IMG/VR virus record: IMGVR_UViG_3300028388_001457
Location: 14,402-48,520 of that record
Strand: one strand, 5' to 3'
Length of the DNA stretch: 34,119 nt
Source: a virus
Part shown: positions 1-34,119 of the stretch, piece by piece
How positions within the stretch are numbered: the stretch's first letter is position 1
Layout: each line of letters begins with the position of its first letter
Notes under the pieces: generated by a model
Database searches by the model: none
Told to the model about the DNA's origin: nothing
The model's input: the letters and a program-made list of their open reading frames with translations, nothing else
Made by a program: the position numbers and the translations under genes

Positions 1-56
1 TGAAAGATAAAAGCGGTTTTGATGAAATTGTAAAGTTCGCTAAGGAGGCAATGTAA
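1..56 (+). CDS. 3' end of an upstream gene (partial)
   Basis: The reading frame starting at base 3 is open to a TAA at 54-56 and ends in ...EIVKFAKEAM. Only 17 residues are visible, so the product cannot be named. It lies directly upstream of a small gene and the prohead protease, where T4-type phages keep the prohead core genes 67 and 68, so a small head protein is possible by position only. The Shine-Dalgarno sequence of the next gene lies inside this tail. Confidence 0.6.
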   Translation, partial: KDKSGFDEIVKFAKEAM

Positions 57-314
57 ATGCCTAACATTTTAAAACCCCTTAGTGCACCAGTTGATATTAA
101 CTCGGCAGCAAACACAGTAAATGATTCACTGTTGGTTTCTGTGACTAACATGAATACAAGTGCCGTTTTAGTAAATAACACAACGACTGGTAATGGAATC
201 TATATTGGCTCTGGCGAGCGTGTTTTCTTTGAGAAAAACGCCGCAGATGAATTACATGCACCCGCTTCAAATGCATCTTCAGTATGGGCATCGGAAGTCG
301 CATACAAAGCATAA
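57..314 (+). CDS. Small hypothetical protein, probable head-region protein
   Basis: An 85-residue protein with no motif I recognise. It is rich in Asn, Ser, Thr and Val, with alternating hydrophobic residues (LLVSVTNMN, AVLVNNTT, NGIYIGSGERVFF) suggesting a small all-beta fold. The start is ATG at 57, one base after the upstream stop, with AAGGAGG about ten bases upstream inside the previous gene, so the two are probably translationally coupled. It sits just before the prohead protease, which suggests a minor head or decoration protein; that is inferred from position. No Cys and no membrane segment. Confidence 0.7.
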   Translation: MPNILKPLSAPVDINSAANTVNDSLLVSVTNMNTSAVLVNNTTTGNGIYIGSGERVFFEKNAADELHAPASNASSVWASEVAYKA

Positions 315-327
315 TAAGGGGAAAGAA

Positions 328-1011
328 ATGTCACTACTAATTAAAGATATTACGGAAGAAGTCTCGTATATCACTGAGTCAAATGAAGACACAGGCGATA
401 AGACTTATTTCATAGAAGGCATCATCATGCAAGGTGATGTAAAAAATCGTAATGGTCGTGTTTATCCTAAAGAAGTTCTTATTCGTGAAGCGAAGAGATA
501 TAGCGAAAACTATGTTGCAAAAAATCGCGCATACGGAGAGTTAGGTCATCCAACTGGTCCCACAATCAATCTTGATCGTGTTTCTCATATGTTCACTGAT
601 TTGAAACAAGAAGGCGCTAATATTGTTGGTCGCGCTAAAGTTATGGACACACCTATGGGTAAGATCGTAAAAAATCTTATCAACGAAGAGGCAAGCTTAG
701 GCATCTCTTCACGAGGTATGGGTTCATTAAAGAAGAATAAGTCTGGTATTATGGAAGTACAGTCTGATTTCATGCTTGCTACAGCTGGCGATATTGTTGC
801 TGATCCCTCTGCACCAGACGCATTTGTAAAAGGTGTTATGGAAGGCGTAGACTGGGTATATGATATTGCTTCATCTAACTGGATTGTCGCTAATGCTTTT
901 GATGAGATCGAAGAAGAAATTAAAGAGACGGCAAGAGTCTCTACAAAAGAGTTAGAAGAGAACGCTTCTAGAATTTTTGAAAAATTCTTACGATCCCTAA
1001 CAAAGAACTAA
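328..1011 (+). CDS. 21: Prohead core protease (T4 gp21-like)
   Basis: Serine protease that matures the prohead by cleaving scaffold and capsid proteins. With ATG at 328 the protein has 227 residues, close to T4 gp21. The frame is open further upstream, but GGGG-A-AAG precedes 328 and the family begins just before the YFIEGIIMQ segment. Visible family landmarks are YFIEGIIMQGDV (about 27-38), NRNGRVYPK (40-48), GELGHP with the catalytic His about residue 74, and GISSRG with the nucleophile Ser at 127 or 128, followed by a DPSAPDAF segment. Genes 22 and 23, its expected substrates, follow directly. Its own promoter is not evident here. Confidence 0.95.
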   Translation: MSLLIKDITEEVSYITESNEDTGDKTYFIEGIIMQGDVKNRNGRVYPKEVLIREAKRYSENYVAKNRAYGELGHPTGPTINLDRVSHMFTDLKQEGANIVGRAKVMDTPMGKIVKNLINEEASLGISSRGMGSLKKNKSGIMEVQSDFMLATAGDIVADPSAPDAFVKGVMEGVDWVYDIASSNWIVANAFDEIEEEIKETARVSTKELEENASRIFEKFLRSLTKN

Positions 1012-1015
1012 TTAT

Positions 1016-1023
1016 TATAAATA
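1016..1023 (+). promoter_or_regulatory. T4-type late promoter (gene 22)
   Basis: Exact TATAAATA, the -10-like element read by gp55-type late sigma factors, in the short gap between gene 21 and gene 22. The start codon of gene 22 is 37 bases downstream. Confidence 0.85.
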
Positions 1024-1059
1024 TAGAGAACAAACTACTTGTTAAAGGAGAAAAGTCAA

Positions 1060-1986
1060 ATGAGTGAACTAGAAACAAACGATCTAGACTTAGCGATTGA
1101 CGAAGCAAAAGCAACTGGTGAAGACTCAATGTCTGCTGATCCAGTAACACCTGCGGGTGGCGAAGTCAAAAAGCGTAAGGCTGATATGAAGAAAGCCGTA
1201 GATCCAAAAGCAGATGACGTTGAGGATGATGTAACAACACCTCAAGGCTCTAACGACGAAGGCATGAAAGAAGCTTTCAACGGGCTGTTTGACGGACACG
1301 ACCTTTCAGAAGAATTTAAAACAAAAACAGTCGCAGTATTTGAAGCCGCTGTTCACGAGCGTGTTCTCTCAGAGAAGGCCGCACTTGAAGAGAAGTTCGA
1401 AGCTGATTTGACTGAGCAAGTTGAAAATGCCGTAGAAGACTTGGTAGAAAAAGTAGATTCGTATCTGAACTATGTCGTCGAAAATTGGATGACTGAGAAT
1501 TCAGTAGAAATCGAAAGCAACATCAAAGTAGAAGTTGCCGAGTCGCTATTAAGCGGTATTAAAGGTCTAGTTGTTGAACACAACATTCAGATTGATGATG
1601 AAGAAGTTGAAGTTATTTCCGATCTGGAAGAAAAGCTTGATGAATCTAAGGCTAAGTACAACGAAGTCGTAGAAGAAATCATGTCTCTGAAAGAAGAGAA
1701 AAAACAACTAGAACTACAAAACGTTTTCAAAACTATCTCTGAAGGCTTAACAGACACACAAGCTGAAAAACTTTCTGTTCTCTCAGAAGGTGTTTCATAC
1801 GAAACTGTTGAAGACTTCAAAGTGAAGCTTGAAGCGATTAAAGAGAATTACTTCAATGAAGCAGTTGCTACTCAAGAAGACGAAACAGAGTATCTTGAGG
1901 AAGAAGTTGTAGAAGAAGAAGTGAAGACAGCGATTGATCCTACTGTCGCTCGTTATGTTGATAGCATTGGTCGTCTTGCAAAATAA
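1060..1986 (+). CDS. 22: Prohead scaffolding core protein (T4 gp22-like)
   Basis: Major scaffold of the prohead core, degraded by the gp21 protease during maturation. The 308-residue protein is very rich in Glu, Lys, Asp and Val with long charged helical segments (for example ELQNVFKTISEGLTDTQAEKL and runs of EEE), as expected of this family, whose sequence is otherwise poorly conserved. ATG at 1060 has AAAGGAG about nine bases upstream and is preferred to an in-frame TTG at 1039. The C-terminal ending PTVARYVDSIGRLAK resembles that of marine T4-like scaffolds. It sits between protease and capsid genes as in T4. Confidence 0.9.
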   Translation: MSELETNDLDLAIDEAKATGEDSMSADPVTPAGGEVKKRKADMKKAVDPKADDVEDDVTTPQGSNDEGMKEAFNGLFDGHDLSEEFKTKTVAVFEAAVHERVLSEKAALEEKFEADLTEQVENAVEDLVEKVDSYLNYVVENWMTENSVEIESNIKVEVAESLLSGIKGLVVEHNIQIDDEEVEVISDLEEKLDESKAKYNEVVEEIMSLKEEKKQLELQNVFKTISEGLTDTQAEKLSVLSEGVSYETVEDFKVKLEAIKENYFNEAVATQEDETEYLEEEVVEEEVKTAIDPTVARYVDSIGRLAK

Positions 1987-1993
1987 CGTTTTT

Positions 1994-2001
1994 TATAAAT
2001 A
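1994..2001 (+). promoter_or_regulatory. T4-type late promoter (gene 23)
   Basis: Exact TATAAATA eight bases past the gene 22 stop and 33 bases before the gene 23 start. Gives the major capsid gene its own late promoter. Confidence 0.9.
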
Positions 2002-2034
2002 AACTTAGATAAAATCTCAAAAAGGAGAATTCAG

Positions 2035-3315
2035 ATGAGAAACGAAGAACTAATGAAAAAGTGGTCGCCAGTGCTAGAGCATGATGCGTTACCTCAAATT
2101 GGTGACAAGCATCGTGCCGCTGTAACTGCAACACTGCTTGAAAATACAGAGATTGCTCTACGTGAGGGCACATCTTATTCACCAACATCTCTTCTTACAG
2201 AAGCAGAAGTTGGTCCCGTAAACAACACAGGCGAAGTACAGAACTATGATCCAGTTCTTATTTCTCTAGTTCGCCGCGCTATGCCTAACCTAGTCGCATA
2301 CGACATTGCTGGTGTACAGCCAATGACTGGTCCTACTGGACTGATCTTTGCAATGCGCTCTAACACTGTCGATGCCGCAAACAACGAAGTAAAGACTGAA
2401 GCGTTCTATAACGAAGCAGACACAGACTTCTCCGGTACAGGCACACAAGCAGGCACTACTGGTAATGCCGCAACTGCTAACACTGGTACTGGTATGGCAA
2501 CAACTGCCGCTGAACAGCTTGGTTCTAACGGTGGTGGCGATTTCGCTGAAATGTCTTTCCAGATCGACAAAGTTTCTGTTGAAGCAAAGTCTCGTGCTTT
2601 GAAAGCAGAGTACACAACTGAGCTTGCACAAGACTTGAAAGCAATTCACGGTCTTGATGCTGAGACAGAACTAGCGAACATGCTTTCTGCAGAACTTCTA
2701 GCAGAAATCAACCGCGAAGTTGTTCGTACAGTATATAACACTGCGGTAACTGGTTCTCCAGATACTTCAAGTGCCGGTACTTTCAACCTAGACGTTGACG
2801 CAAATGGTCGTTGGTCAGTTGAGAAGTTCAAGGGTCTAATGTTCCAAATCGAGAAAGAAGCTAACGCAATTGCAAAAGCTACTCGTCGCGGTAAGGGTAA
2901 CATCATCCTATGTTCTTCTGACGTAGCATCTGCACTGCAAATGGCTGGTGTACTTGATTACACACCTGCACTTAACAGCAACAACCTGAACCCAGACGAC
3001 ACTGGTAACACATTCGTCGGTGTTCTAAACGGTCGCTTCCGCGTATACATCGATCCATATGCTGGATCTAACTACATGGTCGTAGGTTATAAGGGATCTT
3101 CAGCATTCGATGCTGGCTTGTTCTACTGCCCATACGTACCATTACAGATGGTCCGCGCAGTTGGTGAGAACAGCTTCCAGTCGAAGCTGGGCTTCAAGAC
3201 TCGTTACGGCATGGTTGCAAACCCATTTGCTCCAGGCTCTGCTCAAGGTAACGGTGCTCTTACAGCCAATGCGAACGTCTACTACAGACGTACACTGGTT
3301 ACAAACCTACTATAA
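2035..3315 (+). CDS. 23: Major capsid protein (T4 gp23-like)
   Basis: Forms the hexamers of the icosahedral head. The 426-residue protein is shorter than T4 gp23 (521), as in many marine relatives. Recognisable segments include VRRAMPNLVAYDIAGVQPM, TGLIFAMRS, ELAQDLKAIHGLDAE and the C-terminal FGFKTRYGMVANPF-like stretch (here LGFKTRYGMVANPFA). The N-terminus holds LLTEAE, so cleavage by the gp21 protease after Glu56 (L-x-E rule) is predicted, matching the position and sequence type of the T4 site. AAAAGGAG precedes ATG 2035. Flanked by a late promoter and a strong terminator. Confidence 0.97.
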   Translation: MRNEELMKKWSPVLEHDALPQIGDKHRAAVTATLLENTEIALREGTSYSPTSLLTEAEVGPVNNTGEVQNYDPVLISLVRRAMPNLVAYDIAGVQPMTGPTGLIFAMRSNTVDAANNEVKTEAFYNEADTDFSGTGTQAGTTGNAATANTGTGMATTAAEQLGSNGGGDFAEMSFQIDKVSVEAKSRALKAEYTTELAQDLKAIHGLDAETELANMLSAELLAEINREVVRTVYNTAVTGSPDTSSAGTFNLDVDANGRWSVEKFKGLMFQIEKEANAIAKATRRGKGNIILCSSDVASALQMAGVLDYTPALNSNNLNPDDTGNTFVGVLNGRFRVYIDPYAGSNYMVVGYKGSSAFDAGLFYCPYVPLQMVRAVGENSFQSKLGFKTRYGMVANPFAPGSAQGNGALTANANVYYRRTLVTNLL

Positions 3316-3342
3316 TAAGAATCGGATTAACCGATCACTTAG

Positions 3343-3367
3343 GGGCTCCTTCGGGAGCCCTTTTTTT
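3343..3367 (+). terminator. Intrinsic terminator after gene 23
   Basis: GGGCTCC, loop TTCG, GGAGCCC, then seven T. A perfect 7-bp stem with the extra-stable UUCG tetraloop. Confidence 0.95.
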
Positions 3368-3373
3368 GTGAGA

Positions 3374-3381
3374 TATAAATA
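3374..3381 (+). promoter_or_regulatory. T4-type late promoter
   Basis: Exact TATAAATA seven bases after the gene 23 terminator and 28 bases before the start codon at 3410. Confidence 0.85.
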
Positions 3382-3409
3382 GATGTATGAAACATGATAA
3401 GGTGATCAT

Positions 3410-3895
3410 ATGCTTCAAAATTATCTAAATCCAATTGAATTTAAATTTGTACTTGAGAGACTGCCTAGCATAGAGTTTTTTGTGCAGTCGGTAAATATTC
3501 CTGGCATCTCATCTGGATCAACAGAACAAGTCACACCATTTAAGACAATCTACTTACCTGGAGATAAGATGGTTTTTGATGATCTTAGTATGACTGTTCT
3601 CATTGATGAAGATTTAAAGTCTTACTATGATGCTTGGTTTTGGCTAACAAGTCTTACTCGCGCAGAAGGCTTTGGTTCTTATCAACAGATTGATAGTGGA
3701 GATGGCGTTATCTCAGACGCATCTCTATTCGTCACAACAAATTCAAAAAATCCAAATATCGAGATTCGGTTCAAAGATTTGTTTCCAATCTCTGTGGGTG
3801 CTGTACAGTTGGCTATCAATCAGGGTGATGTTACTCCCGCTACATTTGATGTCACATTCAAATACTCTTCATACGAATTTGTAAATATCACTTGA
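3410..3895 (+). CDS. Tail-tube-fold structural protein
   Basis: A 161-residue protein with the layout of myoviral tube proteins: an N-terminal NPIEFKFVLERLP strand, FFVQSVNIPGI, then LPGDKMVFDDLSMTVLIDEDL, YYDAWFWLTSL, and a closing DVTFKYSSYEF strand. Such proteins include the T4 gp19 tube monomer and the related gp48/gp54 tube-initiator proteins; which of these it replaces cannot be told by eye. In some marine T4-like phages the slot after gene 23 is occupied by the tail terminator gp3, which is an alternative. The stop codon overlaps the -35 box of the uvsY promoter. Late promoter upstream. Confidence 0.7.
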   Translation: MLQNYLNPIEFKFVLERLPSIEFFVQSVNIPGISSGSTEQVTPFKTIYLPGDKMVFDDLSMTVLIDEDLKSYYDAWFWLTSLTRAEGFGSYQQIDSGDGVISDASLFVTTNSKNPNIEIRFKDLFPISVGAVQLAINQGDVTPATFDVTFKYSSYEFVNIT

Positions 3896-3920
3896 CATAT
3901 CGCTAAAGATTTGCTACAAT
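3892..3920 (+). promoter_or_regulatory. Sigma-70 promoter (uvsY-uvsW)
   Basis: TTGACA at 3892-3897, 17-bp spacer, TACAAT at 3915-3920. The -35 box overlaps the stop codon of the preceding gene. Separates the late head block from the early recombination block. Confidence 0.85.
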
Positions 3921-3948
3921 AGCAAAGCTTAAAACTGCGAGGTACATA

Positions 3949-4386
3949 ATGAAAATTGAAGAACTCTATGAGATGTGGTCAAAAGACTGCGAGATCGATC
4001 AGACAAACATCTCAAGCGAATCAGCAAATATTCCAAAGCTACACAACAAATACTTTCGTGTTTACATGGAAGAGGGTTTGCGTTTAAAAAAGTTGCGATC
4101 TGAGTATAAACAACTCAAACTCCTCAAAGAGCAATATTATAAAGGCGAACTTGATCAAACAGAATTGGATGAGAATGGCTGGCAACCTCAGCCATTAAAA
4201 ATTCTCAGACAAGACATACCTACATATATTGAAGCAGATAATGACATTATCAATGCAAGTCTTAAGATTGGTATGCAAGAAGAAAAAGTAGGCTATCTTG
4301 AATCTATTATCAAACAAATCAATAATAGAGGATTTCAACTTAAAACAATCGTTGATTGGGAACGATTTAGAACTGGCGCAATGTAA
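3949..4386 (+). CDS. uvsY: UvsY recombination mediator
   Basis: Loads the UvsX recombinase onto gp32-covered single-stranded DNA. The 145 residues compare with 137 in T4. Family features visible: N-terminal EELYEMWSKD, DIP..H..Y-type segment (here ANIPKLHNKYFRVYMEE), KLRSEYKQLKLLKEQYYKGEL helix, DIPTYIEAD, and a C-terminal QINNRGFQLKTIVDWERFR. The middle is helical, fitting the hexameric mediator. Stop and the uvsW start overlap as TAATG, so the two are coupled. Transcribed from the sigma-70 promoter just upstream. Confidence 0.95.
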   Translation: MKIEELYEMWSKDCEIDQTNISSESANIPKLHNKYFRVYMEEGLRLKKLRSEYKQLKLLKEQYYKGELDQTELDENGWQPQPLKILRQDIPTYIEADNDIINASLKIGMQEEKVGYLESIIKQINNRGFQLKTIVDWERFRTGAM

Positions 4387-5840
4387 TGTCTGATGTGACG
4401 ATTGAAAAGATCGACAACCTATATATCAAAGTAAATGCTGAACCATCAATCAAGATGGAGATCAGTGAATACTTTGAGTTCTATGTGCCTGGCTATAAAT
4501 TTATGCCAGCATATAAGAATAGAATGTGGGATGGTAAAATTCGTCTCTTCAATTCAATGACTGGTCTTGTCTATGCAGGGCTTCAAAACTATATTCTGAA
4601 GTTTTGTAATGACCGTAATTATGATGTAGAAGTCATATCAGAAGTTTATAAAAAAGCAAGTGTTAACGAAGACGCAGGAATGCAATTAGCTCTGGAGTAC
4701 GATACACCGTTCGCTCCTAGAGATTATCAAAATGATGCAGTCGTACATGCATTACAATATAATAGGGGTCTCTTCCTGTCTCCTACAGCGTCTGGTAAGT
4801 CTTTTATCATCTATCTACTCTCTCGTTACCACGTTGAAAACAAAAGAAAAGTTCTGATTATTGTACCTACGATTTCTCTTGTTTCTCAGATGGCATCCGA
4901 CTTTGATGACTATAATAAAAATCGTTCACTCGATATACATAAAATTACTGCAGGTGTTGACAAGAACGTCGAAGCAGATTATACTATAACAACATGGCAG
5001 TCAATACACAAACTCAAGAAAGATTGGTTTGCAAGGTTTGATGTAATTGTAGGAGATGAAGCACACTTATTTAAGTCGAAGTCTTTGACAAAGATACTTG
5101 AGAAAACTTCACATATAGAATATCGATATGGGTTTACTGGAACACTTGATGAAAGCCTCACACACAAGCTTGTGCTTGAAGGTTTGTTTGGTGCAGTATA
5201 TCAAGTCACAGAAACAAAGAAGTTAATCGATGAAAAGACACTTGCTGATTTTGATATTAAAGCACTTGTTTTGTCGTATCCGCAAGAAACGCGACAACTA
5301 AATAAGAATAAGACATATCAAGAAGAAATTGACTGGATTATTCGCAATGAAGCAAGAAACAAATTCATACGAAATCTTGCTTGGAGTCTGAATGGTAATA
5401 CTCTCATACTTTTCCAATATGTAGAAAAGCATGGTAAAGTATTAGCACCTCTTCTCGAAACAGAAGGTAAAGCACTACATTTCATACATGGCGGAGTCGA
5501 TGCAGAAGCACGTGAGGTTGTTAGAAAGATTGCTGAGTCTAGTAGTGATAACATTATTCTTGCCTCTTATGGTACTTTCAGCACTGGGGTTAATATTAAG
5601 CGTCTCGATAATATTATCTTTTCTTCCCCTTCTAAATCTCGAATAAGAAATCTTCAATCAATCGGACGTGTCTTAAGAAAAGGGAATGGTAAAGAGAAAG
5701 CTACACTATATGATATCGTAGATGATCTACAACATAAGAACTTTGAAAACTTTGCTATTCGTCATTTTAAAGAAAGAGTGAAAATATACAGTGATGAACA
5801 ATTTGACTTCAGAATATATAACATAGATATAAAAGGATAA
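4386..5840 (+). CDS. uvsW: UvsW ATP-dependent helicase
   Basis: SF2 helicase that unwinds R-loops and branched DNA, and in T4 shifts replication from origin-dependent to recombination-dependent. It has 484 residues (T4: about 500). Visible: an N-terminal DNA-binding module, Q-like PRDYQNDAV (about 111-119), Walker A SPTASGKS (132-139), DEAH at 224-227, FTGTLDE (motif III), ILASYGTFSTGVNIKRLDNIIF and QSIGRVLRKG (motif VI). Coupled to uvsY by TAATG. In T4 uvsW is a late gene; here it seems to share uvsY's sigma-70 promoter, so expression timing may differ. Confidence 0.96.
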   Translation: MSDVTIEKIDNLYIKVNAEPSIKMEISEYFEFYVPGYKFMPAYKNRMWDGKIRLFNSMTGLVYAGLQNYILKFCNDRNYDVEVISEVYKKASVNEDAGMQLALEYDTPFAPRDYQNDAVVHALQYNRGLFLSPTASGKSFIIYLLSRYHVENKRKVLIIVPTISLVSQMASDFDDYNKNRSLDIHKITAGVDKNVEADYTITTWQSIHKLKKDWFARFDVIVGDEAHLFKSKSLTKILEKTSHIEYRYGFTGTLDESLTHKLVLEGLFGAVYQVTETKKLIDEKTLADFDIKALVLSYPQETRQLNKNKTYQEEIDWIIRNEARNKFIRNLAWSLNGNTLILFQYVEKHGKVLAPLLETEGKALHFIHGGVDAEAREVVRKIAESSSDNIILASYGTFSTGVNIKRLDNIIFSSPSKSRIRNLQSIGRVLRKGNGKEKATLYDIVDDLQHKNFENFAIRHFKERVKIYSDEQFDFRIYNIDIKG

Positions 5841-5843
5841 CTT

Positions 5844-6218
5844 ATGAAAAGTTTAATCAATATCAAGTTAAATAATGGAGAAGAATTGCTTGCTAAAATT
5901 GTAGATGAAGATGATACTGTTCTCACTATCGAGAATCCAGTTCAAGTAGATGTGTCACCTGAGAATGGTATATTTTGTAAGTCTTGGCTTCTTCTCTCTG
6001 AATCTAATATAGCTACCCTCAATAAAGATGCGCACATCTTTTTCACTCAAAAAGCGTCTGACATTGCAGTCTCTTACTATGATGAGTTTCTTGATCGAAT
6101 CGAAGAACAGGAAAGTGAGTTAGACTTTATGGATCAAGAAGAGCTTGATGAAGGTATCGATCATCTCGAAGAAGTTCTCACAACTTTACTTGAATCCAAG
6201 AAAGCTACAAGACACTAA
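5844..6218 (+). CDS. Small acidic protein with an Sm/LSm-like N-terminus
   Basis: A 124-residue acidic protein three bases after uvsW. The N-terminal part (INIKLNNGEELLAKIVDEDD then VLTIENPVQV) has the strand pattern and the conserved 'G-E-x-x-x-A-K-I-x-x-x-D' look of Sm-fold domains, which bind RNA or proteins. The C-terminal half is Glu/Asp/Leu-rich and probably helical (QEELDEGIDHLEEVLTTLL). A gene of this type commonly follows uvsW in marine T4-like phages but its role is unknown to me. The Sm assignment is by pattern only and could be wrong. Confidence 0.8.
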   Translation: MKSLINIKLNNGEELLAKIVDEDDTVLTIENPVQVDVSPENGIFCKSWLLLSESNIATLNKDAHIFFTQKASDIAVSYYDEFLDRIEEQESELDFMDQEELDEGIDHLEEVLTTLLESKKATRH

Positions 6219-6287
6219 TATATTATTTTAATCAGCTATAAAGCTATTATACACCTAAAAGTATCTCTTGTCAAGACATTTTTTAGC

Positions 6288-6316
6288 TTGACAGAGTACT
6301 TTTTTTGTGTTATGAT
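6288..6316 (+). promoter_or_regulatory. Strong sigma-70 promoter (gene 55)
   Basis: TTGACA at 6288-6293, exactly 17 bp, TATGAT at 6311-6316, 30 bp before the start codon. One mismatch to consensus in the whole core promoter. Puts the late sigma factor under host sigma-70 control. The remaining 6219-6287 stretch is A/T-rich with no gene. Confidence 0.93.
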
Positions 6317-6345
6317 ATGAAAAATTAAAACTATGAGAGGATTTT

Positions 6346-6921
6346 ATGTCTAAAAGAAACTATGTCAACAACGCAGAGTTCTTAGCTTCGATTGTGAAGT
6401 ATAAAGAAGCCTGTGATGAGGCAGAGAATTGCGGTGATGATGCACCAAGAATTCCCAACTATATTGGTGAGTGCCTATATCAGATCGCGAATCGTCTAGC
6501 TACCAAGCCAAACTTCTCTGGTTACACATATAAAGAAGAGATGGTGAGTGATGGTTTAGAGAATGCGATTCAGGCACTCGGTAACTTTAATCCAGAGAAG
6601 TCGAGTAATCCCTTTGCTTATTTCACACAAATTATTTGGTTTGCTTTCTTGCGCAGGATTGAGAAAGAGAAAAAACAAGTTTACATTCGCCATAAAGTGA
6701 TCGAAAATTCTGTCGTCACAGGTACGGCTGTAGAGAAAGAAAGTGGAGAAAGTGGAGAACCAAACTATATTGATTTAAATAATGACTATATGAATGATTT
6801 TGTTTCAAACTATGAGAAAAGAATTGAAACGAAACGCAAGAAAAGTGAAACGAAAAGTGAAAAAAGTGAAACGAAAAAAGGTTTGGAGAAATTTATAGAT
6901 GAAGATCGCAGTAATCAATGA
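6346..6921 (+). CDS. 55: Late transcription sigma factor (T4 gp55-like)
   Basis: Replaces host sigma and directs RNA polymerase to TATAAATA late promoters, with activation through the gp45 clamp. The protein has 191 residues (T4: 185). Sigma region 2-like features: NYIGECLYQIANRLATKPNFSGYTYKEEMVSDGLENAIQ-type helices, then NFNPEKSSNPFAYFTQIIWFAFLRRIEKEKK, matching sigma region 2.3-2.4. The C-terminus is a Lys/Ser/Glu/Thr repeat linker followed by GLEKFI, which could be the hydrophobic clamp-binding tail known for T4 gp55; that last point is inference. Its 3' end overlaps gene 47 by 23 bases. AGAGGA precedes ATG 6346. Confidence 0.95.
   Translation: MSKRNYVNNAEFLASIVKYKEACDEAENCGDDAPRIPNYIGECLYQIANRLATKPNFSGYTYKEEMVSDGLENAIQALGNFNPEKSSNPFAYFTQIIWFAFLRRIEKEKKQVYIRHKVIENSVVTGTAVEKESGESGEPNYIDLNNDYMNDFVSNYEKRIETKRKKSETKSEKSETKKGLEKFIDEDRSNQ
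6841..6873 (+). repeat. Short tandem repeats in the gene 55 linker
   Basis: AAAAGTGAAACG occurs at 6841-6852, is repeated in short form at 6853-6860 and again with one extra A at 6861-6873. It encodes K-S-E-T-K-S-E-K-S-E-T-K in the linker between the sigma domain and the C-terminal tail. A related GAAAGTGGA duplication lies upstream near 6740. The pattern suggests slippage-driven length variation. Confidence 0.8.
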
Positions 6922-7966
6922 TACCCACTGGGGTGCAAGAAATGACAATGCAGTTATCGCAGATTTTATTATTAAGTTTTACCGAGAAGTTTTCTTTCCC
7001 TATCTAAAAGAAAACAACATCAAGACGATCTTTCATTTAGGAGATGTTACTGATCGCCGTAAATATATCAATTACGTAACAGCAAAAAATCTTGAAGACA
7101 ACTTTATGAAAGTTTGTCATGAACAAGGTATTGAATTGTACATGATTGCTGGTAATCACGATACATTCTATAAGAATACGAATGACGTGAACTCTCTTAA
7201 TCAACTGTACGGCAATTCAAAGTACGATAACATTCACTTATATTGGAAACGTCCAGTCGAGTTAGAAATGGACGGGTGTAATATTATGTTGTCGCCTTGG
7301 ATTTGTTCTGAGAATGAGCAAGAAACATATGAAATGTTCACAAAGACAAAAGCACAAATTCTCATGGGTCACTTTGAGATTGCTGGCTTCGAAATGGACA
7401 AAGGTCATATCTGTGATCACGGTATGGACAAGAAAGTGTTTCATAAATTTGACAGTGTATACTCAGGACACTTTCATCAGCCATCAAAGCACGGAAACAT
7501 CTCTTATCTAGGTGCACCATATGAGATGACTTGGAATGATTATGACTGCAAACGAGGCTTCAATGTTTTTGACACTAATACTCGTGAGATGACACATGTT
7601 CGTAATCCGTTCAGACTCTTTCACAAAATCATGTATGATGATGCAAACATGACAATTGAAGATGTCGCGAATCTTGACACTTCCCTCTTGACAAACACCT
7701 TCATTAAAGTTATAGTACAGAATAAAGAGAACCCATATATCTTTGATCTGTTTTTAGATCGTATTCAGAAAGCAGGAGCGGCTGACATCAAAGTTGTTGA
7801 GGATCATATGAACCTTGATGTGATTGATGATGACGCTTTGATTGATGAAGCGCAAGATACGATGACGATCTTAAAACAATATATCGACAACCTTGAAACA
7901 TCTGCCGATAAAGTGAAACTTGAGAATTTTTTGCGCGGTTTACATAGTGAGGCTATTAGTCTGTGA
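6899..7966 (+). CDS. 47: Recombination nuclease subunit gp47 (SbcD/Mre11-like)
   Basis: Nuclease subunit of the gp46-gp47 complex, which resects DNA ends and supports recombination-dependent replication and host DNA breakdown. It has 355 residues (T4: 339). The calcineurin-like phosphoesterase motifs are intact: DTHWG near the N-terminus, HLGDVTDRR, AGNHDTF, MGHFE and SGHFHQP. The start ATG 6899 lies inside the end of gene 55 with TTTGGAG just upstream; the stop overlaps the GTG start of gene 46 (GTGA), so the pair is coupled. Confidence 0.96.
   Translation: MKIAVINDTHWGARNDNAVIADFIIKFYREVFFPYLKENNIKTIFHLGDVTDRRKYINYVTAKNLEDNFMKVCHEQGIELYMIAGNHDTFYKNTNDVNSLNQLYGNSKYDNIHLYWKRPVELEMDGCNIMLSPWICSENEQETYEMFTKTKAQILMGHFEIAGFEMDKGHICDHGMDKKVFHKFDSVYSGHFHQPSKHGNISYLGAPYEMTWNDYDCKRGFNVFDTNTREMTHVRNPFRLFHKIMYDDANMTIEDVANLDTSLLTNTFIKVIVQNKENPYIFDLFLDRIQKAGAADIKVVEDHMNLDVIDDDALIDEAQDTMTILKQYIDNLETSADKVKLENFLRGLHSEAISL
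7688..7716 (+). promoter_or_regulatory. Possible internal sigma-70 promoter (gene 46)
   Basis: TTGACA at 7688-7693, 17-bp spacer, TATAGT at 7711-7716, inside gene 47 and about 250 bases before gene 46. It matches the spacing of the intergenic promoters in this window, but lies in coding sequence, so it may be chance. Confidence 0.4.
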
Positions 7967-9672
7967 TACATTTTAAATTAGTTCGTTACAAGAATATCTT
8001 GTCTACAGGTAATGCTTGGACTGAAATTGTTCTTGATAAAAGCAAATCAACCCTAATTATTGGTGATAATGGCGCGGGCAAGTCTACAATGTTAGACGCA
8101 ATTTGTTTCGCACTTTATGGTAAACCTTTTCGTAAGATCAATAAGCCTCAGCTATTGAACTCGATTAACCAAAAAGAACTCATGACAGAAGTCGTGTTCA
8201 ACATTGGTTCAAAAGAATATTTGATTCGACGAGGCATTAAGCCAAACATCTTTGAAATATGGTGTAACAATGAACTCTTAAATCAAGATGCGGCTGCCAG
8301 AGATTATCAAGCCTACCTTGAAGAAAATATTCTGAAGCTTAACTACAAGTCTTTTGGTCAAGTTGTTGTTCTTGGTTCATCGACTTTTGTGCCATTCATG
8401 CAACTATCTGCAAAGCACAGACGCGAGGTCATTGAAGACCTTCTTGATATTCAAATCTTTACAACGATGAATAATCTGTTGAGAGAGAAGGTAACAACAA
8501 ATAAAGATGAAATCAATGAGATCAAGTACCAAATTGACTTGTTGAAAAACAAGGTCGAGTCCGCAGAATCTCATAACGACTCGATTCGTAAAATGCGCGA
8601 AAAAGAAGTTTCAAAGCTAAAAGAAAAACTTCGTGAACAGATTGCATTGATTGAAGACGAACAAAAAGCGGTCAATGAAATCATGGAAGAAGTAAAGGCT
8701 TTGACTGATAGTATTTCAGACAAAGCCTCAGCAAAGCAAAAACAGAAAGAGTTGGAGAAAATTGATGCTCAACTTTCCAATAAACTTACCAAACTACGCA
8801 AAGATATCACTTTCTACGAAGACCACGACAACTGTCCAACCTGTAGACAAGGCATCGAACACGAGTTTAAAGAACAAACAGTTTCAGAATCAACAACAAA
8901 AATCAAAGAAATCGAAGACGCCCAAAAAGAACTCTTTGGTCGATTTGACAGCGTAGCCAGTAGACTCGAAGAGATTAGTGAAATTGAAGACAACATCTCT
9001 TCGAAGAACCTTGATATGTCTGAACATAATGCTAACTATCGTATGGCAATGAATGTCTGTAAGTCAATTAAGAAAGATTTGACAGACGCCGAAAAAGAAG
9101 TCGAAGAGATTGATAACACGACCATTCAGCAACTCGAAGAAGAATTAAACTCTTACCATACAAAGCAGTCTCAGTTATTTGAAGACAAAGAGCTTCTTGG
9201 TATTGTTGGTTCAATGTTGAGAGATGGTGGTATCAAAACACGCATCATTAAGCAATATGTTCCAGTGATGAATAAGTTGATTAATAAATATTTGGCAGCC
9301 ATGGACTTCTTTGTTCAGTTTGAACTTGATGAGAATTTTGATGAGACTATTAAGAGTCGCTTTCGTGACATTTTTTCTTATGCTTCGTTTTCCGAAGGAG
9401 AAAAACTTCGTATTGACCTTGCCCTACTATTTACATGGCGAGCCGTTTCAAAACTACGAAACTCAGTTTCAACCAATTTGTTAATTATGGATGAGATTAT
9501 GGACTCATCTCTTGATTCTGCTGGAACAGATGAGTTTCTTAAAATTATTAATGAATTGACTGCAGACTCAAATATCTTCATTATTAGTCATAAGGGTGAT
9601 CAACTCTTTGAAAAGTTTGATAGTACAATTCGCTTTGAAAAAGTGAAAAACTTTAGTCGTATGGTTAAGTAG
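7963..9672 (+). CDS. 46: Recombination nuclease subunit gp46 (SbcC/Rad50-like)
   Basis: SMC-type ATPase partner of gp47. It has 569 residues (T4: 560) and starts at GTG 7963, overlapping the gene 47 stop. Walker A GDNGAGKST at 34-42, a long coiled coil interrupted by a zinc hook CPTC at about 291-294, the ABC signature FSEGEKLR, Walker B LLIMDEIMDSSLD and a switch-like ISHKGD near the C-terminus. The coiled-coil arms are short as usual for phage members. Confidence 0.97.
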   Translation: MIHFKLVRYKNILSTGNAWTEIVLDKSKSTLIIGDNGAGKSTMLDAICFALYGKPFRKINKPQLLNSINQKELMTEVVFNIGSKEYLIRRGIKPNIFEIWCNNELLNQDAAARDYQAYLEENILKLNYKSFGQVVVLGSSTFVPFMQLSAKHRREVIEDLLDIQIFTTMNNLLREKVTTNKDEINEIKYQIDLLKNKVESAESHNDSIRKMREKEVSKLKEKLREQIALIEDEQKAVNEIMEEVKALTDSISDKASAKQKQKELEKIDAQLSNKLTKLRKDITFYEDHDNCPTCRQGIEHEFKEQTVSESTTKIKEIEDAQKELFGRFDSVASRLEEISEIEDNISSKNLDMSEHNANYRMAMNVCKSIKKDLTDAEKEVEEIDNTTIQQLEEELNSYHTKQSQLFEDKELLGIVGSMLRDGGIKTRIIKQYVPVMNKLINKYLAAMDFFVQFELDENFDETIKSRFRDIFSYASFSEGEKLRIDLALLFTWRAVSKLRNSVSTNLLIMDEIMDSSLDSAGTDEFLKIINELTADSNIFIISHKGDQLFEKFDSTIRFEKVKNFSRMVK

Positions 9673-9681
9673 GAGAAAACA

Positions 9682-9840
9682 ATGACTTTAGAAGAATACC
9701 AAAATAAACTCAATGATGTGCTTGTAGAGATTCAAATGCTCAAGCAAAACAAATACCTAGGTTACCAAATTCGTGTGAAAGACTTAGAGAAGCTTGCAGG
9801 AGAATTGACTGCAAGAGTCAATGAGATGAAATCCAAATAA
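9682..9840 (+). CDS. Small coiled-coil hypothetical protein
   Basis: A 52-residue gene between gene 46 and the cytidylyltransferase, with ATG 9682 preceded by AGGAG at a good distance. The product begins MTLEEYQNKLNDVLVEIQ and is rich in Leu, Lys and Glu, with heptad-like spacing (LNDVLVEIQMLKQNKYL, LEKLAGELTARVNEM), so it is probably a short helical or coiled-coil protein. No family recognised. Codon use and spacing suit a real gene. Confidence 0.7.
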   Translation: MTLEEYQNKLNDVLVEIQMLKQNKYLGYQIRVKDLEKLAGELTARVNEMKSK

Positions 9841-9845
9841 GTAAA

Positions 9846-10277
9846 ATGGCAAATGTTAAAAACAAGCGAGTCGGTATAACTGCCTCAGCATTTGATCTAT
9901 TACACTCCGGTCATGTATCGATGCTTCGCGAAGCAAAAACGCAATGTGATTATTTAATCTGTGCGCTACATATCGATCCATCTTTAGACCGTACAGAGAA
10001 GAATGCTCCTATTCAGAATACTGTAGAGCGATACACACAACTTGCGGCAGTCAGATATGTGGATGAGATTGTGCCATATCTTCATGAGAAAGAGCTAATC
10101 GACATTATTGAAATGTATATGCCTGATGTACGAATTTTAGGTGACGAATATAAAGATACAGACTTTACAGGACGCGATATTTGTGATAGACTAGGCATTG
10201 AATTATATTTCAATAGCCGTAACCATCGATTTGCATCTAGCGAATTGAGAAAGAGAATCGCAAGTAATGACAAGTAA
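9846..10277 (+). CDS. Cytidylyltransferase-like nucleotidyltransferase (TagD/RfaE C-domain type)
   Basis: Transfers a nucleotidyl group from CTP or ATP to a small phosphorylated substrate. The 143-residue protein has the family's opening GITASAFDLLHSGHVSMLREAK with the HxGH motif, the R of VERYTQL, and a closing FASSELRKRI that stands in for the ISTT/SSS-type nucleotide-binding motif. The length fits stand-alone glycerol-3-phosphate cytidylyltransferases and the second domain of ADP-heptose synthase. It overlaps the next glycosyltransferase-like gene by 11 bases, suggesting it makes or primes an activated sugar or polyol used by the neighbouring transferases; substrate unknown. Confidence 0.85.
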   Translation: MANVKNKRVGITASAFDLLHSGHVSMLREAKTQCDYLICALHIDPSLDRTEKNAPIQNTVERYTQLAAVRYVDEIVPYLHEKELIDIIEMYMPDVRILGDEYKDTDFTGRDICDRLGIELYFNSRNHRFASSELRKRIASNDK

Positions 10278-11328
10278 AGGCATCTTCTATAGCACTCGTT
10301 CTTTCACTGGTAGAGAGGGTGAGGGCATTATGCACCACATCAAATCGATCACATCTAAGTCAGATGTGGTAGATGGTCTGACGGATGGCACCACAGATGC
10401 TATGTCTCAAGCACTCTATAAGTTTAATGGTATGCGCCTGCGTAATGTGGTCGGTGAAGTGTCACACTTTTATCACGCAAAAGGCATTCACATGTCTAAC
10501 TGGATGGAGTTCTATGATGCACTTGACGTATCGGGCTTTGAACAGTATGATGATCTTTATCTTATGGGTGGGGTTGACTTATGGCGTTCTGGTCTGACTC
10601 GCAATGGTAAACGCTCTGGTATCTTTCCAAAAGATAAGGGACAGATTAACTTTGTGTCAACAGGTGTAAGACTTGCAAACATTCTTGCTCTACTAAAAGC
10701 ACACAATACATTTGGCACACGTTTACACGAACTCGCATTTGATCCAAACGAAATGCCAATGGGTCAGTTTCACGCAGATGTTGCTCCAACAGAAAACTAC
10801 TGGATTTATCATGGTTATGATATTTCACACTATGACATTCGTAGACTTGATAGTTCACAATACCAATTCAACTCTGAATTCAAGTTGTTTGAAGCAGATA
10901 AGAACTACGACTTCACGTTTGGTTACACTGTGTTACAGAGTAGTGAACGTGCAAAATATATTGAGTGGGTAAACGAAATGGCTGCCAAGTTTTCCAAAGC
11001 TAACCTATTTGTCAAGTCAGACTGTGGTGATGAAGACACAAGTGTGAGCCGTCCAGTTTACCTAAATAAGATAGAGCAATCAAGATTTACGTTGATGTTG
11101 CCATCATATGATGAGTCTTGTTTCTCTATTTACAGATTTATTGAATCATTAGATAAAAAGTGCTTGCCAATCATACACAAATCGTGTATACTAAGCGAAG
11201 TTGAAAAATCATATAATGTAGACTTGTCTCATTTAGTTGTAGACGAATCTATGAGCGAAAACAGAAGACTTGAATTACTTGATTATTATATCGAGAAGTT
11301 TATGGTATTTGAGAAAGGTTATTGTTAA
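10267..11328 (+). CDS. Putative GT-B-like glycosyltransferase
   Basis: A 353-residue protein that overlaps the genes on both sides. The C-terminal part contains SRFTLMLPSYDESCFSIYR followed by FIESLDKKCLPIIH, the pattern of the nucleotide-sugar site in exostosin-like and other GT-B transferases (a strand, S/T-F near an acidic loop, a helix, 'cLPII'). The N-terminal half, including DDLYLMGGVDLWRSG and a conserved-looking HADVAPTENYWIYHGYDIS, is not recognised. I call it a probable glycosyltransferase from this C-terminal pattern and from its neighbours; substrate is unknown. Confidence 0.6.
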   Translation: MTSKGIFYSTRSFTGREGEGIMHHIKSITSKSDVVDGLTDGTTDAMSQALYKFNGMRLRNVVGEVSHFYHAKGIHMSNWMEFYDALDVSGFEQYDDLYLMGGVDLWRSGLTRNGKRSGIFPKDKGQINFVSTGVRLANILALLKAHNTFGTRLHELAFDPNEMPMGQFHADVAPTENYWIYHGYDISHYDIRRLDSSQYQFNSEFKLFEADKNYDFTFGYTVLQSSERAKYIEWVNEMAAKFSKANLFVKSDCGDEDTSVSRPVYLNKIEQSRFTLMLPSYDESCFSIYRFIESLDKKCLPIIHKSCILSEVEKSYNVDLSHLVVDESMSENRRLELLDYYIEKFMVFEKGYC

Positions 11329-12842
11329 TGAGCAAAATTAAAGAGAGTTCGGAATACGACAATTACATGGATCAACAGAAACGCACTGAAGATAACTACA
11401 GTGTTGGGCTTGATAAGTTCTTTGATGAGCCTGTCAAGCCAGTTCTGTACGACCAGACCAAAGCAAAGAAAAAGAATGATGCATGGAAAGTTCTTTACGT
11501 TCACTTCCGTGAACAAAAAGATATGGTTGAGTTCTGTCAGCTAATTAATCAAATGATTCCTTATAACATGAAAGAAACTTGGTATCCATTGCACGATCCA
11601 GAAAAAAGTTTATTTGGTATCGATGACGAAGAAGCTGTTTCAATCGACGAAAATTTACTCTCATCGCCAAAAAAAGATTTTGGTGAAACAACGCTTGATG
11701 TTGACGTTGATCTCAAAACCCACGACGATTATAAGTGGCGCCAACATTGGGTAGGCATGCCAGAATATGTACAAGAGAATAAAGATAACTTTCGCACAGT
11801 TCATATCAAGTTTCGTAAGCCTGAACACTATCACGAATTCTCGAAGCGCATCAATCAAGAGATGACAGAGAAGACGAAAGCGATTTGGCACCCAGAGTTG
11901 AAAGTTACAAAAAATAGGTTACTGCGTTGGGTTGAAGATGGTGTTCGAACACTACCAAAGCATCCTCTTTACATCATCTCTAAAACACGCTATGACAGTA
12001 TGTTTACGTCAAGGTCTCTTGCACGAATGCAGATACCTCACTATATTGCAATTGAACCGCAAGAAGAAAAGCAATATGAAGAAGCCCTTGACAAGTTTGA
12101 TATTCGCAAATATGTGACACTTCTTGTTGCGCCTTTTTCTAATCATGGTGATGGTCCTGGTCGTGCAAGAAACTGGTGTTGGGACCACTCTATCAGTATT
12201 GGTGCTAAGTATCATTGGGTGTTTGATGACAACATTTCTGACTTCTATCGTCTACATGAGAATCAGCGCATTCGCTTCGAGAGTGGCGCAGGATTTCGTG
12301 CGATGGAAGATTTTGTAGAAAGGTTTAAAAATGTTTACATTGCTGGTCCACAGTATCGATTCTTTATTGCACCAGATCAGAAGTATCCTGCTTTCGTTGC
12401 CAATACCCGTATATATTCTGCTTTGCTCATCAGGAATGATTGTAAGCATCGCTGGCGTGGTCGATATAATGAAGATACTGATTTGTGTCTCCGAGTGTTG
12501 AAAGATGGTGACTGTACTATTCAATTTAATGCATTCATGCAAGGTAAAGCGGCTACACAAACTGTGGGTGGTGGAAACACTGCAGAGTTTTACCATGCAG
12601 AGAACAAAGACAAGATTGAAGAAGGGTGGAATGCCGAAGGTACAGTGAACAAGTCACAAATGCTCGTTGATATGCACCCTGATGTGACACGTCTTGTATG
12701 GCGCTATAATCGCTGGCATCACTGGGTTGACTACGAACCATTCAAGAAGAACAAACTCGAATATGTCGATGGATTCGTAAAGCCTGATGGCAACAATAAT
12801 TATGGAATGAGACTCGAAACAAATTTTTCTGAAAAAAAGTGA
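11328..12842 (+). CDS. TET-associated glycosyltransferase (TAGT/GREB1-like) with duplicated N-terminal module
   Basis: A 504-residue protein; ATG 11328 overlaps the upstream stop (TAATG). The C-terminal domain (about 198-490) matches the TAGT family described for phage DNA hypermodification and GREB1: PLYIISKTRYDSMFTSR, GPGRARNWCWDHS, HWVFDDNI with acidic residues 300-301, a RFESGAGFRAMEDF segment, then WRGRYNEDTDLCL (about 376-387) and NAFMQGK...GGGNT. The N-terminal half holds two copies of a short module, VLYVHFREQKDMVEFCQLIN...KETWYP (about 55-86) and TVHIKFRKPEHYHEFSKRIN...KAIWHP (158-189), of a kind seen with ParB-like phage proteins. TAGTs add sugars to oxidised cytosine bases; no TET/JBP oxygenase is in the window. 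Confidence 0.85.
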   Translation: MSKIKESSEYDNYMDQQKRTEDNYSVGLDKFFDEPVKPVLYDQTKAKKKNDAWKVLYVHFREQKDMVEFCQLINQMIPYNMKETWYPLHDPEKSLFGIDDEEAVSIDENLLSSPKKDFGETTLDVDVDLKTHDDYKWRQHWVGMPEYVQENKDNFRTVHIKFRKPEHYHEFSKRINQEMTEKTKAIWHPELKVTKNRLLRWVEDGVRTLPKHPLYIISKTRYDSMFTSRSLARMQIPHYIAIEPQEEKQYEEALDKFDIRKYVTLLVAPFSNHGDGPGRARNWCWDHSISIGAKYHWVFDDNISDFYRLHENQRIRFESGAGFRAMEDFVERFKNVYIAGPQYRFFIAPDQKYPAFVANTRIYSALLIRNDCKHRWRGRYNEDTDLCLRVLKDGDCTIQFNAFMQGKAATQTVGGGNTAEFYHAENKDKIEEGWNAEGTVNKSQMLVDMHPDVTRLVWRYNRWHHWVDYEPFKKNKLEYVDGFVKPDGNNNYGMRLETNFSEKK

Positions 12843-12851
12843 AAAAAAGTG

Positions 12852-12880
12852 TTGACAAGCAATGAGTGGTGTAATATATT
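12852..12880 (+). promoter_or_regulatory. Sigma-70 promoter (HNH gene)
   Basis: TTGACA at 12852-12857, 17 bp, TATATT at 12875-12880, 34 bp before the HNH start codon. Preceded by two A-tracts in TGAAAAAAAG repeats that could act as an UP element. Confidence 0.85.
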
Positions 12881-12913
12881 ATATCTTGTAAGACACACAC
12901 AGCGAGATACAAA

Positions 12914-13468
12914 ATGCAGATTGTAACAAGAAATGATAGCGTTCCAACATGTCAAGTTTCTGGATGCTGTAAAACAGCACAAAACACAACCGGTGGAGAA
13001 AACCCTAGATTTCGAAAAGCGAAGTGGGTACGCGAAGAGTATGGGGTAGAAGAAGGTTGGGTTTGCGCAAAGCATCATGGTGAAAAGATTGCTAAGGCAC
13101 GCGGTGCGAAATCTATTCGACACGTGATGGCACAGAATGCTGGGTTTGGTGACAACGTTACTGCTTACACAAACTCTATGCACCCTTACTTAAAGTATCG
13201 TAAGAACTACTGTGAAAATCAAGATGGTCGTCTTGGCTTTGCTTGTACATACAGTGGACCTAGTGCTGAACAGTTAGTTGCGGCAGGGCTTGATGATACG
13301 TTTATGGGCTGGTTACAAGTTGATCATATTGATGGTAACTCAGAGAACAACGTTGAAGAAAACCTTCAGACGCTTTGTGCGTGTTGCCACACAGTAAAGA
13401 CAGCGATCAGCAAAGACTATTTGACGCCTGGTCGTAAGACAATTAAGGCTATGAAAAAAGCCGCTTGA
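12914..13468 (+). CDS. HNH endonuclease
   Basis: A 184-residue protein ending in a classic HNH fold: LQVDHIDGNSENNVEENLQTLCACCH, with the first His of the motif, the central Asn and the final CxxCH. The N-terminal half has its own Cys/His residues (CQVSGCC, WVCAKHHGEK) that may bind zinc. It could be a free-standing homing endonuclease or a DNA-processing nuclease; no intron or split gene is visible next to it. It has its own strong sigma-70 promoter, unlike its neighbours, which fits a self-contained inserted gene. It shares the ...CTTGA junction with the following frame. Confidence 0.88.
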   Translation: MQIVTRNDSVPTCQVSGCCKTAQNTTGGENPRFRKAKWVREEYGVEEGWVCAKHHGEKIAKARGAKSIRHVMAQNAGFGDNVTAYTNSMHPYLKYRKNYCENQDGRLGFACTYSGPSAEQLVAAGLDDTFMGWLQVDHIDGNSENNVEENLQTLCACCHTVKTAISKDYLTPGRKTIKAMKKAA

Positions 13469-13491
13469 AAAGCTACACCATAAGGTTGTAC

Positions 13492-14136
13492 ATGAACGAG
13501 AACAGAAAAGACTTCATCTTTGACTTAGAAACAATAGGGGCAAACGTTCACGTCTGTCCCATTGTGGACATTGCATATACAACTTTTTACTGGGATAGGT
13601 TTATCGAACAGCCATATTCTTTTGAAGAACTTACTGGCATGATGCAAACAAACAAAGCATCGATAATAGATCAGATGAAAAACTTTGGTTGTAGTTATAA
13701 GAAATCAGATGTTGAGTGGTGGGAAAAATTACCAGATCACGCAAGAGATAAACTCAATCCTCAAAAAACAGACTTGACAACACAAGAATTTTGTGATACT
13801 ATTATAAAATATCTTGTCGCTGAAAAGAAGATCGATTATTGGTGGTCTCGAGGTAACACTTTTGACCCAGTAATTCTTTGGAGATTCATGAATGCGTGTG
13901 GTAATGGCTATACATTTGATGAATATCTAAAGTTCTACAAAGTAAGAGATATTCGTACTCACATTGATGCAAAGTTTAACTATACAACCAGAAGTGGTTT
14001 TGTTCCCGTATCAGATACAGATTACTGGGAAAGAAACTTTGTAGCGCATGATAGTACTCACGATGTTGCCGCAGATATTCTGCGCCTGCAGGCAATTCAC
14101 AGAGCAGAGAATGATTTGGAGCAAGTTATAAAATGA
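13492..14136 (+). CDS. dexA: DexA-like 3'-5' exonuclease (DnaQ fold)
   Basis: DEDD-family exonuclease. The N-terminus DFIFDLETIG carries the first catalytic Asp and Glu; SRGNTFDPVILWRF carries the second Asp; and FVAHDSTHDVAADIL carries the H...D of the third motif. DVEWWEKLPDHARDKLNP and KVRDIRTHIDA match T4 DexA segments (T4: IEWW..., RDIRTRIEA). With ATG 13492 the protein has 214 residues (T4 DexA 227); a TTG frame from 13465 is possible but overlaps the HNH stop. The stop overlaps the next start (AAAATGA). In T4 DexA acts as a general DNA exonuclease with a minor role. Confidence 0.9.
   Translation: MNENRKDFIFDLETIGANVHVCPIVDIAYTTFYWDRFIEQPYSFEELTGMMQTNKASIIDQMKNFGCSYKKSDVEWWEKLPDHARDKLNPQKTDLTTQEFCDTIIKYLVAEKKIDYWWSRGNTFDPVILWRFMNACGNGYTFDEYLKFYKVRDIRTHIDAKFNYTTRSGFVPVSDTDYWERNFVAHDSTHDVAADILRLQAIHRAENDLEQVIK
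13774..13802 (+). promoter_or_regulatory. Possible internal sigma-70 promoter
   Basis: TTGACA at 13774-13779, 17 bp, TACTAT at 13797-13802, inside the DexA gene, about 330 bases before the next gene. Same spacing as the intergenic promoters; may be chance in coding sequence. Confidence 0.3.
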
Positions 14137-14570
14137 CAAAATACAATGCATCAGAAACTGGTGCTATGCGTGAAGCTTTAGGTGTTCCTTATTTTCGTCA
14201 AGTGCCTCTTGAGGCTATTTCTGCCGGGGCAGCCGCACTTGAATATGGTGCAAGAAAATATGATCACCGAAACTGGGAAAAGGGTTTACCCTGGCAACAG
14301 ATGATTGATAGTTTAAAAAGACACATCGACGACTTTGAACGTGGTCACAATGATGATAATGGTTCAGATGGTTCTGGTCTTCCTCAAGTGTGTATGATTA
14401 TGGCAAGTGCGATGATGTTATCTGCCTCAGTGATTCGAGGTATAGGTAATGATGATCGTATGCCTCAGATTGGTGAAGAAGCATTCACTGCAAAAGAATG
14501 TGCAAAGTGGATGAAGATGCAACTTGATAATGCCGAAGAATTTGAGGCAAGAAAAAGGAATAGACTATGA
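14133..14570 (+). CDS. dATP/dGTP diphosphohydrolase-like protein (DUF5664 type)
   Basis: A 145-residue protein of the phage family annotated as dATP/dGTP diphosphohydrolase N-terminal domain. Landmarks: VPLEAISAGAAALEYGARKYDHRNWEKGLPW, then SLKRHIDDFERGHNDDNGSG-type acidic segment (here DNGSDGSGLPQV) and a helical ASAMMLSASVIRG. The acidic residues on successive helices resemble the metal site of all-alpha NTP pyrophosphohydrolases. Likely adjusts the dNTP pool; relatives occur in phages with ordinary DNA, so it does not by itself imply 2-aminoadenine DNA. Overlaps both neighbours by 4 bases. Confidence 0.8.
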   Translation: MTKYNASETGAMREALGVPYFRQVPLEAISAGAAALEYGARKYDHRNWEKGLPWQQMIDSLKRHIDDFERGHNDDNGSDGSGLPQVCMIMASAMMLSASVIRGIGNDDRMPQIGEEAFTAKECAKWMKMQLDNAEEFEARKRNRL

Positions 14571-15490
14571 AAATTGAACTGAAAGTTGAAGAGCTACAAA
14601 AGAAAAAACTCTTTGTAGCAACACCAATGTATGGCGGCATGTGTACAGGTCAATACACAAAATCGTCAAATGATCTCACGATGGTTTGCGCAAAAAATAA
14701 TATTGAACTTCGATCATACTATCTGTTTAACGAGTCGCTGATTACTCGTGCAAGAAATTATTGTGTTGATGAGTTTTTGAGGTCAGATTACACTCACCTG
14801 CTGTTTATCGACAGTGACATTGGCTATGACTTTCGTGATGCGCTAACTTTACTACAGTTATGTGATAGTGACAATGGTTATGATATCATCACAGGTCCAT
14901 ATCCTAAAAAGACAATTGCTTGGGAAAAGATTGTCCAAGCAGTCAAGATGGGTTTAGTGGATGATAATCCATTTGAACTTGAGAAGTATGTGGGTGATTA
15001 TGTATTTAATCCAGTTGAGGGTCAATCATCTTTTAAAATCGCAGAGCCTGTTGAGATTAAAGAAGGCGGTACTGGATTTATGATGATCGACAGAAAAGCA
15101 CTTGAGAAGTATCGTGATGTATATTCAGAATTTATGTACAAGCCCGATCATACTCGAACTAAGAATTTTGATGGCGAGAACGAGATTATGGCTTTCTTTG
15201 ATTGTGTAATCGATCCCGAGTCAAAACGATATCTGTCTGAAGATTATATGTTCAGTCAGTATGCAAGAAAAGCAGGACTTCATATTTGGATGTGTCCTTG
15301 GATGCAACTTCGTCACACGGGTACGTACACATTTAATGGTAGTTTGGCTCATATCGCACAGGCAGGAGCGTCAGCAACTGCGACAACTAAGTCGAGTGAA
15401 AAAAATTACTTGACAAAAGGTGTAAAACCTGATATAAATACAAACAATGCTAATCGTAAAACTCGACGTGCCGCTAAGAAGGGTAAATAA
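14567..15490 (+). CDS. GT-A glycosyltransferase (family 2/Anp1-like)
   Basis: A 307-residue transferase. It begins KKKLFVATPMYGGMCTGQYT and has TRARNYCVDEFLRSDYTHLLFIDSDIGYD with the DxD-type metal motif at residues 82-84, DIITGPYPKK, a GGTGFMMIDRKAL acceptor segment, SEDYMFSQYARKAGLHIWM and a final HTGTYTFNG. Genes of this type recur in marine T4-like phages near gene 45. Together with the upstream transferases it could glycosylate DNA or a structural or surface target; the acceptor cannot be told. The lysine/arginine-rich C-terminus (NANRKTRRAAKKGK) is basic. Its last 80 bases contain the promoter for gene 45. Confidence 0.85.
   Translation: MKIELKVEELQKKKLFVATPMYGGMCTGQYTKSSNDLTMVCAKNNIELRSYYLFNESLITRARNYCVDEFLRSDYTHLLFIDSDIGYDFRDALTLLQLCDSDNGYDIITGPYPKKTIAWEKIVQAVKMGLVDDNPFELEKYVGDYVFNPVEGQSSFKIAEPVEIKEGGTGFMMIDRKALEKYRDVYSEFMYKPDHTRTKNFDGENEIMAFFDCVIDPESKRYLSEDYMFSQYARKAGLHIWMCPWMQLRHTGTYTFNGSLAHIAQAGASATATTKSSEKNYLTKGVKPDINTNNANRKTRRAAKKGK
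15410..15440 (+). promoter_or_regulatory. Overlapping sigma-70 and late promoter (gene 45)
   Basis: TTGACA at 15410-15415, 17 bp, TATAAA at 15433-15438, the latter also forming an exact TATAAATA late box at 15433-15440. It lies within the last codons of the glycosyltransferase gene, 54 bp before the gene 45 start. It may serve both host sigma-70 and gp55. Confidence 0.65.
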
Positions 15491-15493
15491 ACT

Positions 15494-16144
15494 ATGAAAC
15501 TAAGTGATCAAACCTTGAGTGTTCTCAAGAACTTTTCTCAAATCAATCCGAGCGTGGTCTTTCGACCTGGTCAGACGATTCGAACAATTTCTCCACAGAA
15601 GACAGTTATGGCTGCCGCTAATGTTGAAGAAATGTTTGAGACGACTGCTGGCGTCTACGACCTTTCTCGTTTTCTAGCCACAATCTCGCTCTTTGATGAG
15701 CCAGATGTAGTTTTTGGCGAAAATCAATTTGAAATCGTTGGTGGTAAATCAGCACTGAAGTATACATATACATCAGAGAATATGATTGTCACACCACCTA
15801 ACAATGATATTGTTGTTCCAAGTCCTGAAGCAACAATTGATATTTCTTGGTCAGCCATTGAAGGCGTCATTCGTGCCGCTGGTGTACTTGGCTTACCAGA
15901 AATTGCTTTCAGTAGCGATGGGAGTACAGTAACTCTGTCTGCTGTTGATAGCAAAAATCCAACGTCAGATACCTTCAGTAGTTCAGTAGCTGAAGGTGGA
16001 GACTTTGGTGAGTTTCGTATGGTCGTTAAGACTGAGAACTTGAAACTTCTTCCGTCTGATTATGTTGTGTCGCTTTCTTCTAAGGGCATGGCGCATTTTG
16101 CATCAGATAAAGTAAACTACTGGATTGCAATCGAAAGTAAATAA
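15494..16144 (+). CDS. 45: DNA polymerase sliding clamp (T4 gp45-like)
   Basis: Trimeric processivity clamp of the replisome and activator of late transcription via gp55. It has 216 residues (T4: 228). Family features: N-terminal MKLSDQTLSVLKNFSQINPSV, PGQTIRTISPQKTVMA, YDLSRFLATISLFDEPDVVF and the C-terminal LPSDYVVSLSSKGMAHF...YWIAIESK, all typical of gp45. It follows the 'ISLF' strand pattern of clamp folds. Downstream genes 44 and 62 encode the loader. The promoter is inside the upstream gene. Confidence 0.95.
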   Translation: MKLSDQTLSVLKNFSQINPSVVFRPGQTIRTISPQKTVMAAANVEEMFETTAGVYDLSRFLATISLFDEPDVVFGENQFEIVGGKSALKYTYTSENMIVTPPNNDIVVPSPEATIDISWSAIEGVIRAAGVLGLPEIAFSSDGSTVTLSAVDSKNPTSDTFSSSVAEGGDFGEFRMVVKTENLKLLPSDYVVSLSSKGMAHFASDKVNYWIAIESK

Positions 16145-16155
16145 GGAGCTTTAAT

Positions 16156-16425
16156 ATGAGCGAAGCAACTCAATCTGCGCCCGAAGCGCAAACTGAAGAT
16201 CAGGGTCCTGGTCTTTCTCTTAACGACATCGCGGCTGCGGTGCAAATCGTCGATGTAGCATCACAGCGTGGTGCTATTCGTGGCGAAGAGATGACGGCTG
16301 TTGGTACAGTTCGTGATCGATTCATGGCATTCTTGAATCATGCCAAAGAGCAGGGTCAAATTGACCGTGTTCCTGGCGATCCAATGCCAGAAGCTGAGGC
16401 TAATGAAGCCGCTTCAGAAGAGTAA
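16156..16425 (+). CDS. Conserved small acidic protein between genes 45 and 44
   Basis: An 89-residue protein with AAGGAG upstream of ATG 16156. Its centre, LSLNDIAAAVQIVDVASQRGAIRGEEMTAVG then VRDRFMAFL, matches a small protein that marine T4-like phages carry in exactly this slot; its function is unknown to me. The N- and C-terminal ends are Glu/Ala/Pro-rich and probably unstructured. Position between clamp and clamp loader suggests a replisome accessory, which is inference. A hairpin terminator follows it. Confidence 0.85.
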   Translation: MSEATQSAPEAQTEDQGPGLSLNDIAAAVQIVDVASQRGAIRGEEMTAVGTVRDRFMAFLNHAKEQGQIDRVPGDPMPEAEANEAASEE

Positions 16426-16433
16426 AATCTTCA

Positions 16434-16458
16434 AAAGAGGGGGTTCAACCCCCTCTTT
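16434..16458 (+). terminator. Probable intrinsic terminator
   Basis: AAAGAGGGGG, loop TTCAA, CCCCCTCTTT: a perfect 10-bp stem directly after the small gene. The 3' arm ends in TTT and is followed by an A/T-rich stretch rather than a pure T run, so it may only attenuate transcription into gene 44. Confidence 0.7.
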
Positions 16459-16499
16459 ACTATATTATATTATGAATGAAAAACAATTGGAGATGTGTC

Positions 16500-17441
16500 G
16501 TGAGACCTGAATTTTTATGGGTAGAAAAGTATCGTCCTAAACGTGTAAAAGACACAATCTTACCTAATACGTTAAGTAAAACTTTTCAACAATTTGTAGA
16601 TCAAGACAATATTCCGAATCTATTATTGACTGGTCGTGCAGGTGTTGGTAAAACAACAATTGCTAAAGCAATGCTTGAAGAGTTGTCTTGTGATTATATT
16701 GTCATTAATGGCAGTATGAATGGTAATATTGATACATTGCGTGTAGAAATCGCTAACTTCGCTTCTACTGTTTCTTTTTCTGGTGGTCGTAAGTATGTCA
16801 TTCTTGACGAAGCTGATTATCTGAATCCAAACTCGACTCAGCCAGCTTTACGAAACTTTATGGAAGAGTTTAGTAAGAACTGTGGCTTTATTCTCACTTG
16901 TAACTTCAAGAACCGCATCATTGAACCGTTGCATTCAAGATGTTCTGTTGTTGAGTTTAAGATTCCGAATGAGGAAAAGCAAGAGATTGCCGCACAGTTC
17001 TATAAGCGTGTAATCAACATTTTGAAAGAAGAGGATGTAGAGTATGATAACAAAGCTGTTGCTGAGTTGGTCAAGACTCATTTCCCAGATTGGCGTAGAT
17101 GTCTTAACGAGTTACAGCGTTATTCTTCTACTGGTCGTATTGACACTGGGATCTTGGCTAACAAGTCATTAGAAAATTTTGAAAAATTAATCACTCTTAT
17201 GAAAGAACGTAACTTCACAGAAGTGCGCAAGTGGGTTGCAGAAAATAGTGATGTAGATAGTGCGGTATTGTATCGTCAACTGTATGACATGTTGCCGCTT
17301 AAAATTAATAGCACACAAAGCGTTGCTGATGCAATTGTCATCTTAGCAGAATATCAATACAAAGAAGCTTTTGTTGCTAATTCAGAAATCAATCGTGTTG
17401 CCGCACTTGCAACACTAATGGCAGAGGTAAATTGGAAATGA
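16500..17441 (+). CDS. 44: Clamp loader large subunit (T4 gp44-like)
   Basis: AAA+ ATPase that, with gp62, loads the gp45 clamp. I choose GTG 16500 because GGAG lies seven bases upstream and relatives begin just before FLWVEKYRPK; an ATG at 16476 in frame lacks a ribosome site. This gives 313 residues (T4: 319). Visible: VEKYRPKRVKDTILP, Walker A TGRAGVGKTT, Walker B ILDEADYLN, a TCNFKNRIIEPLHSRC sensor/arginine-finger stretch and FPDWRRCLNELQRY. The stop overlaps the next ATG (ATGA). Confidence 0.95.
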   Translation: MRPEFLWVEKYRPKRVKDTILPNTLSKTFQQFVDQDNIPNLLLTGRAGVGKTTIAKAMLEELSCDYIVINGSMNGNIDTLRVEIANFASTVSFSGGRKYVILDEADYLNPNSTQPALRNFMEEFSKNCGFILTCNFKNRIIEPLHSRCSVVEFKIPNEEKQEIAAQFYKRVINILKEEDVEYDNKAVAELVKTHFPDWRRCLNELQRYSSTGRIDTGILANKSLENFEKLITLMKERNFTEVRKWVAENSDVDSAVLYRQLYDMLPLKINSTQSVADAIVILAEYQYKEAFVANSEINRVAALATLMAEVNWK

Positions 17442-17734
17442 ATAGAATGCAAGAAATTTTGGTAGTCACAATGGAAGAATGTTCAGAAGTCGCAATTGAA
17501 GCTTCGAAGATTGTTCGATTTGGTTATGAAAAGAGTGACTCTCTCGAATCTGAGATCGGAGACTTGTATTGCATGATCAAAATTCTTGAAGAAGAAGGCA
17601 TGATCAATATGGAAAATGTAAAGCTATGTGCCCAAGCCAAAAGAAATAAGCTAAAGCAGTGGAGTAATATTTTTGATGATGAACCCGATGACTTTCTTTC
17701 AAACGAAATCCAAGAAAGTCTGCCTTTTGTGTGA
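17438..17734 (+). CDS. MazG-like nucleotide pyrophosphohydrolase
   Basis: A 98-residue all-alpha protein. EECSEVAIEASKI followed by ESEIGDLYCMIKIL matches the EExxE...ExxD metal site of MazG and dUTPase-like pyrophosphohydrolases. ATG 17438 overlaps the gene 44 stop. It probably hydrolyses a (d)NTP to the monophosphate. It is one of three such enzymes within 5 kb. Its 3' end overlaps the next small gene. Confidence 0.8.
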   Translation: MNRMQEILVVTMEECSEVAIEASKIVRFGYEKSDSLESEIGDLYCMIKILEEEGMINMENVKLCAQAKRNKLKQWSNIFDDEPDDFLSNEIQESLPFV

Positions 17735-17879
17735 GGCAGACTGTACAAAAGATTATTCTGTAGTCAAGTATCGCTATGAAGGTGGTCAAATTGGCGAAGC
17801 AAATCTCTGCGCGAAATGTTCAGAAGATATAAACAATTCAGAAAATGGATTAGGTGATGTAGATGAGTTCTCCCTTTGA
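17676..17879 (+). CDS. Small protein with two CxxC motifs
   Basis: About 67 residues from ATG 17676 (ATG 17689 is an alternative). It contains VCLLCEADC and LCAKCSED, so two CxxC pairs that probably bind one zinc ion, as in small zinc-ribbon proteins. The middle, YSVVKYRYEGGQIGEA, looks like a short beta hairpin. It overlaps the MazG-like gene upstream and gene 62 downstream, a tight packing typical of this replication cluster. Target unknown. Confidence 0.65.
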   Translation: MMNPMTFFQTKSKKVCLLCEADCTKDYSVVKYRYEGGQIGEANLCAKCSEDINNSENGLGDVDEFSL

Positions 17880-18285
17880 CTATGTAAATTCAATCTCGCA
17901 AAACAAGACCAATATGATGCGAGACACAGAAAATGACGCTCTTGCTGAAAAAGATTACAGTGCTTTTCTCGTAAACAAAGCACTCTCTTATCATGCAGAT
18001 ACGTTACTACATGCGAATCTTATGAATCAATATAACCAACTTGATAGTCGTCCTCAGTACGAGTTTTTACTAAATAGTATCAGACCTAAGAAGCGGTTTG
18101 CTAAGTGGGCTAAAGATACTAGTGGTAAAAGCTTAGAATATGTTTGTGAATATTATCAATGTAATAAAAACATTGGACGCGAATATCTATCAGTACTCTC
18201 TAGTGAACAAATAAAATTGATAAAAAAAGAATTAGAGATAGGTGGTGTAAATAATGAATCTCGTAGAAAATCTCGTAGAGGTTGA
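17863..18285 (+). CDS. 62: Clamp loader small subunit (T4 gp62-like)
   Basis: Partner of gp44 in the clamp loader; it has no ATP site. It has 140 residues, shorter than T4's 187 but as in marine relatives. SPFDYVNSISQNK, FLVNKALSYHADTLLHANLMNQ and LDSRPQYEFLLNSIRPKKRF are typical of the family. It starts inside the end of the upstream zinc-ribbon gene and overlaps regA by about 30 bases, so all are probably coupled. Confidence 0.92.
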   Translation: MSSPFDYVNSISQNKTNMMRDTENDALAEKDYSAFLVNKALSYHADTLLHANLMNQYNQLDSRPQYEFLLNSIRPKKRFAKWAKDTSGKSLEYVCEYYQCNKNIGREYLSVLSSEQIKLIKKELEIGGVNNESRRKSRRG

Positions 18286-18649
18286 GTTGCCAAACGACGA
18301 AAGCTTCTTAAAGGTAAAAGAAACTCTTACACGTATAGGTATTGCTTCTCGTAAGGACAAACGTCTTTACCAATCGTGTCACATTCTCCATAAGAGAGGC
18401 AAATATTATATCACACACTTCAAAGAACTGTTTATGCTTGATGGCAAGGTAAACAACTTTTCTGAAGAAGACCAAGCACGTAGAAACACAATAGCAAATC
18501 TTCTAGAAGAGTGGAACTTAATTCGTGTGGTAAATAAAGAAATGATCGAAGAGCCTAAAGCTCCCATTTCTCAAATCAAAGTTCTTCCTTACAAAGAGAA
18601 AAATGATTGGGAACTTGTGGCAAAATATAGTATTGGTAAAAAGAAATAA
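18254..18649 (+). CDS. regA: RegA translational repressor
   Basis: RNA-binding repressor that blocks translation initiation of many early phage mRNAs, including replication genes in T4. It has 131 residues (T4: 122). RIGIASRKDKRLYQSCHILHKRGKYYITHFKELF is the conserved core, with IANLLEEWNLI and a C-terminal ISQIKVLPYKEKNDWELVAKY also typical. It starts within gene 62. In T4 it lies between 62 and 43; here an accessory patch of about 1.9 kb intervenes before 43. Confidence 0.95.
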   Translation: MNLVENLVEVELPNDESFLKVKETLTRIGIASRKDKRLYQSCHILHKRGKYYITHFKELFMLDGKVNNFSEEDQARRNTIANLLEEWNLIRVVNKEMIEEPKAPISQIKVLPYKEKNDWELVAKYSIGKKK

Positions 18650-18655
18650 TGATTA

Positions 18656-19048
18656 ATGGGTGAAATGAATATGACAAATTTTGAAAAAGTTCGAGTCTTT
18701 ATGGAGAATTTCGGACAAGAAGTGAAGACTACGCCAGACTTAAGTACGTTAGAAGTTCGCGCACTTCGCTATGATCTTATTAAAGAAGAGGTCGAAGAGT
18801 TGTTTGATGCAATTGCAGAAAATGATCTGGTAGATATTGCTGATGCACTTACAGACATTCTTTATGTGACTTACGGTGCCGGTCACGCTTTTGGTATTGA
18901 TCTTGACGCTTGCTTTGATGAAGTGCAGAGATCAAACATGAGCAAATTAGGTGCTGACGGAAAACCTATTTATCGCGAAGATGGAAAAATCTTAAAAGGA
19001 CCAAATTATTTTGCTCCTGATCTTGAAAAGTTCGTCAAAGATGCATAA
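18656..19048 (+). CDS. MazG-like/phosphoribosyl-ATP pyrophosphohydrolase-like protein
   Basis: A 130-residue protein. YDLIKEEVEELFDAIAENDLVDIADALTDILYVTYGAG carries the EExxE...DxxD metal site of MazG-like hydrolases, and the C-terminal NMSKLGADGKPIYREDGKILKGPNY is common in phage and bacterial PRA-PH-like members. No good ribosome site marks ATG 18656; in-frame ATGs at 18665 and 18671 are alternatives. It likely hydrolyses a nucleotide triphosphate, or alters alarmone levels as proposed for phage MazG; which one is unknown. Confidence 0.85.
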   Translation: MGEMNMTNFEKVRVFMENFGQEVKTTPDLSTLEVRALRYDLIKEEVEELFDAIAENDLVDIADALTDILYVTYGAGHAFGIDLDACFDEVQRSNMSKLGADGKPIYREDGKILKGPNYFAPDLEKFVKDA

Positions 19049-19051
19049 ATA
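19044..19051 (+). promoter_or_regulatory. Possible late promoter variant (hsp20)
   Basis: CATAAATA, one mismatch from TATAAATA, overlapping the stop of the MazG-like gene, 67 bases before the hsp20 start. No sigma-70 promoter is visible for hsp20. Confidence 0.35.
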
Positions 19052-19117
19052 GTACGTGAACGCCTTATAGGGTTCATTTATAAAACAATCTTGCTTAATT
19101 TAAAAGGAGATAGCAAA

Positions 19118-19570
19118 ATGACTAATACACGTAGACTAACTACGGATCTACTTAACGATCCATTCTTTATCGGCTTTGATAACATTATAAATAAGTTGTC
19201 ACAAGTCGAGCAAAACACAACTAACTACCCGCCTTACAATATCGTCAAAACAGATGAGAATTTTTATTCTGTTGAGATTGCGGTAGCTGGCTTCACTGAA
19301 GCAGATATCGACATCACTGTTGAAGACGGTGTTCTAAGCATTGAAGGTCGTAAAGAAGGACAATCTGATCAGACGTTCCTACATAGAGGAATTAGCGGTC
19401 GACCTTTTAAGCGAACCTTCAACCTCGCCGACACAGTAGTTGTTCGTGCCGCAAATCTTGCAAACGGTGTTCTCTCTGTTGATCTGGAAAATGTAATCCC
19501 AGAAGAGAAGAAGCCTCGTAAAATCGAGATTGGTACAACCGAAGAACAATTGCTCACTGAAGGCGAGTAA
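19118..19570 (+). CDS. hsp20: Small heat shock protein (Hsp20/alpha-crystallin)
   Basis: ATP-independent chaperone that holds unfolding proteins. The 150 residues include the alpha-crystallin domain: YNIVKTDENFYSVEIAVAGF, DIDITVEDGVLSIEGRKE, FLHRGISGRPFKRTFNLAD, the signature ANGVLSVDLENVIPEEKKP and a following IEI motif. AAAGGAG precedes ATG 19118. Hsp20 genes are a recurrent feature of marine T4-like phages. A GC-rich hairpin follows the gene. Confidence 0.95.
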   Translation: MTNTRRLTTDLLNDPFFIGFDNIINKLSQVEQNTTNYPPYNIVKTDENFYSVEIAVAGFTEADIDITVEDGVLSIEGRKEGQSDQTFLHRGISGRPFKRTFNLADTVVVRAANLANGVLSVDLENVIPEEKKPRKIEIGTTEEQLLTEGE

Positions 19571-19572
19571 AA

Positions 19573-19620
19573 GAAGGGGGGCGGCGTAAGTCGATCCAAT
19601 ATTCGCAGTCGCCCCCCTTC
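19573..19620 (+). repeat. GC-rich inverted repeat after hsp20
   Basis: GAAGGGGGGCG at 19573-19583 and its perfect complement at 19610-19620, an 11-bp stem around a 26-base loop that can pair further (GCG 19584-19586 with CGC 19605-19607). No T run follows on the + strand, but TTTT follows on the - strand. Possible terminator or mRNA-end stabiliser. It stands out in this A/T-rich genome. Confidence 0.75.
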
Positions 19621-19656
19621 ACCCGGACTTTACACACAACACAAAGGAAAAACAAA

Positions 19657-19887
19657 ATGTCAAATAAAAACCCATTCGAAATCCGTTCAGAAATGCTTCA
19701 ACTTGCAAAAGACTATATGGACCAGCAATATTACATGAACAAAGAGTTTGCAGAAAAAATGTATGATGCTGGAAAAAAGTCGATTGAAGACCTACAAGAA
19801 GCGAATAAAATGTATACAATTGATGATCTGATGGCTAAAGCCAAAGAGATGTATACTTTTGTGACTGATAAGGGAAACAATACTTAA
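19657..19887 (+). CDS. Conserved small helical protein
   Basis: A 76-residue protein beginning NPFEIRSEMLQLAKDYMDQQY, followed by MNKEFAEKMYDAGKKSIEDLQ. This NPFEIR...LAxxY pattern recurs in a small protein of marine T4-like phages whose function I do not know. Charged and helical, weakly reminiscent of phasin-like proteins, but I would not assign that. AAAGGAAAAAC precedes the start. It lies between hsp20 and the alternative oxidase. Confidence 0.8.
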   Translation: MSNKNPFEIRSEMLQLAKDYMDQQYYMNKEFAEKMYDAGKKSIEDLQEANKMYTIDDLMAKAKEMYTFVTDKGNNT

Positions 19888-19899
19888 TAACATAAAAAA

Positions 19900-20505
19900 A
19901 TGAAACAAACTCACCACATACCAGAAAGTATTAGTGACTATATCGCATTAGGCTTTACGAAATCTATGCGGTTCATTGCAGATACTTTTTTCGCAAAGCG
20001 GTACGGACACAGGGCAGTAGTCTTAGAGACTGTTGCCGCTGTCCCTGGTATGGTAGGAGGTATGTGGATACATTTAAAAAGTTTAAGAAAACTTCGTCCT
20101 GGTTATGGTCCCATGATCAGGACGCTTCTTGCAGAAGCTGAAAATGAGCGTATGCATCTCATGACATTTATTGAGATAGCACAACCAAACTGGTTTGAGA
20201 GATACCTTATATTGTTTGCTCAAGCTGTATTTTGGCATGTTTATTTTCTCATCTTTCTCATTTCGCCTTACACTGCACACAGAATTGTAGGATACTTTGA
20301 AGAAGAAGCTGTCTACAGCTACACTGAGTATCTGAAAGAAGTAGATGATGGTAGAATTGAAAATGTACCAGCGCCTGAAATTGCAATTGATTACTGGAAC
20401 TTGCCAGAAGATGCAAGACTTCGTGAAGTGATTGTTGCTGTAAGAGAAGACGAGGCTGGTCACAGAGATGTAAACCATCAAATCGCCGACACAGGTCAAG
20501 TTTAG
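19900..20505 (+). CDS. aox: Alternative oxidase (ubiquinol oxidase, di-iron)
   Basis: A 201-residue membrane-associated ubiquinol:O2 oxidoreductase of the AOX family. All six di-iron ligands are present in order: Glu43 ([10 protein letters not shown]), Glu83 and His86 (EAENERMHL), Glu134 (FEEEAVYSY) and Glu185 and His188 ([12 protein letters not shown]), plus Tyr141, which matches the redox-relevant tyrosine of trypanosome AOX. A hydrophobic stretch (about 102-132) should anchor it to one membrane leaflet. AOX takes electrons from ubiquinol straight to oxygen without pumping protons. No ribosome site is obvious. The LETVAxVPGM-type resembles proteobacterial/mitochondrial AOX rather than cyanophage plastid terminal oxidase. 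Confidence 0.95.
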
Positions 20506-20507
20506 TA

Positions 20508-20536
20508 TTGACAATCTACAAATATTGTGCTAGTAT
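20508..20536 (+). promoter_or_regulatory. Sigma-70 promoter (gene 43)
   Basis: TTGACA at 20508-20513, 17 bp, TAGTAT at 20531-20536, 33 bp before the polymerase start. Confidence 0.85.
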
Positions 20537-20568
20537 AAGCGCATTATTATAGAAATACAAGGCATCAC

Positions 20569-23064
20569 ATGACATTTTATACCTGCGTAAATCGTTTTGG
20601 TAAGAATATTCTATATCGTGGTTATGATAGCAACGGTAATAGAATACACAGAAAAGTTCCTTTCAAACCTACGCTTTTCTTACCTTCAAAAAAACCAAAC
20701 ACTACTTGGAAAGCACTTGACGGCACACCTGTCGAAGCGATGCAACTTGAGAGCATGGCAGAGGCTAAAGAGTTTGTTGCTCGATATCAAGATGTTGACA
20801 ACTTCACAGTTCACGGCAACACAAATTATGTTGCTCAGTTTATCCAAGAACAGTTTCCTGGCACAATTAAGTTCAATAGCAAGTTTATCGATCTTGGTAA
20901 CATTGATATCGAAGTTGCGTCAGATGATGGTTTTCCATATCCAGAACAAGCCAATCATCCAATCATTTCTATTGCATATAAGAGTAGTCGCGAAGGCATC
21001 TATCACGTGTGGGGTCTAGGCGACTACTCTGTTGCAGATTCAGAACTGAATCTCAATGGAGAACTCATCCAGTATCGCAAATGTGCTAATGAGCGAGAGT
21101 TGATTGAGAAGTTCATGCTGTTTTGGCAAATGAATACACCAGATATCATTACTGGTTGGAACATTCGTCTCTTTGATATTCCTTACATGATTAATCGCAT
21201 TCTAAAAGTCTGTGGTGAGAAGACTGCAAAGATGTTCTCTCCCTGGGGCATTTATAACTATCGCCAAGTTCGTATGAAGTTCAAAAGCCTTGATGCATAT
21301 GACATCTATGGTGTACAACAGATGGACTATATTGACTTATTTCAGAAGTTTGGTTATACATATGGTAACCAAGAATCGTATGCACTTGATCATATCGCGA
21401 GCGTGATTCTAGGTGAAAAGAAACTCTCGTATGATGAGTATGGTTCGCTTCACACACTATACAAACACAATCATCAGAAATTCATTGACTATAATATTCG
21501 AGATGTTGATCTTGTTCGCCGTATTGATGATGAAACTGGTTTGATGGACTTGGCCTTAACAATTGCATACAAGGGCGGTGTGAACTACAACGACACATTT
21601 GGCACAACTGCGATATGGGATTGCATCATCTATCGCTATCTGTCTGAACGTAATATTGCTATACCACCAAATGTTAAAAAACATAAAGATCCATATGAAG
21701 GTGGTTATGTCAAAGATCCAAAAGTTGGCATGACAGAGTGGATTACCTCGTTCGACTTAAACTCTCTGTATCCAAATTTGATTGTTCAGTACAATATGTC
21801 GCCTGAAACTCTTGTTTCAGATGTGAAACTTGATTCTGGTGTTGAACATTATCTCAATTGTGATTCACCAGTCGAGTCTGAATATTCTGTAGCCGCAAAT
21901 GGTAGTTGCTATCGTAAAGACAAGCAAGGTTTTATGCCAAAAATTATTATCGATCTGTATGACGAACGCAAAACAACCAAGAAAGAGATGTTGAAGTTAA
22001 AACAACAAGCGCAGTCAAGCACTTCTACAGACCTCAAGAGAACGATCAATAAACTTGATAATACGCAGATGGCAGTAAAGATTTTGTTGAACTCTCTCTA
22101 TGGCGCCCTCGGCAACGCATATTTTCGTTACTTTGAAATGGAGATTGCAGAGGGTATCACATTGTCTGGTCAGTTGTCGATTCGATGGGCTGAGAAGGCA
22201 ATGAACAAAACGCTCAACAAAGTGATGAAGACAGATAAAGACTATGTGATTGCAATTGATACAGATTCTCTGTACGTCGATTTAAGTGATCTTGTCAAAG
22301 CAGTCGATCCAAAAGATCCTGTAAAATTTATTGATAAAGCGGCTGAAGAGAAGTTCGTTCCTGCAATTGCAAAAGCTTATGATGATCTTGCAAAGCAGAT
22401 GAACGTATATGACAACAGAATGGTTATGGCTCGCGAAGCGATTGCCGATCGAGGTGTATGGACTGCAAAGAAGAGATACATATTGAACGTTCACAACAAC
22501 GAAGGTGTTCAGTACGCCGAACCAAAGCTAAAAGTCATGGGCATTGAGGCAGTTAAATCGTCTACTCCTCAAGTCGTTCGAGATAAGTTCAAAGAAGCGT
22601 ATAAAATAATTCTCTCTGGCAAAGAGAGTGAACTTCAAGACTTTGTTGAGAAATTCTACGAAGAGTTTAAGAGTTTGCCGCCAGAGCAAGTGTCTTTTCC
22701 TAGAGGTGTTTCTGAGATTGACAAATGGCATGATCGCAAAACAATCTACAAGAAAGGCACTCCTATTCATGTTCGAGGCGCGCTGATGTACAATAACATG
22801 ATTCAGAAAACTGGCTTAGACAAATCGATGGAATTGATCAAAGATGGTACCAAAGTTAAGTTTTGCTATCTACGCAAGCCAAATCCTATGATGGAAAATG
22901 TCATCTCGTTTACACAATTCTTGCCAAAAGAGTTTGGGTTGGATCAATACATAGACTACGAAATGCAATTCGAAAAGACCTTCAAAGATCCCCTAAAACT
23001 TGTGAGTGATGCTATCAACTGGGATCTTGAAAAACGCAACACAATTATGGACTTTTTCTCTTGA
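20569..23064 (+). CDS. 43: DNA polymerase (T4 gp43-like, family B)
   Basis: Replicative polymerase with 3'-5' proofreading. It has 831 residues (T4: 898). Exonuclease motifs: NIDIEVAS with Asp113/Glu115, GWNIRLFDIPYMINR, and YNIRDVDLVRRID. Polymerase motifs: FDLNSLYPNLI with Asp396, KILLNSLYGALGN (from Lys504) and AIDTDSLYV with Asp564/Asp566. The C-terminal EKRNTIMDFFS resembles the clamp-binding tail of B-family polymerases (T4 ends in ...SLDFLF-like). No intein or intron is visible. The stop codon overlaps the uvsX promoter. Confidence 0.98.
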   Translation: MTFYTCVNRFGKNILYRGYDSNGNRIHRKVPFKPTLFLPSKKPNTTWKALDGTPVEAMQLESMAEAKEFVARYQDVDNFTVHGNTNYVAQFIQEQFPGTIKFNSKFIDLGNIDIEVASDDGFPYPEQANHPIISIAYKSSREGIYHVWGLGDYSVADSELNLNGELIQYRKCANERELIEKFMLFWQMNTPDIITGWNIRLFDIPYMINRILKVCGEKTAKMFSPWGIYNYRQVRMKFKSLDAYDIYGVQQMDYIDLFQKFGYTYGNQESYALDHIASVILGEKKLSYDEYGSLHTLYKHNHQKFIDYNIRDVDLVRRIDDETGLMDLALTIAYKGGVNYNDTFGTTAIWDCIIYRYLSERNIAIPPNVKKHKDPYEGGYVKDPKVGMTEWITSFDLNSLYPNLIVQYNMSPETLVSDVKLDSGVEHYLNCDSPVESEYSVAANGSCYRKDKQGFMPKIIIDLYDERKTTKKEMLKLKQQAQSSTSTDLKRTINKLDNTQMAVKILLNSLYGALGNAYFRYFEMEIAEGITLSGQLSIRWAEKAMNKTLNKVMKTDKDYVIAIDTDSLYVDLSDLVKAVDPKDPVKFIDKAAEEKFVPAIAKAYDDLAKQMNVYDNRMVMAREAIADRGVWTAKKRYILNVHNNEGVQYAEPKLKVMGIEAVKSSTPQVVRDKFKEAYKIILSGKESELQDFVEKFYEEFKSLPPEQVSFPRGVSEIDKWHDRKTIYKKGTPIHVRGALMYNNMIQKTGLDKSMELIKDGTKVKFCYLRKPNPMMENVISFTQFLPKEFGLDQYIDYEMQFEKTFKDPLKLVSDAINWDLEKRNTIMDFFS

Positions 23065-23089
23065 CAAAAGAGGCTGAAAGTGATAGTAT
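23061..23089 (+). promoter_or_regulatory. Sigma-70 promoter (uvsX-41)
   Basis: TTGACA at 23061-23066, 17 bp, TAGTAT at 23084-23089, overlapping the gene 43 stop. The -10 is identical to that of gene 43. Confidence 0.85.
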
Positions 23090-23118
23090 ATGTCTAATAT
23101 TACAAGAGGAGTAAATCT

Positions 23119-24189
23119 ATGTCATTAATGGATAAATTGATTAAGAATAGTTCTATCAAACAAACTGCGCCTATTATGGACTCAAAGGTCTATGGCAAAA
23201 AAGATATGTGTCAAACACAAGTACCTATGATCAATGTTGCACTATCTGGTCGAGTTGACGGTGGCTTAGTGCCTGGCTTGCTTATGCTTGCTGGTCCATC
23301 AAAACACTTTAAATCTGCATTCGCGTTACTTATGGCAGCCTCATATCAAAAGAAATATGACGATGCAGTCATTCTTTTCTATGATTCTGAGTTTGGTACA
23401 CCTCAATCATACTTTGAAAGTTTTGACATTGATCTAGATCGTGTTGTGCATACACCGATCACTGATGTTGAGCAACTTAAGTTCGATATTACAAAGCAGT
23501 TGTCCGAAATCGATAAGAACGACCATGTCGTTATTATAATTGACTCGATTGGTAATTTGGCTTCGAAAAAAGAAGTTGAAGATGCTATGAACGAAAAGAG
23601 TGTGGCCGACATGTCACGAGCAAAACAACTGAAGTCTCTATTTCGTATCGTTACACCACATTTGAATCTTAAAGATATTCCTCTTGTCTGTGTGAATCAC
23701 ACATATAAAGAGATTGGTATGTTTCCGAAAGATATTGTATCTGGTGGTACTGGTTCTTACTATTCAGCAGACGCGATTTGGATTATCGGTCGTCAGCAAG
23801 AGAAAGAAGGCAACGAGATTGCGGGCTATCACTTTGTGATTAATATTGAAAAATCTCGTTACACTCGTGAAAAGAGTAAGATTCCAATTACAGTTACATA
23901 TGAAGGTGGTATCAACAAATGGTCAGGTTTGTTTGATGTCGCTGAAGAACTTGGTTATATTCGTAAGCCAAAAGTTGGTTGGTTTGAAGCTGTGAACATT
24001 GAAACAGGTGAGGTCTTGACAGAGAGCCTCAAACGTGCTAAAGATTTAGCAAACAGCAAAGAGTTTTGGATGATGATGTTTGATAAAACAAATCTTGCAA
24101 AAGACATCAAAAATCGTTATACTATTGCAACTCGAAGCTTAGTTGAGCAAGACACTGAAGAAACTCAAGAGGAAACCCCTGACCAATGA
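23119..24189 (+). CDS. uvsX: UvsX recombinase (RecA-like)
   Basis: Strand-exchange recombinase. It has 356 residues (T4: 391). Walker A GPSKHFKS at 59-66 is the phage variant of the P-loop; LFYDSEFGTP, a Walker B VVIIIDSIGN, and PLVCVNHTYKEIGMFPK with the following GGTGSYYSADAIWII match the L1/L2 region. The C-terminus is acidic (DTEETQEETPDQ), as in RecA. AGAGGAG precedes ATG 23119. Overlaps gene 41 by four bases. Confidence 0.97.
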   Translation: MSLMDKLIKNSSIKQTAPIMDSKVYGKKDMCQTQVPMINVALSGRVDGGLVPGLLMLAGPSKHFKSAFALLMAASYQKKYDDAVILFYDSEFGTPQSYFESFDIDLDRVVHTPITDVEQLKFDITKQLSEIDKNDHVVIIIDSIGNLASKKEVEDAMNEKSVADMSRAKQLKSLFRIVTPHLNLKDIPLVCVNHTYKEIGMFPKDIVSGGTGSYYSADAIWIIGRQQEKEGNEIAGYHFVINIEKSRYTREKSKIPITVTYEGGINKWSGLFDVAEELGYIRKPKVGWFEAVNIETGEVLTESLKRAKDLANSKEFWMMMFDKTNLAKDIKNRYTIATRSLVEQDTEETQEETPDQ

Positions 24190-25583
24190 TCGAAACAACA
24201 ATACTCTCAAACCTACTACACAATGAAGAGTATTCGCGTAAAGTTGTACCATTTCTCAAAGATGAATACTTTGATGATCTCAACGAAAAAATTGTATTCA
24301 AAGAAATTGTTTCTTACATAGACAAATACAATGGGCTTCCTACAAAAGAAGCCTTACGTATTTCTCTTGATGAAAAAGAAAACCTTAACGAAGAACAATA
24401 CAAGCAGATTTTTGATATTGTTTCGTCTTTGAGAGCCGATGATACTGAAATTGATTACCTTGTCGATAAGACTGAAAAGTTCTGTCAAGATAAGGCAATC
24501 TACAATGCAGTGCGCGAATCTATTCTTGTTCTTGATGGTAAACACAAAGCTTTAGAAAAGGGTTCGATACCTGAACTTCTTTCAAAAGCTCTTGGTGTAT
24601 CTTTTGATAGCAGTATAGGTCACGATTTCACAGAAGATGGAGAAGAACGCTATCAATTTTATCACACAAAAGAAGACAAGATTCCTTTTGATCTAGACTT
24701 GCTGAATAAGATTACCAAGGGTGGTCTGTCACGAAAGTCTTTGTCGATTGCACTTGCTGGTACTGGTGTCGGTAAAACTCTTTTCATGACACATAATGCA
24801 AGTGCGAACTTGATGAACGGGCTTAATGTTCTTTATATCACAATGGAAATGGCAGAGGAGCGTATTGCTGAACGCATCGATGCAAATTTGCTTGACTTAA
24901 CAATTGATCAGTTACGTGAGATTCCAAAAGATGTTTACATGAAGCGTCTAGATCGAGTTCGCACAAAAACAACTGGCAAACTGATTGTGAAAGAATATCC
25001 AACAGCATCTGCAGGTTCTGCACATTTTCGCCATCTTTTAAATGAACTGAGACTGAAGCGTAATTTTGAACCAGACATCATTTATATCGACTATCTTAAC
25101 ATTTGTATTAGTTCTCGCCTCAAGTATGGTGCGAACGTGAACTCATATACACTTGTAAAAGCAATTGCAGAAGAGCTACGCGGCCTTGCTGTAGAGTTTA
25201 ATGTTCCTATTGTGTCTGCAACTCAAACAACTCGAACTGGTTATAGTAGTTCTGATTTGGGTTTGGAAGACACCTCAGAATCATTTGGTTTGCCCGCAAC
25301 GGCAGACTTAATGATTGGTTTGATATCAACAGAAGAACTCGAATCTCTGGGTCAGTTGATGGTCAAGCAATTGAAGAACCGTTGGGGTGATACCAATTAC
25401 CTGAAGAGATTTGTAATTGGTATTGATAGATCAAAAATGAGATTGTTTGATGCAGAAGAAAGTGCCCAGACTCTTATCAATGGCGAAGCGCCATCACCTC
25501 AATCAAAGAGTCAAGACGACGATGACGACTTTGGAAATTCACTGAGAAGAAAATCGAAACCTAAATTTGATGGATTTAAATAA
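24186..25583 (+). CDS. 41: Replicative DNA helicase (T4 gp41-like, DnaB family)
   Basis: Hexameric 5'-3' helicase at the replication fork. It has 465 residues (T4: 475). The N-terminal domain (about 1-140) is helical; Walker A GTGVGKT lies at 192-198, followed by YITMEMAEERIAERID, the Walker B DIIYIDYLN and the Q-motif-like VSATQTTRTGYSS. The C-terminus carries DDDDDFG and a basic tail. ATG overlaps the uvsX stop (ATGA), and the stop overlaps the next gene (TAATG). Confidence 0.97.
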   Translation: MIETTILSNLLHNEEYSRKVVPFLKDEYFDDLNEKIVFKEIVSYIDKYNGLPTKEALRISLDEKENLNEEQYKQIFDIVSSLRADDTEIDYLVDKTEKFCQDKAIYNAVRESILVLDGKHKALEKGSIPELLSKALGVSFDSSIGHDFTEDGEERYQFYHTKEDKIPFDLDLLNKITKGGLSRKSLSIALAGTGVGKTLFMTHNASANLMNGLNVLYITMEMAEERIAERIDANLLDLTIDQLREIPKDVYMKRLDRVRTKTTGKLIVKEYPTASAGSAHFRHLLNELRLKRNFEPDIIYIDYLNICISSRLKYGANVNSYTLVKAIAEELRGLAVEFNVPIVSATQTTRTGYSSSDLGLEDTSESFGLPATADLMIGLISTEELESLGQLMVKQLKNRWGDTNYLKRFVIGIDRSKMRLFDAEESAQTLINGEAPSPQSKSQDDDDDFGNSLRRKSKPKFDGFK

Positions 25584-25783
25584 TGAAACAGAATTACTAT
25601 GTTGAAGAGTTTGAAGAATATTACATTGTGGTTGAAAATAGTAGCGATCTTGTGATTGAAAAGTTTCAAGATAAGAGAGAGGCAAGCAGATATTGTAGAA
25701 ATCTCAATTTGGGGTTTGGATTCGAAGGATCTACTCCTCTATTCATGTCACTTGGAATTAACCCAATAAAAAAGGCGCCCTAA
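25583..25783 (+). CDS. Small hypothetical protein downstream of gene 41
   Basis: A 66-residue protein coupled to gene 41 by TAATG. It opens MKQNYYVEEFEEYYIVVENSS and continues with EKFQDKREASRYCRNLNLGFGFEG, resembling a short strand-helix 'DKREA...YCRxLN' module seen in small phage proteins that handle no known substrate. No catalytic motif is seen. Its last codons form one arm of a hairpin that reads better as a terminator for the opposite strand. Confidence 0.75.
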   Translation: MKQNYYVEEFEEYYIVVENSSDLVIEKFQDKREASRYCRNLNLGFGFEGSTPLFMSLGINPIKKAP

Positions 25784-25793
25784 AGCACCTTTT
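25768..25793 (-). terminator. Intrinsic terminator on the minus strand
   Basis: Read on the minus strand: AAAAGGTGC, loop TTTAGG, GCGCCTTTT then TT. A 9-bp stem in which the single non-Watson-Crick pair is U-G; on the + strand the same position is a C-A mismatch, so the minus-strand RNA is the better terminator. It may still work weakly for gene 25583-25783. Confidence 0.6.
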
Positions 25794-25925
25794 CTATAAG
25801 TGATACGTGGCAGAACCGAACCCCACGGACATCTTTACGATGTGACATCTGCTATTCCAACTGTCGAAAAAATTATTTAATCTCAACGCTTGCCTCTTAC
25901 GTTTTAAACGTACTAACACGCACCC
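25768..25925 (-). ncRNA. Candidate minus-strand structured small RNA, tRNA-reminiscent
   Basis: Predicted about 158-nt RNA from a minus-strand TATAAATA box to the minus-strand terminator. Hairpins visible: TACGTT/AACGTA (25898-25912), GTTGA/TCGAC with a U-G pair, ACATC/GATGT with loop GTAAA (25829-25843), and CGTGG/CCACG (25806-25827). Two segments resemble tRNA arms: CAGTTGGAATAGC (D-arm-like) and GGTTCGGTTC (T-arm-like), but I could not find matching acceptor arms or a 7-base anticodon loop, so it is not an ordinary tRNA. All neighbouring protein genes lie on the other strand. The interval 25784-26047 is otherwise empty. Confidence 0.4.
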
Positions 25926-25930
25926 GATCT

Positions 25931-25938
25931 TATTTATA
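25931..25938 (-). promoter_or_regulatory. T4-type late promoter on the minus strand
   Basis: TATTTATA on the + strand, i.e. exact TATAAATA on the minus strand. Predicted start near 25925, running leftward. It is the only minus-strand late box I noticed in an intergenic region. Confidence 0.5.
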
Positions 25939-25988
25939 CAAAAAGAAAACTCTGAAAATATTTTTTTAAAAAAAATCAAAAAAAAATC

Positions 25989-26024
25989 TTGACAAAGCTT
26001 TACTTCTACTATATGATATAAATA
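25989..26024 (+). promoter_or_regulatory. Overlapping sigma-70 and late promoter
   Basis: TTGACA at 25989-25994, 17 bp, TATGAT at 26012-26017; an exact TATAAATA runs on from its last base at 26017-26024. Long A and T tracts at 25960-25987 could be an UP element. The start codon at 26048 is 24 bases beyond the late box. Confidence 0.8.
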
Positions 26025-26047
26025 TCAAACTAAGATAGGAGTCAGTT

Positions 26048-26254
26048 ATGTATCAGAGAGACGTATACCAACTAATCGAAGAAGCACTCAACGAAGCAAT
26101 GATTTTAGAGAGTGCGCACGACAAATATGATGAGTCGCATATGTTAAAGACTGCACAGCGTTTATCAGGTGCGCCATTTGTATCAGTACAAAGCGTTTTC
26201 ATGGAAAAGCGTGGTTTCACAAAGTCTTTTAGTGACTTTGCTGATGCCGTGTAG
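26048..26254 (+). CDS. Small hypothetical protein
   Basis: A 68-residue protein: MYQRDVYQLIEEALNEAMILESAHDKYDE, then a Lys/Arg-containing second half (MLKTAQRLSGAPFVSVQSVFMEKRGFTKSF). No family recognised. TAGGAG precedes ATG 26048, and the gene is bracketed by a strong promoter pair and a terminator, so it forms its own transcription unit. This isolation and the dual promoter suggest it is needed in quantity or at several stages. Confidence 0.75.
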   Translation: MYQRDVYQLIEEALNEAMILESAHDKYDESHMLKTAQRLSGAPFVSVQSVFMEKRGFTKSFSDFADAV

Positions 26255-26275
26255 GGAGCTTTTGCTCCCTTTACT
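26253..26275 (+). terminator. Intrinsic terminator
   Basis: AGGGAGC, loop TTTT, GCTCCCT, then TTACT and TTTT. It overlaps the stop codon of the preceding gene and lies ten bases before a late promoter. Confidence 0.85.
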
Positions 26276-26279
26276 ATTT

Positions 26280-26287
26280 TATAAATA
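26280..26287 (+). promoter_or_regulatory. T4-type late promoter
   Basis: Exact TATAAATA, 26 bases before the start codon at 26314. Confidence 0.85.
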
Positions 26288-26313
26288 ATGATATCACTAT
26301 TCGGAGTATCATT
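26287..26313 (+). repeat. Inverted repeat around a ribosome binding site
   Basis: AATGATA (26287-26293) and TATCATT (26307-26313) flank a 13-base loop holding the CGGAG ribosome site, directly against the ATG at 26314. Transcripts reading through from upstream would contain both arms; those starting at the late promoter would lack most of the 5' arm. Confidence 0.55.
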
Positions 26314-27258
26314 ATGGCAAAGACATTTGCCCAATTTTTAAACGAATCGAAAGTTTCAATTGAAACTGTTGAAAATCGATTGCGTCTCATGGGCTATAAA
26401 AATCTAAAGCGAGAGTCTTCACGCACCATCTCTATTTTAACAGACGACAATCGAGTCAAGGTTTTAGAGAATGTTGCAAAACAACTCGAAGATATGCAGG
26501 CAAAGTATGATCCAGATAAAGGATCGTCTTCTGTCGGTGCAGTTGTTGCGGGTCTCTTCACAATTAAAGCGCGTCCAGCGTCAAAGCAAGGCAAAAAGTC
26601 TGCGGGTCTAGACAACGAAGATGCAATGATTGAAGGCATCAAGCAGTTCACAAAGAGTGGACCAATGACTGTAAAAATTACTGATGGTCGCAAATCATAC
26701 ACATATGAAGATGTTGTCGATGTAGAAGAAGTTGGTAGAGATACTTCTGGAAGAAAGAAAGCAGACGTGAGACTCGTCCTCGAAGGTGGTAAGAAAATAC
26801 CAATATCAATTAAGAAAGATAACGCAGAAATGTGGGAATCTGCGGATAGTTATTGGGCTCCAGTTGCAAAGAAAATTGTTGACAGACTTGAAGCACAAGG
26901 TGAAATTGATATCAGCAAAAAAGGTTCTGTCTTTTATATGAAGCCAAACCTTGGCATCAAAGCAAACAAAAAAGAAAAAGAAGCCGTTGTTTTTGGTAGC
27001 GATGTTCTCGGTAATGGATTTGTTGTCGTAAGAACTTTTAGATCATCTGACTTTACATTGGTACAAGAAGGTGATATACTAGAGATAAAGGTCACAAAAA
27101 TTATTGACTCGATGACAGACCTGAGAGACAAATACGATATTTTCTTTTTAATCCGAAATGATTCTTCAAGAAAAGGATCAAAAATTAGACCAGGTTTGAG
27201 AGTTCTAGCAGTACAGGCAACTCGAATTAACAAAAACGTAAAGGTTGTATCCCGATGA
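26314..27258 (+). CDS. Hypothetical late protein, possibly PD-(D/E)XK-like
   Basis: A 314-residue protein, unrecognised as a whole. It starts MAKTFAQFLNES, a type of N-terminus common to late proteins of these phages. The segment KKADVRLVLEGGKKIPISIKKDN (Asp151, then S-I-K-K at 165-168), together with acidic residues near 100-107, resembles the D...(E/S)xK core of nuclease-like folds with a Ser in place of Glu; this is only suggestive. The C-terminal part (FVVVRTFRSSDFTLVQEGDILEI) looks like a beta-rich domain. Its stop overlaps the start of the next gene (ATGA), so both are likely one late operon. Confidence 0.65.
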   Translation: MAKTFAQFLNESKVSIETVENRLRLMGYKNLKRESSRTISILTDDNRVKVLENVAKQLEDMQAKYDPDKGSSSVGAVVAGLFTIKARPASKQGKKSAGLDNEDAMIEGIKQFTKSGPMTVKITDGRKSYTYEDVVDVEEVGRDTSGRKKADVRLVLEGGKKIPISIKKDNAEMWESADSYWAPVAKKIVDRLEAQGEIDISKKGSVFYMKPNLGIKANKKEKEAVVFGSDVLGNGFVVVRTFRSSDFTLVQEGDILEIKVTKIIDSMTDLRDKYDIFFLIRNDSSRKGSKIRPGLRVLAVQATRINKNVKVVSR

Positions 27259-28484
27259 TTCGTCTTAAGCATTATCTATCAGAAGAAAAAAATACACATA
27301 TGGAGCATATCGAAGATGAGATGCTGAATCGTGGCGTTGATGGAGCTAGAGACGCAATTAACTATCTACGCTCTCTTCGAGATATGCTTGCCGGCAACTC
27401 AAAAGGTAGTGTAAACGCAACAGTTAAATGGGATGGTGCACCAGCAGTTTTCTTTGGTACTGACCCAAGTGACGGAAAATACTTTGTTGCCAAGAAGGGA
27501 ATATTCAACAAAAATCCAAAGATATATAAAACTAATGAAGAGATTGATGCCGATATTTCAAGCCCCGATCTCGCTAATAAAATGAAGCTTGCTCTGAAGC
27601 ATATGCCAGAGCTAGGCATTAAAGGAGTGGTACAAGGTGATTTCTTATATTCGAAGAGTGATTTACGAAAAGAAACTATTGATGGAACATCGTATATTAC
27701 TTTTCATCCTAACACGATTGTTTACGCAGTACCAGAAAAGAGCGATCTTGCTAAAAGAATACGTGAAACAGAACTCGGAGTGGTATGGCACACTACATAC
27801 CGAGGAGATTCATTTGAATCAATGTCTGCAAATTTTGGAGAAGAGATTGCAAGCAAACTCAAAACGTCGAAAAAAATCTGGTCGATAGATGCGGTTTACA
27901 AAGACGTTTCTGGCTCTGCTACAATGACAAAGAAAGAAACAGATGCAGTCACGATGCTACTGTCTGCCGCAGGCAAACAGTTCAACCGCATACAGCGTAA
28001 AACTTTCGATGACTTAATGAATGATCAAGAGTTACTCATGCGAGTAAAGGCATTTATTAATACAAAGGTAAAAGAAGGCAAAAGAATCAAAAACACATCT
28101 CGATTCACAACTGAGATGATGGATTACGTGTATCAGTATTATCAGAAAGAAATCGATAAACTGAAGACTGAAAAAGGCAAGGCAAAAAAAGAAGAGAAGC
28201 GTAAAGAGATTATGTCATATTTTTCCAATACGCCTAAATCACAAATCGTTGCGATGTTTGATCTATATAATCTTCTTATTGACGCAAAGATGTATATCAT
28301 TAAGAAAATGAATAAGACAAAATCTATTGGTACATTCTTAAAAACCAAAAACGGATATGAAGTTACAGATCAAGAAGGATTTGTTGCGATTGATCGTATG
28401 GGTAAGAATGCAGTCAAACTTGTAGATCGACTAGAGTTTAGCCGAGCAAACTTTTCTGACGAAATCATCAAAGGTTGGCAATGA
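27255..28484 (+). CDS. DUF6267-like protein with KxDG nucleotidyltransferase motif
   Basis: A 409-residue protein of a family common in marine T4-like phages. NATVKWDGAPAVFFG carries KWDG at 58-61, the motif I of covalent nucleotidyltransferases (DNA/RNA ligases and capping enzymes), followed by a Tyr/Phe strand KYFVAKKG, a GVVQGDFLY segment (about 124-132) in the place of motif III, and at the C-terminus EGFVAIDR (from Glu374) and AVKLVD, which resemble motifs IV and V. A large helical insertion separates them. If real it would be an unusual ligase-fold enzyme in a late operon; the family name is from memory and activity is inferred. Its start overlaps the preceding gene. Confidence 0.7.
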   Translation: MIRLKHYLSEEKNTHMEHIEDEMLNRGVDGARDAINYLRSLRDMLAGNSKGSVNATVKWDGAPAVFFGTDPSDGKYFVAKKGIFNKNPKIYKTNEEIDADISSPDLANKMKLALKHMPELGIKGVVQGDFLYSKSDLRKETIDGTSYITFHPNTIVYAVPEKSDLAKRIRETELGVVWHTTYRGDSFESMSANFGEEIASKLKTSKKIWSIDAVYKDVSGSATMTKKETDAVTMLLSAAGKQFNRIQRKTFDDLMNDQELLMRVKAFINTKVKEGKRIKNTSRFTTEMMDYVYQYYQKEIDKLKTEKGKAKKEEKRKEIMSYFSNTPKSQIVAMFDLYNLLIDAKMYIIKKMNKTKSIGTFLKTKNGYEVTDQEGFVAIDRMGKNAVKLVDRLEFSRANFSDEIIKGWQ

Positions 28485-28535
28485 TAAATGCAAGTCAGGT
28501 ATTCGACTAAAGCATAACACTTTTCACTCTTTTGA

Positions 28536-28543
28536 TATAAATA
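28536..28543 (+). promoter_or_regulatory. T4-type late promoter (DUF1127 gene)
   Basis: Exact TATAAATA. Transcription would begin near 28549, the first base of a hairpin. Confidence 0.8.
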
Positions 28544-28548
28544 ATAGG

Positions 28549-28570
28549 TCACGCGCCCGCGTGATTTTTT
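28549..28570 (+). terminator. Terminator-like hairpin at a late start site
   Basis: TCACGC, loop GCCC, GCGTGA, then six T. It can terminate reading through from the 27255-28484 gene. For the late transcript it would be the 5' end instead. Confidence 0.75.
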
Positions 28571-28596
28571 AACATATCACACACAGGAGCAGAAAG

Positions 28597-28761
28597 ATGT
28601 TGGAAAGATTACTTGACAAGTTCTCTAAGAGACTTGAAAAGCGCAGAGTATACAGAAGTACAGTTAAAGAACTTAATAAACTATCTGATAGAGAACTCCA
28701 AGATATTGGAATTCATCGAGGAATGATCCACTCAGTTGCTGGTGGTAAAAATCGTGCTTAA
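28597..28761 (+). CDS. DUF1127 small protein
   Basis: A 54-residue, strongly basic protein with ACAGGAG before ATG 28597. Its C-terminal half, ELNKLSDRELQDIGIHRGMI, is the DUF1127 (YjiS-like) signature 'L..LsDreLxDIGi.R'. Bacterial members occur mainly in alpha- and gammaproteobacteria, and one in Rhodobacter has been linked to RNA binding and small-RNA maturation. In a phage it may act on host or phage RNA metabolism, but that is inference. The basic N-terminus (KRLEKRRVYR) fits RNA binding. Late promoter upstream. Confidence 0.85.
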   Translation: MLERLLDKFSKRLEKRRVYRSTVKELNKLSDRELQDIGIHRGMIHSVAGGKNRA

Positions 28762-28906
28762 AAATATCTGGAAACATTTATCAGACCATATAATGTTAAT
28801 TGGTTATGCAAGAGCGGCTGCGGCATTATCGCGCCAAGGATACCACGAAGAAGCAAAAGAGTTATTGTTTCAGAAACTTGACTTGGAAAATTCTATGACT
28901 AAATAG
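28754..28906 (+). CDS. Tiny protein overlapping the DUF1127 gene
   Basis: A 50-residue frame from GTG 28754, overlapping the DUF1127 gene by eight bases, ending just before a terminator. It reads VLKNIWKHLSDHIMLIGYAR, with AAAALSRQGYHEEAKELLFQKL following, a helical-hairpin pattern often found in short proteins accompanying DUF1127. ATG 28793 region is an alternative start. No named family. The placement between DUF1127 and a strong terminator, with no room for anything else, supports a two-gene unit. Confidence 0.55.
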   Translation: MLKNIWKHLSDHIMLIGYARAAAALSRQGYHEEAKELLFQKLDLENSMTK

Positions 28907-28926
28907 AGTTGAAGCAATTTAAAATT

Positions 28927-28956
28927 AAAAGCAGGCTTCGCGCCTGCTTTTCTTTT
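28927..28956 (+). terminator. Intrinsic terminator
   Basis: AAAAGCAGGC, loop TTCGC, GCCTGCTTTT, then CTTTT. A perfect 10-bp stem closing the DUF1127 unit. Confidence 0.93.
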
Positions 28957-28972
28957 GGTAGAGAGGTGTACT

Positions 28973-29530
28973 ATGGCAGTTGGAGATCCAACATTATATA
29001 AGGGCTACTTAGGTGGTCACGATTGGGTAACACATACAGACGAAGGTGTATTAAAGTTTGTACAACAAGAGTTTGGTGTGACTACGATGCTTGATGTTGG
29101 ATGCGGTCCAGGTGGTCAAGTGAGAACAGCATTATCTCTAGGTATTAATGCTGAAGGCGTTGATGGTGACGTAAGAGTAATTGCAGAAGCAGATGATATT
29201 GTAATCAATGAATGTGACTTTACGAAAGAGTCGTTTCAAAAAGAAGTTGACTTTATCTGGTCTGTTGAATTTGTTGAACATGTTGAAGAAAAATATCAAG
29301 ACAACTATATGAAGACGTATGCTGGCGCTAAGTACGTTTTCATTACATTTGCACCACCTGGAAAAGGTGGTAATCATCACGTCAATCTAAAACCAGCACA
29401 ATACTGGATCGACACATTCGCAAAATACGGACTAGAGTATAGCGAAGAGCTAACACACAAACTGAAATCAGCAAGTACAATGAAGAGAGAGTTTGTGAAA
29501 AATAATGGATTGTTTTTTATTAAAAAGTGA
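28973..29530 (+). CDS. Class I SAM-dependent methyltransferase
   Basis: A 185-residue protein; ATG 28973 has GAGAGG upstream. Motif I TTMLDVGCGPGGQVRTALSLG binds S-adenosylmethionine, VDGDVRVI is the acidic end of strand 2, and FIWSVEFVEHVEE is motif IV of small-molecule-type methyltransferases. FITFAPPGKGGNHHVN follows, as in UbiE/bacterial sugar or small-molecule types. It lacks the DPPY/NPPY motif of DNA adenine or cytosine-N4 methylases and the PC motif of C5-methylases, so DNA is not an obvious target; substrate unknown. The 3' end overlaps the next frame's possible GTG. Confidence 0.88.
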   Translation: MAVGDPTLYKGYLGGHDWVTHTDEGVLKFVQQEFGVTTMLDVGCGPGGQVRTALSLGINAEGVDGDVRVIAEADDIVINECDFTKESFQKEVDFIWSVEFVEHVEEKYQDNYMKTYAGAKYVFITFAPPGKGGNHHVNLKPAQYWIDTFAKYGLEYSEELTHKLKSASTMKREFVKNNGLFFIKK

Positions 29531-29538
29531 GATATACT

Positions 29539-30126
29539 ATGACTAAAGTTTTATTATTAGCAAGTGGAATGTCGGCTAAACAAGTACACGACTATAACTA
29601 CAGACAAAATGGCTGGACAATTGTAGCAATCAATAATGGCTGGCAAGCAATTGACGATTGGTCACATTGGATTCGACCAGGAGACTACAAAGGCGCAAAG
29701 CCTGATGTGTCTCAACTTCGAGACGATCAAAATATTCCAAAAATGTATGGTCCTCAACTTAAGCTTTTTGGTGGTCAAAAAGAGTGTGGGTATTCTATCA
29801 CACTGAATGCAGGATATTGGGCATTGGCAGAACTAAAGCCAAGTGTTATGGGCTTTCTCGGCGCAGATATGAACTATAAGCCAGATGAAAAGGGAAACAC
29901 ACATTTTTATGGAGTAGGCTATGATATACAAAATAACAAAGGCGGCCTTCCTGATCCAGATCGCATGATAAAGATGTACGGAAAAGGCAATCCAAATTAT
30001 CTCCACGACATATACATGCGACTACACGATAAAGCATTAGAATATAATGGATGTAAAGTAGTTAATTTTTCAACTGATACAGATACGAGATTGCCCTACG
30101 AAAAAGCACACCCGAGCGATTTTTAA
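29539..30126 (+). CDS. Hypothetical protein with DUF115-like Rossmann features
   Basis: A 195-residue protein. The N-terminus VLLLASGMSAKQVHDYNYR then WTIVAINNGWQA resembles the nucleotide- or sugar-binding opening of DUF115/MAF-type and sialyltransferase-like proteins, and a later GFLGADMNYKPDEKGNTHFYG matches a conserved acidic loop of that kind. The family match is by pattern and uncertain. It begins just after the methyltransferase, so the two may modify one target together. A late promoter follows it. Confidence 0.7.
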   Translation: MTKVLLLASGMSAKQVHDYNYRQNGWTIVAINNGWQAIDDWSHWIRPGDYKGAKPDVSQLRDDQNIPKMYGPQLKLFGGQKECGYSITLNAGYWALAELKPSVMGFLGADMNYKPDEKGNTHFYGVGYDIQNNKGGLPDPDRMIKMYGKGNPNYLHDIYMRLHDKALEYNGCKVVNFSTDTDTRLPYEKAHPSDF

Positions 30127-30127
30127 T

Positions 30128-30135
30128 TATAAATA
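30128..30135 (+). promoter_or_regulatory. T4-type late promoter
   Basis: Exact TATAAATA two bases after the stop of the preceding gene, 50 bases before ATG 30185. Confidence 0.8.
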
Positions 30136-30184
30136 GAATTACACTGTAGTGAGTCTAAGGAAAACCTACATAAAGGAAAAAAAT

Positions 30185-30610
30185 ATGGCTGATGATAAAA
30201 AGCGCACCAAAAAAGAAAAGCGCGATGAAGAAGACTATGTGAAAAATACTATTGAAGTAAATCCTAGTCTTGACGAAGCAAAAAATGGTACTGTTGTTTT
30301 TGGTTGGGGCAGAATGAATCCAATCACTACAGGTCATGAAAAGCTCGCAAAAAAGATCGTTGATGTTGCGCGAAAAGAGAATGCAACACCACTTCTTTAC
30401 CTTACACATTCCCAAGATGCAAAAAAGAACCCGCTCTCATATGACGACAAGTATGATCTTGCTCGTAAAGCTTTTGGTAAAATGGTTCAAAAATCAAAAG
30501 CAAAAACTATCATTCAAGCGATGCAAGAACTCGAAAAGAACTTTGCAAAAGTTGTTCTTGTTGTCGGACAAGATCGCGTAAAAACCAAGAAAACTCAAGT
30601 CAGATGCTGA
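30185..30610 (+). CDS. Truncated cytidylyltransferase-fold nucleotidyltransferase
   Basis: A 141-residue protein with GTVVFGWGRMNPITTGHEKLAKKI, the (T/H)xGH motif of HIGH nucleotidyltransferases, LYLTHSQDAKKNPLSYDDK and VVLVVGQDRVK. In the marine-phage family I remember, this last motif is followed by some 60 residues including a GMSASKMR catalytic motif. Here the frame ends at once in KTKKTQVRC, and the family's later KLKSDADDIYDMVRAGM-type segment continues in the +1 frame. So an internal deletion with frameshift, removing the SxSKMR-type motif, seems likely; an assembly error is the alternative. AAAGGAAAAAAAT precedes ATG 30185. Confidence 0.75.
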   Translation: MADDKKRTKKEKRDEEDYVKNTIEVNPSLDEAKNGTVVFGWGRMNPITTGHEKLAKKIVDVARKENATPLLYLTHSQDAKKNPLSYDDKYDLARKAFGKMVQKSKAKTIIQAMQELEKNFAKVVLVVGQDRVKTKKTQVRC

Positions 30611-30623
30611 TGATATTTATGAC

Positions 30624-33155
30624 ATGGTACGTGCTGGCATGAAGTTAAACGAAATGCTAGAACTTGACGAAGCAGTTTTAAACTTTCAACAGCGAAGACA
30701 ACGTGCGCTCACTATGCGTAGATATAAATCGAAAATTGCTGCCGCTCGAAAGCGTATGCGTAAAAGAGCCGCAACAAAAGACAAGCTACAGCAAAGAGCA
30801 AGAAAGAAAGCAATCAGCATTATTCGTAAAAAGGTTGCTGGACAGAAGGGTGCAGATTATAGCAATCTGAATCCTGCAGAAAAAATGATGATTGATAAGC
30901 GAGTGATGAAGCGCCAAGGTGCAATTGCTCGTATCGCAAAGAAGCTGTTACCAAAAGTTCGTAAAGCAGACCTTGCTCGTATCTCTGGTAAGAGTGTCAA
31001 CGAAGAATTTGAACTGTTCTTAGAAAAAACTGAAGTAAGACAAGACCCAGATATCAAAGATAAAAAGGGCACTCAGCCAGACGTATATTACAAAGGTTTG
31101 GCGCCGTCAACAAAAGATAAGCGTGACGCACACTTCAAAAAAGGCTCGAAGATGGATGATGATAATCCAGCCGCTTACAAGCCAGCACCAGGTGATGCAA
31201 GAGCAGAAACAAAACCTTCGAAGCATACAAAGAAGTATCAACAAATGTATGGCGAAGAAGTCGCTGAAGCATCAATGAATGATACAAAACCCAAGAAGCG
31301 TTATCATGAAGCTCGTAAAAAAGATGGTACTGTTAAGTTAGATAGACGCTTTCGCGCATTTAAGTCTGCATCAAAGCCAGGTGCTGACATGCCAGAAGAG
31401 TTCGAAAACGATCTCGACCTACTTAACTTCATCGAAGAAGTTTCAAATGATATTGCTGAAGAGCTACACATTGATGAAGCAAAGCAAATCAAAGGTCTCA
31501 AAACAAAAGCAGAAAAGTCTGGAATCTCTTACGGTATTCTGAAAAAAGTTTACGATAGAGGTATAGCGGCATGGAGAACTGGTCATCGTCCAGGCACAAC
31601 TCCACAGCAATGGGCTTTTGCAAGAGTCAATTCTTTCTTAACAGGCGGTAAGACACGCACAACTGCAGACAAAGATTTGTGGGCAAAAGCGAAATCTCAA
31701 AAAGAAGAAGTTGAGTTAATTCCTGTTGTCGAAGAAATGTCATGTCCTGTTGCAACACAAAATGTAAAAATCAATACAAAGAATCGTGATGCCACAATTA
31801 AAAACTTTATGTATGGTCCACTCAATGTTGATGAGCCTGGAGACTATTGGGAAAAAGTTGCAGATAAGTGGGATACGACTACAGAAGCCGCAAAGAAATC
31901 TAAGTGTTCAAATTGCGTAGCATTTGATATTTCAGAAAGAATGAAAGATTGTATGCCAGGAGAAACATCAGACGATGATGGGGAGCTTGGTTATTGCTGG
32001 ATGCATCACTTTAAGTGTCACTCTGCTAGAACCTGTACAACATGGGCAAAGGGTGGACCTATCACAGACGACGACAAATCTTATGATTGGCAAGAACGTG
32101 CTGGTATGAATGAAGTATTCGATCCATGGAAAATCAAAAAACTTGCGTCTATTACAATCAATAAGAAAAGATACGACTACGCTAAAAAGTTAGTGCAAGA
32201 TATCTTTGATCGTAAGAAAAAAGAGGCTGGTGGTAAGCCTAGAGATATGAGACATGGTCCGGAGTACTATGCGGCACAAATCGCAAAGCAAGTACCTGGA
32301 GTTGAAGCAAGAATTCTCGCAAAAATGATTAAAGAAGAATATGGAGATATGGATCACGGTAGTGATGCACTACGTAAGAAGTATCAACAAGATACGCCAC
32401 ATCATCCAGTTGAAGATTATGTAGACGAAGCCGCACCTGATACAGATGACGCAATGAAACGATATAAAGCAGGTAAGGCTGGCTTTACTGATATTGCTCA
32501 CCTGAAAGCAAAGGGGCTGATCGCAAGAGAGGACGGCACGAAGCGAAAATCTGCCAAGTATGAGAATGTGAATGAAAAGTTTGAAGACATGCTTGAAGCA
32601 CATTTCAAAGTTGAGATTGAAGGACTTCCTGATGTGTTTATCGACGCAGACAACCCAGGTGAAGTTCGTAAGACACTTCGACAAAAGCTGAAAAAGTCAG
32701 ATGATGTGAAGGGTATTACACGCACGACTCCAGAAAAAATTAAGCAACATTTTAGAATGGTCGCTCGTGGCGATGAAGATCCCACAAAAGTAAACGAAGA
32801 GGTCACACAAAGACAGATTACTGATCTTGAAAAGTTTGCTGATAGACTACTCGATAAGTTTGGTGTTGATGTTGAGTTTACACGTCACTTTGCTGATCGC
32901 ATGAATGATGAAAGAAATGATCCTAAGATTACAATACCAGAGTTGCAAAGATTCTTTAAAAAGATCGCTAAGAATAAAGCAAAGGATATTAAGTCAAATC
33001 CTAATAGCGAAGCGGTTTTAAATGACATACAATCAGACTTAAATCTTCCCGTTGTGATTAAATACAATCGTGACGACGAGGAGTTTGAGGTTGTCAATAA
33101 AACAATCATGCGTAAGAAAAATTTTAAAACTCAAAATAAAGTAATTAAATATTAG
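30624..33155 (+). CDS. Large modular late protein with Cys/His module
   Basis: An 843-residue protein that reads as several modules: a very basic helical N-terminus (RRQRALTMRRYKSKIAAARKR), AAYKPAPGDARAETKPSKHTKKY, a DUF5872-like block (SGISYGILKKVYDRGIAAWR, then GTTPQQWAFARVNSFL), a Cys/His cluster from Cys428 (KCSNCVAF ... GYCWMHHFKCHSARTC) that may bind a metal or iron-sulphur centre, a KRYKAGKAGFTDIAHLKAKG repeat-type piece, and a C-terminal FGVDVEFTRHFADRMNDERND domain. Such modules recur in virion-associated proteins of marine T4-like phages. The frame is open upstream of ATG 30624 to 30573 and continues the truncated gene's family sequence, so the protein may originally have been one with it; no ribosome site marks 30624. 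Confidence 0.8.
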   Translation: MVRAGMKLNEMLELDEAVLNFQQRRQRALTMRRYKSKIAAARKRMRKRAATKDKLQQRARKKAISIIRKKVAGQKGADYSNLNPAEKMMIDKRVMKRQGAIARIAKKLLPKVRKADLARISGKSVNEEFELFLEKTEVRQDPDIKDKKGTQPDVYYKGLAPSTKDKRDAHFKKGSKMDDDNPAAYKPAPGDARAETKPSKHTKKYQQMYGEEVAEASMNDTKPKKRYHEARKKDGTVKLDRRFRAFKSASKPGADMPEEFENDLDLLNFIEEVSNDIAEELHIDEAKQIKGLKTKAEKSGISYGILKKVYDRGIAAWRTGHRPGTTPQQWAFARVNSFLTGGKTRTTADKDLWAKAKSQKEEVELIPVVEEMSCPVATQNVKINTKNRDATIKNFMYGPLNVDEPGDYWEKVADKWDTTTEAAKKSKCSNCVAFDISERMKDCMPGETSDDDGELGYCWMHHFKCHSARTCTTWAKGGPITDDDKSYDWQERAGMNEVFDPWKIKKLASITINKKRYDYAKKLVQDIFDRKKKEAGGKPRDMRHGPEYYAAQIAKQVPGVEARILAKMIKEEYGDMDHGSDALRKKYQQDTPHHPVEDYVDEAAPDTDDAMKRYKAGKAGFTDIAHLKAKGLIAREDGTKRKSAKYENVNEKFEDMLEAHFKVEIEGLPDVFIDADNPGEVRKTLRQKLKKSDDVKGITRTTPEKIKQHFRMVARGDEDPTKVNEEVTQRQITDLEKFADRLLDKFGVDVEFTRHFADRMNDERNDPKITIPELQRFFKKIAKNKAKDIKSNPNSEAVLNDIQSDLNLPVVIKYNRDDEEFEVVNKTIMRKKNFKTQNKVIKY

Positions 33156-33170
33156 AAAGAGGTGACGAAT

Positions 33171-34013
33171 ATGTCTTTTCCCTTAAACAAAAATATGCTA
33201 AATGCAATTATTAATAATTCTGAAAGTGATGAATGGTATGATGCGTTGGTAGACGTGTTACCAAAATACGAGATTGATACAGTTGAAAGAATTGCAGGCT
33301 TTCTTGCACAGTGCGCTCATGAAAGTGGAGATTTTAAAAGACTCGAAGAGAATCTTAACTATAGTGAAGATGCACTGAACCGAGTGTTTGGTCGATATTT
33401 TGGAAATGGTAAGAACAAAAGAGACGCGGGTGAATATGCTCGTAATCCTGAGAAAATCGCGAACTATGTTTATATGGATAAATATCGCACGAAACGCGGC
33501 GCGCTCGGTAATACAGAAGAAGGCGACGGCTGGAGATTTCGTGGTCGTGGTCTAAAGCAACTTACTGGTCGCAATAACTACGAAGCTTTCGGTAAGTTTA
33601 TTGATATGACTGCAGAAGAAGCCGCTGATTACTTGACAACGAAACAAGGTGCTGTAGAATCTGCATGTTGGTTTTGGAGCACAAATAAGTTAAATCGTTA
33701 TGCTGATAAGAACGACATTGTTGGCATGACTAAGAAAATCAATGGCGGTACTATTGGTCTTGAAGATCGCACTCATCGTTACGAAAGAGCAATTGCAGTT
33801 CTGAACGGAGAAACAACGGCTGCCCCTAAACGCAAACTCTCAGTAGGAGATACTGGACCAGATGTAGAGGCTCTTCAAAATGCTTTAGGTATAACTGCAG
33901 ACGGGGTTTTCGGACCTGCAACGAAGAGAGCAGTAAAAGTAATTCAGCGTAAGTATGCACTCGTTGCTGATGGAGTTGCTGGACCATTAACACTTAGTAA
34001 ACTTTTTGAGTAA
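33171..34013 (+). CDS. Endolysin: GH19 lysozyme/chitinase-like with C-terminal peptidoglycan-binding domain
   Basis: Cleaves the cell wall for lysis. The 280 residues comprise a GH19 catalytic domain (about 35-210) with FLAQCAHESGDF (catalytic Glu51), RLEENLNYSEDALNRVF, GDGWRFRGRGLKQLTGRNNY and CWFWSTNKLN, and a PG-binding domain (222-280) with VGDTGPDVEALQNALG, DGVFGPATKRAV and DGVAGPLT. AGAGGTG precedes ATG 33171; the in-frame GTG 33162 lies in the ribosome site. No signal peptide, so a holin encoded elsewhere is expected. The enzyme could instead be virion-bound. Confidence 0.95.
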   Translation: MSFPLNKNMLNAIINNSESDEWYDALVDVLPKYEIDTVERIAGFLAQCAHESGDFKRLEENLNYSEDALNRVFGRYFGNGKNKRDAGEYARNPEKIANYVYMDKYRTKRGALGNTEEGDGWRFRGRGLKQLTGRNNYEAFGKFIDMTAEEAADYLTTKQGAVESACWFWSTNKLNRYADKNDIVGMTKKINGGTIGLEDRTHRYERAIAVLNGETTAAPKRKLSVGDTGPDVEALQNALGITADGVFGPATKRAVKVIQRKYALVADGVAGPLTLSKLFE

Positions 34014-34025
34014 AGGGTAAATGAA

Positions 34026-34119
34026 ATGAAATCTTTTTTAGAATTCTCTGAAGAGGCTGGATCAGTATATAAAAAGCCTACGACTGTAAAACAAGCACAA
34101 GATCCAGAAATCTTGATTC
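34026..34119 (+). CDS. 5' end of a further late gene (partial)
   Basis: ATG 34026 opens a frame that runs off the window: MKSFLEFSEEAGSVYKKPTT and on. The N-terminus (MKSFLEFSEE) is of the F-L-x-F-x-E type shared with other late proteins here (for example MAKTFAQFLNES). Function cannot be told. GGGTAAATGAA precedes it, so translation follows closely on the endolysin gene. Confidence 0.6.
   Translation, partial: MKSFLEFSEEAGSVYKKPTTVKQAQDPEILI

Follow-up and report, generated by a model that had tools for sequence, protein, structure and literature searches.

The DNA analysed here, referred to as the window, is a stretch of 34,119 nucleotides from a 48.5-kb IMG/VR virus record. Its genes for DNA polymerase, UvsX and gp41, together with a gp55 homologue, identify the source as a T4-like phage. 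The gp41 gene, which encodes a DnaB-like replicative helicase (24186–25583, + strand; phrog_19, E 1e-121), is followed by an ORF of 66 amino acids (25583–25783, +). Beyond these lies a predicted RNA gene on the minus strand (25766–25938), in which a structured core of ∼125 nt lies between a T4-type late promoter box, matched exactly, and an intrinsic terminator.

The first-pass annotation had proposed that a promoter, a structured body and a terminator line up here as a discrete late RNA gene on the minus strand. The promoter box that it named, TATAAATA, is an exact match at 25931–25938 (−). Ten such boxes occur in the window where 1.64 were expected; the other nine are all on the plus strand. 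At the other end of the unit, a hairpin followed by a U-run (25766–25797, −) extends into the final codons of the 66-aa ORF, which is convergent with it. This hairpin had been judged a better terminator in the minus-strand RNA, and the predicted energies agree, at −16.4 kcal/mol (z −5.4) for the minus-strand RNA versus −8.5 kcal/mol for the plus-strand RNA. The hairpin at 25766–25797 was not among the terminators reported by a simple consensus scan. The predicted reader of the box, a homologue of the late sigma factor gp55, is encoded at 6346–6921 (+): T4 gp55 matched positions 20750–21109 of the record (window 6349–6708) with an E value of 2.9e-22 and 39% identity. Homologues were also found in two other contigs that carry the RNA.

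Elsewhere in the window, a near-perfect sigma-70 promoter (TTGACA-17-TATGAT) at 25989–26024 runs into a TATAAATA box ahead of a 68-aa ORF at 26048, so that early and late promoters may overlap at this site.

For the 163 nt below the box, folding gave −45.7 kcal/mol on the minus strand (z −2.26) and −28.8 kcal/mol on the plus strand (z −1.77), so that the single-sequence fold is only moderately better than chance. The structured core is an end-to-end match of covariance model R1 (25800–25926, −; 107.4 bits, E 3e-24), with R1 having been built partly from the window copy itself; the next-best R1 match in the window scored 9.9 bits.

The consensus fold is a four-way junction closed by helix P1. 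Reading along the minus strand, the 5′ strand of P1 (25917–25924, pairing with 25802–25809) is followed by the P2 hairpin (25898–25912; 25908–25912 with 25898–25902), the conserved unpaired joining segment J2/3, AGAGGCAAG (25889–25897), and the P3 hairpin (25863–25887; 25881–25887 with 25863–25869 in the MFE fold). The second conserved unpaired joining segment, J3/4, is GGAAUA (25853–25858); in the family this motif extends to GGAAUA(G), of which the last base begins P4. The P4 arm (25810–25852; 25848–25852 with 25810–25814) contains the optional helix P4a (25839–25843 with 25829–25833) and the P5 hairpin (25816–25828), CCG-UGGGGUU-CGG, with a heptaloop at 25819–25825. The chain then returns to the 3′ strand of P1 (25802–25809), which in this copy, as in most others, abuts P4 without a linker.

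Relatives were collected in three ways. A scan with the gp41 protein yielded 80 loci, several with a recognisable copy in the gap and others with the same motifs on the opposite strand. A context-free pattern of three motifs then picked out at least 119 viral-contig stretches. With two variant patterns there were 54 further matches, and 43 of the 53 tested passed the covariance model; nearly all of these 43 adjoin a gene of the gp41 neighbourhood, and the other 10 fail in both model and context. In all, the same RNA is present on more than 150 IMG/VR contigs, and in more than 100 phage contigs matched mutations preserve its fold. The carriers form a large group of aquatic, T4-like phages that are uncultured.

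The first alignment, of 20 close copies, was made with MAFFT without reference to structure and contained six helices. Covariance models R1 and R2 were then used to align 57 and 85 copies. For the 78 distinct rows, 94.4% of paired cells can pair, a level reached in none of 500 shuffles, and compensatory double changes are seen in 31 of 31 consensus pairs (537 such cells); since the R1 and R2 alignments are fitted to the structure, these counts lean towards it. The structure-free alignment of the first 20 copies gives the same covariation picture. When the register was slid, pairing fell to 29–47%. The 18 column pairs with the highest mutual information are all pairs of the structure, and outside the helices mutual information revealed no covariation beyond transitive signals that would indicate a tertiary pairing or pseudoknot.

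The support extends to each helix. Compensatory changes occur in all eight pairs of P1 and all five of P2, and changes on both sides in all five family pairs of P3. P4 is paired in 99.6% of cells and P4a, which is missing from about half of the family, in 99.4%, with double changes in all pairs; the stem of P5 covaries as well. Comparison of the gap among relatives could have spoken against an RNA gene, by showing either no conservation or no covariation. Instead, the gap is conserved and the covariation exceeds what composition and register controls produce, as expected of a structured non-coding RNA family.

These alignments also bear on the strand. G-U pairs occupy 175 cells and A-C combinations only 7; therefore, the RNA strand is the minus strand, as had been proposed. 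This asymmetry is sensible only for an RNA of one strand, and it weighs heavily against a DNA-level element such as an origin or recombination site, for which the constant place in the replication gene cluster could otherwise be cited. A chance structure would be equally hard to reconcile with covariation so far above that of the shuffles, and we regard either reading as scarcely credible.

A divergent subgroup (L034, L065, L082 and L249–L270) has GAGGCACAG or a similar sequence in place of GAGGCAAG, and often a TAAATA core rather than the full TATAAATA box.

An exact TATAAATA box lies just upstream of the RNA in 64 of 76 distinct copies, and a TAAATA core is found 35–70 nt before the first motif in 75 of 76, compared with 2 of 76 for the opposite-strand control. 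The distance from the end of the box to the first modelled P1 pair is typically 6–14 nt. Given the spacing of T4 late transcription starts, the predicted start therefore falls at or near the 5′ end of P1. A run of five Ts follows within 110 nt downstream in 72 of 76 distinct copies. The unit thus resembles a T4-type late transcription unit, with its box at a conserved distance from the start of the RNA and gp55 encoded by the phage, and the RNA is apparently switched on late in infection.

We next considered the position of the RNA relative to its neighbours. In 121 of 130 loci it adjoins gp41, and of these 69 share the strand of gp41 and 52 have the RNA on the other strand; among the remaining nine, several are copies near contig ends. 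In a tree of gp41, a quick tree with some long branches, all 29 opposite-strand rows group in a single clade with strong support and the same-strand rows elsewhere, which amounts to a single change of orientation among the RNA-bearing rows. Presence of the RNA requires seven changes on the same tree, but at least two of the rows scored as lacking it cannot be counted as real absences, since L065 gives a match to the model and L008 ends soon after gp41.

An RNA that is nearly always beside gp41, and that in the window converges on the gp41 operon, might be a cis element, which would control gp41 by antisense or form its 3′ end, or would serve the next gene as leader or riboswitch. However, two large clades differ in how the RNA is oriented to both gp41 and the next gene, and its own promoter and terminator set it apart from both neighbours. 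An antisense or leader role for the neighbouring genes was rejected on account of the variable orientation, and a cis element in general is highly improbable. Because the RNA keeps a fixed place in either orientation, with its own promoter and terminator, its product would act in trans.

The 66-aa ORF between gp41 and the RNA belongs to a family of small proteins with the signature LNxGxGFxGxTPxFF, which follow gp41 in many aquatic T4-like contigs whether or not the RNA is there. A partnership between the RNA and this ORF was rejected on those grounds. One member of the protein family had no match when searched against named phages, and the window protein had none in PHROGs.

Taken together, the kept position, the covariation, the strand asymmetry and the gp55 homologue support a discrete late RNA gene on the minus strand, with its transcription being predicted. 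The original observation holds and is stronger than was claimed. On these comparative grounds, the locus is almost certainly a real, free-standing gene for a late trans-acting RNA.

What such an RNA might do is suggested by its unpaired bases. The near-invariant segments are AGAGGCAAG, identical in 74 of 78 distinct copies, GGAAUAG, and the UGGGGUU loop, identical in all 78, an invariance that is partly by construction as most copies were found via those motifs. In the relatives found via gp41 alone (L003, L007, L009–L012, L014, L017, L034, L065 and L082), the motifs are kept with few changes. Because these invariant bases and the invariant loop are carried on covarying stems, the pattern suggests recognition by a conserved partner.

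We propose the following sequence of events. RNA polymerase with the phage gp55-type sigma would initiate at or near the 5′ end of P1 late in infection and halt at the terminator hairpin, giving a stable RNA of ∼130–160 nt. The stems would hold AGAGGCAAG, GGAAUAG and UGGGGUU unpaired in a fixed geometry, and these segments would capture a specific partner, most likely a host or phage protein or ribonucleoprotein, which would be modulated or sequestered during the late phase. That capture works by shape and unpaired bases, not by simple antisense pairing, is a reading towards which we lean only slightly. The broader claim, of an RNA gene with partner capture as its leading putative form, is very probable.

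The closest competitor is a classical trans-acting antisense sRNA, in which the UGGGGUU loop or a joining segment would seed on host or phage mRNAs and the U-rich tail would bind a chaperone such as Hfq. A free-standing gene with a terminator U-run fits this picture, and a fully conserved loop could serve as the seed. Yet conservation extends beyond the loop to the elaborate junction. At predicted phage translation starts in the window and in two RNA-bearing contigs of 164 and 91 kb there was no enrichment for complements of the three segments, in a weak test confined to phage genes and with few sites expected. We consider an antisense sRNA possible but distinctly less likely than partner capture.

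The compactness of the junction and its invariant unpaired bases would also suit a catalytic RNA of the self-cleaving type, or an RNA used in the virion or in packaging, with which late expression would presumably coincide. Since no Rfam ribozyme or packaging family matched and the RNA has no tie to terminase genes, such a role seems improbable. Equally improbable is a mimic of the translation machinery, in which a tRNA-like four-way core would present the P5 heptaloop as an imitation of the 23S P-loop and bind the CCA ends of tRNAs. The abutting P4 and P1 are reminiscent of T and acceptor stems, and the Escherichia coli 23S gene (L248) contains GAC-UGGGGCG-GUC at 2246–2258, with a heptaloop (2249–2255) that begins with UGGGG as does that of P5. 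We take this 23S heptaloop to be the P-loop, which pairs with the CCA of tRNA. The likeness is short and post hoc, with UGGGG occurring six times in that 23S gene, and neither ARAGORN nor the Rfam tRNA and rRNA models gave a match; the loop resemblance serves as a lead only. The fuller form of the idea, a new class of phage RNA acting late on the host translation machinery, with a UGGGGUU hairpin that imitates the ribosomal P-loop and holds tRNA ends, is a very unlikely extension of that analogy.

One RNA-bearing contig of 164 kb (G001; L227–L235) has a translation gene set that is large for a phage, with 28 predicted tRNAs and a tmRNA of the permuted type (tag ANDNSPIEMRLAA).

The RNA seems to be restricted to phages. 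When 257 Gb of prokaryote genomes were searched with the same motif pattern, there were five matches, all chance-like and unstructured, and none fitted the model. Among named phages, R1 and R2 found nothing convincing in 15 whole records, the best scores being chance-like (S-SM2, 17.4 bits; T4, 16.9 bits; P-SSM2, 14.8 bits), and four representatives searched by blastn produced either no match or short ones attributable to chance. By model search, Melnitz and the cyanophages tested are without the RNA.

That a large uncultured T4-like clade keeps a conserved RNA with its own predicted transcription unit among its replication genes implies an important late function borne by RNA, not by protein. 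The family is missing from Rfam 15, and the covariance model offers a precise means of finding it in any virome or metatranscriptome. It also poses a testable question, namely which host or phage factor is bound by a late phage RNA.

How the RNA compares with known RNAs was examined for several classes. It had been called tRNA-reminiscent, and this stands only loosely, in so far as a tRNA also has a four-way junction in which the closing stem abuts the 3′-most arm without a linker. In its arms, its loops and its conserved bases it differs from a tRNA. There is no anticodon, D or T loop, the 3′-most arm branches, and the 3′ end is formed by a terminator rather than CCA. A seven-base anticodon loop and a T loop are absent from the cloverleaf positions, with UGGGGUU lying on the P4 branch and the loops of P2 and P3 being variable. 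The segment described as D-arm-like, CAGTTGGAATAGC, instead runs from the end of P3 through the conserved GGAAUA into the start of P4, and the T-arm-like segment, GGTTCGGTTC, takes in the conserved UGGGGUU loop together with the 3′ strands of both P5 and P4. The accompanying statement that no standard tRNA could be folded was correct: ARAGORN found no tRNA or tmRNA, and tRNA covariance models did not match. For the window and 13 relatives, no Rfam 15 family matched at gathering thresholds, and loose-threshold matches were far below gathering.

RNA C and RNA D of T4 (stable RNA species 1 and 2, annotated at 139 and 119 nt) are small stable RNAs of a T4-like phage. They lie in the T4 tRNA cluster, whereas the RNA described here has its own late promoter box beside gp41. 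The best R2 match over the whole T4 genome was that of 16.9 bits, at 58 kb, with none at 70.9–71.2 kb, which gives no sign of homology to RNA C or D. CfrI of cyanophage S-PM2 is another non-coding RNA of a marine T4-like phage; in the passage of PMC12197685 that cites Millard 2010 it is described as antisense to psbA, whereas the orientation switch found here argues against an RNA antisense to its neighbour.

Further precedents in kind are the orphan structured RNAs of marine and phage origin, manA, wcaG, PhotoRC-II, GOLLD and ROOL, which were recognised by comparative genomics and covariation; T4-like phages are the source of several (PMC2864571, PMC12286853). The manA and wcaG RNAs are set apart by being described as in 5′ UTRs, and GOLLD and ROOL by a far greater size; the RNA described here has no Rfam match. 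We found no description of the present RNA in the openly licensed literature. Therefore, although orphan structured phage RNAs are known as a general kind, this RNA family and its predicted late, independently transcribed architecture appear to be new.
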